Positions 1 through 64,000 of a DNA stretch of 64,000 nt are shown piece after piece. Within the stretch, counting starts at the first letter, position 1. Every line of letters starts with the position of its first letter. The notes beneath the pieces were generated by a model. The model had not been told where the DNA came from. It did not search any database and saw nothing but the letters and a program-made list of their open reading frames with translations. This DNA is from a virus: IMG/VR virus record IMGVR_UViG_3300028920_000038, positions 62,001 through 126,000 of that record. The stretch is one strand, 5' to 3'. The position numbers and the translations under genes were made by a program.

Positions 1-1
1 A

Positions 2-1435
2 AAAGATATATTTCCTAGAGTTGGAAAGGCATTAGCTCAACAGATGAACGGAGATGAGGATGCAGAGCAATTCACTAAAATAATGGAAGACCTGGACTTT
101 TTACCTAATAGTCCATGTTTAAGAAATGCAGGCTATTCAAATATGGTAAAAGCGTGTTTTGTATTACCTGTTGATGATTCTATGGAGAGTATATTTAGAA
201 CTCTTAAAGACTCTGCTATGGTTTTTAAATCTGGTGGAGGAGTTGGATATAACTTCAGTGACTTACGGGAAAGAGGAGCTACATTATCACATGGAGGAAC
301 ATCCTCTGGTGTCATGTCCTTTATGAAGATCTATAATTCTATAACAGAAGCGGTCAAACAGGGAGGTTTTAGACGTGGAGCTTCTATGGGAGTTTTGGAT
401 GTAGATCATCCTGAGATATTAGATTTTATAAAAGAGAAATTATCTAAAGGATCAATGAATAATTTTAATCTATCTGTAATGGCTACAGATGATTTTATGA
501 AAGGTGTTGAAGAAGATAATAAGGTATTCCTTAGAAGTCGATTAGATAAAAGAGTTATTAAAGGCAAATTTAATTGTAGAGATTTGTTTAATATTATATG
601 CTATTCAGCTTGGTTAACAGGAGATCCGGGATTATTATTCTATGATAGAATTAATAAAGACAATCCACATTATCCTAAATATGATATAAGAAGTACGAAT
701 CCTTGTGGTGAAGTTCCTTTACTTCCATATGAATCTTGTTGTTTGGGAAGTATAAATTTAGCCAATTTTGTGACAAAGGACGGAGAATTTGATGTAGATA
801 GATTCTCTAATATGGTTAGGATAGGAACTAAATTCTTAATGGCTATGACTAAGATCTGTGAATTTCCTATAGATGAGTGTTATACAGCTCAATCAAGATA
901 TATGAGATTAGGTCTTGGAGTTATGGGATTTGCAGATATGCTTATGAAGATGGGTATACTATACGATTCAGATGATACTCTTAAGATGATAGATACTATA
1001 GGACCTATTATGCAAGAATCCAAACAATATGCTCCTATGTCAGTGGCTACATTATCCATAGCACCAACAGGAAGTTTATCTATTATTGCTAACTGTTCAT
1101 CTGGTATAGAACCTTGGTTCAGTAAATCGTACACCAGACATCTTACACATGGTAAAGTTAAAGAATCGAGAGATTCTAAATATCTAAGAACTGCTCATGA
1201 TATATCACCTGAATGGCATTTGAAAGTTCAATCTAGATGGCAATCTTATATAGATAATGGAGTAAGTAAAACAATTAATTTACCTCATAATGCTACTATT
1301 CAAGATGTTCAGAATATCTATATGAATGCTTGGAAGATGGGCTGTAAAGGAATTACCATCTTTAGGGATGGATGCCTTGGAGATACCGGACAAGTTCTTA
1401 GAAATACTTGCGATGAAGGTGATTGTTATCTATGA
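2..1435 (+). CDS. nrdJ: Ribonucleoside-diphosphate reductase, probably adenosylcobalamin-dependent class II (partial, N-terminus missing)
   Basis: Reduces ribonucleotides to deoxyribonucleotides for viral DNA synthesis. The frame is open to the left edge (KDIFPRVGKALAQQ precedes the first ATG at 44), so the start lies outside; 477 codons are visible. Seen: ACFVLPVDDSMESIF near nt 152 (redox-active Cys), the glycine-rich SGGGVGYNFSDLR near 230, NPCGE at 698-712 (thiyl-radical Cys and partner Glu), ESCCLGSINLANF just after, APTGSLSIIA near 1062, and a C-terminal CDEGDC pair suited to re-reduction by a redoxin. The SGGGVGYNFS segment and single-chain layout are typical of class II NrdJ. The downstream glutaredoxin overlaps it (ATGA). 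Class assignment is by motif only; a class I large subunit is less likely because no small-subunit gene is visible next to it. Confidence 0.88.
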   Translation, partial: KDIFPRVGKALAQQMNGDEDAEQFTKIMEDLDFLPNSPCLRNAGYSNMVKACFVLPVDDSMESIFRTLKDSAMVFKSGGGVGYNFSDLRERGATLSHGGTSSGVMSFMKIYNSITEAVKQGGFRRGASMGVLDVDHPEILDFIKEKLSKGSMNNFNLSVMATDDFMKGVEEDNKVFLRSRLDKRVIKGKFNCRDLFNIICYSAWLTGDPGLLFYDRINKDNPHYPKYDIRSTNPCGEVPLLPYESCCLGSINLANFVTKDGEFDVDRFSNMVRIGTKFLMAMTKICEFPIDECYTAQSRYMRLGLGVMGFADMLMKMGILYDSDDTLKMIDTIGPIMQESKQYAPMSVATLSIAPTGSLSIIANCSSGIEPWFSKSYTRHLTHGKVKESRDSKYLRTAHDISPEWHLKVQSRWQSYIDNGVSKTINLPHNATIQDVQNIYMNAWKMGCKGITIFRDGCLGDTGQVLRNTCDEGDCYL

Positions 1436-1686
1436 TAGAAGAAATAACTATATATACAACACCAAATTGTAAATATTGTCAAGAAGCTAAGAATATTATA
1501 TCAAAATATTTTATTGAATACAATGAAATTAATTTAAAGAAAAAGGAAAATAGAAAAGCTAGAGAATTTTATAGAAGTTTAGGAATTAAAACAGCTCCAG
1601 TGATTGTCATTAAATCAAATGGAGAAGAGATTATATTATCTGAATATGATAGTGAAATGTTAGAGGAGATGATTGAGAGCGCATGA
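1432..1686 (+). CDS. Glutaredoxin/NrdH-like redoxin
   Basis: An 84-residue thioredoxin-fold protein with the active site CKYC near residue 13, after the typical beta strand ITIYTTPN, and the cis-proline segment KTAPVIVI near residue 48. It probably transfers electrons to the C-terminal Cys pair of the reductase encoded just upstream. ATG 1432 overlaps the reductase stop (ATGA), so the two are translationally coupled; a TTG at 1423 in the same frame is less likely. It could also serve general thiol reduction in the infected cell. Confidence 0.88.
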   Translation: MIEEITIYTTPNCKYCQEAKNIISKYFIEYNEINLKKKENRKAREFYRSLGIKTAPVIVIKSNGEEIILSEYDSEMLEEMIESA

Positions 1687-1901
1687 AAAAAGAATTAGCA
1701 GATGAACCTGATAAAGAAGAAGACGAAGAAGATGACGATGAAGATGGAAAAGATAAAATAATAAATATGGAGAAAAATAGAAAAATTTGTTTAAATACTT
1801 TAAATGTTAATGTAGAAGTATCTTCTGATTATGAAGAAGATGATTTAGATAAACTTACTAATATAGCTACAGAACTTGTAAATAAATATAAAGTGGGGTG
1901 A
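1683..1901 (+). CDS. Small acidic protein of unknown function
   Basis: A 72-residue protein I do not recognise. The first third is a run of Asp and Glu with few other residues (positions 7-23), followed by a more ordinary segment with a predicted strand (ICLNTLNVNVEVSS) and a C-terminal helix. Its ATG overlaps the stop of the redoxin gene (ATGA), so it belongs to the same transcript. The acidic tail could bind a basic partner or act as a DNA mimic; this is speculation from composition. The stop codon lies at the end of a strong SD-like GGGGTGA that probably serves the next gene. Confidence 0.6.
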   Translation: MKKELADEPDKEEDEEDDDEDGKDKIINMEKNRKICLNTLNVNVEVSSDYEEDDLDKLTNIATELVNKYKVG

Positions 1902-1905
1902 TTCA

Positions 1906-2100
1906 ATATATTGCCCAAAGTGTCATTCAAAATCTTCAGTAATTAATACAATTATGAAAAGAAATTTTGTGACAAGATATAGGAGATGTAATAATAAAAA
2001 ATGTAAATATGAATTTAAAACAAAAGAATTTTTATCAGATGGTTGGGATTATAGAACTGCTGTCTTAAAAATTAAGAAAATAGTAAACGATATAAATTAG
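1906..2100 (+). CDS. Small zinc-ribbon protein with an apparent ATA start codon
   Basis: A 64-codon frame encoding CPKC near the N-terminus and CNNKKC about 25 residues later, four Cys suited to one zinc, then FKTKEFLSDGWDYRTAVLKIKKI. It resembles the zinc ribbon at 5519-5734, which starts Met-Lys-Cys-Pro-Asn-Cys; aligning the two puts ATA 1906 exactly at the expected initiator. No ATG, GTG or TTG exists in frame between the upstream stop (1879-1881) and the first Cys. GGGGTGA (1895-1901) lies 5 nt before ATA. Either ATA is used for initiation or the start was lost by mutation. Function unknown; possibly a nucleic-acid-binding adaptor. Confidence 0.6.
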   Translation: MYCPKCHSKSSVINTIMKRNFVTRYRRCNNKKCKYEFKTKEFLSDGWDYRTAVLKIKKIVNDIN

Positions 2101-2110
2101 GAGGATATAA

Positions 2111-2368
2111 ATGGTTAAGATATCAGATGATAATACAGACAAAGGAAAAATTGAAGATAAAGTTTTAAAAACTATAAAGGATGAGAAAGATAATAGGAAA
2201 ACTTTAGTTGATAAGATGAATGATATTATAGATCAAAATAAGGAAGATATCAAAAGACATCTATTAAAAGCCCAGAATTTAATTAAAGAGAATTGGGATC
2301 AAAAGACATATAGTAAAAAAACCTTAGCTGCAATTGAAACTGCTTTAAATATATTAGAGGAATTATAA
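2111..2368 (+). CDS. Hypothetical helical protein
   Basis: An 85-residue, highly charged protein with no family I recognise. Lys, Glu and Asp dominate, and the pattern around residues 40-85 (IKRHLLKAQNLIKENW, then ALNILEEL) looks like two amphipathic helices. AGGAGG at 2099-2104, about 6 nt before the ATG, is one of the best ribosome binding sites of this block. It is immediately followed by the Hsp20 gene with only 2 nt between stop and start, so the two are probably co-expressed. Confidence 0.6.
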   Translation: MVKISDDNTDKGKIEDKVLKTIKDEKDNRKTLVDKMNDIIDQNKEDIKRHLLKAQNLIKENWDQKTYSKKTLAAIETALNILEEL

Positions 2369-2370
2369 AT

Positions 2371-2724
2371 ATGTTCGATATTGATGATTTTGACGATATA
2401 TTTAGAAATGTGGAAAGAATCATCGAAGATAGTTATACTGGAGGGTATTCTAGACAATCCAGACAAATAAATAGAATGATAGATGTTCTTGAGGATGATG
2501 ATCATATATATATAACTGCAGAGATTAGAATTCCTGAAGAAGATATATCAGTAGAAGTAGAAGAGATGCATATAATATTTAATGTGATGGACGATGGAGC
2601 TTGGCAAAGAAAGATACAACATCTTCCATGTAAGGTAAATAAGGATACTGCAAAGATAACTTATAATAATTGTATAATAGATATAATATTAGAAAAGAAG
2701 GTTAATGATGGAGAGACATATTAA
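2371..2724 (+). CDS. Small heat-shock protein, Hsp20/alpha-crystallin family
   Basis: A 117-residue ATP-independent holdase candidate. After an Arg- and Asp-rich N-terminus of about 35 residues comes an alpha-crystallin-like domain: MIDVLEDDDHIYITAEI, then IPEEDISVEVEEMHIIF, then the lipid-like LPCKVNKDTAKITYNNCIIDIIL, which matches the LP..V....akat..NGvL.i.l core pattern. The usual Asn-Gly is Asn-Cys here, and the C-terminal I-x-I anchor is not evident, suggesting small assemblies. Start ATG with GAGG about 9 nt upstream. It lies between small unknown genes and the sugar genes. It may protect virion proteins during folding or buffer host stress. Confidence 0.75.
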   Translation: MFDIDDFDDIFRNVERIIEDSYTGGYSRQSRQINRMIDVLEDDDHIYITAEIRIPEEDISVEVEEMHIIFNVMDDGAWQRKIQHLPCKVNKDTAKITYNNCIIDIILEKKVNDGETY

Positions 2725-3061
2725 AAAACCATGGGGATCTGAAGAGATCTTAGAAGCAAACCCTAGTTATGTAGTAAAATTGATAAAGATAAAAAAAGGT
2801 AAAAAATTAAGTGAACAGTATCATATATATAAACATGAAACTATATATGTTCTAAAAGGGGATTTGGAATTATTTATTAAAGAACCAAGTTCCTTAGATC
2901 CTATAGGGATAACCCATGAATTAAAGGTTGGAGATAGTTTTGTTATTCCTAATAGAACTATTCACAGATTTATAGCAACCAAAGATTGTATTTTGTTAGA
3001 GTGTTCTACACCCGAATTATGGGATGTAGTAAGATTGGAAGATGATTATGGCAGGTCTTAA
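2708..3061 (+). CDS. Cupin protein, mannose-6-phosphate isomerase/sugar isomerase-like
   Basis: A 117-residue single cupin. The opening KPWGSEEIL, the central EQYHIYKHETIYVLKGDLEL and the DSFVIPNRTIHRF motif match the C-terminal cupin of type II phosphomannose isomerase/GDP-mannose pyrophosphorylase enzymes and free-standing relatives. The His and Glu residues of YHIYKHE and the His of IHRF would bind the metal. ATG 2708 is preferred over ATG 2705 because it leaves 6 nt after GAAGG (2697-2701). It overlaps the end of the Hsp20 gene and the start of the epimerase gene, so it opens the glycan cluster. Substrate (mannose-6-phosphate or another sugar) cannot be fixed from sequence. Confidence 0.75.
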   Translation: MERHIKKPWGSEEILEANPSYVVKLIKIKKGKKLSEQYHIYKHETIYVLKGDLELFIKEPSSLDPIGITHELKVGDSFVIPNRTIHRFIATKDCILLECSTPELWDVVRLEDDYGRS

Positions 3062-3953
3062 AAAAATTGTAATAACTGGAGTATCAGGATTTATAGGATT
3101 TAATCTTGCTAGATACCTAGGTACTGATTATGAAATAATAGGGATAGATAAAGAACCTTGGAAAGATTCAGCTTGTTATAAATTCTATCAACAAGATATA
3201 AATGATCCATTACCGAATATAAAAGATGTATATGCAGTAATTCATTTAGCAGCTAAAGCTGGTGTTAGAGAATCGCAAGATAACTTTGAACAATACGTAA
3301 AGGATAATATTCTAGGTACAAAAAATCTATTAGACAAATGCAAAGACTGGAAACCTAAGTTGATTCTATTAGCATCATCTTCATCAGTTTATGGAGATAG
3401 TAAAGAACCTTCTCATGAGATAGATAAACTACATCCAAAGTCTTTATATGCAGCTTCTAAAGTGGCTATGGAAGAAATTGGAAGTTCGTATTCAGAATCT
3501 ATTTTGGATTGTCCTATAACTTCTCTGAGATTCTTTACAGTATATGGACCTAATCAACGTAAGGGATTGGCCATAAGAAATTTTATAGACAATATATTAA
3601 GAGAAGTTCCTATTACTATTTATGGAGATGGATTCCAAAGAAGAGATTTTACATATATAGACGATTTGTGTTATATGATTGAATGCTTACTTGTTAATCC
3701 AGAGAAATTAAATAATATAAAAACTTTAAATCTCGGATATGGAATTACTCATTCCTTATATGATATCATTTACACAACCAGTAAATTAACTGGGAAGGTA
3801 GTTAGAATGAAATATGAACCTAAAGATCCTCATGATGTATACAAAACAGAGACAGATCCTTCTTTGTTAAGTTTTCTAATTGAATTGAATGAACCAGTAA
3901 GTTTAGAAGAAGGTCTTAAGAAACAAATAGAGTGGAGTAAGAAATGGAATTAA
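3048..3953 (+). CDS. NAD-dependent nucleotide-sugar epimerase/dehydratase (SDR family, UDP-glucuronate 4-epimerase-like)
   Basis: A 301-residue extended short-chain dehydrogenase/reductase. Seen: the NAD-binding TGVSGFIGFNLAR at the N-terminus, the HLAAKAGVRES segment (residues ~64-74) that is typical of UDP-glucuronate/UDP-galacturonate epimerases, SSSSVYG, and the catalytic YAASK pair (Tyr and Lys). The substrate-binding part ends with the FQRRDFTYIDD motif common to this group. ATG 3048 follows GGAAG by 6 nt and is preferred over ATG 3042. With the UDP-glucose dehydrogenase and GalU genes at 20.7-22.2 kb it could complete a UDP-glucose to UDP-glucuronate to UDP-galacturonate route; that link is inference. 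Confidence 0.85.
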   Translation: MAGLKKIVITGVSGFIGFNLARYLGTDYEIIGIDKEPWKDSACYKFYQQDINDPLPNIKDVYAVIHLAAKAGVRESQDNFEQYVKDNILGTKNLLDKCKDWKPKLILLASSSSVYGDSKEPSHEIDKLHPKSLYAASKVAMEEIGSSYSESILDCPITSLRFFTVYGPNQRKGLAIRNFIDNILREVPITIYGDGFQRRDFTYIDDLCYMIECLLVNPEKLNNIKTLNLGYGITHSLYDIIYTTSKLTGKVVRMKYEPKDPHDVYKTETDPSLLSFLIELNEPVSLEEGLKKQIEWSKKWN

Positions 3954-4591
3954 ATATATTATATGATGATATTATAAAATATTTTAGATTTGGTAGTTTA
4001 GAAAAAAGATTAAAATATTTTGATACATTAAATATATCAGAAGGAGATACAGTTATGGATTGTGGTTCATACTTTGGATCTAATACAGTTTACCTCTCTA
4101 GAAAAGTTGGTAATAAAGGAAAAGTTATATCTATAGAAGCGGATCCAAACAATTTTAATATACTTATAAAAAATATTGAATATTTTAAATCAAAAAATGT
4201 AATACCTTTAAATATAGCAATTAGTAATAAAAGAGGATTTGAATATATATACCAATCCCTAGATGGATCATCTGCTAATTCTATAGTAAAAGAGTCTTCA
4301 AAGGTAGTTAACATTCCTTACGAAAAAACTAGATGTGATACATTCCTAAATATTATAAAGAGATGTCGTGTTAAGGACATACATTTTATATATTTAAATA
4401 TAGAGGGATCAGAGTATTATATATTAAAAGATATAGAAGAGATTATAAATAGATATAGACCGATATGGGTTATGCATGACCATGAAAAATATTTAAAAAA
4501 TCATAATTCATCAGAAATAGATAGTATATTTAATAACCATTCTTATAAAATTATAGAAGAACCATTTAAAACATTTATTCCATATGAATAA
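3944..4591 (+). CDS. FkbM-family SAM-dependent methyltransferase
   Basis: A 215-residue class I methyltransferase. Motif I is VMDCGSYFGSNT (residues ~32-43), followed by the acidic ISIEADPNNF that binds the SAM ribose, and LNIAISNKRG. The late segment CDTFLNIIKRCRVKDIHFIYLNIEGSEYYIL is the characteristic FkbM signature. FkbM enzymes O-methylate sugars or polyketides; here a sugar hydroxyl in the virus-directed glycan is the likely target. The start overlaps the epimerase stop by 10 nt behind GGAG. A second FkbM protein is encoded at 12944-13624. Confidence 0.85.
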   Translation: MELNILYDDIIKYFRFGSLEKRLKYFDTLNISEGDTVMDCGSYFGSNTVYLSRKVGNKGKVISIEADPNNFNILIKNIEYFKSKNVIPLNIAISNKRGFEYIYQSLDGSSANSIVKESSKVVNIPYEKTRCDTFLNIIKRCRVKDIHFIYLNIEGSEYYILKDIEEIINRYRPIWVMHDHEKYLKNHNSSEIDSIFNNHSYKIIEEPFKTFIPYE

Positions 4592-4613
4592 AATATTTGG
4601 AGTTGAAATAAAA

Positions 4614-5516
4614 ATGAGTAAGTTTGATTTAACAATTGCATTTGATAAAGCTAATTATCTTAATCCACAACTTTATATGTTCTTTGACACACTTAAAGAC
4701 AATATTCCAGAAGATACAAAAGTTCATATAGTAACTAATAGAGGTAAAGAAGACCATATTAGAAAGTATATCAAAGAGAATATAAACTCAAAGATTTACT
4801 TTAATACTGGGTATAAAACACAACATCTAAATTCCAGATGTAGATACATGTTTAATTGCTTTGATATTAAATCTGATGCCGATTGGATTATTAAGATGGA
4901 AGCCGATATGCTAATACTTAAACATTTATCTGCATTGGAAAATATTCTAGAAGATAATTTAGATTGTGTTCTAGAAACAGAGAATAGAGTAATATTTGAT
5001 GAATCCACATCAAATAGACTTTGGAGAATGATGTATAGGGCTATGGATATTAAACCACCTGCATTCAAAATAGAATTTAGAGAGAATAAAGAAATGGGAT
5101 TACCATTATTTGGAACTGGTATGATATGTGTGAGAAATCGAACATTAAATAAAATTAATGAAAGATGGATAGATTTAACAAAGAAAGTAGAACCTTGGCT
5201 AAATTTGAATGTTCATCCTAACGAACAGGCATTTACTGGATTAGTTCTTGACGAAAATTGGAAGTGGAAGATATATCCAGCAAATTATAAATTCAATCCA
5301 ATTGGACATTTTAGAAAAGGATCATTTCCATCAATTGATTTGATAGAAAATTGTAAATTACCAGGCGATACAATAATACTTGATTATCATAGACCTCAAT
5401 GGCTATTTCATGTTGCTAAGTATAATCCACAAATTAAGACAATTATTCAAAAAAATAAACAACATATCCCAAAAGAATGGTGGAAATTAACTAATTTAGA
5501 CTTCAGAGAAAAATAA
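4614..5516 (+). CDS. Putative glycosyltransferase (GT-A-like)
   Basis: A 300-residue protein with the layout of a nucleotide-sugar transferase: KFDLTIAFDKANYLNPQLYMF at the start, a strand ending in IVTNRGKED, then DADWIIKMEADMLIL, in which E-A-D is a candidate DxD-type metal site. A later segment LPLFGTGMICVRN is reminiscent of acceptor loops, and the C-terminal DYHRPQWLFHV may form the active-site lid. ATG 4614 is chosen over ATG 4584 because GGAG precedes it by 11 nt and the upstream gene ends at 4591. The exact family is not recognised; activity is inferred from fold pattern and context. Confidence 0.6.
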   Translation: MSKFDLTIAFDKANYLNPQLYMFFDTLKDNIPEDTKVHIVTNRGKEDHIRKYIKENINSKIYFNTGYKTQHLNSRCRYMFNCFDIKSDADWIIKMEADMLILKHLSALENILEDNLDCVLETENRVIFDESTSNRLWRMMYRAMDIKPPAFKIEFRENKEMGLPLFGTGMICVRNRTLNKINERWIDLTKKVEPWLNLNVHPNEQAFTGLVLDENWKWKIYPANYKFNPIGHFRKGSFPSIDLIENCKLPGDTIILDYHRPQWLFHVAKYNPQIKTIIQKNKQHIPKEWWKLTNLDFREK

Positions 5517-5518
5517 AT

Positions 5519-5734
5519 ATGAAATGTCCTAATTGTAATTCTAAAGATGTTATTACTAATACAACCCGGAAATCTAAAAAAGATTATCTTGTAATAAGAT
5601 ATAAGGAATGTAAAAGCTGTAGTTATAAATTCAAAACTTGGGAATCTCTAAATAATTTAAATTGGAAAATGAAATATAAAAAACTGTTAAATAATATAAA
5701 AGATCTATATGAAAGAGAAGATGACATGTCCTAA
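5519..5734 (+). CDS. Small zinc-ribbon protein
   Basis: A 71-residue protein with CPNC at residues 3-6 and CKSC about 30 residues later, a four-Cys zinc ribbon, followed by a basic helical tail. It is similar in layout and wording to the zinc ribbon at 1906-2100, so they are paralogues about 3.6 kb apart. It follows the glycosyltransferase with 2 nt spacing and overlaps the HNH protein gene. Transcription-factor-like or nuclease-adaptor roles are possible; none is shown. Confidence 0.65.
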   Translation: MKCPNCNSKDVITNTTRKSKKDYLVIRYKECKSCSYKFKTWESLNNLNWKMKYKKLLNNIKDLYEREDDMS

Positions 5735-6158
5735 TTGCGAAAATGAAATGACTTGTACAGATTCATTAATATATCCTAATGGAGATACAAAGAAATATTA
5801 TAAATGCAAAAAATGTAATACCGCATTATTTTCTATATTGAGACCAGAGGAGATTATTAAAATATTTATACCATATGAAAAACCAGAAATTATAAATAAA
5901 GAAATTATAGAAGCAACTAGACAGTATGCTATAAGTGTATATGGAGATAGTTGCATACTATGTGGAGAAAATAGACTTGTAGATGTGCATCATCTAATTC
6001 CAAGAAGTAAAGGTGGAGAGGATAAAATAGAAAATTTAGTTGTTTTATGTCCAACTTGTCATTATTCAATACATAGAAATAAAATTTCTGAATCAGAATA
6101 TTTAAAATTATTAAAAAATCAGAGAAAAATATTGTACAAAATCTTGGAAAATAGATAA
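5721..6158 (+). CDS. HNH endonuclease with N-terminal zinc ribbon
   Basis: A 145-residue protein: an N-terminal zinc ribbon (CPNC near the start, CKKC about 25 residues later), a linker, and an HNH domain of the McrA type with CILCGENRLVDVHHLIPRSK, then ENLVVLCPTCHYSIH. The two His of DVHH and the later Asn and His form the expected metal and catalytic site; CxxC pairs bind structural zinc. ATG 5721 gives the same Met-x-Cys-Pro start as the neighbouring ribbon; ATG 5709 is the alternative. It may be a free-standing homing-type nuclease or a DNA-processing enzyme; its place at the end of a gene group, before an intergenic gap, suits a mobile gene. Confidence 0.85.
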   Translation: MTCPNCENEMTCTDSLIYPNGDTKKYYKCKKCNTALFSILRPEEIIKIFIPYEKPEIINKEIIEATRQYAISVYGDSCILCGENRLVDVHHLIPRSKGGEDKIENLVVLCPTCHYSIHRNKISESEYLKLLKNQRKILYKILENR

Positions 6159-6301
6159 TGTACTACATATAGTACAAATTGAAATATATAACATTAGATA
6201 AACTATAGTACACTTTTGCTTATAATAATTTTTATAAGCAAAATCTATATACTTAACGTGTAAAAAGTACCTTTCTAAACAACTTTATAGGGAGAGAGAA
6301 T
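6159..6301. promoter_or_regulatory. Intergenic regulatory region with inverted and direct repeats
   Basis: The only gap of more than 100 bp inside the plus-strand block. It begins right after the HNH stop with an inverted repeat TGTACT-n6-AGTACA (6159-6176). TATAGTACA occurs at 6168-6176 and again at 6204-6212. A perfect 12-bp hairpin follows (6214-6243), then CTATATACT (6245-6253), which could be a -10 or TATA-like element, and GGGAGAGAG (6290-6298) as SD for the next gene. I read it as a promoter/operator region restarting transcription for the glycan genes; no clear -35 is visible. Confidence 0.45.
6214..6243. repeat. Perfect 12-bp inverted repeat (operator or hairpin)
   Basis: TTTTGCTTATAA (6214-6225) and TTATAAGCAAAA (6232-6243) are exact reverse complements separated by TAATTT. 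It could end transcription weakly in either direction, since A and T runs flank both arms, or bind a dimeric regulator of the downstream transcript. It lacks the GC-rich stem of a strong intrinsic terminator. Confidence 0.6.
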
Positions 6302-6505
6302 ATGACATGGAAAATTGGTGACAAATTTAAATTCAAAAGACCTAAAAATTTATTAGAATTCACGGCAGAGATTATTGGTATATATAACGGTGAATTTGTG
6401 CAATTTAAAATAATAGAATGCAACCAAAAACATTTAATTGGAAAAGAAAAATTCTTTAAAATAGGACAAGAGGCAGAAAGATCTATAAAGAGGATTTGTG
6501 ATTAA
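6302..6505 (+). CDS. Hypothetical small basic protein
   Basis: A 67-residue, Lys- and Phe-rich protein. The opening WKIGDKFKFKRPK and the central TAEIIGIYNGEFVQFKI look like a small beta barrel such as those of SH3-like or DNA-mimic-binding folds, but I cannot assign a family. GGGAGAGAG lies just upstream of the ATG. It is the first gene after the regulatory gap and its stop overlaps the next start (TAATG). Confidence 0.55.
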   Translation: MTWKIGDKFKFKRPKNLLEFTAEIIGIYNGEFVQFKIIECNQKHLIGKEKFFKIGQEAERSIKRICD

Positions 6506-7422
6506 TGAATATAGGCCAGTTTAATGCAAGAGGACCTCATAATGGAGTGGAACATTGGTTTGATTTAATTCATGACGAATTAATAAATCAAGGCCATGAA
6601 GTTAGACAATTCTGGTTACGAGGAGATCAACCAACTAAAGAAGATAAAGAATGGATGGATTTCGCTTTATTTCATTTTTCACAAGTTGCTCTTCATTATA
6701 TGAGATTAGGAGTTCCTTATTGTATATTACCATCAGCTAACGATTGCTTTCCTGATAATGGAGCTAAGCTTAAAAAAGCAGCTTCACATAAGAATTGCAA
6801 GTTTGTGACTTATCAAAGTCAATATCACTTAGAAAAGTATAAGGAATGGAATATTCCCAAACCTAAGGTATATGTGCCTATGCCTGCTAGAATAGATTTA
6901 TTTAAAAGAACAAAACCAGTTGGCACTAAAATTATAGCAGGTGGTAGGTTGATACCAAAGAAAGGGTTAGATAAATTACCTAATAGATCAGATTTATATA
7001 TATTTGGTGATGGTCCTCTACGGACACGACTGGTGTGTCGCCTCCCGAAGGTAAACTTCGTGGGATGGTTAGAAGGTGAAGAGCTAAGAGATCTTATGGA
7101 AGACTCATGGCTCTTCCTTAATCCTTCTATTGAAACAGAAGATGGAGATAAAGAAGGTATACCAAATACATTGAAGGAAGCACTATTAATGGAATTGCAT
7201 GTGATATCTAGTCCAATAGCTGGAATCCCAGAACTTAAACATGTGAATCTTGTAAAAGATTGGTCAGATATATATATAAATGGATATATAAAAGATTTAG
7301 AAAAAATAAATCAAGGATATACATTTTATAAATTCAGAGGAAATTTAGAAGGTAAAGAAGAAATTAGGAATATATACTCTCCTGAAAATTGTGTAAATAA
7401 ATTATTGGAGATGATAAAATAG
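6505..7422 (+). CDS. Glycosyltransferase, GT-B fold, family 4-like
   Basis: A 305-residue retaining-type glycosyltransferase. The C-terminal half holds the GT4 core: KIIAGGRLIPKKGLDKL, LYIFGDGPLRTRL, VNFVGWLEGEELRDLM, and WLFLNPSIETEDGDKEGIPNTLKEALLMELHVISS, where the Glu-x7-Glu-like segment GIPNTLKEAL binds the nucleotide sugar. The N-terminal domain is short (family members usually have 350-400 residues). A local GC-rich patch with two small hairpins lies at about 7015-7070, inside the conserved core. It probably adds a sugar to the virus-directed glycan. Start TAATG overlaps the previous stop. Confidence 0.85.
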   Translation: MNIGQFNARGPHNGVEHWFDLIHDELINQGHEVRQFWLRGDQPTKEDKEWMDFALFHFSQVALHYMRLGVPYCILPSANDCFPDNGAKLKKAASHKNCKFVTYQSQYHLEKYKEWNIPKPKVYVPMPARIDLFKRTKPVGTKIIAGGRLIPKKGLDKLPNRSDLYIFGDGPLRTRLVCRLPKVNFVGWLEGEELRDLMEDSWLFLNPSIETEDGDKEGIPNTLKEALLMELHVISSPIAGIPELKHVNLVKDWSDIYINGYIKDLEKINQGYTFYKFRGNLEGKEEIRNIYSPENCVNKLLEMIK

Positions 7423-8432
7423 AAAATGATGCATTTAATAATAATAAAATTTTATTGCACGGAGACAAGTTAAAAGAATATATGGATAATAAAAAAACAT
7501 CCTCTCCTATAACTTTAACCATAGACCTTACTAATAAATGTAATAATAAATGTCCGAAATGCGTTACAAGATTTAAAAATAGTGAAACACTTAGTTATAA
7601 ATTTATAGTTAATTTACTATATGATCTAAAGAAATTAGGAGTTAGAGGAATTCAAATAACTGGAGGTGGGGAACCTTTATTACATCCAAGAATAGTGGAT
7701 ATCATAGAGTTAGGAAATAATCTAGGATTTAGTATAGGTTTAGTGACTAGTGGACAGTATGTAGATGGATTAGATAAAAAAAGACTATTAGAAAATCTTA
7801 AATGGATAAGAATTTCATTAGATGCTGGAACACCAGAACATTACAAAGAAACTCATGGATTAGAATCAGATAAATTCGATAGAGTAATAAAATTTATTTA
7901 TGATCTTTGTGACTTTAAAATAGAGAATAATATCCCTGTGACAATAGGAGCAAGTTATCTAGTTTCTCTATGGGATAAAGATAGGGAAGAAGAAGATATT
8001 CATAAAGCAGTTGAGATATTACAAATACCAGGTTTTGATTATTTACAGGTAAAACAATATCACGGAAATAAAATAGAAATAGATTATTTAGATAAAACTA
8101 AAATGATATCTAATATAAACTTATATAATACATTTAAGACTAGGAGATATAATAGAAATTATAAATATTGTCATGGAGCTCACTTTACTACATCAATATC
8201 TGCTGATGGAAAATTATATGTATGCTGTCATTTGAAGAATGAAGAATTATATCCAATAGCAGATTTAAACAAAGAAAGTATATTAGATGTTTGGAATAGT
8301 AAAAAAATGTTAGATATTATTAAAGATTTAGATATATCTAAATGTATATCTAATTGTAAATATAATACATTAAATTGTGTATTAGAAGATGCAATTAGAA
8401 AAAATAAATCATTCCATAAGGATTTTTTATGA
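7419..8432 (+). CDS. Radical SAM/SPASM protein with an apparent ATA start
   Basis: A 337-codon protein. CNNKCPKC (CX3CX2C) binds the radical SAM [4Fe-4S] cluster; ITGGGEPLLHP follows as the GGE motif, then RISLDAG. The C-terminal region has the SPASM-type Cys pattern YCHGAH, ADGKLYVCCHL and later Cys near CISNCKYNTLNC. The frame is open to a stop at 7398-7400 and includes ENDAFNNNKILLHGDKL, typical family sequence, ahead of the first common start (TTG 7455). Only ATA 7419 fits GGAG (7407-7410) with 8-nt spacing, overlapping the previous stop. Within a glycan cluster it may modify a sugar or a peptide; substrate unknown. Confidence 0.82.
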   Translation: MENDAFNNNKILLHGDKLKEYMDNKKTSSPITLTIDLTNKCNNKCPKCVTRFKNSETLSYKFIVNLLYDLKKLGVRGIQITGGGEPLLHPRIVDIIELGNNLGFSIGLVTSGQYVDGLDKKRLLENLKWIRISLDAGTPEHYKETHGLESDKFDRVIKFIYDLCDFKIENNIPVTIGASYLVSLWDKDREEEDIHKAVEILQIPGFDYLQVKQYHGNKIEIDYLDKTKMISNINLYNTFKTRRYNRNYKYCHGAHFTTSISADGKLYVCCHLKNEELYPIADLNKESILDVWNSKKMLDIIKDLDISKCISNCKYNTLNCVLEDAIRKNKSFHKDFL

Positions 8433-9235
8433 AAGATAAAATAACTATTGTTACATTTACACACTATTGGACAAATGCTCCAAGTACAGAATTGATAGAT
8501 AAAACATTTGATAGTCTATATAGTAGATTACCATTAACTGATTGTAGACATATTATAAATTATGATATGCCTGAAAATAATAAAAAGTATAGAGAATATT
8601 ATAATAATCTATTAAAATTAAAGGATAAATATAATAAGAATATAGAGATTACAACATTCTCTATAAAAAATAAAAAGCGTTCTTATATATATTCAGATAT
8701 AGTTGATACTATAACAACTCCTTATGTAATTCTTTGGGAGCATGATTTTGTTCTTTTACGGGATATAGATTTAGAATCTATTATAAATGCTATGGATTAT
8801 CATGAAGAGATAAATTATATAAAATTTAATAAGAGAATAAATAAACCTACTATAAATAGGAGAGATAGCACTAAAAAAACTATTGATGGATGGTTAGAAA
8901 AAGAAGATAGATACGAAATTCCTCTATTAAAAACTTGTGGCTATTCAGGATCTCCTCATATAGAAAGAGTTTCATGGTTTAAATGTGTATGTAAGAAATT
9001 AATTTATACCATACCTGTAAATAAACAAACATCTATAGAGAGAGCTATAAATAAATGGTTATTTCATAAAAGAAATAGATTTGGTGAAAAAAAATTTCAT
9101 AATAAAGTTGGATTATATATATATGGAAATATTAATGATAAACCTTATGTAAAAGAAATATATGACTATAAAAGTAAAGAAGCTTGGGGGAATAAACTAC
9201 CGAGTAAAACCTGGAGAAAAATTAATGAAAAATAA
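8429..9235 (+). CDS. Putative glycosyltransferase (GT2/GT-A-like)
   Basis: A 268-residue protein starting with KDKITIVTFTHYWTNAPS, then a helical stretch and TPYVILWEHDFVLLRDIDL, where EHD sits where GT-A enzymes carry their metal-binding DxD. The C-terminal half, with WFKCVCKKL and a basic segment, is not assigned. The start overlaps the radical SAM stop (ATGA). Sugar-transfer activity is inferred from strand-and-acid pattern and from the surrounding glycosyltransferases. Confidence 0.6.
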   Translation: MKDKITIVTFTHYWTNAPSTELIDKTFDSLYSRLPLTDCRHIINYDMPENNKKYREYYNNLLKLKDKYNKNIEITTFSIKNKKRSYIYSDIVDTITTPYVILWEHDFVLLRDIDLESIINAMDYHEEINYIKFNKRINKPTINRRDSTKKTIDGWLEKEDRYEIPLLKTCGYSGSPHIERVSWFKCVCKKLIYTIPVNKQTSIERAINKWLFHKRNRFGEKKFHNKVGLYIYGNINDKPYVKEIYDYKSKEAWGNKLPSKTWRKINEK

Positions 9236-9836
9236 TGAACTAATAAAAAATGATATAGATAAATATATTTATGACAATTTATTTTTAATGAAAGATTTAT
9301 GGACTAAAGGAAAGGAATTAGGTGGAAAACCTGTAATACAAATTTTTCCTCACGATATTTTGGTAATAGTTCAATGGTTAAAATTAATAAAACCAAAAAC
9401 ATTGTTAGAGATAGGTACAGCTTTTGGAGGAAGTGGTTGTATATTAAAAATGGCTTTTCCAGATCTAAAATATATAACATTAGATTTACCTCCTCCTAGC
9501 GATTGGGTGAGAACTCATAATCAAGCAGGAAGATTTTTACCTTCAGATGTTATAAAGGAATATGGAGACTCAAAAGATGTTCTGTCTGATCTTATTGATA
9601 AATATAAACCAGATGTAATATTCCATGATGGAGATCATTCAGAAGATCCAGTTAAAAGAGATATTAAAGTCTGTTACGATAAAAAAATAAAATGGGTAAT
9701 ATTACATGATTCTCATAAAACATATTTGAGACAATTCTTACTTCATAATAATTATTATGAAGAAGTTTATTTCATTCACCTTAAAGGATTTGTAACTCCA
9801 TCTCCAGGTATATCTATACTTAAATTGAAAGAATGA
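9225..9836 (+). CDS. SAM-dependent methyltransferase, CmcI/cephalosporin-hydroxylase-like
   Basis: A 203-residue class I methyltransferase. TLLEIGTAFGGSG is motif I, KYITLDLPPPSDW carries the ribose-binding Asp, and VIFHDGDHSEDPVKRDIKV with VILHDSHK is the characteristic His-Asp-Gly-Asp-His metal-dependent core of CmcI and related O-methyltransferases. ATG 9225 follows GGAG and overlaps the previous gene by 11 nt; an earlier in-frame start at 9162 would add residues that run inside the upstream gene. It probably methylates a sugar hydroxyl. Confidence 0.82.
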   Translation: MKNNELIKNDIDKYIYDNLFLMKDLWTKGKELGGKPVIQIFPHDILVIVQWLKLIKPKTLLEIGTAFGGSGCILKMAFPDLKYITLDLPPPSDWVRTHNQAGRFLPSDVIKEYGDSKDVLSDLIDKYKPDVIFHDGDHSEDPVKRDIKVCYDKKIKWVILHDSHKTYLRQFLLHNNYYEEVYFIHLKGFVTPSPGISILKLKE

Positions 9837-10459
9837 AAGAAACTATTTTATTTATAGGACCTCATCCAGATGATATAGAGATAAGTTGTGGAGGATCATT
9901 ATCTTATTTCAGCAAAGAATATTATACTGTATGTATATACCTAACTAAAGGAGAGATGGGTGGAGATCCTATAATAAGAGAAGAAGAGAGTAAATTATCT
10001 TGTGATATTTTAGGAGCAGATAAGATAATATTTGGAAATTTCAGAGATACATGTATTCCATATAATATTGAAACTATAAGTTTCTTAGAACAACAATACA
10101 ATAGGTATAAACCAAGTATTATATTTATTCCGAGTTCAAAAGATAGTCATCAAGATCATAGAAAAACAAATCTCTCTTGTAAAGCTGCATTTAGAAAAGC
10201 TAATAGAATATTAGAATATGAAACCTCTTCAGTAGATAATAATTATAATCCAGTATTTTTTATAGATATTAGTGAATTTATAGAAATAAAAGAAAAGGCC
10301 TTAAAAATGCATAAAACACAAATGCATAAAAATGCAATGGATTACAAAGCAATTATAAATTTGTCAAGTTTTAGAGGAAGACAAGTAAATGTAAACAATG
10401 CAGAAGCATTTGAAATAGTGAAATATTTATATGACAACTATAGCAATACATCAACCTAA
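9833..10459 (+). CDS. PIG-L/LmbE-family N-deacetylase
   Basis: A 208-residue zinc deacetylase. The N-terminal ILFIGPHPDDIEISCGG is the family signature (PHPDDxE, zinc and catalytic acid), and DSHQDHRKT supplies the later His ligands. The family removes N-acetyl groups from GlcNAc-type sugars in lipids, mycothiol, or glycans. Next to glycosyltransferases it probably de-acetylates an amino sugar and so creates a free amine on the glycan. Starts by ATGA-type overlap with the methyltransferase and its end overlaps the WbqC gene by 29 nt. Confidence 0.88.
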   Translation: MKETILFIGPHPDDIEISCGGSLSYFSKEYYTVCIYLTKGEMGGDPIIREEESKLSCDILGADKIIFGNFRDTCIPYNIETISFLEQQYNRYKPSIIFIPSSKDSHQDHRKTNLSCKAAFRKANRILEYETSSVDNNYNPVFFIDISEFIEIKEKALKMHKTQMHKNAMDYKAIINLSSFRGRQVNVNNAEAFEIVKYLYDNYSNTST

Positions 10460-11117
10460 TTATCTACCTTATATTGGGTTTTTTCATAAAATCCTTATTA
10501 GTGATATTTTTATTATATATGATGATGCCCAATATTCTAGAAAAGATTTTCATAGAAGAAATAGAATAAAAATTAATTCAAAACAAAAGTGGTTATCAGT
10601 ACCATTGATAGGAAGTAGTTTTAATAAAATTAATGAAATGAGAATCAATAATAATATAGAATGGCAAAAAGAACATTGGAAATTTATAAACATATCATAT
10701 GAAAAATCTTCATATTTTCCAGAGATCATAGATGCATTTTATGATATTTATCATAAAGAATATAAATATCTCATAGATATAAATATGGATTTAATATTTA
10801 AATTAATGGATATTCTTGACTTAGATAATAATAAAATAGTATTTAGCTCAAAAATGAATTTAAAAAAGACCAAAGTGGATAGATTAATAGAGATGATAAA
10901 AAAGAAAGAAGGAACAACCTATTTTAGTGGAATAGGGGGTAAAAATTATATAGATGAAACATTATTTTTGGAAAATAATATAAATTTAATATACCAGAAA
11001 TTTGATCATCCAATCTATAAACAAATAAAAGGAGATTTTATACCAAATTTATCTATAATAGATATGCTATTTAACTGTGGTGAAGAATATACAAAAAATA
11101 AATTAAGAGAATTATAA
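10431..11117 (+). CDS. WbqC-like family protein
   Basis: A 228-residue protein with the WbqC signature: IAIHQPNYLPYIGFFHKIL at the start, DIFIIYDDAQYSRKDFHRRN, and KWLSVPLIG. WbqC proteins recur in O-antigen and glycopeptide gene clusters and are thought to work in amino-sugar or glycan tailoring, though the reaction is not well defined. Here it follows a sugar deacetylase, so acylation or amide formation on the freed amine is a reasonable guess. The start lies inside the deacetylase gene. Confidence 0.85.
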   Translation: MTTIAIHQPNYLPYIGFFHKILISDIFIIYDDAQYSRKDFHRRNRIKINSKQKWLSVPLIGSSFNKINEMRINNNIEWQKEHWKFINISYEKSSYFPEIIDAFYDIYHKEYKYLIDINMDLIFKLMDILDLDNNKIVFSSKMNLKKTKVDRLIEMIKKKEGTTYFSGIGGKNYIDETLFLENNINLIYQKFDHPIYKQIKGDFIPNLSIIDMLFNCGEEYTKNKLREL

Positions 11118-11947
11118 TGGATGATTACAAAATATTTTATTCTTGCAATGCAAGTGAAGGAAAAATGTTAAAGTATTTATTTTATTCTATATTATCTGCT
11201 AGAAAATATATTAATAAAGAAGATGTATTAGTATATCTACACCCACCATATAATAATGAGAATACTGAATTAATAGATAAGATAAAGAAAATATCTAAAG
11301 TTACCAATTTGGATGATTACATTGGAATTCCATATTCTGTCCATCCAAAGTCAGATCCTAATAATAAAAGATATTTTGGAGAAAAATTAAATGTTATAAA
11401 TGTTGATTCTGATATAGTAATAGCATTAGATTGTGATACTTTTATATACAAAGATCCTATTATATTATTAGAAGGAGATTATGACTTTGGTGCAAATGCT
11501 ACAGATTTAACAAAAACTTCTTGGCAATCCAAGAATAATCTTATAGAAATTATGAGAAGAGTATATAAATTTAAACTAAGTGATGAAATACATTTATGGA
11601 ATGGAGGAACTTATATATTTAAAAATAGATCTCATAAGAAGATAGGAAAATATTGGTTAGATATTTTTAATAATGATAGAAATACTCTAGATTATTGTAT
11701 GAAACCAAATAGAAAAGTGTATGATCAAACTGCATTATCAGTAGCCACTGCTAAATACAGATTAAAATTAAAAACATTTTCTGATAAAGTCATATCAGAA
11801 GTAAGAGGAAAAGAAGGAAAATGGTCAAAAGACGATATCCCAGAAGAAAGTGTTATAGTACATGGGAATGGATTAGCAGATGGAATTGGAATGAAAGAAG
11901 AGTTAGATTTATTTTATTGTAAATTGATAGGTGATAGTCATGACTAA
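11117..11947 (+). CDS. Putative GT-A glycosyltransferase (nucleotide-diphospho-sugar transferase-like)
   Basis: A 276-residue protein. KIFYSCNASEGKMLKYL opens the nucleotide-binding half, VIALDCDTFIYKDP holds a clear DxD (Asp-Cys-Asp), and WNGGTYIFKNR followed by YDQTALSVATA is the typical acceptor part of GT8/GT-A-like enzymes. A C-terminal VIVHGNG completes the metal site in related proteins. Start by TAATG overlap with WbqC. Donor and acceptor are unknown. Confidence 0.7.
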   Translation: MDDYKIFYSCNASEGKMLKYLFYSILSARKYINKEDVLVYLHPPYNNENTELIDKIKKISKVTNLDDYIGIPYSVHPKSDPNNKRYFGEKLNVINVDSDIVIALDCDTFIYKDPIILLEGDYDFGANATDLTKTSWQSKNNLIEIMRRVYKFKLSDEIHLWNGGTYIFKNRSHKKIGKYWLDIFNNDRNTLDYCMKPNRKVYDQTALSVATAKYRLKLKTFSDKVISEVRGKEGKWSKDDIPEESVIVHGNGLADGIGMKEELDLFYCKLIGDSHD

Positions 11948-12947
11948 GATATCAGTATTATTAGCAACAAATAGAGTAAATAGGAATGTATTCCCATATA
12001 TACAAAAGTGTGTAGATGGATTAGATTATTTACAAGAAGATACATTTACAGATGAATTCTATGAATTGTGTAATAATACATTATTGAATATACAATACCA
12101 TTTCTTAGAGACTTCTCTTATATCTCTTTCAAATCAAAAATTCAAAGATTTTGAAGTTATTATATCTCATAGATATCCAAAAGATGCAGAGATGATAGTT
12201 AAGGAATATGTAGATAATTATAATGTCCCAATTAGATTAGTGAAAGAGAAGCATTCGGTATGGCATGATTTAGGAGAACAATACCATACAGTAGCTAATA
12301 ATAAGAATACCGCATTCATAAATTCATCTGGTGAATTGATATATCATATAGATGATCTTACATTTTTTAATGAAAATCTTTTACAAGAAGCTTGGGATGA
12401 ATATCAAAATGGTAATTATATGACTGGAAGAACGGTAAGGTGTATAACATATGATAAAAATTTAGAAAACTCGATAGATAAAGTGGGACCTAATAAGATA
12501 CAAATAACTAAGAATGGTTGGACTGGACAAAAGAAACCTTTAACTAACGATAAATACATTCCTATGAATATGTTTTGGACTTGCAGTGCATCTGTATCGG
12601 CAGAGGAATTATTAGAGATAAATGGATATGATGAGTTATATGATGGATCATTAGCTGGAATAGATATGGATGCTGGAAATAGGTTATCACGTATTAGTAA
12701 TTATAATAGAATAGCTAGCGAAAATTACCTATATGAAATAGATGATCCTACACCGAAGAATATGGTTAGAGATGATGTTCTTATGAGAAAGATATTTAGA
12801 GTAAGTCATATAAGAGCTAATTCTTGGAAACCTAAAAAATTTCAGATTAGGAGATATGAGAATTGGCATAAACATACATTAGGAGAATTAGATCCTAATT
12901 GGGATAAATTTATGGACATTCCATTTTATAATATAGAGAGAATATGA
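11940..12947 (+). CDS. Glycosyltransferase family 2-like protein
   Basis: A 335-residue GT-A protein. ISVLLATNRVNRNVFPYI and SLISLSNQKFKDFEVIIS are GT2-like N-terminal elements, FINSSGELIYHIDDLTFF carries the DD metal site, and WTCSASVSAEELLEINGYDELYDGSLAGIDMD is the acceptor/ED-like part. ATG 11940 follows AGGTGA by 5 nt and is preferred to GTG 11931. The last 80 residues are basic and tryptophan-containing and may contact membrane or acceptor. Confidence 0.8.
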   Translation: MTKISVLLATNRVNRNVFPYIQKCVDGLDYLQEDTFTDEFYELCNNTLLNIQYHFLETSLISLSNQKFKDFEVIISHRYPKDAEMIVKEYVDNYNVPIRLVKEKHSVWHDLGEQYHTVANNKNTAFINSSGELIYHIDDLTFFNENLLQEAWDEYQNGNYMTGRTVRCITYDKNLENSIDKVGPNKIQITKNGWTGQKKPLTNDKYIPMNMFWTCSASVSAEELLEINGYDELYDGSLAGIDMDAGNRLSRISNYNRIASENYLYEIDDPTPKNMVRDDVLMRKIFRVSHIRANSWKPKKFQIRRYENWHKHTLGELDPNWDKFMDIPFYNIERI

Positions 12948-13624
12948 AAATAGAAAATATTAAATATCATCTAGTTGCTAATCATAAAATAGCATACAAA
13001 TTAAATTCTGAAGAAATACTAAATGAAAATTCTGTAATTTTTGACTGTGGTGCATATGTTGGGAAATTTACAGAAGAAATATTTAGATTAATTAATCCTA
13101 ATATAAATATGTTTTTATACGAACCTAATATAATTTTATATAAAAAACTAGTAGATAAATTTGAAAATAAGGAGAATGTAAATATTTTTAATAAAGCAAT
13201 TTCAAATAAAGTTGGTTTTAATAATTTGTATTTAGGTAAAAATTTGAATGAGAGTAGTTTAAAAAAATCAAAGAAAGGATTGACTAATGATTATTTAAAT
13301 GTAGAAACAACAACTATACCGAATGAAATAATAAAATTAAATTTAAAGTATATAGATGTTATAAAATTAAATGTAGAAGGAGAAGAATTAGATATTATAA
13401 ATAATTTAGATAAAGGTGTTCTAGAGAAAATAGGACAATTTGCTGTTGCATTTCATTTAAATAATGGAATAAAAGATTATACACAAGAAATTCATGATAA
13501 TACTATAAAATATATGATAAATAATGGATTTACTTCTAGTAATTACTATAAAAATAAACATAAATTATTTTTTAATGAAAAGTGGTATAATACTGACAAA
13601 TATAAGGAGTTAAGATATGGATAG
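12944..13624 (+). CDS. FkbM-family methyltransferase (second copy)
   Basis: A 226-residue SAM methyltransferase. SVIFDCGAYVGKFTEEI is motif I, MFLYEPNIILY carries the acidic ribose ligand, and YIDVIKLNVEGEELDII is the FkbM signature strand. It is a distant paralogue of the 3944-4591 protein, with different substrate-binding loops, so the two probably methylate different positions. ATGA overlap with the previous gene. Confidence 0.82.
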   Translation: MKIENIKYHLVANHKIAYKLNSEEILNENSVIFDCGAYVGKFTEEIFRLINPNINMFLYEPNIILYKKLVDKFENKENVNIFNKAISNKVGFNNLYLGKNLNESSLKKSKKGLTNDYLNVETTTIPNEIIKLNLKYIDVIKLNVEGEELDIINNLDKGVLEKIGQFAVAFHLNNGIKDYTQEIHDNTIKYMINNGFTSSNYYKNKHKLFFNEKWYNTDKYKELRYG

Positions 13625-14624
13625 AGAAATATTAATAACTGGAGGATGTGGTTTTATAGGACATCATCTAGCAGAGCATTTATTGAAAAACACTAATTGG
13701 AATATAAAAATACTGGATAGTTTGACATATGCAGGCATACAAAAAAGAATAACAGATATGGGAGCTTATAAAGATAATAAAGATAGAATAAAATTTATAT
13801 TTCATGATTTAAGAGCAGAATTAAATAAAACAACTATAAAAGATTTAGGACAATTAGATTATATTGTTCATATGGCTGCAGAGACACATGTAGATAATAG
13901 TTTAATAGATGCTAGACCATTTATAGAAACAAATGTTATTGGTACTATGAATTTATTAAATTATATAAAAGATAATGATATCGGATTAAAACGGTTTATT
14001 AACTTCAGTACTGATGAAGTTTATGGATCTGCTCCGGATGATTATGATTATAAAGAAGATGATAGATGGAGACCTTCTAATCCGTATTCTGCTAGTAAAT
14101 GTGGACAATCTGCATTAGGAATTGCTTATGCAACATCATTTGGTTTACCTATTATACATACTTATACAATGAATGTTTTTGGGGAGAGACAACATCCAGA
14201 GAAATTAATACCTAAAACTATAAGAACATTTAAAGAAGGGAAACCAATGACAATTCATTGTAAAAAAGAAGGAGATAAAGTTACAGAAATAGGAAAAAGA
14301 TATTGGCTCCATGCAAGAAATGCATCCGATGCAGTTCTATTTCTGTTAGATAAGGGTAAAAATAATGATCACTATAATATAGTAGGAGATATAGAATTAA
14401 CCAATTTGGAGATGACAGATAAAATAGCTAAATATATGGGATTAGATAATCCAAAGTATGATTTTGTAGATTTTCATAAAACTAGACCAGGCCATGATAG
14501 AAGATATTCTCTAGATGGAAATAAACTACGGAAAATGGGATGGAAAGCAAAAGTAGATTTTGAAGAATCTTTAGACAGAACCGTAAAATGGTCTATTAAT
14601 AATATGGATTGGCTATATTTATGA
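13617..14624 (+). CDS. rmlB: dTDP-glucose 4,6-dehydratase-like (RmlB)
   Basis: A 335-residue extended SDR. ILITGGCGFIGHHLAEHLL binds NAD, HMAAETHVDNSL and NFSTDEVYGSAP are the RmlB signatures (Thr-Asp-Glu of the active site), and YSASK gives the catalytic Tyr and Lys. It makes a 4-keto-6-deoxy nucleotide sugar, the branch point to 6-deoxy and branched sugars. AAGGAG precedes the start. No thymidylyltransferase dedicated to dTDP-glucose is clear in the window (the nucleotidyltransferase at 21487 looks GalU-like), and no RmlC or RmlD is seen, so the host may supply dTDP-glucose and the next gene may consume the keto sugar. Confidence 0.88.
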   Translation: MDREILITGGCGFIGHHLAEHLLKNTNWNIKILDSLTYAGIQKRITDMGAYKDNKDRIKFIFHDLRAELNKTTIKDLGQLDYIVHMAAETHVDNSLIDARPFIETNVIGTMNLLNYIKDNDIGLKRFINFSTDEVYGSAPDDYDYKEDDRWRPSNPYSASKCGQSALGIAYATSFGLPIIHTYTMNVFGERQHPEKLIPKTIRTFKEGKPMTIHCKKEGDKVTEIGKRYWLHARNASDAVLFLLDKGKNNDHYNIVGDIELTNLEMTDKIAKYMGLDNPKYDFVDFHKTRPGHDRRYSLDGNKLRKMGWKAKVDFEESLDRTVKWSINNMDWLYL

Positions 14625-15838
14625 AACATAAAATAAGGAATGAATGTCTAATATGTAAAAATAAGAATCTTCACAAATTTTTAGAATTAGGGAACATGCC
14701 TCTCCCTAATAAATTTATAGATAAAGAGGAATTTAATAATGAGGAGTTCTATCCATTAAATGTATACGTTTGTGATAAGTGTTTTCTTGTACAATTAAAG
14801 GATATTATAGATCCAAAACTTCTATTTGATGATTATTTGTATATGACAGGAACTTCAAAGCCATTGGTGGATCATTTAAAAACTTTAGCAAAAGATTCTC
14901 TGAAATATCATAAAGATGGTTTAGTTATAGATATAGGATGTAATGATGGAACTCTATTAAAACATTATAAAAAATTAAATTTTAATACTATTGGAATAGA
15001 CCCTGCAAAGAAAATAACAGATATTGGAAAAAAAGAAGGATTAAATATTATAAATGATTATTTTAGTAGTAAGTGTGTAAAAAAAATATTAGAAATGTAT
15101 GGGAAAGCTAATATAATAACAGCAACAAACGTATTTGCACATACAGAAGATATAAAAACTATAATAGAGGGAGTTCGTGATTTATTGACAGAGGATGGAG
15201 TATTTATTATAGAAGTTCATCATTTGATGAATCTTATATTAAATAATGAATTTGATACTATATATCACGAGCATATATCATATTTTAGTTTATCATCTCT
15301 AATTCATCTTTTTAATTTATATGATATGACAATAATAGATGTTAGAGAAATATCTAATCATGGAGGATCATTAAGAGTTTTTATTAAAAAAACTGGAACT
15401 CCTTCAGATAATGTTTTTAAAATAATTGATAAAGAAAAAGAATTAGGTTTGTATTCTTTAGATACATATAATAATTTCTCAGAAAAAGTTAATGATATAA
15501 AAGATGAATTGATTGATACATTAAAAAATTTAAAAGAAAATGGAAATAGAATTACTGGATATGGAGCTACAGCTAAAGGAAATATACTATTAAACTATTG
15601 TAATATTGGTCCTGATATTCTAGATTATATTAGTGATAGAACTCCATTTAAATGTGGGAAATATAGTCCAGGGATGCATATCCCTATAATATCTGAAGAT
15701 AAATTTCATGATGACAATCCAGATTATGTTTTATTATTGGCTTGGAATTATAAGGATAATATATTAATTAAGGAAGATAAATTCAGAAAAAATGGTGGAA
15801 AATTTATAATTCCTATACCTAAACCAGAAATATTATGA
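14621..15838 (+). CDS. Nucleotide-sugar C-methyltransferase
   Basis: A 405-residue protein with the three-part layout of sugar C-methyltransferases such as TylC3 and NovU. The N-terminal zinc domain has CLICKN and later CDKC; the SAM domain has LVIDIGCNDGTLLKHY, then TATNVFAHTED; a long C-terminal part includes YHEHISYFSLSSL (catalytic His/Tyr/Glu region), ITGYGATAKGN and a Rossmann-like domain ending in IPIPKPEIL. These enzymes methylate C3 of 4-keto-6-deoxy sugars, the product of the RmlB encoded just upstream. ATG 14621 overlaps the RmlB stop (ATGA); TTG 14609 is an unlikely start. Confidence 0.88.
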   Translation: MKHKIRNECLICKNKNLHKFLELGNMPLPNKFIDKEEFNNEEFYPLNVYVCDKCFLVQLKDIIDPKLLFDDYLYMTGTSKPLVDHLKTLAKDSLKYHKDGLVIDIGCNDGTLLKHYKKLNFNTIGIDPAKKITDIGKKEGLNIINDYFSSKCVKKILEMYGKANIITATNVFAHTEDIKTIIEGVRDLLTEDGVFIIEVHHLMNLILNNEFDTIYHEHISYFSLSSLIHLFNLYDMTIIDVREISNHGGSLRVFIKKTGTPSDNVFKIIDKEKELGLYSLDTYNNFSEKVNDIKDELIDTLKNLKENGNRITGYGATAKGNILLNYCNIGPDILDYISDRTPFKCGKYSPGMHIPIISEDKFHDDNPDYVLLLAWNYKDNILIKEDKFRKNGGKFIIPIPKPEIL

Positions 15839-16482
15839 TAGTTTATACTTCAATTTTTAATAATAATGATAGATTACCAGAACCATTAATTAAGAATAAA
15901 AATATAGAATATATTTGTTTTACAGATGGGCTCAAAAGAAGCAAAAAATCTATATGGAAAATAAAAACTGTGGATGGAATATACGATGGAACTAGGAATA
16001 ATAGATATTATAAAATAAATTCTCATTTATTTTTTCCATCAGAAGAGATTGTATTATATTTAGATCCAACATTTCTAATAATAAAGGATTTTTATAATAA
16101 AATTGAGGAATGGCTTGGAGATAAAGACATAGCTATTAGACCTCATCCTAAGAGAAAATCTATATATGAAGAAGCTGAATATTTAATAAATAATAAACCA
16201 CATAAGATAGATAGTAAAGAATTAATTATAAAACAAATGAATATGCTTAAAAATGAAGATTATCCTGAATCTGAACCTTTATGTGAAGGAGGATTTATTA
16301 TTAGAAGAAACACTGAACAAGTTAAGAAATTTAATGAGATGTGGTGGAATATAGTAAAGAATTATAGTAAGAGAGATCAATTGAGTTTTAATTATGTATC
16401 ATGGAAATTAGGAATAGGTTATAATTTAATAGAGAGAAAGGAAGTTGAAGAATATACCAGGAGAATAGCATGGCATCCTTAA
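15835..16482 (+). CDS. Glycosyltransferase, TOD1/MUCI70 (DUF616)-like
   Basis: A 215-residue protein. IVYTSIFNNNDRLPEPL, then EYICFTDG, RNNRYYKINSHLFFPSEEIVLYLDPTFLI and the late RDQLSFNYVSWKLGIGYN match the DUF616 pattern (Y-T-x-I-F-G-x-Y-D, C-F-T-D, R-x-x-K, R-D-Q-L-S-F). Such proteins occur in capsule and cell-wall clusters and are treated as GT-A glycosyltransferases. ATGA overlap with the C-methyltransferase, so it may use the branched sugar. Confidence 0.78.
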   Translation: MIVYTSIFNNNDRLPEPLIKNKNIEYICFTDGLKRSKKSIWKIKTVDGIYDGTRNNRYYKINSHLFFPSEEIVLYLDPTFLIIKDFYNKIEEWLGDKDIAIRPHPKRKSIYEEAEYLINNKPHKIDSKELIIKQMNMLKNEDYPESEPLCEGGFIIRRNTEQVKKFNEMWWNIVKNYSKRDQLSFNYVSWKLGIGYNLIERKEVEEYTRRIAWHP

Positions 16483-17210
16483 GAAAGTTAGTAGTATTAA
16501 CTACAGTTGGATTAACAGATTATGTTATAGGAGCATTAGAATCTCTTAAAGAAGAAGAAGCTGATATACTCCTTATAGATGATGGAAGTTCAGTAGATTA
16601 TTCTTATATAATTAATAATTATGAAATAGATTTAATACAAAAGAAAAAAGGTAAAGGAGTTACAGATTCATGGAATATAGCATATAAATTATTTAAAGAT
16701 AATTATGATTATTGTTTATTTTCTAATGATGATGTAATATTCCCAGGAAGAGTACCTCCTGATATGTGGAATGGTTTGGAGAAATATATATTTTTAGGTC
16801 CTTTATCTGATCCTATAGGAAGTGGTAGATTCATGGGTAATTTTCAGAATATTACTACGTATCTTAGAGGAGTAAAAGATTTTAAAGATGTCAAATTAAT
16901 TCAGAATAGATTACAAAAGATACATCCTAATAAAAAGTATCTAGAAATAGGTAAAGATATAGTATTTCAAAGAAAAGAACCTCCATATATTAATGGCTTT
17001 TGTTTTTCTTTTAATAAGGATATAATTGAATATGAATTTCAAAAGGATATTTTATTTAATCCAAAGTATACAAATTCTGGAAATGATAAAGAATTGCAGA
17101 GAGATCGATTAAATAAAGGAAAGGCAATATCTATTAAATCTTATATATTTCACTATAAAGGAGGAACAATAGACCCTTATAGTAATACAAGACAGGAGAT
17201 TATTAATTAA
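16470..17210 (+). CDS. Glycosyltransferase family 2 protein
   Basis: A 246-residue GT2 enzyme. LVVLTTVGLTDYVIGALESL, ADILLIDDGSSVDYSYI and YCLFSNDDVIFPG are the usual strand 1, first Asp pair and DxD-like elements. A later YINGFCFSFNKDI and SGNDKELQRDRLNKGKAISIKS form the acceptor side. AGGAG precedes the ATG by 6 nt. It is the last glycosyltransferase before the phosphonate genes, so it may build the sugar that carries the phosphonate; this is inference from order. Confidence 0.82.
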   Translation: MASLRKLVVLTTVGLTDYVIGALESLKEEEADILLIDDGSSVDYSYIINNYEIDLIQKKKGKGVTDSWNIAYKLFKDNYDYCLFSNDDVIFPGRVPPDMWNGLEKYIFLGPLSDPIGSGRFMGNFQNITTYLRGVKDFKDVKLIQNRLQKIHPNKKYLEIGKDIVFQRKEPPYINGFCFSFNKDIIEYEFQKDILFNPKYTNSGNDKELQRDRLNKGKAISIKSYIFHYKGGTIDPYSNTRQEIIN

Positions 17211-18025
17211 TGATAATAATTACGATAGATGGTTTAAATTGGGATACAGCTAATAAATACTGTAAAGATATATTTGAAAATCAAAATATGAAAAAAATAA
17301 AAAATAATGTTAGATTATTTACAAATACACCAGATTCGGGCCAACCTACTCTTGTCGGTCTTACGTGTCTTTGGAGTGGAGAAAAAATTAGAAACTTTGA
17401 TAAAAATTTATTTGCTAGGGTAAATCCAAAATACAATGAGAATTATAAACTCTCATTTAAAGATAAGAGTGGAAATGATTTTGATTTAATATTTAACTAT
17501 TTTAATAAACCAAAAATTCAACTATCTCATCATGGAGGAAATCCTTATTCAAATAATGAAAAATATTTTAAATACTGGACAACACTAGAACCAAAAGTAA
17601 GAATATGCCCATCTGAAGAATGGTGTATAATACCTGAATTATTAAAGAAAGATTATGATTTTTTTCATATTCATACAGAAATTGGTAAGATAGGAGTATT
17701 ACAACATGGTCCTTACGAACAAGGGAGAATGCCTGCTTGTATTCCTTATGATCAAATAAGACAAGATAAAGAATTAAAAAAAGAAGTATATTTATTTGGT
17801 CTTAAAAGATGGATATTTATTATTAAAGAATATTTATCAAAGATGATTGATGATACAATAATAATAACAGCAGATCATGGAACATCATTAGAAAAAATAT
17901 TCAAACCAGAATACATTGATGACATTCCATTAATAATTAATAGAGATGTAGATTTATCAAATGTGACATATCAATGGGAATTAAAAAATTTTATAGTCGA
18001 TTTAAATGAAAGATATAAAGAATAA
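17210..18025 (+). CDS. Alkaline phosphatase/sulfatase-superfamily enzyme, linked to phosphonate genes
   Basis: A 271-residue protein with the metal-enzyme pattern of the superfamily: IIITIDGLNWDTA at the start (metal Asp), SGQPTLVGLTCLWSGE with a Thr or Ser nucleophile candidate, FFHIHTEIGKIG, and ITADHGTSLE (Asp-His metal ligands). The superfamily includes phosphodiesterases, phosphonoacetate hydrolase and transferases of phosphoethanolamine. It overlaps the phosphonopyruvate decarboxylase gene by 20 nt. It may attach, trim or release the phosphonate group. No signal peptide or membrane span is visible, so it is cytoplasmic and unlike EptA or LtaS. Function within the superfamily is open. 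Confidence 0.7.
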   Translation: MIIITIDGLNWDTANKYCKDIFENQNMKKIKNNVRLFTNTPDSGQPTLVGLTCLWSGEKIRNFDKNLFARVNPKYNENYKLSFKDKSGNDFDLIFNYFNKPKIQLSHHGGNPYSNNEKYFKYWTTLEPKVRICPSEEWCIIPELLKKDYDFFHIHTEIGKIGVLQHGPYEQGRMPACIPYDQIRQDKELKKEVYLFGLKRWIFIIKEYLSKMIDDTIIITADHGTSLEKIFKPEYIDDIPLIINRDVDLSNVTYQWELKNFIVDLNERYKE

Positions 18026-18350
18026 ATTTGGAGTTCCTTGCAGTCAATTGAAAGAGTATTTAGATGGAACTGAAATACCTTGTACTTCTGAAGTTGAAGC
18101 GATGGCAATGGCTGCAGGAGCTTGGTTTGCAGGTAAAAAACCAGAAGTTTATATGCAAAATAGTGGACTAGGACATATAGTGGATATTGTGTCTAGTTTA
18201 TATAAACCTTATAAAATTCCATTACCAAGAATGTATTTGAGTATTAGATTCAAACCAAAACATCATTATGATATGTTTTTATATACTCCTTCTATTCTAT
18301 TATTAATGGAATATGATGATGTTTTTGAGATCATGCAAGATGACAACTAG
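18006..18350 (+). CDS. Phosphonopyruvate decarboxylase alpha subunit (thiamin-diphosphate pyrimidine domain)
   Basis: A 114-residue protein. PCTSEVEAMAMAAGAWFAG contains the Glu (residue 29) that activates the cofactor, and PEVYMQNSGLGHIVD (residues 46-60) is almost diagnostic for phosphonopyruvate and sulfopyruvate decarboxylases. With the beta subunit it converts phosphonopyruvate to phosphonoacetaldehyde and CO2, the step that pulls the unfavourable mutase reaction forward. It is about 50 residues shorter than usual alpha domains; the RFKPKHHYD loop replaces a longer one. Sulfopyruvate decarboxylase is the alternative, but the PEP mutase 1 kb away decides for phosphonate. Confidence 0.85.
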   Translation: MKDIKNKFGVPCSQLKEYLDGTEIPCTSEVEAMAMAAGAWFAGKKPEVYMQNSGLGHIVDIVSSLYKPYKIPLPRMYLSIRFKPKHHYDMFLYTPSILLLMEYDDVFEIMQDDN

Positions 18351-18816
18351 AAAAAAATCTATAGAAAAAATTTTGGAATTAAATCAAAATTCATTAATTA
18401 TATCATCTGCAGGTTATACATCTAGATCCTTATATGAAGTTAAAGATGCTCCAAATCATTTTTATATGATGGGATCAATGGGATGTGCATTACCATTTGC
18501 TATTGGATTAGCTTTAAATACTGATAAGGAAGTGGTAGCTATAATCGGAGATGGAGAATTATTAATGAATTTTAGTTCTCTTATACAAACTGAGAATTTA
18601 AAATTAGATAATTTAACTATTTATATATTAGATAATAATATGTATCAATCAACTGGAGGACAAAAGACTATTAGTGAATATATTCCAAAGTGTGGATTTA
18701 ATGTATGGACTATTAGTATAGAAGATGATCATATACCTCCAAGGATTCCTATAAGTCATAAAGAAATATCGGAGAGATTCTATGAGCACATTAATGGTGT
18801 GCAGCAAATCAACTAA
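18340..18816 (+). CDS. Phosphonopyruvate decarboxylase beta subunit (thiamin-diphosphate binding domain)
   Basis: A 158-residue protein. SAGYTSRSLYEV and FYMMGSMGCALPFAIGLAL (residues ~41-59) match the C-terminal half of phosphonopyruvate decarboxylases, and IIGDGELLMN to LDNN (residues 69-100) is the GDG...NN motif that binds the cofactor with magnesium. The late segment after residue 110 is shortened. ATG 18340 overlaps the alpha gene by 11 nt; an in-frame ATG at 18313 would add residues lying inside the alpha gene. Alpha plus beta total about 272 residues, against roughly 370-400 for one-chain enzymes. Confidence 0.86.
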   Translation: MTTRKKSIEKILELNQNSLIISSAGYTSRSLYEVKDAPNHFYMMGSMGCALPFAIGLALNTDKEVVAIIGDGELLMNFSSLIQTENLKLDNLTIYILDNNMYQSTGGQKTISEYIPKCGFNVWTISIEDDHIPPRIPISHKEISERFYEHINGVQQIN

Positions 18817-19405
18817 AAAATATACTAAACTGTATAATTATGATGAATTATTAATAGTGAAAGAACCTCCAAATAAAGAAACTTTAAAAAAGAAAGATCT
18901 TTATCATAATGTTGTAGCAATAGGAGGAGGAAGTGTCATAGATACAGCTAAGATTTTAAGTATGAATTCAGTGATAGCTATTCCTACTACATATTCTGGA
19001 GCATCTGAGACTTCTCATGCAGTCTATTGGGATAATGGAATGAAATATGATATAGAATGTATTAAACCTATATCTGTTTTGAGAAAAGAATTTATAAATT
19101 TACCTAAACATATTGAAGTAGCTACTAAAATAGATTGCATTTCTCATATTATAGAAAGTTTAATTTCAAAGAATTCTACCATAGATTCTGATAAATACGC
19201 TCTTATAGCTATTAATTTTATAAAAGAAGATAAATGGTTAGAAGCAAGTATATATGCTGGTAAGGCTATTGATATAACTGGTACCAATATTATACATGCT
19301 ATGTCCTATTCATTAACTGGGGTATATGAATTACCTCATGGAGTATCTTTGTTAAAAATATTTGAATTAGCTAAACATTATAAGAAATTAGAGGAATTAT
19401 TATGA
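18782..19405 (+). CDS. Iron-type alcohol dehydrogenase, probable phosphonoacetaldehyde reductase (truncated family member)
   Basis: A 207-residue group III alcohol dehydrogenase. [16 protein letters not shown] (residues ~44-59) binds NAD(P), [15 protein letters not shown] follows, and metal ligands are D118 and H122 ([10 protein letters not shown]), H172 and H186 ([17 protein letters not shown]). Family members have about 380 residues; here the N-terminal domain is trimmed and about 100 C-terminal residues are absent, yet every ligand remains. PhpC/FrbD-type enzymes of this family reduce phosphonoacetaldehyde to 2-hydroxyethylphosphonate. GGAGAG lies 5 nt before the ATG, and the gene overlaps the decarboxylase beta gene by 35 nt. 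Confidence 0.83.
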
Positions 19406-20673
19406 AAACCGTTTATGTAGGAATGTCAGCCGATTTTATTCATGATGGTCATATAAATATAATAAATATTGCTAGAAATTATGGTAATATAATAATAGGA
19501 CTATTAACTGATGAAGCTATAGCATCATATAAAAGAGTACCTTTATTGTCTTACGAAAAAAGGAAAAAGATATTAGAGAATATAAAATATGTATATAAAG
19601 TAGTGCCACAGAAAACATTAGATTATACCGATAATCTTAAGAAATATAAACCAAATTACGTTGTACATGGAGATGATTGGAAAAAAGGAATACAAAAAGA
19701 AATAAGAAATAAAGTTATAGAAACTTTAAAAGAATGGAATGGAGAATTAATTGAACCTGAATATACAAAAGGTATATCATCTACATTACTTATAAACGAT
19801 AAATTAAATCAAGGAGTTACACCTAATTATAGAAGAGGTAAATTGAAAAAGCTTCTAGAATTAAAGTCATACATAAGAATATTAGAAGCTCATAGTGGTA
19901 TATCTGGTATAGTTGTAGAAAGATCTAATTATAATGGAAAAGAATTTGACGGGATATGGATATCAAGTTTGACAGATTCTACTTCTAAAGGAAAACCAGA
20001 CATAGAAATAGTAGATTTTACATCAAGAATACAAACCATTAATGAGATATTAGAAGTAACCACTAAACCTATTATAGTAGATATTGATACAGGAGGTCAA
20101 ATAGATCATTTTGTATATATGATAAAAACCTTAGAAAGACTAGGAGTATCTGCAATTATAGTAGAAGATAAAACATTTCCTAAAAGGAATTCACTGTCAG
20201 AAGGAGAAATTCACATACAAGAAGATAAAGAGACATTTTGTAGAAAGATAAGAGCTGGAATACAATCTAGAATAACAGATGATTTTATGATAATAGCTAG
20301 AATAGAATCATTTATAACCGGAGAAGAAGTTGATCTTGCATTAAATAGAGCTAAAGACTACATAGAAGCTGGTGCAGATGGTATTATGATACATAGTAAA
20401 AAGAGTAATCCCAAAGATTTAATATTATTTTGTGATGAATATAAGAAATTTAAAAATAGAGTTCCATTAATTTTAGTTCCTACTACATATAATTGGATGA
20501 AAGAAGAAGAGTTAAATTCTTTAGGTGCTAATATTATTATATATGCTAATCATCTATTAAGATCATCATATAAATCTATGAAAGAAGTAGCTAAAGAAAT
20601 ATTAAAAAATGAAAGAAGTTTAGAAGTAAATGATATGTGTACAAGTGTTAAGGAGATATTAGAATTAATATGA
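19402..20673 (+). CDS. Bifunctional cytidylyltransferase / phosphoenolpyruvate mutase
   Basis: A 423-residue fusion. Residues 1-135 form a TagD-like cytidylyltransferase: [18 protein letters not shown] with HDGH at 14-17, NYVVHGDDW, and the late TKGISSTLL. Residues ~150-423 form phosphoenolpyruvate mutase: [25 protein letters not shown]200 (the DNN-type catalytic Asp position), VDIDTGG, the diagnostic [10 protein letters not shown] (255-264), [20 protein letters not shown] and YANHLLRSS. The mutase makes the C-P bond by turning PEP into phosphonopyruvate; the fused domain would activate the final phosphonate with CTP. Such fusions are known in bacterial phosphonate clusters. ATGA overlap and GAGG upstream. 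Confidence 0.93.
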
Positions 20674-21503
20674 TAATTGGTATAATAGGATTCGGAATGG
20701 TTGGTAGAGCAATACATCATGGTTTTGCTCAAATATGTGATTTTAAAATTTATGATAAAGATAAGAAATTATCAGAAAATACATTAAAAGAAACTTTAGT
20801 AAATAGTGATTTTATATTTATATGTGTGCCTACTCCAATGAAAAAAGAAAATGGAGAAATAGATTTAAAATCTTTAGATAGTACATTGTCTTACGCTAAT
20901 AAATATATACCAAGAGAAGATAAAATATTGATTATTAAATCAACAATAGTTCCAGGTACTACAGATAGTTATATAAAAAAATATCCAAATCTAAATATTA
21001 TATTTAATCCAGAATTTCTAACAGCTCGTACATCTAAATTGGATTTTATTAATTCGTCTAGAGTCATATTGGGAGGGGATCCTAAATTAACCAGTAGAGT
21101 AGCAGATTTATATGGAAAAAGATTTACACATACTCCTATTTATCTAACAGACGCAAGAACAGCTGAATTAGTTAAATATACAGCTAATTGTTTCTTTGCG
21201 ACTAAGGTTTCGTTTTTTAACGAAATTTTTGATATATGCCGAAAGTTAGATATAAGATATGAAGATGTAAGAGATATGACATTAGCGGATGGGAGAATAG
21301 GCAATTCTCATACAGATGTTCCAGGTCATGACGGTTTAAGGGGATTTGGTGGATTATGCTTTCCAAAGGACCTTAATTCTATGATATACAAAGCTGAAGA
21401 ATTAGGTGTAGATCCTAAAGTTATGAAAGCTGTATGGGAAAAAAACATTGAAGTAAGAGAAAAGAAAGATTGGGAGAAAATCGAAGGTGCGGTCTCAGAT
21501 TAA
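20670..21503 (+). CDS. Short UDP-glucose/nucleotide-sugar dehydrogenase
   Basis: A 277-residue protein of the UDP-glucose 6-dehydrogenase family, which oxidises UDP-glucose to UDP-glucuronate with two NAD. Seen: [53 protein letters not shown], and [14 protein letters not shown] with the catalytic Cys. Cellular enzymes have about 390-450 residues with a second Rossmann domain; here the chain ends soon after the catalytic Cys and a dimerisation helix, so the C-terminal UDP-binding domain is missing. The end overlaps the GalU-like gene. Confidence 0.87.
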
Positions 21504-22194
21504 AAAAGCTGTAATTCCTGCAGCTGGTTTAGGTACTAGATTCTATCCTATAACCAAATGTATACCAAAAGAAATGTTACCTATAAAAAATAAGCCTATA
21601 ATTCATTATGTCATTGATGAAGCAATTCAATCTGGAATTACTGATATAGCAATTATAACAAGAAAAGGCAAAACAGTAATAGAAGATTATATAGATGAAA
21701 TGAATTTTGAGGCTAATTTCTATTACTTAAGACAGAAATACCCAATGGGATTAGGTCATGCAGTACTAACAGCAGAAGGATTTATAGGAGAAGAAGACTT
21801 TGCTGTACTTTTAGGAGATGATCTATTAGATAATAATAGGGATCTACAAAATATGATGAAATTAAATCACTGCATAGCAGTGGAATCTGTAGTAGATCCG
21901 AGTAAATATGGAGTAGTATCTATTAAAGATAATAAAATAATAGATATAATTGAAAAACCAAAAAAGAATGCTCCGAGTAATTACGGAGTAGTGGGTAGAT
22001 ACATTCTACCTTATAAAATATTTAAATATATTAAAAAACAAAAGACAGATGAAAATGATGAGATTCAACTAACATACGCAATTCGGGATATGATAAGAGA
22101 AGGATATTCTTTTAGTCCTTATTATCTAACCGGAAAGCGTTATGACTGTGGAACTCCAGATTCGTATAAGGGCTGTTTTTTGGACTATTTTTAA
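21487..22194 (+). CDS. galU: UTP-glucose-1-phosphate uridylyltransferase-like (GalU)
   Basis: A 235-residue nucleotidyltransferase. KAVIPAAGLGTRFYPITKCIPKEMLPI is split here as the signature G-x-G-T-R and the following KEMLP loop; IDEAIQSGITDI, MGLGHAVLTAE and LLGDDLL follow, and VVGRYILP closes the sugar site. The wording is closer to GalU than to RmlA. It would supply UDP-glucose to the dehydrogenase encoded upstream. GTG 21487 is the start, 9 nt after GGGAG; no ATG fits. At 235 residues it is shorter than bacterial GalU (about 290-300). Confidence 0.86.
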   Translation: MRSQIKKAVIPAAGLGTRFYPITKCIPKEMLPIKNKPIIHYVIDEAIQSGITDIAIITRKGKTVIEDYIDEMNFEANFYYLRQKYPMGLGHAVLTAEGFIGEEDFAVLLGDDLLDNNRDLQNMMKLNHCIAVESVVDPSKYGVVSIKDNKIIDIIEKPKKNAPSNYGVVGRYILPYKIFKYIKKQKTDENDEIQLTYAIRDMIREGYSFSPYYLTGKRYDCGTPDSYKGCFLDYF

Positions 22195-22220
22195 GTACCC
22201 TTACCTATACCATTCGTTTT

Positions 22221-22241
22221 AAAAAAAGGTGTTATAGTAAC
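22221..22241 (-). terminator. Weak terminator candidate for the minus-strand virion transcript
   Basis: On the minus strand GTTA-CTA-TAAC (22241-22231) is followed by ACC and seven T (22227-22221). The 4-bp stem is weak, but it is placed about 70 nt beyond the last minus-strand gene, where a terminator is expected. Confidence 0.35.
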
Positions 22242-22258
22242 TAATTTTGAGTCAATTT

Positions 22259-22292
22259 TTAGGAACTATTCCTAATTTTTGAGCTTTTTTTT
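22259..22292 (+). terminator. Intrinsic terminator candidate for the plus-strand transcript
   Basis: TTAGGAA-CTA-TTCCTAA (22259-22275) forms a 7-bp stem with a 3-nt loop, followed by TTTTT and then TTTTTTTT up to 22292. It lies 65 nt past the last plus-strand stop, in the convergent gap. The stem is AT-rich, so it may work together with the opposite terminator or a protein factor. Confidence 0.6.
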
Positions 22293-22309
22293 AAATAGGG
22301 TCACCTTAA

Positions 22310-22795
22310 TTATAACCCTGAAGATCCACTAACAAACCCTTCTATTTTTGTGTGGATCCAATCTATAGTATCTAAAGTAGTTGTAGTTATATTTTTTACA
22401 TATAGGAGAGTGTTTTTTCTCATATTTTTTAGATTAGACCCATTCATAGCAGATGAGCTTGGTGTAGGATATAATCTTAAAGTATTCTCTCCAGTCCATG
22501 TCTGATCATAATAAGTAGGTCTACCAAGAATCTTATATAACTCTCCAGTTGCTCCAGGGGTTACATTAGACATTAGGGTATTTAATTGTGTTTCATCTAA
22601 CCAAGTTGAGACTGTTACAGAGTAATTCTCAACATCCCAGCGAGAACACTTACAATCTATAAAATCGTCTCCATCTAAGGAATTATAAAAAATAGCTAAA
22701 TCATTTTCAAATTTAAATAACGTAGGGATATCTCTAAAAGTGATACCTTCATCATCATCGAAATGATAAGTAAAAGAATAGTGACTTGTTGGCAT
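22310..22795 (-). CDS. Tail protein with the repeated C-terminal TPGA/ILGRPTYY domain
   Basis: A 161-residue protein whose last ~110 residues are nearly the same as the C-termini of the proteins at 28574-29458 and 29458-30684: FIDC.C.RW...NYS, then VTPGATGELYKILGRPTYYDQ, a GENTLRL strand, LKNMRKNTLLYVKNI and KIEGFVSGSS at the end. This is the shortest copy, with only about 45 residues ahead of the domain. It is probably a beta-rich tail-tip or fibre-attachment domain. It is the last gene of the minus-strand block. SD is poor. Family not recognised. Confidence 0.65.
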   Translation of the reverse strand: MPTSHYSFTYHFDDDEGITFRDIPTLFKFENDLAIFYNSLDGDDFIDCKCSRWDVENYSVTVSTWLDETQLNTLMSNVTPGATGELYKILGRPTYYDQTWTGENTLRLYPTPSSSAMNGSNLKNMRKNTLLYVKNITTTTLDTIDWIHTKIEGFVSGSSGL

Positions 22796-22842
22796 ATTAA
22801 TCTAAATGTGGATATATTATGATATTACGATAATACCATAAT

Positions 22843-23061
22843 CTAAGTTATTACATCCTCATCTATTTCAGGACTTAATGATTCTTGTGCTATTCTTATT
22901 TTACCACTTTTATATATTCTCTTAATTGTAAAAACTATTTTATCTTTAATCCACTGATTATCAGTTCCTTCCCAATCGTCTGGTATTGGATATATTTTAA
23001 GGAATCCAGCTTTGAATTCTTCCAATTTTTCATCAGGAACTGTTAATGTTAATTCTACCAT
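22843..23061 (-). CDS. Small conserved-looking phage protein
   Basis: A 72-residue protein: VELTLTVPDEKLEEFKAGFL, IYPIPDD, then QWIKDKIVFTIKRIYKSGKI. The VPDEKL..FK..FL..YP.P wording is of a type I associate with short accessory proteins encoded near phage tail genes, but I cannot name a family. AGAGG lies 5-9 nt upstream of the ATG. Two-strand, two-helix fold likely. Confidence 0.6.
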   Translation of the reverse strand: MVELTLTVPDEKLEEFKAGFLKIYPIPDDWEGTDNQWIKDKIVFTIKRIYKSGKIRIAQESLSPEIDEDVIT

Positions 23062-23099
23062 TTTAACCTCTTCTTTCTTTAATTTATAAACATATTAAA

Positions 23100-23777
23100 T
23101 TAAATATTATATGAACCTGAAACCCAAGCCCATGAAGTAGGGTTTCCACTTGGATAAAAATAATTCGAAGATGAACTAATAACTCCCCATTTCCAATTAG
23201 TCGGTTCATCTGAAGTTGCTCTAATTCCACTATCAACATTGAATTGACCTGAATTCCACACCCAAGATGTAGGAGAGCCAACAAGAGTTATGAATTTACT
23301 ATAATAACTGCCTTCCTCTTCACAAGTATAATATACGTACATTTTAACATAATCTACATACATACCTCCTTCATTGATATCTGTATTAGCAACAGCTTTT
23401 AATGCTATTCCAGATGGAAAATCAGATAGATCCTCACCCCAATCATCATCTTGTGCTCCAGCTGTCTCTATACTATGATCTGGATATTCAGTAAATTCTC
23501 CTGTTTCTTTACCGTCTGAAAAAGTCTGACCACTATCTATTGATATATACATTATTAAAGATGGAGAACTTCCTTCTACAGTTCCTTTAGCTTTAGCTTC
23601 TGCTACTATGCCATCTACTTGATAAATTTCACAATCAAGATTAAAATCATGTCCTCCTACTGTAACGTATTCTCCATCGGAAAGAATTGTTGAACAACCT
23701 CCATCCTCCAAAACGCAACCAGAATAATTTACATCAGAATCTATTACATTACTAAAAAAAGTGCTATCAGATGACAT
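23100..23777 (-). CDS. Virion protein with tryptophan-rich C-terminal module
   Basis: A 225-residue protein. Residues ~1-150 look like a beta-sandwich with several Cys (CVLEDGGCS, CEIYQVDG, YTCEEEG). The last ~65 residues (VWNSGQFNVDSGIRATSDEP, WKWGVISSSSNYFYPSG, WAWVSGS) are the same module that ends the 845-residue fibre at 50744-53272. A shared end module in two separate virion genes suggests a receptor-binding or attachment function. No clear SD. Unknown family. Confidence 0.62.
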   Translation of the reverse strand: MSSDSTFFSNVIDSDVNYSGCVLEDGGCSTILSDGEYVTVGGHDFNLDCEIYQVDGIVAEAKAKGTVEGSSPSLIMYISIDSGQTFSDGKETGEFTEYPDHSIETAGAQDDDWGEDLSDFPSGIALKAVANTDINEGGMYVDYVKMYVYYTCEEEGSYYSKFITLVGSPTSWVWNSGQFNVDSGIRATSDEPTNWKWGVISSSSNYFYPSGNPTSWAWVSGSYNI

Positions 23778-23781
23778 AGTA

Positions 23782-24315
23782 TCAAATTAGATTAATTAAA
23801 TCGTTACTTAAATTTTGTCCATAGTAAATTTCATTGTTTACTACAGAACTCGATGCATTTGCATAATTGTAAAGCCAATGGAATTCATAAGTTTCTAGCA
23901 TATTATAAGATAGATATCCTTGTATTCTATCTACTTCTTCATTATATTTTAATGTACTAAAGCTATACTCTAACAGAGAATGAGCTTCGCTGATACCGCT
24001 AGAATTACCAAAATCATATAATATTAATTCACAAATAGCCAAATCATCTTTAATATCCCACTGAAAATAAGATGTCATATTAGAACCACTAAATGCACCA
24101 TAACCAACTTTATTAGCTGATGGATGGTTACATAAACTAACGTTAGATATATCACTAGAATAAATACGTTTTCCCTTCCACAAATCTACTAATTCATTAT
24201 CATCAAGATGTCTATTAGTATGGTTGGAATTACTACTTTGCCATGATCTATAATATTCATACAAATAATACACATCAACGATATCATCTTCAATTATTTC
24301 TCTATATGTAATCAT
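23782..24315 (-). CDS. Unknown protein, possibly GNAT-like
   Basis: A 177-residue protein starting ITYREIIEDDIVDVYYLYEYY, the kind of strand-helix start seen in GNAT acetyltransferases. A later DLAICELILYDFGNSSGI, a helix SLLEYSFSTLKYN, and VDRIQGYLSYNMLETYEF would fit strands and helix 3-4 of that fold, but the CoA-binding R/Q-x-x-G-x-G/A loop is not evident. It could be a degenerate or structural relative. It lies between the W-rich module protein and the repeat fibre. Confidence 0.5.
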   Translation of the reverse strand: MITYREIIEDDIVDVYYLYEYYRSWQSSNSNHTNRHLDDNELVDLWKGKRIYSSDISNVSLCNHPSANKVGYGAFSGSNMTSYFQWDIKDDLAICELILYDFGNSSGISEAHSLLEYSFSTLKYNEEVDRIQGYLSYNMLETYEFHWLYNYANASSSVVNNEIYYGQNLSNDLINLI

Positions 24316-24327
24316 AATTAATCGTTA

Positions 24328-27300
24328 TTAAGTAGACAGACCTAGCTGTATCCATTCCCAGCTATTCGCATCATTCTTAACTGACATAAATATCCATGTC
24401 TTCTCATCAGTGCCACCAGATACTCTAATTATCTCACCCTTATGATTTGTAGCAGTAGGTTTAGATGAATATAGATTAGTTAATACCTGCATACCTGATA
24501 TTTGACTACTAGTTGCCATAGAATTAATAATAGATCCACTTATCTTCGTATTACCGGATAAATAGATATTTCCGTATCCACCAGTATTTATAGAAACTGA
24601 CCCACTACCAATAATATTAATATATGGATATGAATCTAATGTATCTCCATATAACCATAATTCACTTCCAGTAGATGAATCGCCCATAATAACAGATTGA
24701 TTTGCACCAGCATTATATTGAAATTTAAAAGATTGAGTATCTTCTTCATAAAATTTTATATCATTTTTTGTCCGTAATTCTATTTCCTCGTCTCCTTTTA
24801 GACGTATGTGTGGGAAATCAGTAGCAGTATTCGCATATATTCTCAAATCGTTTCCTGCTTCATCAGGTCCATATAATTTAGCAATTGTAGAAGTACCTGA
24901 GAATGTAAATTGAGTATCAGTCTTATTTCTTATTCTAAAGAATCCACCATCATTTGGCCCATAAGATGCAACAATAGAACCAGAACCATTCAAAGTTATA
25001 TATGGATAATCATCATCTGAGTTTGCTTTTATTTCTAAATCATCACTAGTATCAGCCCCTCCTTGGATAAAACTATCTGCGCCATTAAGATAAAATTTAG
25101 CAATCTGTGCTGCTTCATTAAAAATCTTAAAACTTGTAGCGTCTTGAATTTTTAAATAAGATGCATCTCCAATATTCATTTCGATACGTGGATAATTTGC
25201 ACCATCTCTTGCATAAATCCACAAATCAGCACTAGCATTTGTATTACCATAGAACTTTGAAATAGGATCATCTATAGTAAACTTGAACATTTGAGTAGAA
25301 CCGCTCTTGAAATAAATGTTTTCAGTTGTACCTATAACTGTATCTCCATCTGCTTGTATAGCAATTCCACTAACTCCACCAGCTACTAGATTTGCTTGGT
25401 CTGATTTTAATGCTAGGTAGGTATCTGAATCCCCTACGTGTTCTACTTTCTCAGTAGTTTTTAGATAACTACCTCGAATATTAACTCCGGATATATATGA
25501 GGCATTATGAATTCCTTTGCTATTCCAATCCTTATGGTCATCTATACTTAAAGCAGATAATGTAGATACACCACCACCTGAACCACCAGATGGCATAGCT
25601 ACCCAAGCTGAGCCATTCCACATAATACCGGAATTAGTAAATTCATCAGAATCCCATCCATCGATTTCAGTATCTTCACGGATATGATCTAAACTTCCAC
25701 CACCACCTGAACCAGCTCCACTTGCAGTTAAGGATATCCAATCACCAGAATTAGCACTACAGAGATATATATCGCAATTTGTAGTGGAACCTGACATCCA
25801 TAGATTACCTGCAATTTTTGAAGGTTCAGATCCACCAGGTTTAATATATACCATATTACTGGACATTCTAAATAATGTATCGTGATTATCATATATTCTA
25901 AATTGTTGACTACTTGGTATTGTAAGAACTGCATTACCAGAACCTAATAATTCCAATTGACATTTTCCTTTAGGTCCGTTATCCACACCATAATTAGGTT
26001 TTATTCTCATTCCACTGGCTGATTTATTGGTACCATATATATATGAATATGTTCCTACACGGTCAAATAGAAACATTACATTAGATCCATCACTCATGTA
26101 GATATCAGGATTACCAGCTACACCTTGAAGATTAATATAACTATTGCCTACCATATGTATTCTAGGCCAAGTATCAGTAGAATTTGCATTAATACGTAAT
26201 TTCTCACCAGTACCAGCACCACCTTCTAATATAGAACCAATACTAGAACCTGAGTAAAATTTGAATGCTTGGACTCCATTTTCATCTATACGGAAATCAT
26301 TGCCAGTACCATAGTTAATCTCTACAGAACCACCACCAAACATTCTTAACCAAGGTATCATATCTGTACTATTTGCATGAATATAAAGGTCTCCAGTAGA
26401 ATTACTTCTACCCTCTATTACAGAATTATCACTACCAGAAAGATAAAACTTAGCTATTTGAGTATCTTTACTCTTAATATAAACATTTCCAGATGCATTA
26501 ATATCGATATGAGAACTATCGTAAAGAGTTATTAGAGGCCAAAGTTTATCATCAGTTCCTTGTATGTTGAGATTACCAGCAGAGCCACCTTCTATGTAAT
26601 TATTACCACCTTGTTTATTAAATTTGAACATCTGCGTTGTATTATTAAGAAACTGTATGACACTTCCATCAGCACAACCCATCTCTACATTTCCACTACC
26701 GTATAAAAATAAACCTGCTCTTTTATCAGTATCATTTGCATAGATGTACAAGTCTCCTCCAGTAGGGTCTGGTCCTCGAATATATGAGTTACCAGCAGTA
26801 TAATTAAATCGAAACATCTGCGTGCCTTGTTCCTTGAAGTAAATATCAGCGTAGGAATCTATATTTATATTACTACTTCCAACCATATCAATATATGGAT
26901 ATGAATAATCTTCATGTGCTTTCCAATTAAATCGAGCTCCATTTGTTGCAGCTCCATCTAGATGAACATCACTATAATTATTATCTGTATAAACTCTAGC
27001 AGAATTATGACCTTGATTTCCAAATACTACTTTAGAATTACCAGATGCGGAAATATAAATATTTCCAGGTACTGTTGCATCACCATCTCCTATCATCCAA
27101 ATCATTGGATAGGAATCAACTGAATTTGCCTGTATGATTAAATCATTCTCGTTTGTAGAACCTCCATAAAGATAAGATTGATTAGTACCATAAACAAACT
27201 TAAATGACTGTGTGCCTTTGTCAGTGAAATAGATGTCATTATTAGAACCTAATATCAAATCACTATCAGAAGATATATAAGGGATATTAGTGATACCATG

Positions 27301-28554
27301 TCCATCCCAATCTTTATCTATATCTATAGATAAATCGCTTAAATTGGAAGCTCCACCTTCTGCTGCTTCTGTTAGAGATTTCCATTCACCTCCTGTACCT
27401 GATTTGTAGTATAAATCAGATGAGGATAAGCTTCCAGAGAACCAGATAACACCACCAACATTCGGTGGTTGATTACTAGATGGCATTATTCTAAAATATG
27501 AATAGTAAGGGCTAAAATCAAGTTTAGTAGATCCTTCTAACCATACTCTAAAATTGGAGTCCGTATTAGCTGGAATATCAAATCCTGCAATTCCATAACT
27601 AGTACCAGAACCATAAAGTCTTATCATTGGATATGTATTATTTTCACTTGCTATTATTTGTAAATTTCCAGATACATTAGATCCATATATTTTAGAAAGA
27701 GAAAGAGATTTAGCAAATTTAAACATCTGCGTGCCCTGTTCTCTAAAAAAGATGTCCGCTTCAGAATCTAAAATAAGATTAGTATTAGCAGTATCGGTAT
27801 TAATTATAGACTCTCCACCAACTAGCTTAAACTCAAACATTGGACTTGCTTGCTCATAAAAATTAATATTCTGATATGCAGCTAAAGTAATATCCCCCTG
27901 GCCATAAACACCAAGATATCCATTTGCGGCAGCATTAGTATTTGCTTGTATGACAACATCATGATTTGCATCAGTGCCTCCTTTAATATAGCTCTTATCA
28001 CTTCCATCCCATTCAAACTTAAACATCTGCGTATTCTGTTCTTTGAAGAGTATATCCGCATAGCTAGTTACAGTAATATTTTCTTGTCCTTCAATAAAGA
28101 TATTTCCATTTAATTGAGAATTACTATTAGCAGCTAACATTAAATTCATTGTTGCACTAGTACCACCATACATAATTTTATTACTTCCAGCAGATGTGAA
28201 TGTGAATATACGATTATCCTTTAATCTGAAATAAATATCTCCATAGGTATCTAGGTATATATTTCCACTACCTTCCAATATCATTCTACTATAAGGAGAT
28301 AATGAGTTCGCCATAATATGTATATCTTCTCTATAACTATCTGCTCCGTAAAGAATTGATTTAGTTCCTGCATCATATTCAAATTTAAAAAATTGGTTGC
28401 CATCATCTTCAAAGTAAATATCATCAGAAGTATTAAAATGTTTCCAGCGAGCAGACTCACTCGGATTATGACAAATTGCACCTGACATAGTATTCCAATT
28501 GGTATAGGTGATAGTATCACCACTAGCCATCGTATCGAACCAATTTGTAGCCAT
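24328..28554 (-). CDS. Giant repeat-built tail fibre protein
   Basis: A 1408-residue fibre made of about 17 degenerate repeats of roughly 55-70 residues. Each reads like: D-I-Y-F-K-E-Q-G-T-Q-M-F-K-F, a short strand, Y-I-x-G-G, D-L-x-I-x-A-N, then P-x-I-x-L-x-G-S-G. Two blocks break the series (SGTGGEWKSLTE near residue 390 and CSANSGDWISLTA near 950), followed by linkers, one of them NSGIMWNGSAWVAMPSGG as in other fibres here. The C-terminus GEIIRVSGGTDEKTWIF resembles the end of the 737-residue fibre. A long beta-solenoid or trimeric shaft is likely. AGGAAATAG precedes the ATG. Confidence 0.8.
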   Translation of the reverse strand: MATNWFDTMASGDTITYTNWNTMSGAICHNPSESARWKHFNTSDDIYFEDDGNQFFKFEYDAGTKSILYGADSYREDIHIMANSLSPYSRMILEGSGNIYLDTYGDIYFRLKDNRIFTFTSAGSNKIMYGGTSATMNLMLAANSNSQLNGNIFIEGQENITVTSYADILFKEQNTQMFKFEWDGSDKSYIKGGTDANHDVVIQANTNAAANGYLGVYGQGDITLAAYQNINFYEQASPMFEFKLVGGESIINTDTANTNLILDSEADIFFREQGTQMFKFAKSLSLSKIYGSNVSGNLQIIASENNTYPMIRLYGSGTSYGIAGFDIPANTDSNFRVWLEGSTKLDFSPYYSYFRIMPSSNQPPNVGGVIWFSGSLSSSDLYYKSGTGGEWKSLTEAAEGGASNLSDLSIDIDKDWDGHGITNIPYISSDSDLILGSNNDIYFTDKGTQSFKFVYGTNQSYLYGGSTNENDLIIQANSVDSYPMIWMIGDGDATVPGNIYISASGNSKVVFGNQGHNSARVYTDNNYSDVHLDGAATNGARFNWKAHEDYSYPYIDMVGSSNINIDSYADIYFKEQGTQMFRFNYTAGNSYIRGPDPTGGDLYIYANDTDKRAGLFLYGSGNVEMGCADGSVIQFLNNTTQMFKFNKQGGNNYIEGGSAGNLNIQGTDDKLWPLITLYDSSHIDINASGNVYIKSKDTQIAKFYLSGSDNSVIEGRSNSTGDLYIHANSTDMIPWLRMFGGGSVEINYGTGNDFRIDENGVQAFKFYSGSSIGSILEGGAGTGEKLRINANSTDTWPRIHMVGNSYINLQGVAGNPDIYMSDGSNVMFLFDRVGTYSYIYGTNKSASGMRIKPNYGVDNGPKGKCQLELLGSGNAVLTIPSSQQFRIYDNHDTLFRMSSNMVYIKPGGSEPSKIAGNLWMSGSTTNCDIYLCSANSGDWISLTASGAGSGGGGSLDHIREDTEIDGWDSDEFTNSGIMWNGSAWVAMPSGGSGGGVSTLSALSIDDHKDWNSKGIHNASYISGVNIRGSYLKTTEKVEHVGDSDTYLALKSDQANLVAGGVSGIAIQADGDTVIGTTENIYFKSGSTQMFKFTIDDPISKFYGNTNASADLWIYARDGANYPRIEMNIGDASYLKIQDATSFKIFNEAAQIAKFYLNGADSFIQGGADTSDDLEIKANSDDDYPYITLNGSGSIVASYGPNDGGFFRIRNKTDTQFTFSGTSTIAKLYGPDEAGNDLRIYANTATDFPHIRLKGDEEIELRTKNDIKFYEEDTQSFKFQYNAGANQSVIMGDSSTGSELWLYGDTLDSYPYINIIGSGSVSINTGGYGNIYLSGNTKISGSIINSMATSSQISGMQVLTNLYSSKPTATNHKGEIIRVSGGTDEKTWIFMSVKNDANSWEWIQLGLST

Positions 28555-28573
28555 ATTTATCTATTTCCTATAA

Positions 28574-29458
28574 TTATAAATTAGAAGATCCCGAGACGAA
28601 TCCCTCTATTTTTACATTCAAAAAACCTGAAGGACCCTCGAAAGGAGAGTCGGTAATACTTTTAACATATATTAAACATTCTTTACGCATATTTTTAAGA
28701 TTTGAACCGTGTTCTGAATTTGGAACTATTCTTAGAGTGTTTTCTCCACTCCAAGTTTGATCGTAATAGGTAGGTCTTCCTAATATTTTAAAGAGTTCAC
28801 CAGCAGCTCCTGGTGTTATATTATTTTTTAAAGTTTGTAAATCGGATTTATTCATGAAGGTTTCTAATACAATAGAATAATTTTCTTGAGTCCATCGAGT
28901 GCAGAAACAGTCAATAAAATTACCCAAGGATAAACTAGAATAATATATTGCAATATCTTTTGAATGAAGAAAGTAGTTATATTGAGCATAGAAGAAATGT
29001 CCATAGTTATAAATATCATAATTAGTTTGACTATCCAAAGTTGGGTATTTGGAAGCAAAATCTCCACTATCGTTATCAGAGTAATCTTTACTATTATCGT
29101 ACCAGACCTTACCACCACCAGTAGTCCAGTAAATAAATTTACCGTTTTCATCACTCCAAATGGCTATAATATATGTTGTACCAGCAGTAATAGATGATGG
29201 CCCAAAGTTGGCAGTATTCCATGTATCATCAGTACCAGCTCCATCAATTTCACTTGTCTGAGCTACAATTTCTCTTGTACTAGACACATATACTGCTCCC
29301 CTAACTTTTTCTCCTGGATCCCAATCTGAATCTCCTCTAACGTACATTTTATCTAATGTACCTGTATATTTAGCAGTATCATAATGATATATTATAGTAT
29401 CTGTATAATTAAAAGAATCACCAGAACTACCAGATCGTCCAATTAAGTCAGTTGACAT
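28574..29458 (-). CDS. Tail protein: beta-sandwich plus repeated C-terminal domain
   Basis: A 294-residue protein. Residues ~20-165 (YTGTLDKMYVRGDSDW, RGAVYVSSTREIVAQTS, FGPSSITAGTTYIIAIWSDE) form a beta-sandwich of a carbohydrate-binding or jelly-roll type, also present in the 29458-30684 protein and more weakly in 42475-43038. The last ~125 residues are the TPGAAGELFKILGRPTYYDQ domain shared with two other tail genes. ATG overlaps the upstream stop (TAATG). Probable role: tail-tip or adhesin component; family unknown. Confidence 0.68.
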   Translation of the reverse strand: MSTDLIGRSGSSGDSFNYTDTIIYHYDTAKYTGTLDKMYVRGDSDWDPGEKVRGAVYVSSTREIVAQTSEIDGAGTDDTWNTANFGPSSITAGTTYIIAIWSDENGKFIYWTTGGGKVWYDNSKDYSDNDSGDFASKYPTLDSQTNYDIYNYGHFFYAQYNYFLHSKDIAIYYSSLSLGNFIDCFCTRWTQENYSIVLETFMNKSDLQTLKNNITPGAAGELFKILGRPTYYDQTWSGENTLRIVPNSEHGSNLKNMRKECLIYVKSITDSPFEGPSGFLNVKIEGFVSGSSNL

Positions 29459-30684
29459 TATGTATCCAACCTAGTTCCTTCAATCTTTATATGGAACTTT
29501 TCCCAATTAATAAAATCGTCGCTTATATTTTTTACAGCTATTATACGTTTTTCTCTGAGAGATGATAATCCATAACCTGAAATTGGTTCTAAAATTAATG
29601 TATTTCCAGAAGAATATGTCGAATCTATAAAGGTGGGTTTGCCTAATATTTTATATAATTCACGGACTGCTCCAGGAGTTACATTTTTAAATAATGTATT
29701 TCTAGCTCCTGAAGATAGAAAAGTTTCTACTATAACATTATAATTATCCTCATCCCATCTTGTAGCCCAGCAATCTATATAATTAGCGGGATATTGATTG
29801 CAGGAGTAATGGATTCTAAGAGAGTTTCCTTCTTTGTATGTATATCCAGCGGAAGTACCGAAGGTAATAGTAGAATCAAACCAATCTTCACCTCCACCTA
29901 AGTTATTAGAAGATATATACACCCTATAACAATATGAGGTATTTGGATTTAAATCAGTTAATTGTTGAGTAAGATATTCTCCACTAGTTACAATTTCTTC
30001 ATATTGACTACTATAACGCCATTCACTTGGGTCAGTGCCTCCTCCAGTGCTTCCTGTTTCATAATAGAATTTTACATTACCTGGACCTCCTGTACATTTT
30101 GCTGATAAAGTGACAATTGATACTCCAGATGCAACACACCCACTAACATTTGTTATTGTAGCTGTAGGGTTTTCTAAATATGAAGCATACATTTGTATTA
30201 ATTTTTCTGAACCAATCTGAGTAAAGTCTGGATCTAAGGTAGGTAAATATAGAGAAAAATCTCCACTACTACTAGCATAAAAATTCCTACCTGAATCCCA
30301 CCAATAATATTTTCCAGCTACAGTCTCTATACCAAGGGTTTTAATACTATCATCACCCCAAATTGCAACAATATATGTCTCATTAGCAGATATAGAAGAT
30401 GGACCGAATTGACCAGAAACCCATTCAATATTTCCTCCAGATGGTCCACTAAATGGATCTGTTTGAGCAATTAACTCTCTATTAGATGATAAATATACTG
30501 CAGCTCTAGCAAATTCAGTATGGTCCCATCTTTGTGTTTCAGTTGCCCCACTATAAACTCTAAGGAAAAATTGGTCTAATATTCCCGCTGAATTACTAGA
30601 ACCATATATATACTTTATTTGATTACTAAGTGCAGTAAAGGTACTGCCTGCATTAGAACTAAATCCTATTTCATTATATGTCAT
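29458..30684 (-). CDS. Tail protein: beta-sandwich, FN3-like domain, repeated C-terminal domain
   Basis: A 408-residue protein in three parts. Residues ~20-170 match the beta-sandwich of the next gene (VYLSSNRELIAQTDPFSG, FGPSSISANETYIVAIWGDD). Residues ~175-285 look like a fibronectin type III-like unit (SGVSIVTLSAKCTGG, LTDLNPNTSYCYRVYISSN). Residues ~290-408 are the shared end domain (FKNVTPGAVRELYKILGKP). The hub gene precedes it by TAATG overlap, so this is probably a baseplate periphery or adhesin protein that evolved by domain insertion from the same ancestor as 28574-29458. Confidence 0.7.
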   Translation of the reverse strand: MTYNEIGFSSNAGSTFTALSNQIKYIYGSSNSAGILDQFFLRVYSGATETQRWDHTEFARAAVYLSSNRELIAQTDPFSGPSGGNIEWVSGQFGPSSISANETYIVAIWGDDSIKTLGIETVAGKYYWWDSGRNFYASSSGDFSLYLPTLDPDFTQIGSEKLIQMYASYLENPTATITNVSGCVASGVSIVTLSAKCTGGPGNVKFYYETGSTGGGTDPSEWRYSSQYEEIVTSGEYLTQQLTDLNPNTSYCYRVYISSNNLGGGEDWFDSTITFGTSAGYTYKEGNSLRIHYSCNQYPANYIDCWATRWDEDNYNVIVETFLSSGARNTLFKNVTPGAVRELYKILGKPTFIDSTYSSGNTLILEPISGYGLSSLREKRIIAVKNISDDFINWEKFHIKIEGTRLDT

Positions 30685-33600
30685 TATCCTATCTCCTGTT
30701 TATGTTCTAATTCTGCAACTTTTCTAGCAATATCATAAGGTTGTTTACCATAATTAATTGTAGTTGTAAATCCATTTTGGTCTATTCTTTGAGTATATGA
30801 TACTACATCCCATATCTCATTGATTCCAAAATTAGTTAAATTAGAAGAAAATCTATAATATGTATCGATGTCTGTAATTCCTTCAATAGTAACTGAACCT
30901 TTTTTAGGAATTGTTTCCATTCCAGATACTTCCAATTCAGCTCTTGCTTGAGCCTGTTCAAATGTTGTATAGCTAGAATCGGATATTTTCTTAAAATGTT
31001 TTCCATATTTATTTATACTCGTTTGATTAGAGGCTCTATAAGATATTTCTCCTTGTCTCCATCCAAGTTGAAATGACATATTTCCATCAGGGATTGTATC
31101 TGGATTTGTAGCATTCGTGCTCCAATTTATTCCATTATCCCAGGAGTAAGCTATTTTTCCATTATAAGGTGAAGAAACATCATAATGGTAAGCCCAATAA
31201 TCATCAGTTGTATAAACTCCTATTTTCCTAATAAAAACTTGTTCATCCTCATAATCAGTTGGTTCAAATCTTAACCAAAAATCTGACGTATAATAAGAAG
31301 ATGGTATTTTATAAGAAAATTGTTGTTCAGGTGCTGAAGGATTGGCTGTAGCTAACTCTACCCAAGAACTACTTGATGTCTTTCTTATTTTGCAAGTAAT
31401 TGGATTTCCAGTAACATCTCCATCAGTACCACAAACTTCGAATTCTACATATGATACATTAACTGAGTCAAGATCTATATTTTTCCATATATGACTATTA
31501 GGCCATATACTAATTGGTTTAGGAGATCCTCCATAAGCAGTATAAGTAGTTACAGTACCTGCTTGTTCCCAATCATCCTTATCAGTAGTTGGTCCATATT
31601 CATAGGAAAAACCTGAATCATATTCAGGTGAAGTAAATATCATCCACCATGTATTATTCTCTAATTCATCTGGAGCTAATTTTGGTTCAGAATATGTCTT
31701 CCATGAAGAATAGCTCGGAGGATAAGGAACATCTCCAGGAGACCAAGAAATATCATCAGACCATTCTACTCTAGTTCCAGATTTCGGTACTCCTCCTCCA
31801 ATAACCTTTTGAGCGTATAGTTGAGTTCTTCCTATAGAAGGTGAATTGGTTATAGGATAAGGAGCCCATTTAACTTTATTACAAACTCCACTAGTTTGGA
31901 AGCAATACATAAGAACTGCATTTTTACCGTCATCAACATCGGTAACAGAATTAGCACTCATATGAGTCCATGAAGATCCACTATTTAAAGAACCAGAATA
32001 TGATATATATTGATTATAAGTTACATTTGTCGGTTTAACTTCTAAAAAACTCATGTCCATATTATTAGCAACAGTATAATTATTTGTCTTAAAACATTTT
32101 CTTAATCCACTATAATGAGAACCACTTCCTATTACTCTGGCAAGTATTCCATAACTCCAAAGGTTAGCACCTTCGTATCCACTAAATTGTCTCATTTGTA
32201 CTTTTATTTTTCTTATTCCACTATATATCCAATCATCATCAAATAAAATTTCAGCCCATTCATCTGGTTCAGTTTCTAAATCTATTGCTCCATCAAATAC
32301 ATGAATCCAATCACTCCATGTTGTAGATATATATATGTCTCTCATCTCAACATCAGAATGAGATTGTGCGTTAGCCTTTGCGTATATACCATCACACAAC
32401 ATTGGAGCATCAAATTCATATATATCTGTTATTGTTCTATTATTTCCACCACCATAATCCTGAGCATAAGTAAGTAAACTTCCATCTATCAAAGCACCTT
32501 CAATACTACCTGGATCTCCATTCCAATGTTTGTATCCATCATATATAGTATACTCACATCCAATTGGATTCTTTGTCCCGCTATAATATTCGTGCCTACT
32601 AGTAGATATGTATATAGCTCCATTATATATCTTAGCTCCAGTGGCTTGTGAGGATAAAAATGAATTGTCGTTGAAATTATCATCAAAAATCTCGTCTTCA
32701 AATCCTCCAGAATCGTCAGAAATCATTAAACTTGCACTACCGATCCTTGGTGTAAAGTGTCCATTAGAGGATAATTTATAGTATACAATACATCCATCAG
32801 ATGATTCACTACCAAAGTCAACCCATTCTCCATCTTTTAATGTAAGTCGAGAACTACCACCATCATTAGTACCAGAGATAAATATATGATTTGATGAAAC
32901 GACTCCAGTTAGGTCCAATTTCATATATCTACAATCATTAGGATATGAAATACTAGAAATATACCCAATAGTTTCATAGTTGCTCCAAGAATAATACAGA
33001 TGTCCATCTATATTATATTCCCAACCATGATAACTAAAATGAAAACCACTACCCCAAGATGATCCCTTTCCATGATACAATTTTCCTGGTATAATGTCTT
33101 GCGTATATGTAGTTTTCAAATAAACTCTAGCTTCTTCTGCACCATAAGGTCCATCGTTACCTTTAATTAAAAATGCATATGTCTCACCACTAATCATTCT
33201 AATATAACTATCACTAACATCCACTAATACAAGTCCATCCTGCGATGGTATAGTAGTAGACCATAGTATATTCTCATCTTCTAATGCTCCTTTTCTTAAT
33301 TCCAATAGATATTCCCAACACCACATATGATCCCATAAACCAAAACCTAATAAACTAAAAAATCCATTATTTGAAGGTATAAAAGTTTGTGCGAAATATT
33401 CATTGTGAGTTTGAACTTCTGCATTATATGGAGTATGTTCTGCAACATAATAATAATTGCTATCATCAGATGTGGCTAAATTTAAATCACTATTTCTAAC
33501 ACATATATTAGAAGAATAACTAAATAAATCTAAATTGTTAAAATCGTCCTCAAACAATTTCAATTCTGTATTTTCCCATATTTCAAATTCAAGAGTTCCA

Positions 33601-34394
33601 GGAGCATCTGGATCTGTACTTCTATCTAAATATAACTTAATAGCAGATAGTCTTGGATCTTCTCCATCAAATCTTTGAGCTACAAGAACTCCATTTGGAA
33701 AAGGTTTTGATTGTGGATGATTTGGAGATACTATAGTCTTTGCAGAATAATCTGTACCTCCTATAACTAAACAATCATTAATTAAGTCTTCATCTGCTTC
33801 TTCTATAGGTTCCATATTTATAATATCATCTTCTGTTATAGAAAATTTATATGTACCGGAATGATAATAATATCTTAAATTATCTTCATTATCTACATAA
33901 AAACTAAAACCATCTATATCAGATAATCTACTTATAGCATCTCCTACTTGGATATTTGTTAAATTAATTTCACTAGTTAATGATATTCCTTTAGAAGTAT
34001 CTATGTAATCAGAACTTATGCCATCACAATAGTCATTAACTAAAGATGCAACTATATTAGTAGTGGTTCCTGAGTATAAAGCATTTTCATCAGTAACGTA
34101 TCTCCAAAGATCATATGTTTTTCCAACTAATTGATATGTATCGAATTTAGTTCCTTTCTCTACAGTTTGCTGTCTTCTTGAAACGTATCCATTAAATTGT
34201 AAAGATCCATCTATGAAGATCATACATGTATCTCCAACATTTTGTGCAGATACTTTATATAATTGTACCACTCCATTTTGATAATATGAATCGTCTGAAT
34301 TTGTTATTTCTATGAAAGATATATTATCTCCAGGAAAATAATGTACAGTGCTAGCTCCTCCTGAATTAAAATATATATCATATTTATTTGTCAT
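30684..34394 (-). CDS. Tail hub/tip protein with inserted adhesin domains
   Basis: A 1236-residue protein directly after the tape measure gene, the usual place of the tail hub. The N-terminal ~210 residues (DNISFIEITNSDD, CMIFIDGSLQFNGYVSRRQQT, YQLVGKTYDLWRYVTDE, DAISRLSDIDGFSFYVDNE) fit the first hub domains of siphophage tail-tip proteins (gp27/Gp37-like). The last ~110 residues (FEQAQARAELEVSGM, GSVTIEGITDIDTYYRF, VVSYTQRIDQNGFTTTINYG) fit the hub's closing domain. Between them lie about 900 residues of beta-sandwiches rich in Gly, Ser, Tyr and Trp, probably carbohydrate-binding. No peptidoglycan hydrolase motif is seen. GAGG precedes the ATG. Confidence 0.78.
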   Translation of the reverse strand: MTNKYDIYFNSGGASTVHYFPGDNISFIEITNSDDSYYQNGVVQLYKVSAQNVGDTCMIFIDGSLQFNGYVSRRQQTVEKGTKFDTYQLVGKTYDLWRYVTDENALYSGTTTNIVASLVNDYCDGISSDYIDTSKGISLTSEINLTNIQVGDAISRLSDIDGFSFYVDNEDNLRYYYHSGTYKFSITEDDIINMEPIEEADEDLINDCLVIGGTDYSAKTIVSPNHPQSKPFPNGVLVAQRFDGEDPRLSAIKLYLDRSTDPDAPGTLEFEIWENTELKLFEDDFNNLDLFSYSSNICVRNSDLNLATSDDSNYYYVAEHTPYNAEVQTHNEYFAQTFIPSNNGFFSLLGFGLWDHMWCWEYLLELRKGALEDENILWSTTIPSQDGLVLVDVSDSYIRMISGETYAFLIKGNDGPYGAEEARVYLKTTYTQDIIPGKLYHGKGSSWGSGFHFSYHGWEYNIDGHLYYSWSNYETIGYISSISYPNDCRYMKLDLTGVVSSNHIFISGTNDGGSSRLTLKDGEWVDFGSESSDGCIVYYKLSSNGHFTPRIGSASLMISDDSGGFEDEIFDDNFNDNSFLSSQATGAKIYNGAIYISTSRHEYYSGTKNPIGCEYTIYDGYKHWNGDPGSIEGALIDGSLLTYAQDYGGGNNRTITDIYEFDAPMLCDGIYAKANAQSHSDVEMRDIYISTTWSDWIHVFDGAIDLETEPDEWAEILFDDDWIYSGIRKIKVQMRQFSGYEGANLWSYGILARVIGSGSHYSGLRKCFKTNNYTVANNMDMSFLEVKPTNVTYNQYISYSGSLNSGSSWTHMSANSVTDVDDGKNAVLMYCFQTSGVCNKVKWAPYPITNSPSIGRTQLYAQKVIGGGVPKSGTRVEWSDDISWSPGDVPYPPSYSSWKTYSEPKLAPDELENNTWWMIFTSPEYDSGFSYEYGPTTDKDDWEQAGTVTTYTAYGGSPKPISIWPNSHIWKNIDLDSVNVSYVEFEVCGTDGDVTGNPITCKIRKTSSSSWVELATANPSAPEQQFSYKIPSSYYTSDFWLRFEPTDYEDEQVFIRKIGVYTTDDYWAYHYDVSSPYNGKIAYSWDNGINWSTNATNPDTIPDGNMSFQLGWRQGEISYRASNQTSINKYGKHFKKISDSSYTTFEQAQARAELEVSGMETIPKKGSVTIEGITDIDTYYRFSSNLTNFGINEIWDVVSYTQRIDQNGFTTTINYGKQPYDIARKVAELEHKQEIG

Positions 34395-34399
34395 ATTGT

Positions 34400-37300
34400 T
34401 TACCTCGATGCTCTAGACCTATATTTCAATTCTGACATAAATGCATCTGCATTAGTTACATTATTTAAATTGATAGGTCCATATACATTAACATTTTCAT
34501 TAGTAGTGTCTCCATAGTCTATTGGTCCTTCTCCTCCTGTAACTCCTCCTCTCTGAAGAGCTATTAAATCTGGATAATATTTTGGTATTATATATCTTAA
34601 TAGTTTTTCTCCATATTTTCTATTTATACCTTCCAAAGGAATTACTGCTTCTGCTCCTTTTTCACCTATCATAGCAAATGTAGGTCCACTTGTTTTCTTT
34701 ATTCCTTTTTGTAATCCTAGAATTCCACCTTCAGCATGATTTCCACCTTGGTATACATCTCTATGATATGTTGTGTGCATAGTACTAACATTTGCTGGAA
34801 TACTACCTATAAGTCTTATTATTTTAATTAGCTTGTTTTCTGAATCTCCAGTATCAGTTTTTACTTTAACTTTTCTTTCTATTTCACTAGGTATATCATC
34901 AGTTGTTCCATTCATCAAATTTGCACTTTTGTTTAGTACTGAGTTTATTGCATCTTGACTTGCTTGACTCCATAGGAAATTTAATGTTAGCTCCTTATCT
35001 AATGCTCCAAGGTCTGGTAGCATTGCATTAAATTCTTCCAGAGTTGGTGTCTTTATTAATTTAGTGATATTTAGTTTATCAGTACCAACCAAATTTCTGA
35101 AGAATGCAACTCCACCAAGTGGTGTAGATGGAAAGTATAGTTTCTTTTTATCTTCATCACTAAGAGATGTAAACAATGTATTTATATCAGATTGAGTTAG
35201 ATTTGGTCTTATTGATATTTCTTGAGGAGAAGCACTTTTTGTTGCTTCACCTATTTGATCTATAATTCCATCTTTATCAACAGTATACTCTAAATTACCT
35301 AGCATAAATGTAGTTCCCTCTACTGTAGTTTTAACAGTAGACATATCTGCAGCAAATGGAAGTTTTATTCCTTCAGGCATCATACCTTCTAAAGCTGGTA
35401 TATATTCAGTTGGTATAGCAGATAAGAATGTTTGCCAATTCTTACCGTCCCATTTAGTATCTAATTTAAATTCTGCAGAGAATCTATGAAATATGTCAGA
35501 TAATTGACTGATTTGAGTAGAAGTTAATTTTCCTATCCAAGTGTTCCAATCATATCCATCCCATTTTACATCAAAATCTAATAATTCTTCCATGCCTGCA
35601 AATGATTTAGTTATCCAGTCCTTAGCTTCTTCTGTATTAAATATCTCTTCCCAGTCATCTCCTTTCCATTCATTTATATTGCTTGGTACTTCCTTAAATA
35701 TATCTCCAAATTTCTTATTTAAACTCTTAGCAAATGATTTTCCTAATATACTAGTTCCTATTACTTCATCGAAAGTTTCCCAATCAGTTTCATCCCAACT
35801 AACAGTCATATCTGGTGTGAATATTACATCATTTTCTTCCATATCTTTTAGGAATGCATTAAAGTTATCTCTCCATTGTTGTAAATCAGCCATTTCAGTA
35901 AAGTTAATTTGTATAGCAGTTTCCATAGAATTTAGATCTACTCCTTGAAGTTTTAATATCATTTCTAATGTTTTCTGAAGAGAATCTCTGGTTTCTATTA
36001 GTATATCATTTGTTTTTTCTAATGTTTCATTAATTTCAGCTAATGTACCTACACCACCATCAGTAGTATCCCAAGCAGATGCAGCAGCATTACGAAATGC
36101 CTCCATGTTTTCTATGCCAAGTTCTTCCGCTAGAGCAGCCTCTGTCATTCCTTGTTCCCATACTCCAATAGCATTACCCATTTGTATCATTGAAGCAGCT
36201 GATATTATACCAGCCTGTCCATATTCTTCTAGTATTTGGTCCATATTCATTCCATAGAAGTTTTCTAGAGTAGAGATTACTCCGTCCATACTTCCACCAA
36301 ACTCATCCCATATACCTAGATTTTCTAGCATTACTTGTGCTACGGTTTTACCAGCATGTTCACTTCCCTCTCCATATACATCGAAAAGGTCTCTTTGTTC
36401 ATCTAGTAATCCACCAACAGAACTAGCATTTACTGTTGAGTCAATTAATGCTTTGCCCATTGTTGCAGCATTCTTTATTACTCCTTGCATTGATTCAGAT
36501 AGAGCGTTATTAGCTAAACCTAATTCTAGTTCTGCCTCTGCAGCTTCATAAGCATTATCAGCAATATCGTACCATGCTTCTGCTGCTTCAGAAGATATTA
36601 TTCCTTGATCAATTAAAGAATCCATTATTGGACCTAAAATATCTTTGTATTTTTGAGTTGTATTTGTTAGATTATCTTGTGCATCATTATAAGCAATTAT
36701 TGTATCTAATTCCTCTTGTGTTATTATTCCCTGAGAGACTAAGTCTTGTAAGTCAGCGAGCTCTTCAGCATACGCAGCAGTTCCTGCTTCTGTATTCATG
36801 AATTCTTCTACTTCTTCTCTTTGTGCATCGTTAAGTCCATCTATAGCATCCATAAATCCTTTGTTTAATTCAAGAACTTCTCCTTCTGCTTCCTTTAATT
36901 CCTTAAATCCTTCTATGATCTCATCATTTATCATTCCCTGCTCAGCTAGTGTCTCGAATAAATCTGATAATTGACTTCCTTCGTCTTTTCTTAATTTATA
37001 TAACTTTAGTTCAATTTCATATATTTTGTCTTGAGCTTCTAGATAATGTTTTAGGTGTTCATTAGTTATTTTTGTAGCTTCTTCTAATAATCTCATATAA
37101 GCAGCTTGTTGAGCTTCTAATTTCAACTGCTCCTCAGTTTGACTAGTTAGAGTCTCCCTTAACTCCATAAAGGCTTCAGTTATTTCCATTAAATCTCTTT
37201 CAGCTGCAGTTGCTTTTATAGTTACTATTCTAGCTTCATCTTTATTTTCTAACCACTCTGCCATTACATTTGTATTGCCTGCTACCATCTTAGTTATTTC

Positions 37301-40300
37301 TTGATAAGAATATCCCAAATCTATAAGTTCATTATATGTTTTATTTGCAGTATATCCAGTTTCACTCATCATAGTATTCCACATGCTTTGAGCTTGAGCT
37401 GCTGAAGTAGTAGCTTCTTCCTGTTCTATCATTCTATCTACAATATCTTTAGCTATACTTGCAAGTTCAACTTCTTTTTCTTGAGCTTCTTTAGAATTAG
37501 CTCCATATTTACCTAATGCTTCTGCATATTCTAATACAAGATCTGTTTCTCTTTGTCTTGCTTGAGCAATATCATCAATTATATTGCTTACATTATTTAA
37601 TGACTTATAATATTCTTCTAAATATCCAACTGCATCATCCATAGCTTCAGAATAATTTCTTACTTCCTGTAAGAGTCCTCCTATACTATTTATAAGATCC
37701 TGATTTACCTCATTCAATTTTTCTTCCGCTTCTATTAATTCATTCTCTGCATCTATAAATGCTTGAGAATCGCTGATGCCTTCAGCTTTCATATCATTGA
37801 CTTTCTCCAATGCAAGTCTATATACTCTAGAAGCATCAGATACTTCTCCTAATTTATCTTGTAAAACAGCTTCTTCTCCTATTAATAGATGTGTCATTCT
37901 TTTTAAATCTACTCCATAATTAACCAATTCTTCCATTGAATCAAACCTATCAGCATATGCCTTATCTGTCAGATGTAGAGCTTCTGCTATTCTTTTTGAA
38001 GCAAATTCAACAGTAGATGCAACCGCTTCTGAAGATATAGCTTCTTGTTGTGTATTTTTCATGAAAATTCCTGATAGTTCTTTTTTAGCCCAAGCTCCAA
38101 GAGATGCAAGTTGTCCTCCTATGCCTCCCATAGATTTTGACATCTGTTCTAAAGCTTCACCTTCTCTATATAAACTTTCTGAATCTAAAATTCCTCTTCC
38201 TAATATTCCTAATCCTCCAAAAGTTTCTGTTAACAAATCTAGAGGATTCATAAGCTCTTTAGTAGATTTTACTTGTTGAACATTCATAGCTGAAACTAAG
38301 GTTGACATTTCTGCTAAACTACCTAGTGACTCAGCTGCTCTTTCATTAACACTAACCCAGTCAAGTTCTTTATCACTGAGATATGCAACTGCATCAGCGA
38401 ATCCCATACTAGAGTTAGATGCAGCCCATGAAGCAACCTCAAGCATCGATAATTCAGTTGCTAAATAATCTAAATCAATGCCTGCTTTCTTTACAGTATC
38501 TCCTAAACTACCAAAATCTCTATTTAGAGTATTGAAATAAGCAGACACTGCTAATACTGCTACGGCTGCAGCTAATAAAACTGGAATTGCTACTTTTAAT
38601 GCCATTGCACTAGCAGCTGCTGTTTTTTGAGCTGCAGATAATTGTACATTAGCTATAGAAAGAGCTTCAGTTACAGGTATGTCCTCTTCTTTTGCTATAG
38701 TTAATGCTCTCTGTAGTAATGCTGTAGTAGCTAAATTAGGATTAAGTGACATTCTGGCAGCAGCTTCAGCAGTTAATTGTTTGTTGTATATTCCCATAAA
38801 GGCAGCCTTAGCTCTTAATGCTTGGTCTTCCTTAATTGATAGTGCTAAATAAGCTTGTTTTAAAACAGTTTGAGCCTTAGTTAATTTATTTGAAATTAAT
38901 CTTGCTGCTAATTCCTTTCCCAATGCACTAGTAAGTATTGCCTCTCTAGCAATCTCTTTTCCTAATAGTGCTAAATATAAAGTTTTTAATGTAAGGAGAC
39001 CAGAAACTATACCTCTAACAGCCATTAAAGTTCCTTTCCATGTTATATAAGCTACTATTAATGTCTTTATTATATTCCAATTTTTTTGAAGAAATCCGAT
39101 AAAAACTGATAGAGCTGGTAATACAGAATCCTTAATGAATCCAGCTAATTCTCTAAGAAATGGAGAAAGTTTATTTCCAATTTCTATAGCGGTTTCTGAG
39201 AAAGCATTCTGTAATAGTGTTAAAGAACCCCATAGAGTATCTGTTTGAGTTTGTGCAACTGATTTAGTAATTCCAGCTGAACTTTTAAGCATTGAATTAT
39301 ATTCAGATACTTTATCTGCTGAATCCACCAATACAGCAGCTGCAGCGGCAGTTCTTGCTCTAAACATATTAGCAGCAGTTCCAGCATCAAAATTAGCTGC
39401 TTTTAATTTATATAATATTTCTGTTAAAGAATATATTTCTGGGTTTAAATCTTGTACAGTCAATCCCATTCCTTCAAGCATCTCTACTGCTTCATCAGTT
39501 GGTTTTAATAATTTAGTAAATATCATATTTAGACGTTGACCAGCTTGCGATCCAGTCAAACCAGTGTCTGTTAAAACTGCAAGAGCAGCTGATACTTCTT
39601 CCAATTCTACACCTATTGCACCAGCTATTGGACCAACGTATTTCATAGCCTCTTGCATTTTCTCAAATGTCATAAATGAATTGGTAATAGTAGCTGTAAA
39701 TGTATCTACTATTCTTTCAGTATCTTCTATAGCTAATCCAAATGCTTTCATAGCTGTAGCAACAGAATATGTAGCTTCAGAAAGTTCTGATTGTGTAGCT
39801 GCTGCATAATCCAATATAGGTTGTAAATCTTTTTCTGTCATGTCTGCTACATCATAACCAGCACTAGCTAGATTATAGAATGCATCTGCTACTTTTTGTG
39901 CAGAGAATACTGTAGTTCTTCCAAGTTCTTGAGATACCTGCATAATATGATCCCTAACTTTTTCAAATGATGATCCTAAATATCCTGCTACTGTGGCTGC
40001 ATTTGTGGCTGACCTTTCAAACTCTGAAAATGTTTCTATCATCTGTTGGATACCATTCCGAAGGGCCATTACCATCTGAACACCAATAGTAAAAGTTAAA
40101 TAATGAGCAATCATACCAAATAGATTTCTTAAATTAAATGCCTTCTTTATTATAGAACCAAATGACTTACTAACTCCTTGATCCATTTTTATAGAACCTT
40201 GTATCATTCCATCCTTTAGGGTTCTGAAACTTACATTTGTCTTATCGTAAGCCATTCCCAATTCTAATATTCTTGGTTTTAATTGTTCCATTACTTCCAT

Positions 40301-40648
40301 TTGAGTTTTTCCCATAGCGACTCCAGGACCCGCTAAATCGGGTGCTGTAGTAGGAGCTATTGTTTCTTTAACTTTAGTAGCTCCTCCCATTTTAGCTAAA
40401 CCCATTTCTTTCATAGCTACAGCTGCTCTTTCAGTAGCTGTGGCTAATTCACTCATAGCTTTAGTGTGGATTTTAATTTGACTCATAAACCCTTGTGGAA
40501 ATGCAAAGGGTCCTCTCTTACCTGCTCCAGCAGCTTTTCTAATTTCTTGATTAAAACTACCTAAAGCTTTTTGGACTTTATTAATTTCACTAACGAATTT
40601 GCTAGCATTAGCAATTATATCAAATCTTATTTGGCCAATTGTTGCCAT
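34400..40648 (-). CDS. Tail tape measure protein
   Basis: A 2082-residue tape measure protein. Residues ~195-520 are the TP901-type core (FSEFERSATNAATVAGYLG, GRTTVFSAQKVADAFYNLASAG, TDTGLTGSQAGQRLN, GTAANMFRARTAAAAAVL). Hydrophobic stretches follow at about residues 540-590 and near 690 (AIPVLLAAAVAVLAVSAYF), then a long helical, Glu-rich body. The C-terminus GGILGLQKGIKKTSGPTFAM, then GEKGAEAVIPLEG, is the standard tape measure ending. At about 1.5 Angstrom per residue the tail would be near 300 nm. It lies about 15 kb from the tail assembly chaperone instead of next to it. Confidence 0.93.
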   Translation of the reverse strand: MATIGQIRFDIIANASKFVSEINKVQKALGSFNQEIRKAAGAGKRGPFAFPQGFMSQIKIHTKAMSELATATERAAVAMKEMGLAKMGGATKVKETIAPTTAPDLAGPGVAMGKTQMEVMEQLKPRILELGMAYDKTNVSFRTLKDGMIQGSIKMDQGVSKSFGSIIKKAFNLRNLFGMIAHYLTFTIGVQMVMALRNGIQQMIETFSEFERSATNAATVAGYLGSSFEKVRDHIMQVSQELGRTTVFSAQKVADAFYNLASAGYDVADMTEKDLQPILDYAAATQSELSEATYSVATAMKAFGLAIEDTERIVDTFTATITNSFMTFEKMQEAMKYVGPIAGAIGVELEEVSAALAVLTDTGLTGSQAGQRLNMIFTKLLKPTDEAVEMLEGMGLTVQDLNPEIYSLTEILYKLKAANFDAGTAANMFRARTAAAAAVLVDSADKVSEYNSMLKSSAGITKSVAQTQTDTLWGSLTLLQNAFSETAIEIGNKLSPFLRELAGFIKDSVLPALSVFIGFLQKNWNIIKTLIVAYITWKGTLMAVRGIVSGLLTLKTLYLALLGKEIAREAILTSALGKELAARLISNKLTKAQTVLKQAYLALSIKEDQALRAKAAFMGIYNKQLTAEAAARMSLNPNLATTALLQRALTIAKEEDIPVTEALSIANVQLSAAQKTAAASAMALKVAIPVLLAAAVAVLAVSAYFNTLNRDFGSLGDTVKKAGIDLDYLATELSMLEVASWAASNSSMGFADAVAYLSDKELDWVSVNERAAESLGSLAEMSTLVSAMNVQQVKSTKELMNPLDLLTETFGGLGILGRGILDSESLYREGEALEQMSKSMGGIGGQLASLGAWAKKELSGIFMKNTQQEAISSEAVASTVEFASKRIAEALHLTDKAYADRFDSMEELVNYGVDLKRMTHLLIGEEAVLQDKLGEVSDASRVYRLALEKVNDMKAEGISDSQAFIDAENELIEAEEKLNEVNQDLINSIGGLLQEVRNYSEAMDDAVGYLEEYYKSLNNVSNIIDDIAQARQRETDLVLEYAEALGKYGANSKEAQEKEVELASIAKDIVDRMIEQEEATTSAAQAQSMWNTMMSETGYTANKTYNELIDLGYSYQEITKMVAGNTNVMAEWLENKDEARIVTIKATAAERDLMEITEAFMELRETLTSQTEEQLKLEAQQAAYMRLLEEATKITNEHLKHYLEAQDKIYEIELKLYKLRKDEGSQLSDLFETLAEQGMINDEIIEGFKELKEAEGEVLELNKGFMDAIDGLNDAQREEVEEFMNTEAGTAAYAEELADLQDLVSQGIITQEELDTIIAYNDAQDNLTNTTQKYKDILGPIMDSLIDQGIISSEAAEAWYDIADNAYEAAEAELELGLANNALSESMQGVIKNAATMGKALIDSTVNASSVGGLLDEQRDLFDVYGEGSEHAGKTVAQVMLENLGIWDEFGGSMDGVISTLENFYGMNMDQILEEYGQAGIISAASMIQMGNAIGVWEQGMTEAALAEELGIENMEAFRNAAASAWDTTDGGVGTLAEINETLEKTNDILIETRDSLQKTLEMILKLQGVDLNSMETAIQINFTEMADLQQWRDNFNAFLKDMEENDVIFTPDMTVSWDETDWETFDEVIGTSILGKSFAKSLNKKFGDIFKEVPSNINEWKGDDWEEIFNTEEAKDWITKSFAGMEELLDFDVKWDGYDWNTWIGKLTSTQISQLSDIFHRFSAEFKLDTKWDGKNWQTFLSAIPTEYIPALEGMMPEGIKLPFAADMSTVKTTVEGTTFMLGNLEYTVDKDGIIDQIGEATKSASPQEISIRPNLTQSDINTLFTSLSDEDKKKLYFPSTPLGGVAFFRNLVGTDKLNITKLIKTPTLEEFNAMLPDLGALDKELTLNFLWSQASQDAINSVLNKSANLMNGTTDDIPSEIERKVKVKTDTGDSENKLIKIIRLIGSIPANVSTMHTTYHRDVYQGGNHAEGGILGLQKGIKKTSGPTFAMIGEKGAEAVIPLEGINRKYGEKLLRYIIPKYYPDLIALQRGGVTGGEGPIDYGDTTNENVNVYGPINLNNVTNADAFMSELKYRSRASR

Positions 40649-40656
40649 ATTTATAC

Positions 40657-40971
40657 CTACTTAATCTTAACTAATTGAATTGCTTCTCTATCAACCTTTG
40701 GGGAATAATCCCATGGATGTTCGTAATTAAACCAAGCTTTCCATTCACACACATATAAACCTAAGTCATCGGTTGATTGAGTCGATACATAATAATGATA
40801 TATCCCTGTAGATGCATGAGTTCCTGATACAGGTCCGAGTAGAACTGTTCCATCTGGTCGATATACTGTCAAATAAGCTTTATTACCAGAACAGTCTATA
40901 TAAGTGGATCCCGATGTGAATGTAACTTGCGATTTAAATGTACTTTCCCTTTCATATTTTGTTACGGACAT
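40657..40971 (-). CDS. Small beta-rich tail protein
   Basis: A 104-residue protein: VTKYERESTFKSQVTFTSG, KAYLTVYRPDGTVLLGPVSG, TGIYHYYVSTQSTDDLGLYVCEW, a layout of an immunoglobulin-like sandwich, as in baseplate upper-protein-type N-terminal domains. ATG 40971 is chosen because the longer frame (to 41076) runs inside the upstream gene and GAGTGA lies before 40971. It directly precedes the tape measure gene. Unknown family. Confidence 0.6.
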   Translation of the reverse strand: MSVTKYERESTFKSQVTFTSGSTYIDCSGNKAYLTVYRPDGTVLLGPVSGTHASTGIYHYYVSTQSTDDLGLYVCEWKAWFNYEHPWDYSPKVDREAIQLVKIK

Positions 40972-40978
40972 ATTTATA

Positions 40979-41437
40979 TCACTCTGATGTAGAAACAGTA
41001 GAAACAGTTCCCTCAGATGAGGACTGTCTAACATTTTTATCTTCAGAAGATGAAACAGAAGATTTCTTCTGTTCATCAGAAACTACTGAAGATTTTTTTA
41101 ATCTCGATGTAGTTACAATCGATTTTATTAAGTTTGAAATTGAATTAGAAATTCTATTAATTTCTGATGAAGTCACAGATATATTATGAAGATCTGATAC
41201 TTGAGATACTAAATTATATACTTCACTATCTGTTAATGAAGTAATATTTCTTTCAGAGAATTCCTGCACTAGATTATTTATTAAGGAATCTGAAGTAGTT
41301 ATGTTATAGATTTCAGTGAAATCTACAGTTATATCTGATGGTATGGTCGGTAATGGAGGTGCTGTCGGTTCTTCTAAAACATCAAATCTTGATGAATCGA
41401 ATCGTGCAGTGTCGAATCTAGCTGGAAAGAAAGTCAT
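40979..41437 (-). CDS. Hypothetical virion-cluster protein, Ser-rich C-terminus
   Basis: A 152-residue protein. It begins with a short repeat (ARFDTARFDSSRFD), then Pro-rich APPLPTIPS, then two related helical stretches of the form S-L-I-N-N-L-V-Q-E-F and E-V-Y-N-L-V-S-Q-V-S, and ends with a Ser/Lys-rich tail of low complexity (residues ~110-152). ATG 41437 follows GAGGA by 7 nt; a GTG at 41455 is the alternative. The RFD repeat at the start may be a peptide that docks on another virion protein. Function unknown. Confidence 0.55.
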   Translation of the reverse strand: MTFFPARFDTARFDSSRFDVLEEPTAPPLPTIPSDITVDFTEIYNITTSDSLINNLVQEFSERNITSLTDSEVYNLVSQVSDLHNISVTSSEINRISNSISNLIKSIVTTSRLKKSSVVSDEQKKSSVSSSEDKNVRQSSSEGTVSTVSTSE

Positions 41438-41461
41438 TAAAAATTCCTCTATCACTTGCCA

Positions 41462-42016
41462 TTAATATGTTCCTGTATTTATATATATGTCATTACTTTG
41501 CTTAGATGTTTGAATATTCATACATTGTCCTAACTTTGATGATAATATTATCAAATCTGGTGGGGATATATCAATGGGAGGAGATGATATATCTCCATAA
41601 GCATCAAATATAGTAAAAGGAGATGCTCCATTTCCCCAAAAACACCAATGATTATATTCACTATCAATAACTTCAACATATATGTATCTGCCATCTTTGT
41701 CAGTAGAATCTACTTCTGCCCAATCACTTGTATCTTGCCAAGTAGAAATACCCTCAGCAACTGCAGTTCCCCAAGTCCCCTTTATATCACTAACGTAGAT
41801 ATCCACATCTATAGGATCTATACCAAGTTGGGAACGGCCTCTAAATTTAGTTATAGTATATGTTTGTCCTAAATCAATAATAAACCAATGAGTTTCTGAT
41901 ACTGAATGGGCCCAATAATTTGTTCCATCTAATGCATCTACTAGGTCAAAACCTTCATTTTGCCCACAACTACTATCATATTCATCACTACTTATTTCTA
42001 ACCAATCTTCAGCCAT
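41462..42016 (-). CDS. F5/8 type C (discoidin-like) carbohydrate-binding virion protein
   Basis: A 184-residue protein. Residues ~20-140 read as a discoidin/F5-8C jelly roll: ALDGTNYWAHSVSETHWFIIDLGQTYTI is the typical start (here given as the segment at residues ~29-55), then FRGRSQ, DVDIYVSD, and DKDGRYIYVEVI. The last ~40 residues are a separate tail. Such domains bind sugars or lipids on cell surfaces, so it is a candidate host-recognition protein. GAGATAT precedes the ATG. Confidence 0.75.
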   Translation of the reverse strand: MAEDWLEISSDEYDSSCGQNEGFDLVDALDGTNYWAHSVSETHWFIIDLGQTYTITKFRGRSQLGIDPIDVDIYVSDIKGTWGTAVAEGISTWQDTSDWAEVDSTDKDGRYIYVEVIDSEYNHWCFWGNGASPFTIFDAYGDISSPPIDISPPDLIILSSKLGQCMNIQTSKQSNDIYINTGTY

Positions 42017-42017
42017 T

Positions 42018-42419
42018 TTATATCTCTAATTCTTCTTCGATACTTGTAGCTAAATTATCTCTATGAACCTGACTAATATTAGTAATAACTGGAACATCTA
42101 ACTCTGAATCCCAATAATAATTCTGCAAACCAGTCATAATTATATTATTTATATTCTGTAGTGAAGTTATTGAACCTGATATTGCAGTAGCAAATTCTGG
42201 ATATCTTGATGCAAACCAATCTCCATGAGTAGTATTAAAGTTATTAAGCATGGCATAATTATTCACAAACCTATCTCTCAAATCCATCAACTCCATAGTA
42301 GAATAAGTTCTATTAGTATCCCGTAATTGAATTACTAGATGATTTATACTATTCCAAAGTCTAGGTAATTGTTTAATTATAGTTTGAGCTGTAGATTCTC
42401 TTTGAAGTTTATATATCAT
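42018..42419 (-). CDS. Hypothetical helical protein in the fibre cluster
   Basis: A 133-residue, mostly helical protein (RESTAQTIIKQLPRLWNSINHLVIQL, given as residues ~6-32, then NNYAMLNNFNTTHGDWFASRYPEFATA). No family recognised. AAAGGAGGG is a very strong SD just before the ATG. It opens a new gene group: the gap upstream carries the AACATTAAAGCAT motif at 42447-42459. It may be a fibre chaperone or adaptor. Confidence 0.6.
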   Translation of the reverse strand: MIYKLQRESTAQTIIKQLPRLWNSINHLVIQLRDTNRTYSTMELMDLRDRFVNNYAMLNNFNTTHGDWFASRYPEFATAISGSITSLQNINNIIMTGLQNYYWDSELDVPVITNISQVHRDNLATSIEEELEI

Positions 42420-42446
42420 TTTATCCCTCCTTTAGTAGACATATTG

Positions 42447-42459
42447 AACATTAAAGCAT
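42447..42459 (-). promoter_or_regulatory. Intergenic motif, variant AACATTAAAGCAT
   Basis: One mismatch to the 13-mer. It lies in the 55-nt gap ahead of the gene at 42018-42419, which has an unusually strong AAAGGAGGG ribosome binding site. Confidence 0.35.
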
Positions 42460-42474
42460 AATAGGTAATATCGC

Positions 42475-43038
42475 TCATGCTATAGTAACCCGATGTCCCT
42501 TTCCTGAAAACATTATTCTCTTACCGGGTACCTTATTAAATTTAGTAACTCCAGCTGCCTCTCCCTCTTCAGAACTTTCTGTATAATTAGCATAGATTAA
42601 TAAACTAACAGTTGAATATCCGTCATCAAATGATTCTATTGGATCTTCTGGTGTCGGATATGTCATAAATTCATAGTATAAACCACCAGTTCCATCTGCT
42701 TCATTCTCTGAATTAAAATTGACAGCAAGTGTATCATCAATAAAAACACCAATATAATATAATGTAGATGCTGTTACTGTTGGTTTTGGTTCACTAAAAT
42801 TAAATGTAATCCAACCAGAACCTCCATCTGTTTTTTCTTCAGTGGAATCTATTAGATTTAAATTTTCATCATATAATAAACATGTTACTTCTTCCCCAGA
42901 ACTCCAACCACTTGTAAAATACACAACTATATTATCAACGGTACCGTCACTTGTTGGTGTTCCCTTACAAAATCTACCTTGATTAGCTGATACTGATAAT
43001 TGGTTTTCTGCTGAACCATTATAACCAAATATTGCCAT
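42475..43038 (-). CDS. Beta-sandwich virion protein
   Basis: A 187-residue protein. NGSAENQLSVSANQGRFC, IVVYFTSGWSSGEEVTCLLYDENLNL and TASTLYYIGVFIDDTLAVNFN indicate a beta-sandwich distantly like those in the tail proteins at 28574-30684. The last ~35 residues are basic (KFNKVPGKRIMFSGKGHRV) and may anchor the protein. Probably an adhesin or decoration of the tail tip; family not identified. Confidence 0.62.
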   Translation of the reverse strand: MAIFGYNGSAENQLSVSANQGRFCKGTPTSDGTVDNIVVYFTSGWSSGEEVTCLLYDENLNLIDSTEEKTDGGSGWITFNFSEPKPTVTASTLYYIGVFIDDTLAVNFNSENEADGTGGLYYEFMTYPTPEDPIESFDDGYSTVSLLIYANYTESSEEGEAAGVTKFNKVPGKRIMFSGKGHRVTIA

Positions 43039-43040
43039 AT

Positions 43041-45323
43041 TTAATACACCGAAATTTGCATAAATCCAGTTCCATACTGATACCCAGATAAGGATGCACC
43101 ACCGGAATACATGAACCGTATTTCTGTATTTCCACCATCTGATTTGGCTAATGGATATCCTTGTTGTAATATAGATGATGATGTTTTATAGACCGATGTG
43201 GAACCGCTTAGAAGTTCTACACATAAACCACTAACTGATGTTCCACCTGAATTACAGGCTGCTGCTTGCCATACATATACGTTTTTAGATCCTGCATCAA
43301 ATCTAGTTAGATTAATATTATGATTAGCTGATATTTCAATGTTACCTATATTAAAGGTCATTGGTGGTAATTCATTTTCCCATCTAGAATTATCCGCCTT
43401 GTATACTAAAATTTCTCCAGAAGCTGGGGATGACAATTCAGCTTCTTCAAATGCAAGTTGTCTAAGAGATTGTGATGAAACTACAGAATGAACAATGTCC
43501 TTTGCAGATGCATACAATGTTGATTCATATTGAAGATTACCAGATAAATAAATATTTTTGATTCTTTTACCACCAATTCCAGCTGAACCTATATTAACAT
43601 TTCCATCAGTAATTGGAGTTATATCATTTACTACATCCAAAGAATTAACAGTTAAAGTATGTGAAGTGGAATCGTCTGTATCTTTTCTTAGATATGTTCC
43701 GGATGGTTCTAAATAATAATCTGCATCTTCTGTTGTAGAACTAATATGATAAATTATAAGCTCATCATAAGAACCTCCACTAATTATTGCCATGTCTCCT
43801 GTATTATGCGGAATATTATCCCAAACAGATTTATCCATGACTGGAAGTTGAGTTATTCCTCTATATTTAGTATTTAATTGGTGTCTATTACTAAAGTATG
43901 AATTTTGAGGTCTAAAACTACAATTAATATATTGTATATCACAATAAGGAGGAGAATCTGTACTTTCTTCATATATATCATATTCAGTTCCTTTATTAGC
44001 TTCAGCCTTGAAATATGTATTTGCATAAATAACTACATCAGCATCTGAAGATTGTTTAGAATATAATCCATACGCTAATCCAGTAGGAGAATATGATTCA
44101 ACAAAAGAATTATTAACTGTAATTCCATGATTACTAAGCATGGTTCCACCAAAATAAAGACCTCTTGTAGTTCCACCTAAATTATTTTTAGCATATATAG
44201 TACAATTATTCAAATAGCTTTGACCTACTCCTCCTTTCTTTATTCCAGTAGTTTCAGCTCCTTGTCCAGATATATCACTTATCACTCTAATATATGAATT
44301 AATTATATCTACTCTAGGATCTTCACCAAGAGATGATCCAGGTCTGTATATACCAATTGTACTTCCATTTCCAGTAGGTCTATATAAGTTAATAAATGAA
44401 TTTTTTATTATAAGAGGCTCGTAATCTATTAAAGATGCACCTGAAGATAATATATGAATACCGTAAGAATCTTGATTACCTGAAGGTTCTACTTTAATTT
44501 CAACATTATTTATTATAGAATTTCTCCAAGACTTTATTGTATTTTCATTTCCTATACCTTCTTTTTTAGCATAGATATAAAGATTATCTAGGTAAACATC
44601 ATTTACATTAGTAAAAGCTTTTATAGCTATAGATCCTGAACCTTCTGCATTTATAGTTAAATTTTGTATACTAGAATTAGATGAAACTCCTATAAATGGA
44701 TCTTCTCCAGCTGTAGTTGATTGAATGATAGTTCCGTTTCTAGATTCACCTTCTAAATGTACATAAGAGCAAACTGGTAATGCAGTTTCAGTATATGTTC
44801 CATTAGATACTTTTACCGTTATTGGCCAGGAAGAGGATGCTATAGAAGCAGCCTCTGTTAATCCTTTAGACACTGTTAAAAATGCATTATGAGGAGATAA
44901 TCCATCATTAGAATCGCTCCCATTCTTTCCTACATAGATAGAACCTGAGAAATCTGTATCCCCAATTTCACTATCTACATAATGCTTATTAGTCGCACAA
45001 CTTGGATATGAAGGATCTATAAGTCCAGAAATGGTATTAGCATTAATTGTTAAATCGCCAGTACTGATAGAACCTGAAACCTTTTGAGATGATAAATAAG
45101 TAATATCATAAATACCATAAGTAGATTGACCATCTAAATCTCCACCTAATTGAGGAGAATCATCTTCTACTACACTACTTAATCCTCCAGCTGCTTCTAC
45201 ATTTACAGCTATCCATTTTTTAGTTCCATCATCCCATTTTATTCCTGAGCTATCATAAGTTGTAGAATCCCAGGAAGTAATATCGGCTGCTCCAGTTATA
45301 TTGTAAATTTTTAATTTAGTCAT
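43041..45323 (-). CDS. Tail fibre with parallel beta-helix domain
   Basis: A 760-residue fibre. The N-terminus has the modular WDSTTYDSSGIKWDDGTKKW linker and ISGLIDPSYPSCATNKHYVD, both reused in other fibres here. SGSIYVGKNGSDSNDGLSPHN (residues ~128-148, family-typical start) opens a pectate-lyase-like right-handed beta-helix running to about residue 470, with rungs such as IINNVEIKV and YLNNCTIYAKNN. A C-terminal region of ~250 residues ends in GYQYGTGFMQISVY. Enzymatic sugar cleavage is possible but no catalytic residues can be fixed. ATG 45323 follows GAGGA; the GTG at 45335 is not needed. Confidence 0.78.
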   Translation of the reverse strand: MTKLKIYNITGAADITSWDSTTYDSSGIKWDDGTKKWIAVNVEAAGGLSSVVEDDSPQLGGDLDGQSTYGIYDITYLSSQKVSGSISTGDLTINANTISGLIDPSYPSCATNKHYVDSEIGDTDFSGSIYVGKNGSDSNDGLSPHNAFLTVSKGLTEAASIASSSWPITVKVSNGTYTETALPVCSYVHLEGESRNGTIIQSTTAGEDPFIGVSSNSSIQNLTINAEGSGSIAIKAFTNVNDVYLDNLYIYAKKEGIGNENTIKSWRNSIINNVEIKVEPSGNQDSYGIHILSSGASLIDYEPLIIKNSFINLYRPTGNGSTIGIYRPGSSLGEDPRVDIINSYIRVISDISGQGAETTGIKKGGVGQSYLNNCTIYAKNNLGGTTRGLYFGGTMLSNHGITVNNSFVESYSPTGLAYGLYSKQSSDADVVIYANTYFKAEANKGTEYDIYEESTDSPPYCDIQYINCSFRPQNSYFSNRHQLNTKYRGITQLPVMDKSVWDNIPHNTGDMAIISGGSYDELIIYHISSTTEDADYYLEPSGTYLRKDTDDSTSHTLTVNSLDVVNDITPITDGNVNIGSAGIGGKRIKNIYLSGNLQYESTLYASAKDIVHSVVSSQSLRQLAFEEAELSSPASGEILVYKADNSRWENELPPMTFNIGNIEISANHNINLTRFDAGSKNVYVWQAAACNSGGTSVSGLCVELLSGSTSVYKTSSSILQQGYPLAKSDGGNTEIRFMYSGGASLSGYQYGTGFMQISVY

Positions 45324-45342
45324 ATTTATCCTCACTTAAAAT

Positions 45343-47232
45343 CTAAACATCTTCATATATAGAGAGACTTTTATTTCCTCCATAAAATTTTAATCGTCCT
45401 GGTCCATAAATATTTAAATAATAAACAGATTCCTCTTCTTCTTCACCGAGGGTTACATCTAAATGTCCATATCCAACTAAATTTAGACTGGATACAACTA
45501 TTAATCCATTATTTTGAGTATAGGATTCAGCTTCTTCATCATTCCAATTCACAGTATATGTTTCTGTAGTATCTGGCATTTGAAATCTAATATTAGCAAT
45601 TCCTTCTCCAGAAATTTCTATTAGAGATTCTGTATCATCAGTAGTTGGAGATGTAGCTGATAATATATATATATTTTTATTCGAAAGATATTCTATTTTT
45701 GGATGAGATGTATGTTGTGATGAATATATAAAACTTGTAGACGATGCAAGATATGATCCAGATATATATACATGAGGACTAGCTATACTATCTGCTTTAT
45801 ATACCCAAGATAGAAAATTCCAAGAGTGTGGATAATCCATAGACCAATTTATCCCACCAAGATAATATTCATATTTTGTTATAACATCACTAGTATCTGC
45901 AACGGGAAAACTTATATCTCTTCCATTAGCATAAGTAGACACTCTTTTAAAACCTGCATCTCCATCATCCCCGACTTTGTATATAATTTTATTATAACAA
46001 CCAGAGAACACACAAAGATTTAAGTCTGGAACTGATGAATTAAATGCAATTACATAAGTACCACAAGTTAAATCTCCATCATCAGTAGGAGGATCTTCTG
46101 TTAATCTGAATGCATCTGTACCATAATGACCACCTAATGTAGTTCTTCCAGTGTTTAGATACATATTACCAGAATTACTCTGAGCTGACACGAATATAGA
46201 ATATTTTCTTATAATTCTATTTGACGATGAATCGGTGAATTCAAGGAATAATGAATGAGTTCCATATCTATCTAATGTTAAATTACCTGATATTAGACTT
46301 CCATTCTGTCCTGAATATGAAAATGTATCAGTATCTGGATAAGAATATACTTTCCAATCCGGATTCTCTTCCATTTTAAGATCTGGTTTTCTAGTTCTAA
46401 ATGAATAGGATATTGTGCTGTTTACTGATGGGACTATATTACTTATAGAAAGACCACTGATTTCATACCCTTGAATTGGGTGATATAAATAATTATGATG
46501 AATATTTGGTCCACCAGTATTAGGATAATTAGTAAATATTATGCATTTACCACAATTTTTGAAAGTATTGTAACAAATCTCATTAGTATAACAAAGTTCA
46601 CTTTCTTTTATACCATAGTTGCATTCTTCAAATGTATTACTAGAGAATATATTATTATCTGCTGCATGAGCTTTAGAAGCTATTCCGCATCTATAGAAAG
46701 TGCAATTTGAAATTGTATTATCATCTGAACCTGTTACTAAATCAATTCCTTGAGATAATCCAGAAAATGTACAATATTCAATTATAGAATCATCGTCAGA
46801 TATACTAACTCCTGGCCAGGTTCCAACTCTAAAACTTGAATTATCTGTAAATGTACACCCACTAATAGTAATATATTGACCTTGTATATTTATACCATAA
46901 TCGCATTTCCTAAATGTACAATTATTTATGTGAGTATGAATTCCATAACTTCTTATTGCACTTCTATAATTAGCATTATATCCTATGAAATCTATATCTT
47001 TTATAGTGTTATAACCGCTATCGTCATATAGATAAAATATGAAACTAATAGAATCACTAGTAGATGACATATAATAATTATTACCACTAAATGTTATACC
47101 ACTAACAGCAGATAGTTTAATTTGAGAACTTAGCTTAATATTATCTGTAAGAGTTATTGTATCTCCAGATACTGCTATATTATGAGCAGTTGATGATAAT
47201 TCATACTGATTAATTACATCATAATTTGTCAT
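45343..47232 (-). CDS. Tail fibre/spike with right-handed beta-helix
   Basis: A 629-residue protein. Residues ~40-260 form a parallel beta-helix of NosD/PbH1 type: KDIDFIGYN, HINNCTFRKCDYGINIQGQY, ITISGCTFTDNS, NTISNCTFYRCG, NIFSSNTFEECNYGI, EICYNTFKNCGK, with N-C-T-F at each turn. Residues ~300-629 are beta-rich domains with Asp and Trp, ending in YGPGRLKFYGGNKSLSIYEDV. Such spikes often bind or cut surface polysaccharide. Many turn Cys are regularly stacked. GAGAG precedes the ATG. Confidence 0.8.
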   Translation of the reverse strand: MTNYDVINQYELSSTAHNIAVSGDTITLTDNIKLSSQIKLSAVSGITFSGNNYYMSSTSDSISFIFYLYDDSGYNTIKDIDFIGYNANYRSAIRSYGIHTHINNCTFRKCDYGINIQGQYITISGCTFTDNSSFRVGTWPGVSISDDDSIIEYCTFSGLSQGIDLVTGSDDNTISNCTFYRCGIASKAHAADNNIFSSNTFEECNYGIKESELCYTNEICYNTFKNCGKCIIFTNYPNTGGPNIHHNYLYHPIQGYEISGLSISNIVPSVNSTISYSFRTRKPDLKMEENPDWKVYSYPDTDTFSYSGQNGSLISGNLTLDRYGTHSLFLEFTDSSSNRIIRKYSIFVSAQSNSGNMYLNTGRTTLGGHYGTDAFRLTEDPPTDDGDLTCGTYVIAFNSSVPDLNLCVFSGCYNKIIYKVGDDGDAGFKRVSTYANGRDISFPVADTSDVITKYEYYLGGINWSMDYPHSWNFLSWVYKADSIASPHVYISGSYLASSTSFIYSSQHTSHPKIEYLSNKNIYILSATSPTTDDTESLIEISGEGIANIRFQMPDTTETYTVNWNDEEAESYTQNNGLIVVSSLNLVGYGHLDVTLGEEEEESVYYLNIYGPGRLKFYGGNKSLSIYEDV

Positions 47233-47235
47233 CTA

Positions 47236-50200
47236 TTATACTCTCGCCATCCATGAGAAGTCTTCTGATTCATCCGAAGTATGATATACTGTAACATCTG
47301 ATGCATCTACAGTAAATGAATAAGCTATAGGATTAGCTCCAGAAGGAGTTAGATTAACATAACTTGGTTTTGCAGAGCAATTATGAGCAAATGTTCCTCC
47401 ATCAGCTACGTTTGCCCAGCCAGTTCTTGTTTCTGTTGATGGAGAAAATCTACTTATAGAATTTGAAGATGTTATATATAGAGTATGATCAAATTCGTCA
47501 TATCCTTCTAAAGTATCTATACGAGAATCTAAATTGCTTGAGATAGAATTAACTAACGCCCTATTAATATTGGAAGATCCTGCATAATTGTCATTAAGAA
47601 CTGAAGTAAGATCTGATTCTTGATAATAGAATTTATTGATAGCTACAGAAGAAGCTATGTAATCATCTACATCTATAGTTAAGCTTCCAGATATTTTACC
47701 ATCACCAGTTGTTGATATTCCTAATCCAGCAGTAAGTGCAGTCCATGAAATATCTTCTATACCAGCTTCACCCTCTAAAGTATCTAAACGGGTATCATGA
47801 GCAGATGAAGTATTAAATAAAGAAGTGATATCATCACTTATATTAGATGAGAAACCATAATAGTCAGCTGCTCCAGACCATGATGACGGTTCTTGAGATT
47901 CCAAAGCTTCTAATCTAGTATCTATGCTACCAGATAGAGTATCAATCCATGTTTGATTATATAAATTGGATGATAAAGAGTATAGAGTATGATCGAATTC
48001 ATCATTGTCTTCAAGATCTTCAAGACGTGAATCTATATTCCCTGAAAGACTATCTATCCAAGTCTGAGTATACATATTAGAAGATGCCCAAGAACCAGCT
48101 ACTGCATTGCTTGATATAGTTGAATATCCAAGTACTGTGACATCATGATCTCCAGATCCACTAACACCAACTCCTGTAATAGATGCAATTCCTGTACCTT
48201 CTGTTAATGTACCCCAATTAGAAGGAGTATCTGATACAGCATCTATCTTAGCATCAAGATTAGATGATATTGTATCTATATAATGTTTGTTGGATACTCC
48301 AGAAGCGTAAGTTGGATCTGCTATTCCAGAAATCTCTCCAATGAAAGTTACAGAACCGCTAAAGTATGAATCCCCAGATACTTGAAATTGATAAGGCCCT
48401 ACATCAAAATTAGCATGACCTACTGTAACTTCATTAGCATAGTAAATTCCTCCAGTTCTTGTATTCCATTGTCCTGCTCCTTCACCTCCACTTCCTCCAC
48501 TAGGCATCGCAACCCAATTGGAGCCATTCCATAATATTCCAGAATTGAGGAAAGTATCAGAATCCCATGAATCTATTCCATCCGATATTTCATACATTGC
48601 AACTTGAGCTGAAGCGTATGCTTGACTATATTTTTGACCAGAAATAACATAACCAGATGGATGGTAATTATCATCTAATACTGATGTTAAATCTCCTTCT
48701 GATGAATAAGTCTCACTATACAAAGCTATTTGTGTAGAAGCGTATGCTTTTGAATATTCTTGTCCTGATATTACAAAACCAGATGGATGATAGTTGTCAT
48801 CTAAAATTGCTGTTAAATCACCCTCTGAAGAGTAAGTTTCAGTGTATAATGCAATTTGTGCAGAGGCATAAGCTGCAGTATATTTTTGAGAAGAAGCTGA
48901 AAACCAATCACTAAGAGTTTTTACATTGCTACTTATTCCTTTCCCTAATGAAGAGGGATAGTATTCAGATCCATCTAAAGAATCTTGTTTGCTATCTATC
49001 TTTGTATCTAAATTGCTAGAGATGGAATTTATTAAAGATATATTCACATTTGAACTGCCAGGATAATTATCATTTAATGCAGCAGTTAAGTCATTTTCTG
49101 TGGAATATGTTTCGGAATAAAGAGCAACTTGTCCAGATAGATAACCTTTCCAATAATAAGAACCAGATTTAAGTATATTTTGAGGTATATCAACAAGTGA
49201 TAACGTGCCTGCAATTCCATCATGTCTAATAGTTACTGTACTAGTTAATCCTGAAGCTATAGATAAAATTGCAGAAGAATCGCTACCAGCACTTGAAGGA
49301 GTAGGAATCCATTTCTGAGAACCTTTATCCCATTTAATTCCAGAATTATCAAAGGTATCGCTATTCCAATCTATATCTGATGCTCCTGTTATTGCAAAAG
49401 AACCTACAGCACCTGTAGCTGCATATATAGTATCTAACCAACTTCTTATATTACTAGAAGGAAAGTGTATATCAGAATCATTTTTATGAGTTTGAAATGC
49501 TCCAGATCCTGCATAGTTATCATTTAATATTGATATTAAATCATCTTCCGATGAGTATGTCTCACTATATAGAGCTATTTGCGCTGATGCATAAGCTTTT
49601 GAATATTGTTCTCCAGAAATTACATATCCAGATGGGTGATAGTTGTCATTAAGAACTTCAATTAAATCTGATTCGTTAGAATATGTTTCAGAGTATAAAG
49701 CAATCTGTGCACTTGCATATGCTTTGGAGTATTTATCTCCAGAAATTATAATATCTGAAATTGTTGAAGATGAATTATTAAACCAATTATATGATTGTGT
49801 ATATTTATTTCCTGAAGATAGTAAATCTTCATATCTCTGAGAAGAAGCATTTATCCAATTATAAGAATCTTTTGCATTCGAAGAAATTGTGGTATATCCA
49901 TCAACAGATACAGTTAATGAAGAATCTCCACTAATAGCATAGGTTCCTGTAAATCCTCCGATACCAGTTCCAGCAGAAAAAGACTGCCATCCTGAAATAC
50001 CTCCACCAGCAACTGGAGTTTGAGAAGACCACATACTTTGGGTATCGTCCCAAGTTAATACATCGCCATCACTTGGAGTCATATTCGTAACAACATCTGT
50101 AAGGCCAGATATTGTATTATCTCCAGTGGAGTAACTCAATGAATTCCAGGAATTAGAACCGTCTCCAATTTTGATTTTTCCTGTATCGGTTTCACATCCA

Positions 50201-50280
50201 AATTCTCCTGCTGCTAATGTTGGATCATTATTTGTCCAATTAGCTGCGGTATCATGTCTCAGTTGAATTTTTACAACCAT
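47236..50280 (-). CDS. Long tail fibre with Mtd-type N-terminus and 42-residue repeats
   Basis: A 1014-residue fibre. The N-terminus IQLRHDTAANWTNNDPTLAA, then GEFGCETDTGKIKIGDG, matches the N-terminal domain of major tropism determinants and many fibres. A coiled shaft contains copies of the 42-residue unit A-Y-A-S-A-Q-I-A-L-Y...H-P-S-G-Y-V-I-S-G, plus the NSGILWNGSNWVAMPSGG linker. The C-terminus (RTGWANVADGGTFAHNCSAK, YVNLTPSGANPIAYSFTVDA, VTVYHTSD) is a small beta tip common in fibres and thought to bind receptors. Despite the Mtd-like start no diversity-generating retroelement is seen. AGGTTATGA precedes the ATG. Confidence 0.83.
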   Translation of the reverse strand: MVVKIQLRHDTAANWTNNDPTLAAGEFGCETDTGKIKIGDGSNSWNSLSYSTGDNTISGLTDVVTNMTPSDGDVLTWDDTQSMWSSQTPVAGGGISGWQSFSAGTGIGGFTGTYAISGDSSLTVSVDGYTTISSNAKDSYNWINASSQRYEDLLSSGNKYTQSYNWFNNSSSTISDIIISGDKYSKAYASAQIALYSETYSNESDLIEVLNDNYHPSGYVISGEQYSKAYASAQIALYSETYSSEDDLISILNDNYAGSGAFQTHKNDSDIHFPSSNIRSWLDTIYAATGAVGSFAITGASDIDWNSDTFDNSGIKWDKGSQKWIPTPSSAGSDSSAILSIASGLTSTVTIRHDGIAGTLSLVDIPQNILKSGSYYWKGYLSGQVALYSETYSTENDLTAALNDNYPGSSNVNISLINSISSNLDTKIDSKQDSLDGSEYYPSSLGKGISSNVKTLSDWFSASSQKYTAAYASAQIALYTETYSSEGDLTAILDDNYHPSGFVISGQEYSKAYASTQIALYSETYSSEGDLTSVLDDNYHPSGYVISGQKYSQAYASAQVAMYEISDGIDSWDSDTFLNSGILWNGSNWVAMPSGGSGGEGAGQWNTRTGGIYYANEVTVGHANFDVGPYQFQVSGDSYFSGSVTFIGEISGIADPTYASGVSNKHYIDTISSNLDAKIDAVSDTPSNWGTLTEGTGIASITGVGVSGSGDHDVTVLGYSTISSNAVAGSWASSNMYTQTWIDSLSGNIDSRLEDLEDNDEFDHTLYSLSSNLYNQTWIDTLSGSIDTRLEALESQEPSSWSGAADYYGFSSNISDDITSLFNTSSAHDTRLDTLEGEAGIEDISWTALTAGLGISTTGDGKISGSLTIDVDDYIASSVAINKFYYQESDLTSVLNDNYAGSSNINRALVNSISSNLDSRIDTLEGYDEFDHTLYITSSNSISRFSPSTETRTGWANVADGGTFAHNCSAKPSYVNLTPSGANPIAYSFTVDASDVTVYHTSDESEDFSWMARV

Positions 50281-50320
50281 ATAATCATAACCTATATATT
50301 AACATATTATATATAAACAT

Positions 50321-50734
50321 TTAAGATCCACCACAATCTATCCCAGAAATTCCACCATAAGTGGAATCTGATAATCCGCCATCTAAATTGGGGGAACCTT
50401 GTACATTTCTATCAATCCAATATGTTCCGTCATAAGTAAGAGAATTTCCAGATGTAGGGGCTGGTACATTAGTATCAGTTAAATCCTCTAAGGTGCTTGA
50501 AGCACCACCTGCTGCTACTGATGAGGGTATCCAATGAGTTCCATCCCATCTTAATCCTGATCCTACTCCAGGTGATATTATCTCTACATCAGCTAAACTA
50601 GAAAGGTATGCCCATGAGATGTCTCCACTAGGAGCAAATGTCTTATCTACATATCCTTTATTAGCTGCACCTGAATAGTAGGTGGGATCTATTAATCCTG
50701 ATATTTCTGTTGCTCTAAATATATTTCTTGTCAT
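50321..50734 (-). CDS. Short fibre-module protein
   Basis: A 137-residue protein composed of fibre modules: ISGLIDPTYYSGAANKGYVD near the start, SGLRWDGTHWIPSS, and LEDLTDTNVPAPTSGNSLTYDGTYWID, ending in a Gly-rich ISGIDCGGS. The first module is nearly that of the fibres at 43041-45323 and 47236-50280. It may be a small fibre or a remnant left after recombination. The SD is unclear. Confidence 0.6.
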   Translation of the reverse strand: MTRNIFRATEISGLIDPTYYSGAANKGYVDKTFAPSGDISWAYLSSLADVEIISPGVGSGLRWDGTHWIPSSVAAGGASSTLEDLTDTNVPAPTSGNSLTYDGTYWIDRNVQGSPNLDGGLSDSTYGGISGIDCGGS

Positions 50735-50743
50735 ATTAATTTA

Positions 50744-53272
50744 TTATTGTCCAGCTCCACCTTGACTTCCGGATACCCATTTCCATTTAGTAGATAGGTT
50801 TCCTATTCCAGATGGGTAGTAATAATTACTGGATGAACTTATAACATACCAATTCCATGTATTTGGATTTGAAGATGTAGCTCTCATACTACTATCTACA
50901 TTATATTGACCAGAGTTCCATATCCATTTTGTAGTAGGAGAATTTACAGAAATCATGGTACTAAAATATGTATATCCAGCTACTTCTGGAGGTGCAGAAG
51001 GTACAAGAGTATCTAAATTTAATGCACAGAATCCACACTGATTAGCTTGAGTTTCATCATCTCCTGAACCTCCTTGACCATCATCGAATTGTTGTACACA
51101 CACTTTATAATTAGATGATATTTTCCATATACCAGCTGGATTTAATGATCCATTAAATGTATCATATGAACTCTGTTCTCCTCTAAGATATGTACCATGT
51201 TGTCCTCTAGTTTGTGCAACTCCGCTTATAAAGAATCTAGCAGCTGTTGTTAAACGGGTTCCATTAGATTCGGTCTGTCTTTCTAAAAGGCCATTTCCTA
51301 ATAATAAGACATCACATGTCTTTTCAACATTCATACTACTTATTGATGCTTGAGTAAATGCAGCAGAATCATTATGATCCACATCTCTCATCCATTTCAT
51401 ATAAGTAGTTGTATCACCGACTGCTTCTCCACCAGTTGAATCATGACTTATAAATGTCTCAGCTTCAGAAGGTAATTCCATTACGAATACTGCAGATTGA
51501 CTACTAGCAAATCCATCTCCTGAAGAATCTACATCAGCATTTCCTCGTTGGCATTGAATAACTAGTTTCTCATTATTTGATGTAGTTTTGTGTATGAACC
51601 AAGCATTAGTTTCTCCATACTGATTTTCATCATCTCTTATATATGTATAACCATAAGATTGAGGTATTTCAGATTCAAATGAAGAACTTGATACAATAGC
51701 TCTAGATATTCTTTGAGTTCTAACATCTCCTGCACCCAAATTATGTGCAAAGCTATATAATATTAAGAATTTACTTCCAGATGTATTAAGTGTAATGGTT
51801 TCTCCACCAGCTAATGCAGCTGATGTATCAAATCCAGTAAATGTATGACTATATGGGGGACTATCATCAGGACCTGCTATATTATCAGCAGTTATTCCAG
51901 CATCCCAGTTTACTCCATTAGAAGTTCCAGTACCCCTTTCAACTATAATATAATCTATTCGAGTATCTATACGAGTATCATCAGTATCAGCTCCATTATG
52001 TCTACCAACATAGCAATTTGTTGTAGTTGGAGTGCCACTTTGTGTTCCATCAGAACACCAAGCTTGTAAGAATTTGTCTTCTGGACATCCATGGATTTGA
52101 GTTAGTACGGTTAAATTAGAATATGAACCTTGAAGAGATACTTGCTCCATAGTTCCTGGCCAAGTTGGTGCCAAATGGGAACTAGATGGTTTATAACTAG
52201 CTTCGCATTCATCTCCTCCTGGAAGAATATGATTACCTGATTCCATTACAAGAAAATATATAGTATTTGCATCAGCAGAATCTGCACTAGCAGCATCTAA
52301 TCTTAATTTGAAGGATATAGGAGTAACTCCACTAATTCTAGCTGTTACAGGTGGATTACTAGCACTATTTATGGAAGGTGTACAAATTATAATAGGTTCT
52401 TTATATGATTTAACTAAATTAATATCAACCCAAGATTCATCTACATTTGTTTGAGAACTATATTCACCAATTACTACAGAATTCTCATCTAATATGGTAC
52501 CAGCTTTATAATTGAAAGCCCAATACATCATATCCTCTGTAGTATGATTTCTTTCTGTATCTCCTATATTATCTTCATCACAAACTACATTCATAGTTCC
52601 TGCAGTTATAGGATTTGAACCATAGAACGTAGGGAGATATCCATCTCCTCCATCTTCTCCACAATGAGTTAAGACTCCAAAGTGACTTACTCCTATAGCT
52701 GTACCTGTACCTCCAGATATAATATTATCATTAGTTTGTACTATCTTATGTTCCCATATTCCATTCTTCCAAGATGTACCATCAAAATTATCAGTACCAT
52801 AAGTACTTCCGTAATGCCCATAAGCAACATCGCTAGAATCTGTAAGTCTAACAAGCATTATTTCGGAGTAATTAGCAACTGCAGTATTAGATATGCTATC
52901 AGAATCTCGTCTTGCTTGAACAGTTACTATTTGACCAGATTTAGCTCCAAGAATCATACAAGAGGCTCTAGTATATATTGCATTATTATTTGTATCTCTC
53001 TGATATCCAGCTCCTCTTGAACCTTGAACTTCAACACCATCCAGTAATGTTCTACTCTGCATATTTTCACGATTATTTCCACCTTCACCGTGAATATAAG
53101 TTAAACAAAGATAATTACCATCTTCAGTTAATTGAAATCCTTTACCAGATCCAGATACATTGTATGTACCATCGTTTCTATATTCTGTATTAAATGGAAA
53201 TTGAACAAATGAAGTTGTCCAAGTTTGAGTACCAGCAGAATCGTACCAGATTCCTATATCACCAATAGCCAA
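50744..53272 (-). CDS. Large beta-rich fibre/adhesin with tryptophan-rich C-terminus
   Basis: An ~842-residue protein. Several beta domains follow each other, two of them similar in design (residues ~20-200 and ~480-730, each with a LTDSS/ELPSE-type strand and FASSQ or YSEIM segments), perhaps jelly rolls. Several Cys are spread through it. The last ~80 residues (TYFSTMISVNSPTTKWIWNSG, RATSSNPNTWNWYVISSSSN, KWKWVSGSQGG) are the module also ending the 23100-23777 protein. No ATG fits: TTG 53272 with AGGTGA 5 nt upstream gives MAIGDIGIWY; GTG 53281 is the other choice. Confidence 0.7.
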   Translation of the reverse strand: MAIGDIGIWYDSAGTQTWTTSFVQFPFNTEYRNDGTYNVSGSGKGFQLTEDGNYLCLTYIHGEGGNNRENMQSRTLLDGVEVQGSRGAGYQRDTNNNAIYTRASCMILGAKSGQIVTVQARRDSDSISNTAVANYSEIMLVRLTDSSDVAYGHYGSTYGTDNFDGTSWKNGIWEHKIVQTNDNIISGGTGTAIGVSHFGVLTHCGEDGGDGYLPTFYGSNPITAGTMNVVCDEDNIGDTERNHTTEDMMYWAFNYKAGTILDENSVVIGEYSSQTNVDESWVDINLVKSYKEPIIICTPSINSASNPPVTARISGVTPISFKLRLDAASADSADANTIYFLVMESGNHILPGGDECEASYKPSSSHLAPTWPGTMEQVSLQGSYSNLTVLTQIHGCPEDKFLQAWCSDGTQSGTPTTTNCYVGRHNGADTDDTRIDTRIDYIIVERGTGTSNGVNWDAGITADNIAGPDDSPPYSHTFTGFDTSAALAGGETITLNTSGSKFLILYSFAHNLGAGDVRTQRISRAIVSSSSFESEIPQSYGYTYIRDDENQYGETNAWFIHKTTSNNEKLVIQCQRGNADVDSSGDGFASSQSAVFVMELPSEAETFISHDSTGGEAVGDTTTYMKWMRDVDHNDSAAFTQASISSMNVEKTCDVLLLGNGLLERQTESNGTRLTTAARFFISGVAQTRGQHGTYLRGEQSSYDTFNGSLNPAGIWKISSNYKVCVQQFDDGQGGSGDDETQANQCGFCALNLDTLVPSAPPEVAGYTYFSTMISVNSPTTKWIWNSGQYNVDSSMRATSSNPNTWNWYVISSSSNYYYPSGIGNLSTKWKWVSGSQGGAGQ

Positions 53273-53281
53273 GAATATCAC

Positions 53282-53593
53282 CTACGTACAAGTTTCTGAG
53301 CAGCATTCACAATTATTATAATAGCATTCTTTTTGTAATGTATGTCCACATATCTTACATGGACATGAACATAATAAAGTTGTAATACCTTCAGTCTTAT
53401 TTCCTGTATCTATAGTTAATTCATTAGGTGGATATTTTTCTGGATGGAATGTATGAGCATATCTATAATAGAACTTGTCTTTGTATTTTTCTAATAATTC
53501 CCCAAATCTTTTATGCATTAATTCTTTTTCTTCATCTGATTCACTAAATTTATGCTTATTGATCCAATCTTCTACATTCTTATATTTTATCAT
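53282..53593 (-). CDS. Cysteine-rich small protein in the fibre cluster
   Basis: A 103-residue protein. A charged helical part (YKNVEDWINKHKFSESDEE, LMHKRFGELLEKYKDK) is followed by a C-terminal 30 residues with ten Cys: CSCPCKICG, then CYYNNCECCSETC. Such a dense cluster suggests one or two zinc or Fe-S sites or a disulphide knob. ATG 53593 overlaps the previous stop (TAATG) behind AGGA; the longer frame to 53626 runs inside that gene. A metal-stabilised fibre assembly factor is possible, but nothing fixes its function. Confidence 0.6.
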   Translation of the reverse strand: MIKYKNVEDWINKHKFSESDEEKELMHKRFGELLEKYKDKFYYRYAHTFHPEKYPPNELTIDTGNKTEGITTLLCSCPCKICGHTLQKECYYNNCECCSETCT

Positions 53594-55806
53594 TAATTTC
53601 CTGTGAGATAAGTTAATAACATCCAATCATATGAACTACCGCCATATATTGATACCCAAACCCAAGTTCCATCTGAATTACCAGAAGTTCTTATAAGTTG
53701 ACCTGGTCTTGTTGAGGCTGATCCTGCATCTGTTAGATTACCAAATAATGGTAAATGCCAATTACCAGATATTCCAGCTTGAGACGAAACACTTGCAAAT
53801 ACAGCATGTGTTGTATCTTTCACATGAATATCAGAGTTTGATGAATGTAAATAAGCCTGAGAATATTCCGCACCAGATATAACAAAGCCAGATGGATGAT
53901 AATTATCGTCAAGGTCAGAAGTTAAATCACTTTCATTACTATAAGTTTCAGTGTAAATTGCTATTTGTGCAGAAGCGTAGGCTTGCGAGTATTCCTGACC
54001 AGAAATTACGTACCCAGAGGGATGGTAGTTATCATCAAGAACAGATGTTAAGTCTGATTCATTGGAATACGTTTCTTCATATAGAGCAATCTGAGCAGAC
54101 GCATAAGCTTGTGAGTATTCAGAACCTGATATTACGTAACCTGATGGGTGGTAGTTATCATTTAATTCAGATGTTAGATCATTCTCAGATGAATATGTTT
54201 CCTCATATATTGCAATCTGAGCGGATGCATATGCTCTACTATATTCAGATCCAGATATTACATATCCTGATGGATGATAATCATCATCTAAAACATCTGT
54301 AAGATCTCCCTCTGAAGAAAATGTTTCTTCGTATATAGCTATTTGTGCACTTGCATATGCATTTGAATATTTCTGAGATGAATTATCATACCAAGAATTT
54401 AGCACATTAACTAAACTTGAAACTGTATAAAATTCTGCAGATCCTGACCATGAGCTAGGTTCTTGTGATTCTAAAGAGTCTATCCTTGTATCTATATTTC
54501 CTGAGAAAGAATCTATCCAGCTTTTATTATATAAATTAGAAGATATTATATAAAGAGTATGATCAAATAAATCTTTCACTCTTTGAGCTGAAGCATATGC
54601 TTGAGTATATTTAGTACCAGAAGCTAATAATTCTTCGTATCTCTGAGATGAGGCATTAACCCATTCATAAGCAGAAGTCCATTGAGAATCTTCTGTTAGA
54701 GATACATGAACATCTGTATTACTTGAATGGCCTATATAACCTGCAGCACCGGACCAAGAAACATCAGATCCTGCAGTACCAGATTCTTGGTATTCACTAT
54801 TTAACCAAGCTAATAAACTTGATGAAGGGAAGTGAATATCAGAATCAGATTTGTGTGTAGAATAATTAGAGGAATCTGCAAATCTGCTAATAGCATTAGA
54901 ACTTGTTATATAATTCTCTTCATTAAATTGATCGTATCCTTCTAATGTATCTATTCTAGAGTCAAAATTAGAAGAGGTGTCGAATAATGCAGTTAAATCA
55001 TCCTTAACATTTGAAGAGAATCCATAAAAATCAGAAGCACCTGACCAGGCTACATCTGATCCTCCTACACCTGTAGATGACGATATAATTATTGTATTAT
55101 TTCCAGAATATATATAAATTCCATTCTGTCCTGAGAAATAGATATTATCATCATCATTTTTAGTTATCTGTTGATTTTGTGGATATGCAAAGAAATTATA
55201 TTGATATGTAGAAGGTCCTCCAGCAAACCAGTTAACACAATGTTTACCAGCTATAGATAAGTATACTATAATATAAGTATCATCATAAGAAACTGAATAT
55301 CCATAAGTATCAGTACCACTTGGAGATATTCCAACTATAGTAGGAGTACTCCCAAAATTGTGTGTGATTTTAGATTGTGAAGAGACTAGAGCCCAACCAG
55401 CTTGATAATCTGCAGTTGTACCCCCACCTCCACTTCCAGCATTATCGTCTACATACTTTTTTGTAGCAGGTTCATAATCTCCATCTGGAGTAAATGGAGT
55501 TATGTTTTCTTTATATAGATATAAATCATGATGAGTATGAGATGATGCTCCGAATAAATTAATGGCATTAGAGCTAAATCCATAGAAAGATGAAGCGCCA
55601 GACCAGGCTACATCAGCTCCAGCTGCTCCAGTAGGAGCATATACACTATCAAACCAACTTCTGAGTAAAGAAGAAGGGTAATGTATATCTGCATTGGATG
55701 AATGTCCATATGCATTACTAGAGATTAATTCAGTAAAATCTACGAATGCATTCCAATCTGCAGAATATATTACATCTCCCGATGCTTTAGTATCATTAAA
55801 TGCCAT
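53593..55806 (-). CDS. Tail fibre with four tandem 42-residue repeats
   Basis: A 737-residue fibre. It contains repeated linkers of the form S-N-x-D-I-H-x-P-S-S-x-L-x-x-W and V-A-W-S-G-A-S-x-F-Y-G-F-S-S-N, a YEPATKKYVDD element, and a GWALVSSQSKITHNFGSTPT beta module like the tip of the 1014-residue fibre. Four exact-length 42-residue repeats lie at nt 53857-54360. The C-terminus GQLIRTSGNSDGTWVWVS resembles the end of the 1408-residue fibre. AAGGA precedes the ATG. It is the first fibre after the tail assembly chaperone, where a tape measure gene is normally found. Confidence 0.8.
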   Translation of the reverse strand: MAFNDTKASGDVIYSADWNAFVDFTELISSNAYGHSSNADIHYPSSLLRSWFDSVYAPTGAAGADVAWSGASSFYGFSSNAINLFGASSHTHHDLYLYKENITPFTPDGDYEPATKKYVDDNAGSGGGGTTADYQAGWALVSSQSKITHNFGSTPTIVGISPSGTDTYGYSVSYDDTYIIVYLSIAGKHCVNWFAGGPSTYQYNFFAYPQNQQITKNDDDNIYFSGQNGIYIYSGNNTIIISSSTGVGGSDVAWSGASDFYGFSSNVKDDLTALFDTSSNFDSRIDTLEGYDQFNEENYITSSNAISRFADSSNYSTHKSDSDIHFPSSSLLAWLNSEYQESGTAGSDVSWSGAAGYIGHSSNTDVHVSLTEDSQWTSAYEWVNASSQRYEELLASGTKYTQAYASAQRVKDLFDHTLYIISSNLYNKSWIDSFSGNIDTRIDSLESQEPSSWSGSAEFYTVSSLVNVLNSWYDNSSQKYSNAYASAQIAIYEETFSSEGDLTDVLDDDYHPSGYVISGSEYSRAYASAQIAIYEETYSSENDLTSELNDNYHPSGYVISGSEYSQAYASAQIALYEETYSNESDLTSVLDDNYHPSGYVISGQEYSQAYASAQIAIYTETYSNESDLTSDLDDNYHPSGFVISGAEYSQAYLHSSNSDIHVKDTTHAVFASVSSQAGISGNWHLPLFGNLTDAGSASTRPGQLIRTSGNSDGTWVWVSIYGGSSYDWMLLTYLTGN
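53857..54360 (-). repeat. Four tandem 126-bp (42-codon) repeats inside a fibre gene
   Basis: Reading on the minus strand, four units begin at AYASAQ (54360, 54234, 54108, 53982) and each ends with an EYS-x motif. The protein units are well conserved while the DNA has diverged at many third positions, so they are old duplications kept by selection on the protein. Related units occur in the fibre at 47236-50280 (around 48600-48880 and 49505-49720). Confidence 0.85.
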
Positions 55807-55824
55807 ATATAATCCTTATATCAA

Positions 55825-55872
55825 TTAATCTAAGTAAACAAAAAGAAAAACATAGGTTAATAATCCATACAA
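55825..55872 (-). other. Possible 15-codon hydrophobic leader peptide
   Basis: In the gap between the chaperone and the first fibre, AAGGAGA (55887-55881) lies 8 nt ahead of TTG 55872, which opens a 15-codon frame YGLLTYVFLFVYLD ending in TAA. The SD is among the strongest nearby, yet no gene uses it otherwise. It could be a tiny membrane peptide, a leader controlling the fibre gene, or chance. Confidence 0.2.
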
Positions 55873-55928
55873 TCTAAGCGTCTCCTTAAAAAAAATTCTG
55901 TGCATTAGATTATAATGAGATTATTACC

Positions 55929-55940
55929 AACATTAAACAT
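55929..55940 (-). promoter_or_regulatory. Intergenic motif, variant AACATTAAACAT
   Basis: One A shorter than the 13-mer, 14 nt after the stop of the frameshifted chaperone and ahead of the first fibre gene. Confidence 0.35.
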
Positions 55941-55954
55941 AAATTATAACATTA

Positions 55955-56182
55955 CTACCTACGGTGACCTCGTTTCGACTTGGCCTTTCTTTCCATTTCT
56001 TTATATTGTTTTTCTTTTTCAGTTGCTTTATGGATTATATGTCTCTCAAGAAATGAAACCCCAAGAGGATCATCCTTTCTTAATTTTCCAAGCTGCATTG
56101 GCGTTACATGTAAAAATGAACACATTTCAGCTTCAAGATAACCTAAATTAGATTCAACGAAAGGATTGTAATTGATCTTCTT
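55955..56182 (-). CDS. Tail assembly chaperone, frameshifted C-terminal part (gpT-like)
   Basis: Frame +1 relative to the gpG-like gene, open from just after a TAG (56185-56183) to TAG at 55957-55955. It has no start codon of its own near its beginning and reads KKINYNPFVESNLGYL, AEMCSFLHVTPMQLGKLRKD, PLGVSFLERHIIHKATEKEK and a basic end KAKSKRGHRR. This matches the T part of tail assembly chaperones, made by ribosomal frameshifting from the G part. The shift must fall between 56182 and the G stop at 56154-56156; CC-UUU-C (56164-56159), where Phe-tRNA could move from UUU to UUC, is a candidate site. Confidence 0.75.
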   Translation of the reverse strand, partial: KKINYNPFVESNLGYLEAEMCSFLHVTPMQLGKLRKDDPLGVSFLERHIIHKATEKEKQYKEMERKAKSKRGHRR

Positions 56183-56651
56183 CTAGGGGTCCCTCCTGAG
56201 TAGCCTTGATTAGGCCAGCTATGAAATTCTGTAAGGTAGTAAACGAAACATTAGATCTCCAGAATTTTTCATCTAATGATGGATCCACACAGAGCTTTGC
56301 TGCTAATTTTGGAAGTGATTCATAAATTGATACCATTTTTTGTAAAGATTTAGAATCTAGTTTACCTTCATACATAGAGGCTTCTGCTGATAGTTTCATT
56401 ATTATTATCATCTCTTCTTGAGTTGGTCTTCGAGATTTAACAGTTCTCTTAGTTTCTGGTGAAGAGTAAAATGTTATTTTTAACAGATCTTCTTTATAGT
56501 CTCTTTCTAGAATACCACGGGTTGTTATTTGCTTTATGATATCTTTAGAATCATTCTTCTCTTTCTTTTCAATTTTTTCTCTTAGCTCATCAAAATTTTT
56601 GGGTTCTTTATTTTCTTTATTCTTATCATTAGATTCTTTATTTTCTACCAT
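56154..56651 (-). CDS. Tail assembly chaperone (gpG-like)
   Basis: A 165-residue protein placed just after the tail tube genes, where gpG-type chaperones lie. A charged, low-complexity N-terminus (~60 residues of Lys, Glu, Asn) is followed by a helical domain (TQEEMIIIMKLSAEASMYEG, SIYESLPKLAAKLCVD, FTTLQNFIAGLIKATQEGP). The chaperone binds and solubilises the tape measure protein. Its end carries the probable frameshift zone leading into the gpT-like frame. GAGGAG precedes the ATG. The AACATTAAAACAT motif lies in the gap upstream. Confidence 0.75.
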   Translation of the reverse strand: MVENKESNDKNKENKEPKNFDELREKIEKKEKNDSKDIIKQITTRGILERDYKEDLLKITFYSSPETKRTVKSRRPTQEEMIIIMKLSAEASMYEGKLDSKSLQKMVSIYESLPKLAAKLCVDPSLDEKFWRSNVSFTTLQNFIAGLIKATQEGPLEEDQLQSFR

Positions 56652-56679
56652 ATTTGTCTCCTCGAATAGAAAGAATTAA

Positions 56680-56692
56680 AACATTAAAACAT
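56680..56692 (-). promoter_or_regulatory. Intergenic motif AACATTAAAACAT, second exact copy
   Basis: Begins directly after the TAA of the second tail tube gene and precedes the chaperone gene. Identical over 13 nt to the copy after the capsid gene. Confidence 0.4.
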
Positions 56693-57169
56693 TTATGGAT
56701 AGTCTGTAATATATGTTCCTTGAGTAGTACTATCTACAGTTACTGAAGATACTTTATAAGGATATAACAAAGTAAAATCTATAGATCCTTCTGTAATTTC
56801 ATCTGCAGTTCCAATTGAAAAATCAAATCCTGTTATCTGACAACTCTTGAAATAAAAGTGTAACGAATTATCTCCAACTGAACCTGAAATTTGCACATTA
56901 GATGCACCTATTAAACCAGATACTAGAATACTACCTAAACCTGTATCAGTTAATTTACAGGCTGTTAATGATCCTTCGATGCTTCTAGACCCAGCTAGGA
57001 AGAAATTCCCAGTTTCACCTACAAGTTCTTGTTCTGCAGTTCCCCTACTAATAGTAAGAGAAACATCAGATATAGCAAGTGTAGAATGAGTTTGGGTAGA
57101 TCCATATCCTGCACTAGCTATTACAATTTTTGCATTATTTCCCCTATAAGTTACAGGTGTTGCTCCCAT
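56693..57169 (-). CDS. Tail tube protein, second paralogue
   Basis: A 158-residue tail tube protein (phage_TTP-like): ISDVSLTISRGTAEQELVGE, GNFFLAGSRSIEGSLTACKL, QISGSVGDNSLHFYFKSCQI, then TGFDFSIGTADEITEGSIDF. It aligns along its length with the gene just upstream (57176-57649), so a tandem duplication is clear. One copy may form the tube shaft and the other a terminal or minor ring. The SD is weak compared with its partner, suggesting lower expression. Confidence 0.8.
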   Translation of the reverse strand: MGATPVTYRGNNAKIVIASAGYGSTQTHSTLAISDVSLTISRGTAEQELVGETGNFFLAGSRSIEGSLTACKLTDTGLGSILVSGLIGASNVQISGSVGDNSLHFYFKSCQITGFDFSIGTADEITEGSIDFTLLYPYKVSSVTVDSTTQGTYITDYP

Positions 57170-57175
57170 TGTCTA

Positions 57176-57649
57176 TCACGCATCCGATATTAATCCAGCT
57201 TTATAGGTGACATTTTGTGGATCTAGTAAAGCAAAGTCAATGCTAGCTTCACTAATAGTATCTGCATCTCCCATGCTCACATCATATCCAGTAATTTGAC
57301 ATGAGACTAAGAACCAATGAATTGGGCTAGTACTTCCTACTGAACCTGATATTGCTATGAGTTCATTTGTTGAAGTTCCTTCTATAATATTATTTAAAAC
57401 ATCAGAACTACCAGATGAACCAAATCTACTAAGTGTAAATGATCCATCCATAGAAAGAGCTCCTTGAGCAAAATAATTACCAGGTAATCCTATGAGATCT
57501 TGTTCTACTGTTCCTCTGTCAAGTGTTAATGAGAATGATCCCATTCCCCAAAATGAATGCAATTTAGAAGCACTCATAGTAGGTGCTGATCCAGCTGCAT
57601 GAGCTTGTAAGAATATCGCGGCATTTTCTCCTGTTACAGTTCCTGCCAT
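57176..57649 (-). CDS. Major tail tube protein, first paralogue
   Basis: A 157-residue tube protein: FSLTLDRGTVEQDLIGLPGN, YFAQGALSMDGSFTLSRF, AISGSVGSTSPIHWFLVSCQ, TGYDVSMGDADTISEASIDF. It is preceded by AAGGTGA at good spacing and by a TATAAT sequence (57681-57676), which suits high expression, so this copy is the likelier major tube subunit. It lies after the tail terminator gene as in other siphophages. Confidence 0.82.
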   Translation of the reverse strand: MAGTVTGENAAIFLQAHAAGSAPTMSASKLHSFWGMGSFSLTLDRGTVEQDLIGLPGNYFAQGALSMDGSFTLSRFGSSGSSDVLNNIIEGTSTNELIAISGSVGSTSPIHWFLVSCQITGYDVSMGDADTISEASIDFALLDPQNVTYKAGLISDA

Positions 57650-57689
57650 ATAATATCACCTTATTCTTTTATTAAATTATAAACATACA

Positions 57690-58091
57690 TTAATCATCGT
57701 GATGTAATTTATACCTATAAGTTTGCATTTTTCTATATACATTCATATCATTATCAAATAAATCTATATCCCCCTCTTTTCTACAAGCCCCAGATACTAT
57801 AAATAATGGAGTAATAACATCAGCTATTTGATATGTCTCCATTCTACTACTTCTTGAGAATATATCTACTGTGAATACAGCATCTTCAAGTCTTAATCTA
57901 GAGCCTGCCGGAGCTGATTTGTAACCTAAATAACCAGTATCTGTACCACCTGTTTGAGTTAATATAATACATGGAAAAGAATCTAAAGTTTTAGTCCATC
58001 CAACTTTTATATTATTTTCTGAAACTAAAGATGTTACTGATGATGAACTTCTCATGAACCAATACAGGTCAGCTATAGATGTTAATGACAT
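57690..58091 (-). CDS. Tail terminator protein (DUF3168/gpU-like)
   Basis: A 133-residue protein: LYWFMRSSSSVTSLVSENNIKV (residues ~9-30), FPCIILTQTGGTD, LRLEDAVFTVDIFSRS, YQIADVITPLFI. This helix-strand order with a pyrimidine-like F-P-x-I-x-L segment is typical of tail terminators, which cap the tube and join the head. Position between the gp10-like protein and the tube fits. Starts by TAATG overlap behind GAGG. Confidence 0.75.
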   Translation of the reverse strand: MSLTSIADLYWFMRSSSSVTSLVSENNIKVGWTKTLDSFPCIILTQTGGTDTGYLGYKSAPAGSRLRLEDAVFTVDIFSRSSRMETYQIADVITPLFIVSGACRKEGDIDLFDNDMNVYRKMQTYRYKLHHDD

Positions 58092-58621
58092 TATCGTAAC
58101 CTCATAGAACCAACTTCTCTTAGTATTCTATTTTTATAATTTATTTCTATCATAGATACACTTTGATTCATAGCATTTGATAGATAATGTTTACCATCTT
58201 GTAATTTTACTATTCTTGGATAATGAATCCCATCGTGTTTTCCCTGAGATTTTCCTACGGGCCATCCTTTATGACCGTAATTATCAGCATCTATAAATCC
58301 TTGAACTGGAGTTCCTGTATCTGATTGCATGAATCCTTGAGTACCTCCAAGTTCAACTATAGCAGCATGATTTGAATTATATCCTAATCCCATTTTTATG
58401 GAATAGCCTTGAATTTCTGGACTTGTTATAAATTTACTATCTCTTATTTTATCATCTCCTATGGAATGTCCCCATTTTAAAGTAGAATCTATATTATTCA
58501 TCGCTTTCTCATGAACTTTATCTAAAGAAGTTATAGTTTCGTCATTAAGATAATTTACTATACTACTCTTTAATAAATTTATATTTCGAATAGCTACATC
58601 TAATCCTTCTATTTTTATCAT
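58091..58621 (-). CDS. HK97 gp10-like tail-completion protein
   Basis: A 176-residue protein with LDVAIRNINLLKSSIVNYL and the N-terminal helix pair, then GYSIKMGLGYNSNHAAIVELG, a strand-loop typical of HK97-gp10_like proteins (the A-x-x-V-E-x-G motif), and a helical C-terminus. It usually acts at the head-tail interface or in tail completion. Insertion of ~30 residues (QSDTGTPVQGFIDADNYGHK) makes it longer than most. ATGA overlap with the upstream gene. Confidence 0.78.
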   Translation of the reverse strand: MIKIEGLDVAIRNINLLKSSIVNYLNDETITSLDKVHEKAMNNIDSTLKWGHSIGDDKIRDSKFITSPEIQGYSIKMGLGYNSNHAAIVELGGTQGFMQSDTGTPVQGFIDADNYGHKGWPVGKSQGKHDGIHYPRIVKLQDGKHYLSNAMNQSVSMIEINYKNRILREVGSMRLR

Positions 58622-58935
58622 TGTAACACCAAATATGCAGTTTTATGATGAGATGAGGAATCAATAACTACTTCTCTTACTTTATAGGTTTCATCATTAT
58701 AAGTAATTCTATCTCCTCTAGTAACTGTAGAAGAGGATTTCATATAGCATTTATGTTTAACATCGTCGTAGATGCCTGCTAATTGAGTCATTTCAGCTGC
58801 TGTTAAAGGATTTATTCTACAAGGTATAGATGTAGAACCAGCTGTATAAGTATGAGTCCATTCACCGAGCATATTCTGTGATGATACTACAGAATGTTTT
58901 GTTATATTATGAATCATTAAACTATCGAAAGTCAT
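58618..58935 (-). CDS. Head closure protein (SPP1 gp16-like)
   Basis: A 105-residue beta-barrel protein: STSIPCRINPLTAAEMTQLA, TVTRGDRITYNDETYKVREV, and TAYLVLQ at the end. The pattern G-D-R-I-x-Y-x-x-x-x-Y-x-V matches head-tail joining stoppers. Its ATG lies inside the end of the HNH gene, and its stop overlaps the gp10-like start, so order and coupling fit the usual connector set. Confidence 0.75.
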   Translation of the reverse strand: MTFDSLMIHNITKHSVVSSQNMLGEWTHTYTAGSTSIPCRINPLTAAEMTQLAGIYDDVKHKCYMKSSSTVTRGDRITYNDETYKVREVVIDSSSHHKTAYLVLQ

Positions 58936-59170
58936 TTATTCTCATCTTTTTATTTCTAAAATGCACATCATAGTGACATTCACTACATAAAGGAATTAGA
59001 TTACTTTTGCTATTAGATCCTCCTCTTCCAAGGGGGATTATATGATGCAAATGTAAATTACCTTTAGAAAATCTTTGACACATTGCACATCTATATCCAT
59101 ATTCTTTAAAGATCGCATATCTTAATGCATTCCAATTTGAAGGATATCTATCATCAGGACCACTATACAT
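58922..59170 (-). CDS. HNH endonuclease
   Basis: An 82-residue single-domain HNH protein: YGYRCAMCQRFSKGNLHLHH, then IIPLGRGGSNSKSNLIPLCS, ECHYDVH. CxxC pairs bind zinc; His-His, Asn and His form the catalytic set. It is inserted between two connector genes, which is unusual: packaging HNH nucleases normally flank terminase. It overlaps the head closure gene. It may be a homing-type mobile gene or serve DNA packaging. Confidence 0.88.
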   Translation of the reverse strand: MYSGPDDRYPSNWNALRYAIFKEYGYRCAMCQRFSKGNLHLHHIIPLGRGGSNSKSNLIPLCSECHYDVHFRNKKMRINDFR

Positions 59171-59581
59171 TTAATCATTAGCTTTGTATAAATCCCATCT
59201 ATGTGCAGCTTTAGCATTAAGAATATCTAAAGCCATCTTCTCCCAAGTTTTTGATATTACAAATGGAGATGATTGAATATCTGTACCTCTAGATATAGGT
59301 TGAGCTAATGCGTATCTATAGTCTCCTAATTGCTCTTCACTCAGTGTATAATATTTTTTAGCTAGAGCTGGAGTATGAATAATCTTTGATGCTATTAATA
59401 GTAAAGCTGCTATTCTACCATCAGTTGATGATGTTATTCCATACACATGATTTATATATGTCTCTACAGATTCTATTTTTATTAATATCTCTGCTGTACT
59501 TATATCATCATAATCTAGAGGTGGTGTAAAGAAGTTCCTTACATCCATTTCCCTTAACATTGTTGGTGTATAATCTGACAT
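59171..59581 (-). CDS. Head-tail connector/adaptor protein (gp6/gp15-like)
   Basis: A 136-residue helical protein: YTPTMLREMDVRNFFTPPLD, ISTAEILIKIESVETYINHV, GRIAALLLIASKIIHTPALA, then DYRYALAQPISRG. The helix order with I-x-x-V-E-x-Y-I is typical of adaptor proteins that bind under the portal. Its place directly after the capsid genes supports this. The end overlaps the HNH gene closely with no gap. Confidence 0.75.
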   Translation of the reverse strand: MSDYTPTMLREMDVRNFFTPPLDYDDISTAEILIKIESVETYINHVYGITSSTDGRIAALLLIASKIIHTPALAKKYYTLSEEQLGDYRYALAQPISRGTDIQSSPFVISKTWEKMALDILNAKAAHRWDLYKAND

Positions 59582-59583
59582 AC

Positions 59584-59844
59584 TTAATCACTCATTTCTC
59601 CTAAAGTTGGATCTATTTTTCTTATATCAACTTTTTGTTTACTTCTAACGGTAGAATCCACGGGATATGGAAATTGTTTTATGATAGTATTAGTTGGATT
59701 AGTTCTTCCTGATCCTTCGTCTTCTATTATTTCTAATTCTTCTAAATCTTCTTCATTGTATTTACTTCTATCTAATAGAGCTTTTCGTCTATCTTCCAAG
59801 TAAGATTTTTTAAGAAATTTTTGATTACCATATCCATGTAACAT
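59584..59844 (-). CDS. Small hypothetical head-region protein
   Basis: An 86-residue charged protein: basic at the start (NQKFLKKSYLEDRRKALLDR), acidic in the middle (NEEDLEELEIIEDEGSG), then PTNTIIKQFPYPVDS. No family recognised. AAGGTTATAG lies before the ATG. Between the small paralogous proteins and the adaptor, it may be a connector accessory or scaffold-like factor. Confidence 0.55.
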   Translation of the reverse strand: MLHGYGNQKFLKKSYLEDRRKALLDRSKYNEEDLEELEIIEDEGSGRTNPTNTIIKQFPYPVDSTVRSKQKVDIRKIDPTLGEMSD

Positions 59845-59850
59845 AATTAT

Positions 59851-60120
59851 CTATAACCTTGTATTTCTAGACCTGAAAACTGGAACATAGTATGCTGCTC
59901 CTGTAGGACCGAATGTACTACCAGAAATAATATGAACTTTTAACCATCCTGCAGAACTAACTGTATTAAGAAAATGCCTACCTCCAACAGTACCTCCTGA
60001 ATAACTATATCCATACCAATCATGAGTCATTCTTCCGGATTCGTGAAATAAGAATCCTCTTCCATCATCATTAATTAGTAATTTTTCTACTTCCAATTCT
60101 GGAATCTTAGACCCAGCCAT
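59851..60120 (-). CDS. Small head protein, paralogue B
   Basis: An 89-residue protein starting MAGSKIPELEVEKLLINDDG, with VHIISGSTFGPTGAAYYVPVF near the end. It is clearly related to the neighbour at 60130-60411 (VHVISGSSYGPTGQLYYIPLY). Both may be capsid decoration or head-fibre subunits, judged from location right after the major capsid gene and beta-rich sequence. AGGTGA precedes the ATG. Confidence 0.62.
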   Translation of the reverse strand: MAGSKIPELEVEKLLINDDGRGFLFHESGRMTHDWYGYSYSGGTVGGRHFLNTVSSAGWLKVHIISGSTFGPTGAAYYVPVFRSRNTRL

Positions 60121-60129
60121 TTAAATCAC

Positions 60130-60411
60130 CTATGATGATAGGTTGGTATCTAAATTGCTATATAATGGTATGTAATAAAGTTGACCTGTAGGTCCGTAAC
60201 TACTTCCAGATATAACATGAACACCAATATATCCAGATGAACTAGCAGCTGGAAAGAATTTTTTACTAGCATTAGATGCTTGAGATGAAATACCAGTCCA
60301 ATCTTGACCTAGATGAAAATTAGTACCGTCATTATATACCAATATTCCTCTACCATTTTTAGTGACTAATAAGTTCTCTACTTCTAATACTGGAATTTTA
60401 GCTCCTGCCAT
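60130..60411 (-). CDS. Small head protein, paralogue A
   Basis: A 93-residue protein starting MAGAKIPVLEVENLLVTKNG and containing VHVISGSSYGPTGQLYYIPL. It forms a tandem pair with the next gene at about 40 per cent similarity by eye. AGAGGTTGG precedes the ATG. The 83-nt gap between it and the capsid gene carries the AACATTAAAACAT motif. Role unknown; a decoration protein is plausible. Confidence 0.62.
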   Translation of the reverse strand: MAGAKIPVLEVENLLVTKNGRGILVYNDGTNFHLGQDWTGISSQASNASKKFFPAASSSGYIGVHVISGSSYGPTGQLYYIPLYSNLDTNLSS

Positions 60412-60460
60412 AATTCCAACCTCTTATTTAACATCGAAATTTTAACATAAAATATAAAAG

Positions 60461-60473
60461 AACATTAAAACAT
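60461..60473 (-). promoter_or_regulatory. Intergenic motif AACATTAAAACAT (minus-strand ATGTTTTAATGTT)
   Basis: An exact 13-mer shared with 56680-56692 and, with one change each, 42447-42459 and 55929-55940. All four lie a few nucleotides after a stop codon and ahead of the next SD on the minus strand. Candidate late-promoter or RNA-processing element. Confidence 0.4.
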
Positions 60474-60494
60474 ATTTGTAATAATAGATCATTA

Positions 60495-61466
60495 TTACTT
60501 ATGATAAATTATACAACCAGCGGTTTCTCGAAGAACATCAGTTCCAAATCTCATAGTAACAGAGATTCCCATGAGGTCATGGATAGGATCATCATATTCT
60601 TCTACGGTAAGATCTCTTCGCATGCAGATAGCAGCTAGATCAGCTTTTGAAAATACTAATCCAGTTACGTCAGATCCAGCAGTTGTGTCGTCCCAAGTTG
60701 GTGATGAAGCATCTGTTGCTGAACAAGTGTATGGTGCTAATCCCATAAGTTTAGGAACTTCTCCACCAGTTAGAGGGCCTGAACTTCCTGCATATGAAAC
60801 ATATGCTAGATTTGAATCTTGTAATAGATACCCCTCTGCAGTTGGATGAGTCACTAAAATGTCTGGAAGATATCTCTGTGATTTGACTTTGCTTACAGCA
60901 AATGCAATATCAGATACCGCAATATGAGGTCCAGCTGGGTTTACGGTGTTGGTTGATATTTTATTAGATCCCTGTAGAATTGCATAAAGAACTTCTCGAT
61001 TGAGTTTGTTTTCCATACGAGCGCCTGCTTTCTTAAGTTCCAACTCTACAATATCGAAGAGTGAATCTTCAATAAGTTCATTGGTAATCAATGGGCGAGT
61101 ACCGTATTTGCTAATTGTAATATCCTGTTTTGTATATTCCTCAGTATCGATTGGAATCTTAGCTCCTTCAGCCATTTTTTCTGCATAGTTATTCCCTTCA
61201 CTCTTTACAAAGCGAACTGAATATGAATTTGCATTGATGACTGGAACAACTTCTCTCATACATTTGAAAGGTTCTGCACCTTCAATAATAGTTTTGTAAA
61301 CTTCTTCCTGTACAAGAGTTGAATCGTTTATAGCATCAGCTTCAGATTGAAGAAGTTTGTGTGTATCTTTTCCGATAATGTTTCTGAATGCCTCTTTGTT
61401 CAACATCCTTGAACGTTCTGAATTGCCTGCGAAACCGTATTCTAAAAGTTTAGTTAACTTACTCAT
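60495..61466 (-). CDS. Major capsid protein (HK97 fold)
   Basis: A 323-residue capsid protein. An N-terminal helical segment (AGNSERSRMLNKEAFRNIIG) leads to the E-loop and spine-helix region (CMREVVPVINANSYSVRFVK, GAKIPIDTEEYTKQDITISK), then LITNELIEDSLFDIVELELK, and the A/P-domain (DILVTHPTAEGYLL, GGEVPKLMGLAPY, DLTVEEYDDPIHDLMGISVT). ATG 61466 is right because AAAGGGA precedes it; 26 upstream codons in the same frame would run through the promoter. It follows protease-scaffold and decoration genes as expected. Confidence 0.9.
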   Translation of the reverse strand: MSKLTKLLEYGFAGNSERSRMLNKEAFRNIIGKDTHKLLQSEADAINDSTLVQEEVYKTIIEGAEPFKCMREVVPVINANSYSVRFVKSEGNNYAEKMAEGAKIPIDTEEYTKQDITISKYGTRPLITNELIEDSLFDIVELELKKAGARMENKLNREVLYAILQGSNKISTNTVNPAGPHIAVSDIAFAVSKVKSQRYLPDILVTHPTAEGYLLQDSNLAYVSYAGSSGPLTGGEVPKLMGLAPYTCSATDASSPTWDDTTAGSDVTGLVFSKADLAAICMRRDLTVEEYDDPIHDLMGISVTMRFGTDVLRETAGCIIYHK

Positions 61467-61487
61467 TTTATTTCCCTTTATTTTATT

Positions 61488-61516
61488 ATTATAACATACT
61501 GTAAAATTACAGTGAA
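61488..61516 (-). promoter_or_regulatory. Extended -10 promoter with internal palindrome, ahead of the major capsid gene
   Basis: On the minus strand TTCACT (61516-61511), a 17-nt spacer, and TATAAT (61493-61488) with TG one base upstream (TGTTATAAT). ACTGTAA-TT-TTACAGT (61513-61498) is a near-perfect palindrome filling the spacer and touching the -35. This fits a sigma70-type promoter with an operator or a DNA-bending site. Start of transcription would be about 20 nt before the capsid ATG. Confidence 0.55.
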
Positions 61517-61556
61517 CATAGGACAAATAAACATAAAAAAACATAAAGTTTTAAAA

Positions 61557-61940
61557 TTATTTTAGAAGAACTCTAACTGCTCCATTATTATCTGCATTTT
61601 CTAAAGCGACACCTACACAAACTGCAGTTCCGCCCATAGTACCATGATCATCTACTTTACCAGTTGTGGTTGCATATAAGTCATCTCCAGAATGGATAAC
61701 ACCAGATGCACAACACCTTACGATATTACCAGGTCCATAGACAGCAACTGGTTTTCCAGCAGCTGCTCTATAAGCTGCAACACCAATAACATTATCAGCA
61801 TCATGCGATGCGTGAGCTACACTCATAGTACCAACAGGTGCAACCAAAGCTCCACCAGAAACTGCACTCGATGCTATAAAGCTATAAGCAAAAGTTCCTT
61901 CTTGTACAATGATATCATCACTGGGAGTTACAATAGCCAT
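61557..61940 (-). CDS. Capsid decoration/stabilisation protein (DUF2190-like)
   Basis: A 127-residue beta-rich protein: IIVQEGTFAYSFIASSAVSG, VAPVGTMSVAHASHDADNVI, GVAAYRAAAGKPVAVYGPGN, then GVIHSGDDLYATTTGKVDDH. The pattern G-x-x-V-x-V-Y-x-x-G-x-V and G-D-x-L-Y-x-x-x-x-G matches DUF2190/head-decoration proteins next to capsid genes. AGAGG precedes the ATG. It lies upstream of the capsid gene. Confidence 0.75.
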   Translation of the reverse strand: MAIVTPSDDIIVQEGTFAYSFIASSAVSGGALVAPVGTMSVAHASHDADNVIGVAAYRAAAGKPVAVYGPGNIVRCCASGVIHSGDDLYATTTGKVDDHGTMGGTAVCVGVALENADNNGAVRVLLK

Positions 61941-61971
61941 ATTTATTTCCTCTTTTTATTTTTTACAGAAT

Positions 61972-63531
61972 TTACATAAACGCTCTAGAGGTGACAATGC
62001 CACGCTCTACGACAATAGGACTCTCTTTCTCTAGTTCCTCTTCTTCATCTTCTGACTTATTAACCGTTTTTGGTTTCGGTTCCTCTTTCTCTTCTTCATC
62101 AGAAGACTTATTTAAGAGTTCTACCTTTTGTTCAAGAGAATTAATAGCATCATCTTTAGCTTTAAGCGAAGCTTTAAGTTCATCAATTTCCTTAGTCTTT
62201 GTTATTTCCTTCAATAGATTATCGATTGAATTCTGTAAACTTTCAATTGCTTTACTGTCTGGATATGGATATTTAGAAGGCTCTTCTTCCTCTTCCTCGT
62301 CCTCTTCTTCATCCTCTTCCATTTTCTCCTCCTCTTCCTCTTCTTCCATAGGTTCTTCTTCTGGCATTTCTTCTTCTTCTGGCTCTTCTTTTTGAACAGT
62401 TTGTTGTACTAGTTCTACTAGAGATTCAATTGTTTTTTCGATGTTTTCTAATCGCTCTTCAACTGATAATTCTTGCACTTCTGATTCGGTTTCTTCAGTT
62501 TCTTCTTCATCGATCTCCTCTTCAGATGTTTTTTCTTTTTGTTCTTCTATTTCTTCGTTCTCTTCTTCTTTCATAGTATCTAACTCATTTGACATACAAC
62601 ATACAGATTTATTCTCTTCCTTACATTTTGAAATAACTATAAAGCCTGATTTAGGATTGACAGGTTCATTGCAAACTGATACTTCGACTATATTAATTTC
62701 ATCTAGGTGTTCCACGCAGGTTTTATCGTCACATTCTTCGTGTGAAAGTAATACTTCACATCCAATTGAGAATCCACTGATATTTTTATTAAGAATTTCT
62801 TCCCAAACTTCATCAGCGGTTTTAATATCTTTCCTAACTTCGGCAACTACAAATAGTCCTTTATCATCCACATGTGTCTTGTATTTACCAAATCCCTCAA
62901 GGATTTTTCCAATTTGTACATTTTGATGGACTAACATCAAGTTCGCGTAATGTGGATCGTCAAGTAAAGTCTTTAATCCTTTTTTAAGAACTTCAGTAGA
63001 TATGAATTGATTATCTTTATCTATAATAGCTACATTAGCATATCCTGCTATAATTCGTCGTTTGCTATTAGCTTTATTAATTACTCTAAGATTACCTTTT
63101 AAATTTAATTTTATATTTCTTGACATATTTATCACATCCATATTTTCTATTGGTACTAGATTTAATTCAAATATTGGAATATAACTGGTATATGATCCAG
63201 TATTATTATAATGAATATGAACATATTTTTTTATATCATCATATTCACATCCTAATATATGCGTGAATAATCGGTAGATTCTAAAATCTACGGCTTCTTT
63301 AACTTTGTCTGAAAGATCTTCACCTCTAACTACTATATCAATATCATTATTACTGAAACCTTCAGTTGCTACTGATCCTACAATCATTGCAAAAGGTTTT
63401 CTTAATGATATATTCTTTATATTTTTTAATATATTCTCTTTTTTAATAAGACTAGATTTCTCTCCTCTACCTGATGGAGGAGTTGGTGCATATTCTATTT
63501 CAGCTTTTTCAGTTAATTCCTTAAGATTCAT
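61972..63531 (-). CDS. Nucleotidyltransferase-XkdF-type prohead protease-acidic scaffold fusion
   Basis: A 519-residue protein with three parts. Residues ~25-130: a minimal nucleotidyltransferase-like domain with VGSVATEGFSNNDIDIVV (G-S and D63/D65) and IFELNLVP as the likely third acid. Residues ~155-305: an XkdF-like serine protease, IAGYANVAIIDKDNQFIS, LMLVHQNVQIGKILEGFG (H202), ISGFSIGCEV (S252/S255 region), INIVEVSVCNEPVNP. Residues ~315-519: a very acidic, coiled-coil, scaffold-like region ending ERGIVTSRAFM. Protease plus scaffold fusions are known; the extra N-terminal domain is unusual. Stop-start ATGA overlap with the upstream gene. Confidence 0.8.
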   Translation of the reverse strand: MNLKELTEKAEIEYAPTPPSGRGEKSSLIKKENILKNIKNISLRKPFAMIVGSVATEGFSNNDIDIVVRGEDLSDKVKEAVDFRIYRLFTHILGCEYDDIKKYVHIHYNNTGSYTSYIPIFELNLVPIENMDVINMSRNIKLNLKGNLRVINKANSKRRIIAGYANVAIIDKDNQFISTEVLKKGLKTLLDDPHYANLMLVHQNVQIGKILEGFGKYKTHVDDKGLFVVAEVRKDIKTADEVWEEILNKNISGFSIGCEVLLSHEECDDKTCVEHLDEINIVEVSVCNEPVNPKSGFIVISKCKEENKSVCCMSNELDTMKEEENEEIEEQKEKTSEEEIDEEETEETESEVQELSVEERLENIEKTIESLVELVQQTVQKEEPEEEEMPEEEPMEEEEEEEKMEEDEEEDEEEEEEPSKYPYPDSKAIESLQNSIDNLLKEITKTKEIDELKASLKAKDDAINSLEQKVELLNKSSDEEEKEEPKPKTVNKSEDEEEELEKESPIVVERGIVTSRAFM

Positions 63532-63758
63532 GTGAATACACCAGATATTAATAGTGTGATTAGTGTAACTCCTAAGGATAATACAACTGATAGACCTCCA
63601 TACAGCGCTGCGTTTTTAAGTCTCATATTTGTAAGTTTATCATTTATCATCTTGATTTCTTTCTTAACTTCCTTAATATCATCATTCATGTATTTTAATG
63701 TAGTTTTGAATTCCGAATTTAAACCTAGCTGTTTCTCGAGAAGTGTTTCATAGTCCAT
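63528..63758 (-). CDS. XhlA-like coiled-coil membrane protein (holin accessory candidate)
   Basis: A 76-residue protein: a coiled-coil helix (TLKYMNDDIKEVKKEIKMIN) followed by a basic hinge (LRLKNAALYG is approximate) and one C-terminal membrane span (GGLSVVLSLGVTLITLLISG). This is the layout of XhlA-type proteins that help holins in Firmicute prophages. It is set among head genes and not with a visible endolysin, so a virion-assembly role is also possible. GAGGG precedes the ATG. Confidence 0.65.
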   Translation of the reverse strand: MDYETLLEKQLGLNSEFKTTLKYMNDDIKEVKKEIKMINDKLTNMRLKNAALYGGLSVVLSLGVTLITLLISGVFT

Positions 63759-63761
63759 TAA

Positions 63762-64000
63762 CTATACCCTCACCCACATTTCAATAACAGACGATACCCC
63801 ATTATATTTAAGAGGCATACATGTAACATTATACATGTAATCACTCAAAGGACTTTTAACATTACATCTAGTTACAATTTTATTATATTTTATAGATTCT
63901 TCTAATGGACAATCATGTATTAAACCACAATTTCCCTGAATTCCAGCACATGGAGCCATTATAAATTTATCTGAATCTTGATTAATCTCTTTAAATCTTT
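63762..64000 (-). CDS. Cys-rich hypothetical protein, partial
   Basis: The frame stays open to the right edge: RFKEINQDSDKFI lies ahead of the Met at 63959, so the start is outside and 63959 is likely internal. Visible are 78 codons with CAGIQGNCGLIHDCPLEE, CNVKSP and a C-terminal VSSVIEMWVRV. Five Cys suggest a metal site. Family unknown. Confidence 0.55.
   Translation of the reverse strand, partial: RFKEINQDSDKFIMAPCAGIQGNCGLIHDCPLEESIKYNKIVTRCNVKSPLSDYMYNVTCMPLKYNGVSSVIEMWVRV

Follow-up and report, generated by a model that had tools for sequence, protein, structure and literature searches.

We found that the plus strand of the window, that is, the whole 64,000-nucleotide stretch of virus DNA analyzed here (bases 62,001-126,000 of a 137,847-base IMG/VR virus record, G000), encodes at 17210-18025, from an ATG start, a compact 271-aa protein of the alkaline phosphatase superfamily, labeled AP1 in this report. 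AP1 looks like a cytosolic, one-metal, Thr-nucleophile enzyme and not like a phosphonoacetate hydrolase, NPP, cofactor-independent phosphoglycerate mutase (iPGM), or sulfatase, and it probably works as a one-metal Thr-nucleophile enzyme of a glycan island. The best overall explanation, proposed here tentatively, is a cytosolic one-metal member of the superfamily acting in the glycan-building island of the virus. Transfer of a phospho- or phosphonyl group is the best single guess for its reaction, held as a working assumption somewhat short of probable.

The AP1 gene is embedded in a single same-strand gene run because both of its ends overlap neighboring genes: the ATG overlaps the stop codon of the upstream glycosyltransferase gene (TAATG at 17208-17212), and the 3' end overlaps the gene for the alpha half of a decarboxylase (18006-18350) by 20 nt. 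Matches to sigma-70 promoters in the island were fewer than expected from shuffling. The ORF is genuine and not a chance reading frame, as indicated by its homologues (44-51% identity to the window protein, four distinct sequences), by dN values far below dS, and by a Foldseek match of the structure model at an E value of 7e-6. For the closest AP1 pair (G001 and G019), dN was 0.19 and dS was 1.68, and dN was below dS in every pair with a computable dS, most dS values being near saturation. These results indicate that AP1 is under purifying selection.

The only records found to carry close relatives of AP1 were five from sister viruses. Queried alone, the protein matched nothing among viral contigs, phages, or PDB sequences. 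A search with the PEP mutase revealed a sister virus of 144.5 kb (G001), in which an AP1 homologue lies directly after the PEP mutase gene, and a search with the major capsid protein (MCP) led to 28 related contigs. A profile search of the MCP-related records then identified AP1 in G001, G010, G019, G020, and G028. Since G019 and G020 are nearly identical (99.6% over the compared 12.4-kb island stretch, with identical AP1), these five records hold four distinct homologues; pairwise identities are 43-75%. Outside the virus group, no close relatives were found by tblastn in phages or plasmids, and none in prokaryote contigs by pattern scans, which reach close relatives only; PDB sequence searches gave nothing or chance matches only. 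Four contigs from a DNA-pattern scan for GPYExGR[MLI]P (L054, L055, L056, and L058) were rejected as AP1 carriers by the profile. In G010, AP1 would start with TTG, and an ORF resembling a homing (HNH-type) endonuclease (L045:1193-1783) lies between the glycosyltransferase and AP1.

An AlphaFold2 model of AP1 built from a five-sequence alignment reached a pLDDT of 71.5 and a pTM of 0.77 (pLDDT 35 when folded from the single sequence); the surroundings of the DHG loop and residues 164-176 are weak spots, with moderate confidence around T47 and the DHG loop. The best Foldseek matches of this model were the MCR-1/MCR-2 phosphoethanolamine transferases (E values of 7e-6 to 4e-5, the former for MCR-1/EptA), followed by LtaP, phosphonate monoester hydrolase (2w8s, 2.2e-4), BcsG, sulfatases, and iPGM; phosphonoacetate hydrolase (1ei6) matched at 0.011. 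VIA-align gave Z scores of 13.5-14.6 over 200-230 residues, tied among transferases (14.6 for EptC), sulfatases, NPPs, and iPGM. In BFVD, the two clear fold matches were a Hyperionvirus protein and protein 29 of the archaeal tailed virus HHTV-1. Membership in the alkaline phosphatase superfamily, as proposed in the sequence-only reading, is thus secure at the level of the predicted core fold, but the subfamily is not, because the VIA Z scores of transferases, sulfatases, NPPs, and iPGM are alike. The structure comparison suggested there was thereby carried out, with EptA/MCR-1 ranking first by Foldseek.

No Pfam or NCBIfam model reached its cut-off for AP1: the NPP/type I phosphodiesterase family (PF01663) scored 12.9 bits against a cut-off of 23, and the sulfatase family (PF00884), which also covers EptA/LtaS, scored 15.1 bits against 25, leaving sub-cut-off similarity to Phosphodiest (0.017-0.085) and Sulfatase (0.014). 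Profile-profile comparison with EptA, EptB, and EptC gave nothing significant, and AP1 matched no LicD model (PF04991). A fixed unrelated function such as that of iPGM, named earlier as the outcome that would overturn the reading, did not emerge: no iPGM model matched at an E value of 1, and AP1 has 271 aa compared with about 504-509 aa in solved iPGMs. An assignment to the sulfatases was rejected as well, as all homologues have Thr where sulfatases carry the Cys or Ser that becomes formylglycine, and PF00884 stayed below its cut-off.

The following codons of AP1 specify the putative active site:

17228-17230, plus strand: D7, proposed metal ligand at the position of MCR-1 Glu246; invariant in the alignment, placed by motif comparison with MCR-1 (PMC5216409)
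17348-17350, plus strand: T47, proposed nucleophile, which the model places at the start of helix 46-56; conserved when read gap-free
17672-17674, plus strand: H155, invariant, at the end of strand 151-157 (alignment and model)
17687-17689, plus strand: K160, invariant in the alignment; possible basic replacement for the missing second metal
17873-17878, plus strand: D222 and H223, proposed metal ligands at the positions of MCR-1 Asp465 and His466 (alignment and motif comparison)

D7, T47, D222, and H223 are kept in all four distinct homologues. The elements pointed out earlier, namely the 20-nt overlap, the IDG (D7) and TADHG (D222, H223) motifs, and a Thr/Ser nucleophile region, are present, with a Thr (T47) at the nucleophile position, and the motifs and this Thr are conserved in the four homologues. 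In the model, D7 is at the end of strand 1, and D222-H223 follow strand 216-219. MAFFT placed a gap beside T47 in two sequences, but all AP1 sequences read gap-free as T-x-x-G-L-x-C-x-W-[ST]-G at this site, and a low-scoring local hhalign alignment of AP1 with EptA covers just this segment, pairing GQPTLVGLTCLWS with GTATAVSVPCMFS. In MCR-1, Zn1 is coordinated by Asp465, His466, Glu246, and the nucleophile Thr285, and basic residues can replace the second metal in one-metal members (PMC5216409). By order and motif, D7/T47/D222/H223 appear to line up with this single zinc site (E246, T285, D465, and H466).

The D-x3-H pair that binds a second metal is absent in four of the five AP1 sequences, and that of G028 (DRNMH, 64) lies in another region; counting back from the GP motif, the invariant H155 and K160 would lie where second-metal ligands are expected. 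On account of the missing pair, placement of AP1 in the NPP/phosphonoacetate hydrolase group was rejected. No membrane anchor was found, in agreement with the sequence-only reading (maximum 19-residue Kyte-Doolittle mean of 0.96), and AP1 starts at the first core strand, lacking the membrane-anchored N-terminal domain of the EptA/MCR type. The kept quartet, the absent D-x3-H pair, and the absent membrane segment together suggest a cytosolic one-metal Thr-nucleophile enzyme.

Half of the canonical metal ligands are lost in AP1, which would also suit a non-catalytic binding protein with a retained fold. This alternative is highly improbable given that the D, T, D, H quartet is kept at 43-75% pairwise identity, with dN well below dS. 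A hydrolase deserves more weight, although we regard it as somewhat unlikely: AP1 would be a phosphodiesterase or phosphatase acting on a nucleotide sugar or a glycan precursor, from which it strips a phosphate or nucleotide, with water resolving the Thr intermediate. The weak Pfam similarity of AP1 is to phosphodiesterase and sulfatase families, HHTV-1 protein 29, a viral relative by fold, is named a phosphodiesterase in UniProt, AP1 is soluble, unlike EptA or LtaS, and the AP1 islands are diverse in content. However, the second metal, which activates water in two-metal members, is without ligands in AP1, and the D-x3-H pair kept in HHTV-1 protein 29 (DAYGH) is lost.

The island around AP1 contains glycosyltransferase genes and a phosphonate cassette:

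11931-12947, plus strand: glycosyltransferase-2-like protein, shared by most sister islands whether or not they carry AP1 (island comparison)
15835-16482, plus strand: TOD1/MUCI70-like glycosyltransferase (PF04765, 4e-19), whose orthologue precedes AP1 in G010
16470-17210, plus strand: family-2 glycosyltransferase (PF00535, 1.1e-5), whose orthologue (60%) precedes AP1 in G010
18006-18350, plus strand: phosphonopyruvate decarboxylase, alpha half (NCBIfam TIGR03297, E value of 8.9e-15, below cut-off)
18313-18816, plus strand: phosphonopyruvate decarboxylase, beta half (TIGR03846, E value of 8e-35, and TIGR03297, 4.5e-30, both below cut-off; PF02775, 1.4e-17)
18782-19405, plus strand: half-length iron alcohol dehydrogenase, presumed phosphonoacetaldehyde reductase (PF25137, 1e-10; TIGR03405, 1.7e-16, below cut-off)
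19402-20673, plus strand: cytidylyltransferase fused to PEP mutase (TIGR02320, 6.6e-110, over cut-off; PF01467, 2.2e-16)
20670-21503, plus strand: UDP-glucose 6-dehydrogenase-like protein, named from motifs and present in every AP1-bearing record

The cassette contains both the PEP mutase motif EDKxxxxxNS and the cytidylyltransferase fusion, and its genes for Ppd-alpha, Ppd-beta, Fe-ADH, and CTP-PepM (18006-20673) fit a route to CMP-2-hydroxyethylphosphonate, following the pathway logic in PMC6697681. It is common to the window virus, G001, and a marine contig (L003). The iron alcohol dehydrogenase is about half the usual length and yet conserved (207 aa in the window virus and G001, 258 aa in L003).

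In each of the two PEP-mutase-bearing sister viruses (2/2), AP1 directly adjoins the cassette, on opposite sides: it lies before Ppd in the window and after PepM in G001. In the window it belongs to a block of TOD1-type glycosyltransferase, GT2, and AP1 common to G010, and in G001 to a block of AP1, methyltransferase, epimerase, and GHMP kinase common to G019/G020. Sulfotransferase-domain proteins occur in the islands of G001 (just before the decarboxylase), G010, and G020, with an APS kinase in G010 as well, and sulfatases are among the tied fold matches of AP1; these findings would suit a sulfatase-like or sulfuryl-transfer enzyme. That AP1 handles sulfate is nonetheless very improbable, considering the Thr at the formylglycine-precursor position in all homologues and that no sulfotransferase was noticed in the window's island. 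In G010, genes for a sulfotransferase, an APS kinase, a cytidylyltransferase, and an MFS transporter stand in a row after AP1 (L045:2795-5665), and one may guess at a likeness to an O-methyl phosphoramidate or sulfated-glycan cassette.

The occurrence of AP1 matches that of UDP-glucose dehydrogenase better than that of PEP mutase. Among seven non-duplicate, larger MCP-family records (small numbers, chosen after the fact), the viral UDP-glucose dehydrogenase was present in 5/5 records with AP1 and 0/2 without (Fisher p of 0.048), and the same test for PEP mutase gave p = 1. PEP mutase was not found in the AP1-bearing G010, G019, G020, and G028, records that may be fragments, although G020 and G028 extend to 115 kb. 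The coupling to phosphonate genes proposed in the sequence-only reading is therefore seen in the window virus and in G001, whereas AP1 occurs without PEP mutase in four further records. A narrower reading, in which AP1 belongs with the phosphonate cassette as specifically the missing CMP-phosphonate transferase, draws on its position next to the cassette in the two PEP-mutase viruses and on the lack of another recognized transferase in G000 and G001. We consider it quite improbable and reject it as the main claim because PEP-mutase-free records carry AP1; moreover, AP1 lies in different neighbor blocks in the window virus and G001, and its identity between them is 46%, compared with 51-66% for the cassette proteins.

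With the phosphonate-only role set aside, a broader transferase role was suggested by the other genes of these loci. LicD (PF04991), CDP-alcohol (PF01066), and TagF-type (PF04464) transferases were not found in the whole 137,847-base G000 record, extending the earlier remark that no LicD-type CDP-alcohol transferase is visible, nor in G001 and G010. The marine contig L003 and a gut contig (L005) have PEP mutase, no AP1 match, and TagF-type PF04464 genes in their PEP-mutase loci:

L003:2296-3144: TagF-type PF04464 protein
L005:1114-3213: TagF-type PF04464 protein fused to a YidC-like domain

These two proteins are candidates for the phosphonyl transferase there. Because AP1 and these transferase families are complementary across these loci, AP1 as a transferase for CMP/CDP-activated groups is favored, but G028 carries a LicD protein of its own, and G019/G020 have no PF01467 enzyme. 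A PF01467 cytidylyltransferase was found in 3/6 AP1 records, near AP1 in G010, and in 0/6 of the AP1-less MCP-family records tested; no phospho-alcohol activating enzyme was recognized near AP1 in G019/G020. Other candidates for the transfer step are the glycosyltransferase-like proteins of unknown function and, in G001, the sulfotransferase-fold protein. As to the functions first proposed, TagF complementarity argues for a new transferase, the PEP-mutase-free records argue against a phosphonate-specific role, and a phosphonate-ester hydrolase like phosphonoacetate hydrolase is disfavored because second-metal ligands are missing.

In the proposed mechanism, D7, D222, and H223 would hold one metal that activates T47, as in MCR-1/EptA, and the invariant basic residues H155, K160, and R173 would stand in for the second metal. 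T47 might attack an activated donor at its phosphorus to give a covalent intermediate, Thr-phospho or Thr-phosphonyl, from which the group would pass to a glycan hydroxyl. The donor would be CMP-2-hydroxyethylphosphonate in the window virus and G001, and in G010 whatever its PF01467 cytidylyltransferase activates. That AP1 moves CMP-phosphonate in this virus is conceivable but doubtful. AP1 occurs in glycan islands whether or not these include phosphonate genes, and it might found a family of soluble one-metal alkaline-phosphatase-fold transferases that act in the cytosol and attach CMP-/CDP-activated phosphonates and phospho-alcohols to glycans, a generalization that we rate as rather unlikely.

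A second AP1-like protein of 315 aa is encoded outside the window (G000:C1:58,519-59,466; L090:14520-15467), with 20-26% identity to AP1 in alignment and an E value of 0.0006 for its G020 orthologue with the AP1 profile. This alkaline-phosphatase-fold-like protein looks like a core virus gene by its distribution, because it is present with or without AP1 (G000, G001, G006, G020, G025, and G028). Its gene lies directly 3' of that for a small protein with a CDAGISRS tyrosine-phosphatase-like motif (L090:14098-14523). The virus encodes an archaeal/eukaryotic-type primase large subunit domain and a family-B polymerase, which, with the HHTV-1 fold match, suggests an archaeal host. Apparent intein-like insertions were seen in the UDP-glucose dehydrogenase of G028 (L044:14935-16848) and the ribonucleotide reductase of G020 (L046:2329-4533).

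To our knowledge, the alkaline phosphatase fold is not known to fill the transfer step of phosphonoglycan synthesis. The attachment of CMP-activated phosphonates to glycans is a poorly assigned step, and Rice et al. (2019; PMC6697681) call the tailoring steps after the mutase enigmatic. A soluble alkaline-phosphatase-fold transferase, if confirmed, would be a new solution to this step and a marker for phosphonoglycan islands. Even as a hydrolase, AP1 would represent a small uncharacterized branch of a major superfamily in viruses probably infecting archaea.

Among known systems, Borgs, which are archaeal extrachromosomal elements and not this virus, are reported to carry glycoconjugate islands in which sugar genes are accompanied by a PEP mutase-cytidylyltransferase fusion like that of the window (PMC12660748); the main text of that paper mentions neither "alkaline phosphatase" nor "sulfatase". 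Since comparable islands are reported from Borgs, the mere presence of phosphonate genes on mobile elements of archaea is not new; what is new is a compact, soluble, one-metal branch, of which no described member was found here. LicD, TagF-type, and CDP-alcohol transferases would share the pathway step if AP1 is a transferase, but their folds are unrelated, and none was found in the window's virus. Phosphonate monoester hydrolase and phosphonoacetate hydrolase share the superfamily fold with AP1, but their chains are longer (512 and 404 aa, compared with 271 aa), and phosphonoacetate hydrolase has a two-metal site that AP1 lacks. HHTV-1 protein 29 (equated with HHTV1_29 because of its 249-aa length) comes from an archaeal tailed virus and is, like AP1, compact, soluble, and of this fold, but it keeps the D-x3-H second-metal motif, lies among morphogenesis genes and not in a glycan island, and has no sequence match to AP1. 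EptA is membrane-anchored and extracytoplasmic and uses a phospholipid donor, whereas AP1 is soluble, has about 270 aa, and shows no detectable sequence homology to it above noise; nevertheless, EptA, EptC, and MCR-1 resemble AP1 in the fold, in the one-metal D(E)/T/D/H pattern, and in having the nucleophile Thr where a helix begins.

Follow-up and report, generated by a model that had tools for sequence, protein, structure and literature searches.

The virus analysed here encodes a predicted nucleotidyltransferase (NTase) domain fused to its prohead protease. In dozens of viruses, such a domain nearly always occurs with a DNA ligase and usually with an end-healing enzyme, which suggests a repair kit built into viral heads. 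We propose that the NTase, an ATP-dependent DNA-ligase-type enzyme and a domain resembling the 3'-phosphoesterase of LigD (PE-like domain) could form a nucleic-acid end-repair kit tied to the prohead protease, and we put the probability of this reading at about 0.5. Its parts are encoded among the head-morphogenesis genes of tailed viruses that infect archaea and probably also bacteria. The window, the whole stretch of 64,000 nucleotides that was analysed, corresponds to G000:62001-126000, where G000 is an IMG/VR virus record of 137,847 bases; L-numbers (L002, L012 and so on) are labels of fetched viral loci.

The NTase-protease fusion protein

The fusion occupies one gene of the head region (Table 1). 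An NTase-like domain ahead of a prohead protease and an acidic scaffold had been proposed in the preliminary description, and this architecture is borne out by its recurrence in more than 20 contigs, by the Peptidase_S78 match and by the composition of the tail. The protease had been called XkdF-type in the same description. The window protein is instead of the S78/HK97 kind, also matching NCBIfam TIGR01543 (proheadase_HK97) at aa 160-296 (E 3e-11, under its cut-off), and it is the proteases of L012 and L022 that score as XkdF family (PF14550).

Table 1. Features of the fusion gene and its neighbours (window positions unless a record or locus is named; residues numbered in the 519-aa protein).
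Feature	Position	Strand	Basis or remark
NTase + S78 prohead protease + acidic scaffold tail	61972-63531	-	Single uninterrupted ORF, 519 aa
Predicted nucleotidyltransferase domain, about aa 25-135	63127-63459 (approximate)	-	Family alignment, AlphaFold2 model, fold search
GS...DxD motif GSVATEGFSNNDID, aa 52-65	63337-63378	-	G52, D63, D65 in 44/45 rows
E122, candidate third metal-binding acid	63166-63168	-	D or E in 24/45 rows only
Peptidase_S78 / HK97-type prohead protease, aa 155-300	62632-63069	-	Pfam PF04586, E 1.5e-12, above cut-off
Acidic scaffold-like tail, aa 311-519	61975-62601	-	Composition, 40% D+E
Cement/decoration protein, downstream	61557-61940	-	PF09956, E 1.1e-7
HK97-fold major capsid protein, downstream	60495-61544	-	PF05065, E 2.8e-12
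76-aa protein, hydrophobic C-terminus	63528-63758	-	4-base overlap with start of the 519-aa ORF
142-aa protein, PAS-like by eye only	63762-64000, on to G000:126191 (L007:7763-8191)	-	Head module

When the full 519-aa protein was compared with Pfam, the N-terminal domain matched no family at E<=1, and the trimmed domain scored best against NTP_transf_2 (E 0.15). With the domain alone as query, no match in Pfam, PHROGs or NCBIfam passed the cut-off, PDB sequences searched by profile were matched only weakly, and the NTase family as a whole was recognised here by no Pfam model above its cut-off. Its distant homologues share hG[GS]...DID, two arginines and one threonine (alignments of 25 and 45 rows); G52, D63, D65, R84, R87 and T115 are invariant in all 25 rows of the smaller alignment, and in the larger none of them is missing from more than one row. 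The Pol-beta superfamily signature, hG[GS] followed by DxD, is absent only from L078, the row seen without GS and DxD. Homologues without the conserved acids would have spoken against the preliminary description; both DxD aspartates in fact persist in nearly all homologues, while the third carboxylate is found in only about half of them. With two expected metal ligands secure and the third not, catalysis is not assured.

An AlphaFold2 model based on a 24-row alignment reached a mean pLDDT of 86.7 (an earlier AlphaFold model from 12 rows was poor, pLDDT 67.8). The 12 best PDB matches in a fold search were all MNT nucleotidyltransferases, with weak E-values (0.017-0.30) and a TM of about 0.3, so that an MNT fold is consistent with the model and not proven by it. 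Viral structure predictions also gave weak matches, with a Pol-beta NTase at the top. Based on its sequence, the N-terminal domain is very probably a minimal Pol-beta/MNT-type NTase, the fold family being assigned at moderate confidence.

The 142-aa PAS-like protein had no Pfam match, and its counterpart in L002 scored with PAS_8 at E 0.03, under the cut-off. An 82-aa HNH-endonuclease-like protein, recognised by eye, is encoded within the run of head-completion genes (window 58922-59170, minus strand), and a similar protein is encoded at L074:9536-9775.

Ligase and phosphoesterase-like partners across related viruses

The NTase domain matches the N-terminus of a protein annotated as 'ATP-dependent DNA ligase' in ANMV-1 (AJP62006.1, KP703175; E 5e-8). 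Successive scans extended the family to more than 20 IMG/VR contigs and one Methanophagales MAG contig; the phage collection held no relative besides ANMV-1, and the plasmid collection held none. Archaeal hosts are suggested by two members, ANMV-1, a virus of uncultured archaea, and the Methanophagales MAG contig.

A scan led by the protease, and blind to the NTase and the ligase, returned 60 loci, more than 20 of which carry the NTase inside the protease ORF; the remainder lack it there. In an unrooted tree of 45 NTase rows with several long branches, one branch (100/99) parts all 21 fusion rows from the 24 ligase-linked rows, and the closest kin of the window's domain are L065 and L093. The sister clade has the domain in giant viral proteins.

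HMMs for the NTase, ligase, PE-like and S78 domains were built here from the family itself and then run on the loci. Where a locus had been fetched by its NTase, a ligase domain was found either on the NTase ORF itself or on one a short distance downstream, and a PE-like domain likewise on the NTase ORF or one close to it, except in the truncated L014. The KxDG motif is present in all ligases checked for it. Every locus of the sister clade has an ATP-dependent ligase domain fused to the NTase or encoded close by, nearly always together with a LigD-phosphoesterase-like domain. The protease takes several positions: S78 is fused C-terminally in L030, L031, L033 and L042-L044, lies on a separate ligase ORF in L032, and is encoded by the next gene in L034, L035 (weak match) and L045-L048. 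Protease, ligase and PE-like domains are fused in L012, L022, L030 and L031. Elsewhere a ligase gene, a PE-like gene and an NTase-protease gene repeatedly follow one another in this order (L069, L074, L081 and L087 are examples), and L003-L005 encode a ligase with a PE-like tail beside S78, without the NTase.

The loci are fragments from metagenomes, with many near-copies among them. In a search of whole records from the protease-led sample with PF01068, a ligase was found in 13 of 17 NTase-bearing records versus none of 21 NTase-less records (Fisher p=4e-7), and after clustering at 80% in 5/6 versus 0/12 clusters (Fisher p=7e-4). Three of the four NTase-bearing records without a ligase are fragments of <=18 kb, and the fourth is L078, in which the GS and DxD have been lost and the ligase match is weak and partial. 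Coupling of the NTase to a ligase across these related viruses is very likely. The ligases of Burkholderia phage DC1 and of Bradyrhizobium phages were set aside, as no such kit surrounds them.

The ligase scores as a DNA ligase, and NHEJ-ligase models are among the best. For L030 the scores do not reach the LigD/NHEJ cut-offs (TIGR02776, 54 bits, cut-off 373; TIGR02779, 57.5 bits, cut-off 228). The PE-like domain of the relatives also stays below the Pfam cut-off for PF13298 (best E 2.5e-5). In L025 and in L074 the ligase has an MBL-fold domain ahead of it; L025 and L042 contain DNA methylase domains. Within L071:4555-7371, an intein-like insertion splits the GPFT motif of the NTase between F and T, and within L025:6603-13328 a LAGLIDADG intein-like insertion lies in the PE-like domain at its HxDxR site, which we take to be the catalytic motif of the LigD phosphoesterase. 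Inteins tend to occupy conserved functional sites.

Parts of the proposed kit in the window's own virus

The genome sequence of the window's virus is predicted to encode all three parts. Its ligase is a 718-aa protein (G000:7515-9671, minus strand; L008:7515-9671) that joins a PAPS-reductase-like domain to the ligase domain (PF01068, 5e-14). The N-terminal domain is of the PP-ATPase type (PF01507, E 2.7e-12), an unusual pairing. The PE-like protein, of 413 aa (G000:126416-127657), was recognised at E 1e-7 with the HMM made here only, had no Pfam match, and is encoded upstream of the NTase-protease, from which two genes separate it. Searches of the record, which may be incomplete, found no Ku (PF02735), no PF13298 and no LigD_N family match.

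Candidate terminase and portal genes lie at G000:10.7-15.0 kb, the portal being called by its positional likeness to L002; a portal search in the phage collection gave no match. A 468-base match at 96% links the start of the contig to an internal stretch close to its end. Large fibre-like genes at G000:1-7340 and 128-137.8 kb share repeats, and the assembly probably broke there. Because the match falls within fibre genes, we infer rather than observe a circular continuity that would run from the ligase through the fibres and the PE-like gene to the NTase-protease.

Possible functions and comparison with known systems

An NTase, a ligase and a phosphoesterase-like domain are the usual make-up of end-healing-and-sealing systems. 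RNA end-healing-and-sealing systems of this make-up have been described (PMC7824862). In the sister clade, the parts of the proposed kit mostly form one large polyprotein, sometimes with the prohead protease at its end, and in the window's clade the NTase is fused directly to the protease, with the ligase and PE-like proteins encoded elsewhere in the module. Fusion to the protease would load the NTase into the procapsid, because protease and scaffold assemble there. Such loading is a reasonable deduction from the fusion, with roughly even chances of being correct; survival of the NTase through maturation and its injection are conjectural. The kit could then act on ends or nicks in the viral genome, healing and sealing them as packaging proceeds or directly after injection, possibly for genome circularisation. 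The substrate would be DNA or RNA ends. DNA ends are the first guess, given the DNA-ligase scores and the MBL-fold and DNA methylase domains, and RNA ends are the main rival. If the NTase, its coupling to the ligase and its loading are all granted, repair of DNA ends could as easily be right as wrong. It is a tentative and rather doubtful proposition that a widespread set of tailed viruses, archaeal and bacterial, would preload their procapsids, via fusion or linkage to the protease, with a Ku-less LigD-like NTase/ligase/phosphoesterase machine that heals and joins the ends of the injected genome. The end-repair reading is weakened because the third metal acid is present in only about half of the rows, the PE-like scores are low and the fold matches weak. 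It is also weakened by the lack of Ku in the record and by L003-L005, where ligase and protease occur without the NTase.

In a kit for RNA, the NTase would restore 3' nucleotides, phosphoesterases would heal ends and the ligase would rejoin tRNAs that host defence RNases had cut, much as RlaP systems work. We consider this unlikely, since the ligase scores with DNA-ligase and NHEJ models, the PE-like domain resembles that of LigD, DNA methylase domains co-occur and no Pfam RNA-repair NTase model was matched. Pfam presumably includes an RlaP model, and no RlaP family was among the matches of 12 NTase family members at E<=10. Still, a 2H phosphoesterase (2_5_RNA_ligase2) stands ahead of the NTase in L022, and the RlaP proteins of jumbo phages are likewise Pol-beta NTases that operate with ligases, albeit RNA ligases (PMC7824862); the family described here differs in its DNA-ligase-type partner and its tie to a prohead protease. 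Quite unlikely is that the domain serves as a catalytically weak NTase-fold adaptor, tying the ligase and phosphoesterase to the protease/scaffold for entry into the procapsid. The frequent absence of the third acid would fit such a role, and co-occurrence with a ligase fits binding as well as catalysis, but GS and DxD are kept in 44/45 rows and lost only with the degenerate ligase of L078, and the NTase and ligase of the sister clade mostly share one chain, which needs no adaptor.

The nearest solved folds, weakly matched, are MNT antitoxins of HEPN-MNT systems (PDB 7ae9, 8xeh), which share the GS + DxD motif and AMPylate HEPN toxins, and Pol-beta NTases of polyvalent proteins are predicted to modify proteins (PMC5512222). 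The present domain differs from those antitoxins in being fused to a protease or a ligase. By analogy, the NTase, once freed from the protease, might AMPylate a capsid protein or a host protein, as an early effector or in anti-defence; a toxin-like or anti-defence module was also among the suggestions of the preliminary description and finds no support here. Protein modification of this kind is very unlikely. It leaves the ligase partnership unexplained, and no HEPN-like gene was noticed beside the NTase: a HEPN Pfam match was sought in the 76-aa upstream neighbour and the cement protein and none was found, the other neighbours being inspected by eye. The constant ATP-dependent ligase partner, usually with a LigD-phosphoesterase-like domain, and the lack of a visible HEPN argue for end repair over modification of a host target. 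A chance motif or an assembly artefact, to which the lack of an above-cut-off Pfam match for the N-terminal domain might point, is hardly credible, as the same fusion occurs in more than 20 other contigs on one side of a well-supported branch (100/99).

Compared with bacterial LigD and NHEJ, the proposed end-repair kit likewise combines an ATP-dependent ligase with two further domains, one 3'-phosphoesterase-like and one of a nucleotide-adding type. Unlike in those systems, the window's record has no Ku, the ligase is far under the LigD cut-offs, and the NTase belongs to the Pol-beta type, the polymerase of LigD being of the primase type. In ANMV-1, the homologous NTase is also followed by ligase and PE-like domains, without a protease fusion. 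Its NTase and PE-like parts are unannotated in the record, and the family provides a reading for them. No description of an NTase-ligase-PE kit was found in the full-text literature searched, which is weak evidence because most subscription papers are outside its coverage. The nearest published frameworks are RlaP systems (PMC7824862) and the polyvalent proteins of phages and conjugative elements (PMC5512222). Like polyvalent proteins, which are multi-enzyme, belong to a virion-gene context and sometimes include a Pol-beta NTase or 2H domain, L022 has disparate catalytic domains (ligase, 2H and protease) in one chain in such a context, and the window ORF has NTase and protease. That paper leaves DNA ligase unmentioned and reports a paucity of polyvalent proteins in archaea. 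If the end-repair reading is true, the prohead protease would be a delivery vehicle for nucleic-acid repair enzymes, and a testable answer would be available to the question of how genomes are repaired or circularised on entry in viruses whose hosts have not been isolated.

Two further observations concern the related loci. A small protein encoded after the portal (L002:1881-2540 and L074:673-1203) looks by eye like a putative second prohead protease beside the S78 one; in ANME-1 viruses, two capsid proteins have been described, each of which has a protease of its own (PMC9894754). In IMGVR_UViG_3300031997_000047 (L012/L016/L021/L032), QueD-, QueE- and FolE-like genes of the 7-deazaguanine pathway, recognised by eye, separate the NTase ORF from the ligase-protease ORF and hint at modified DNA in that virus.
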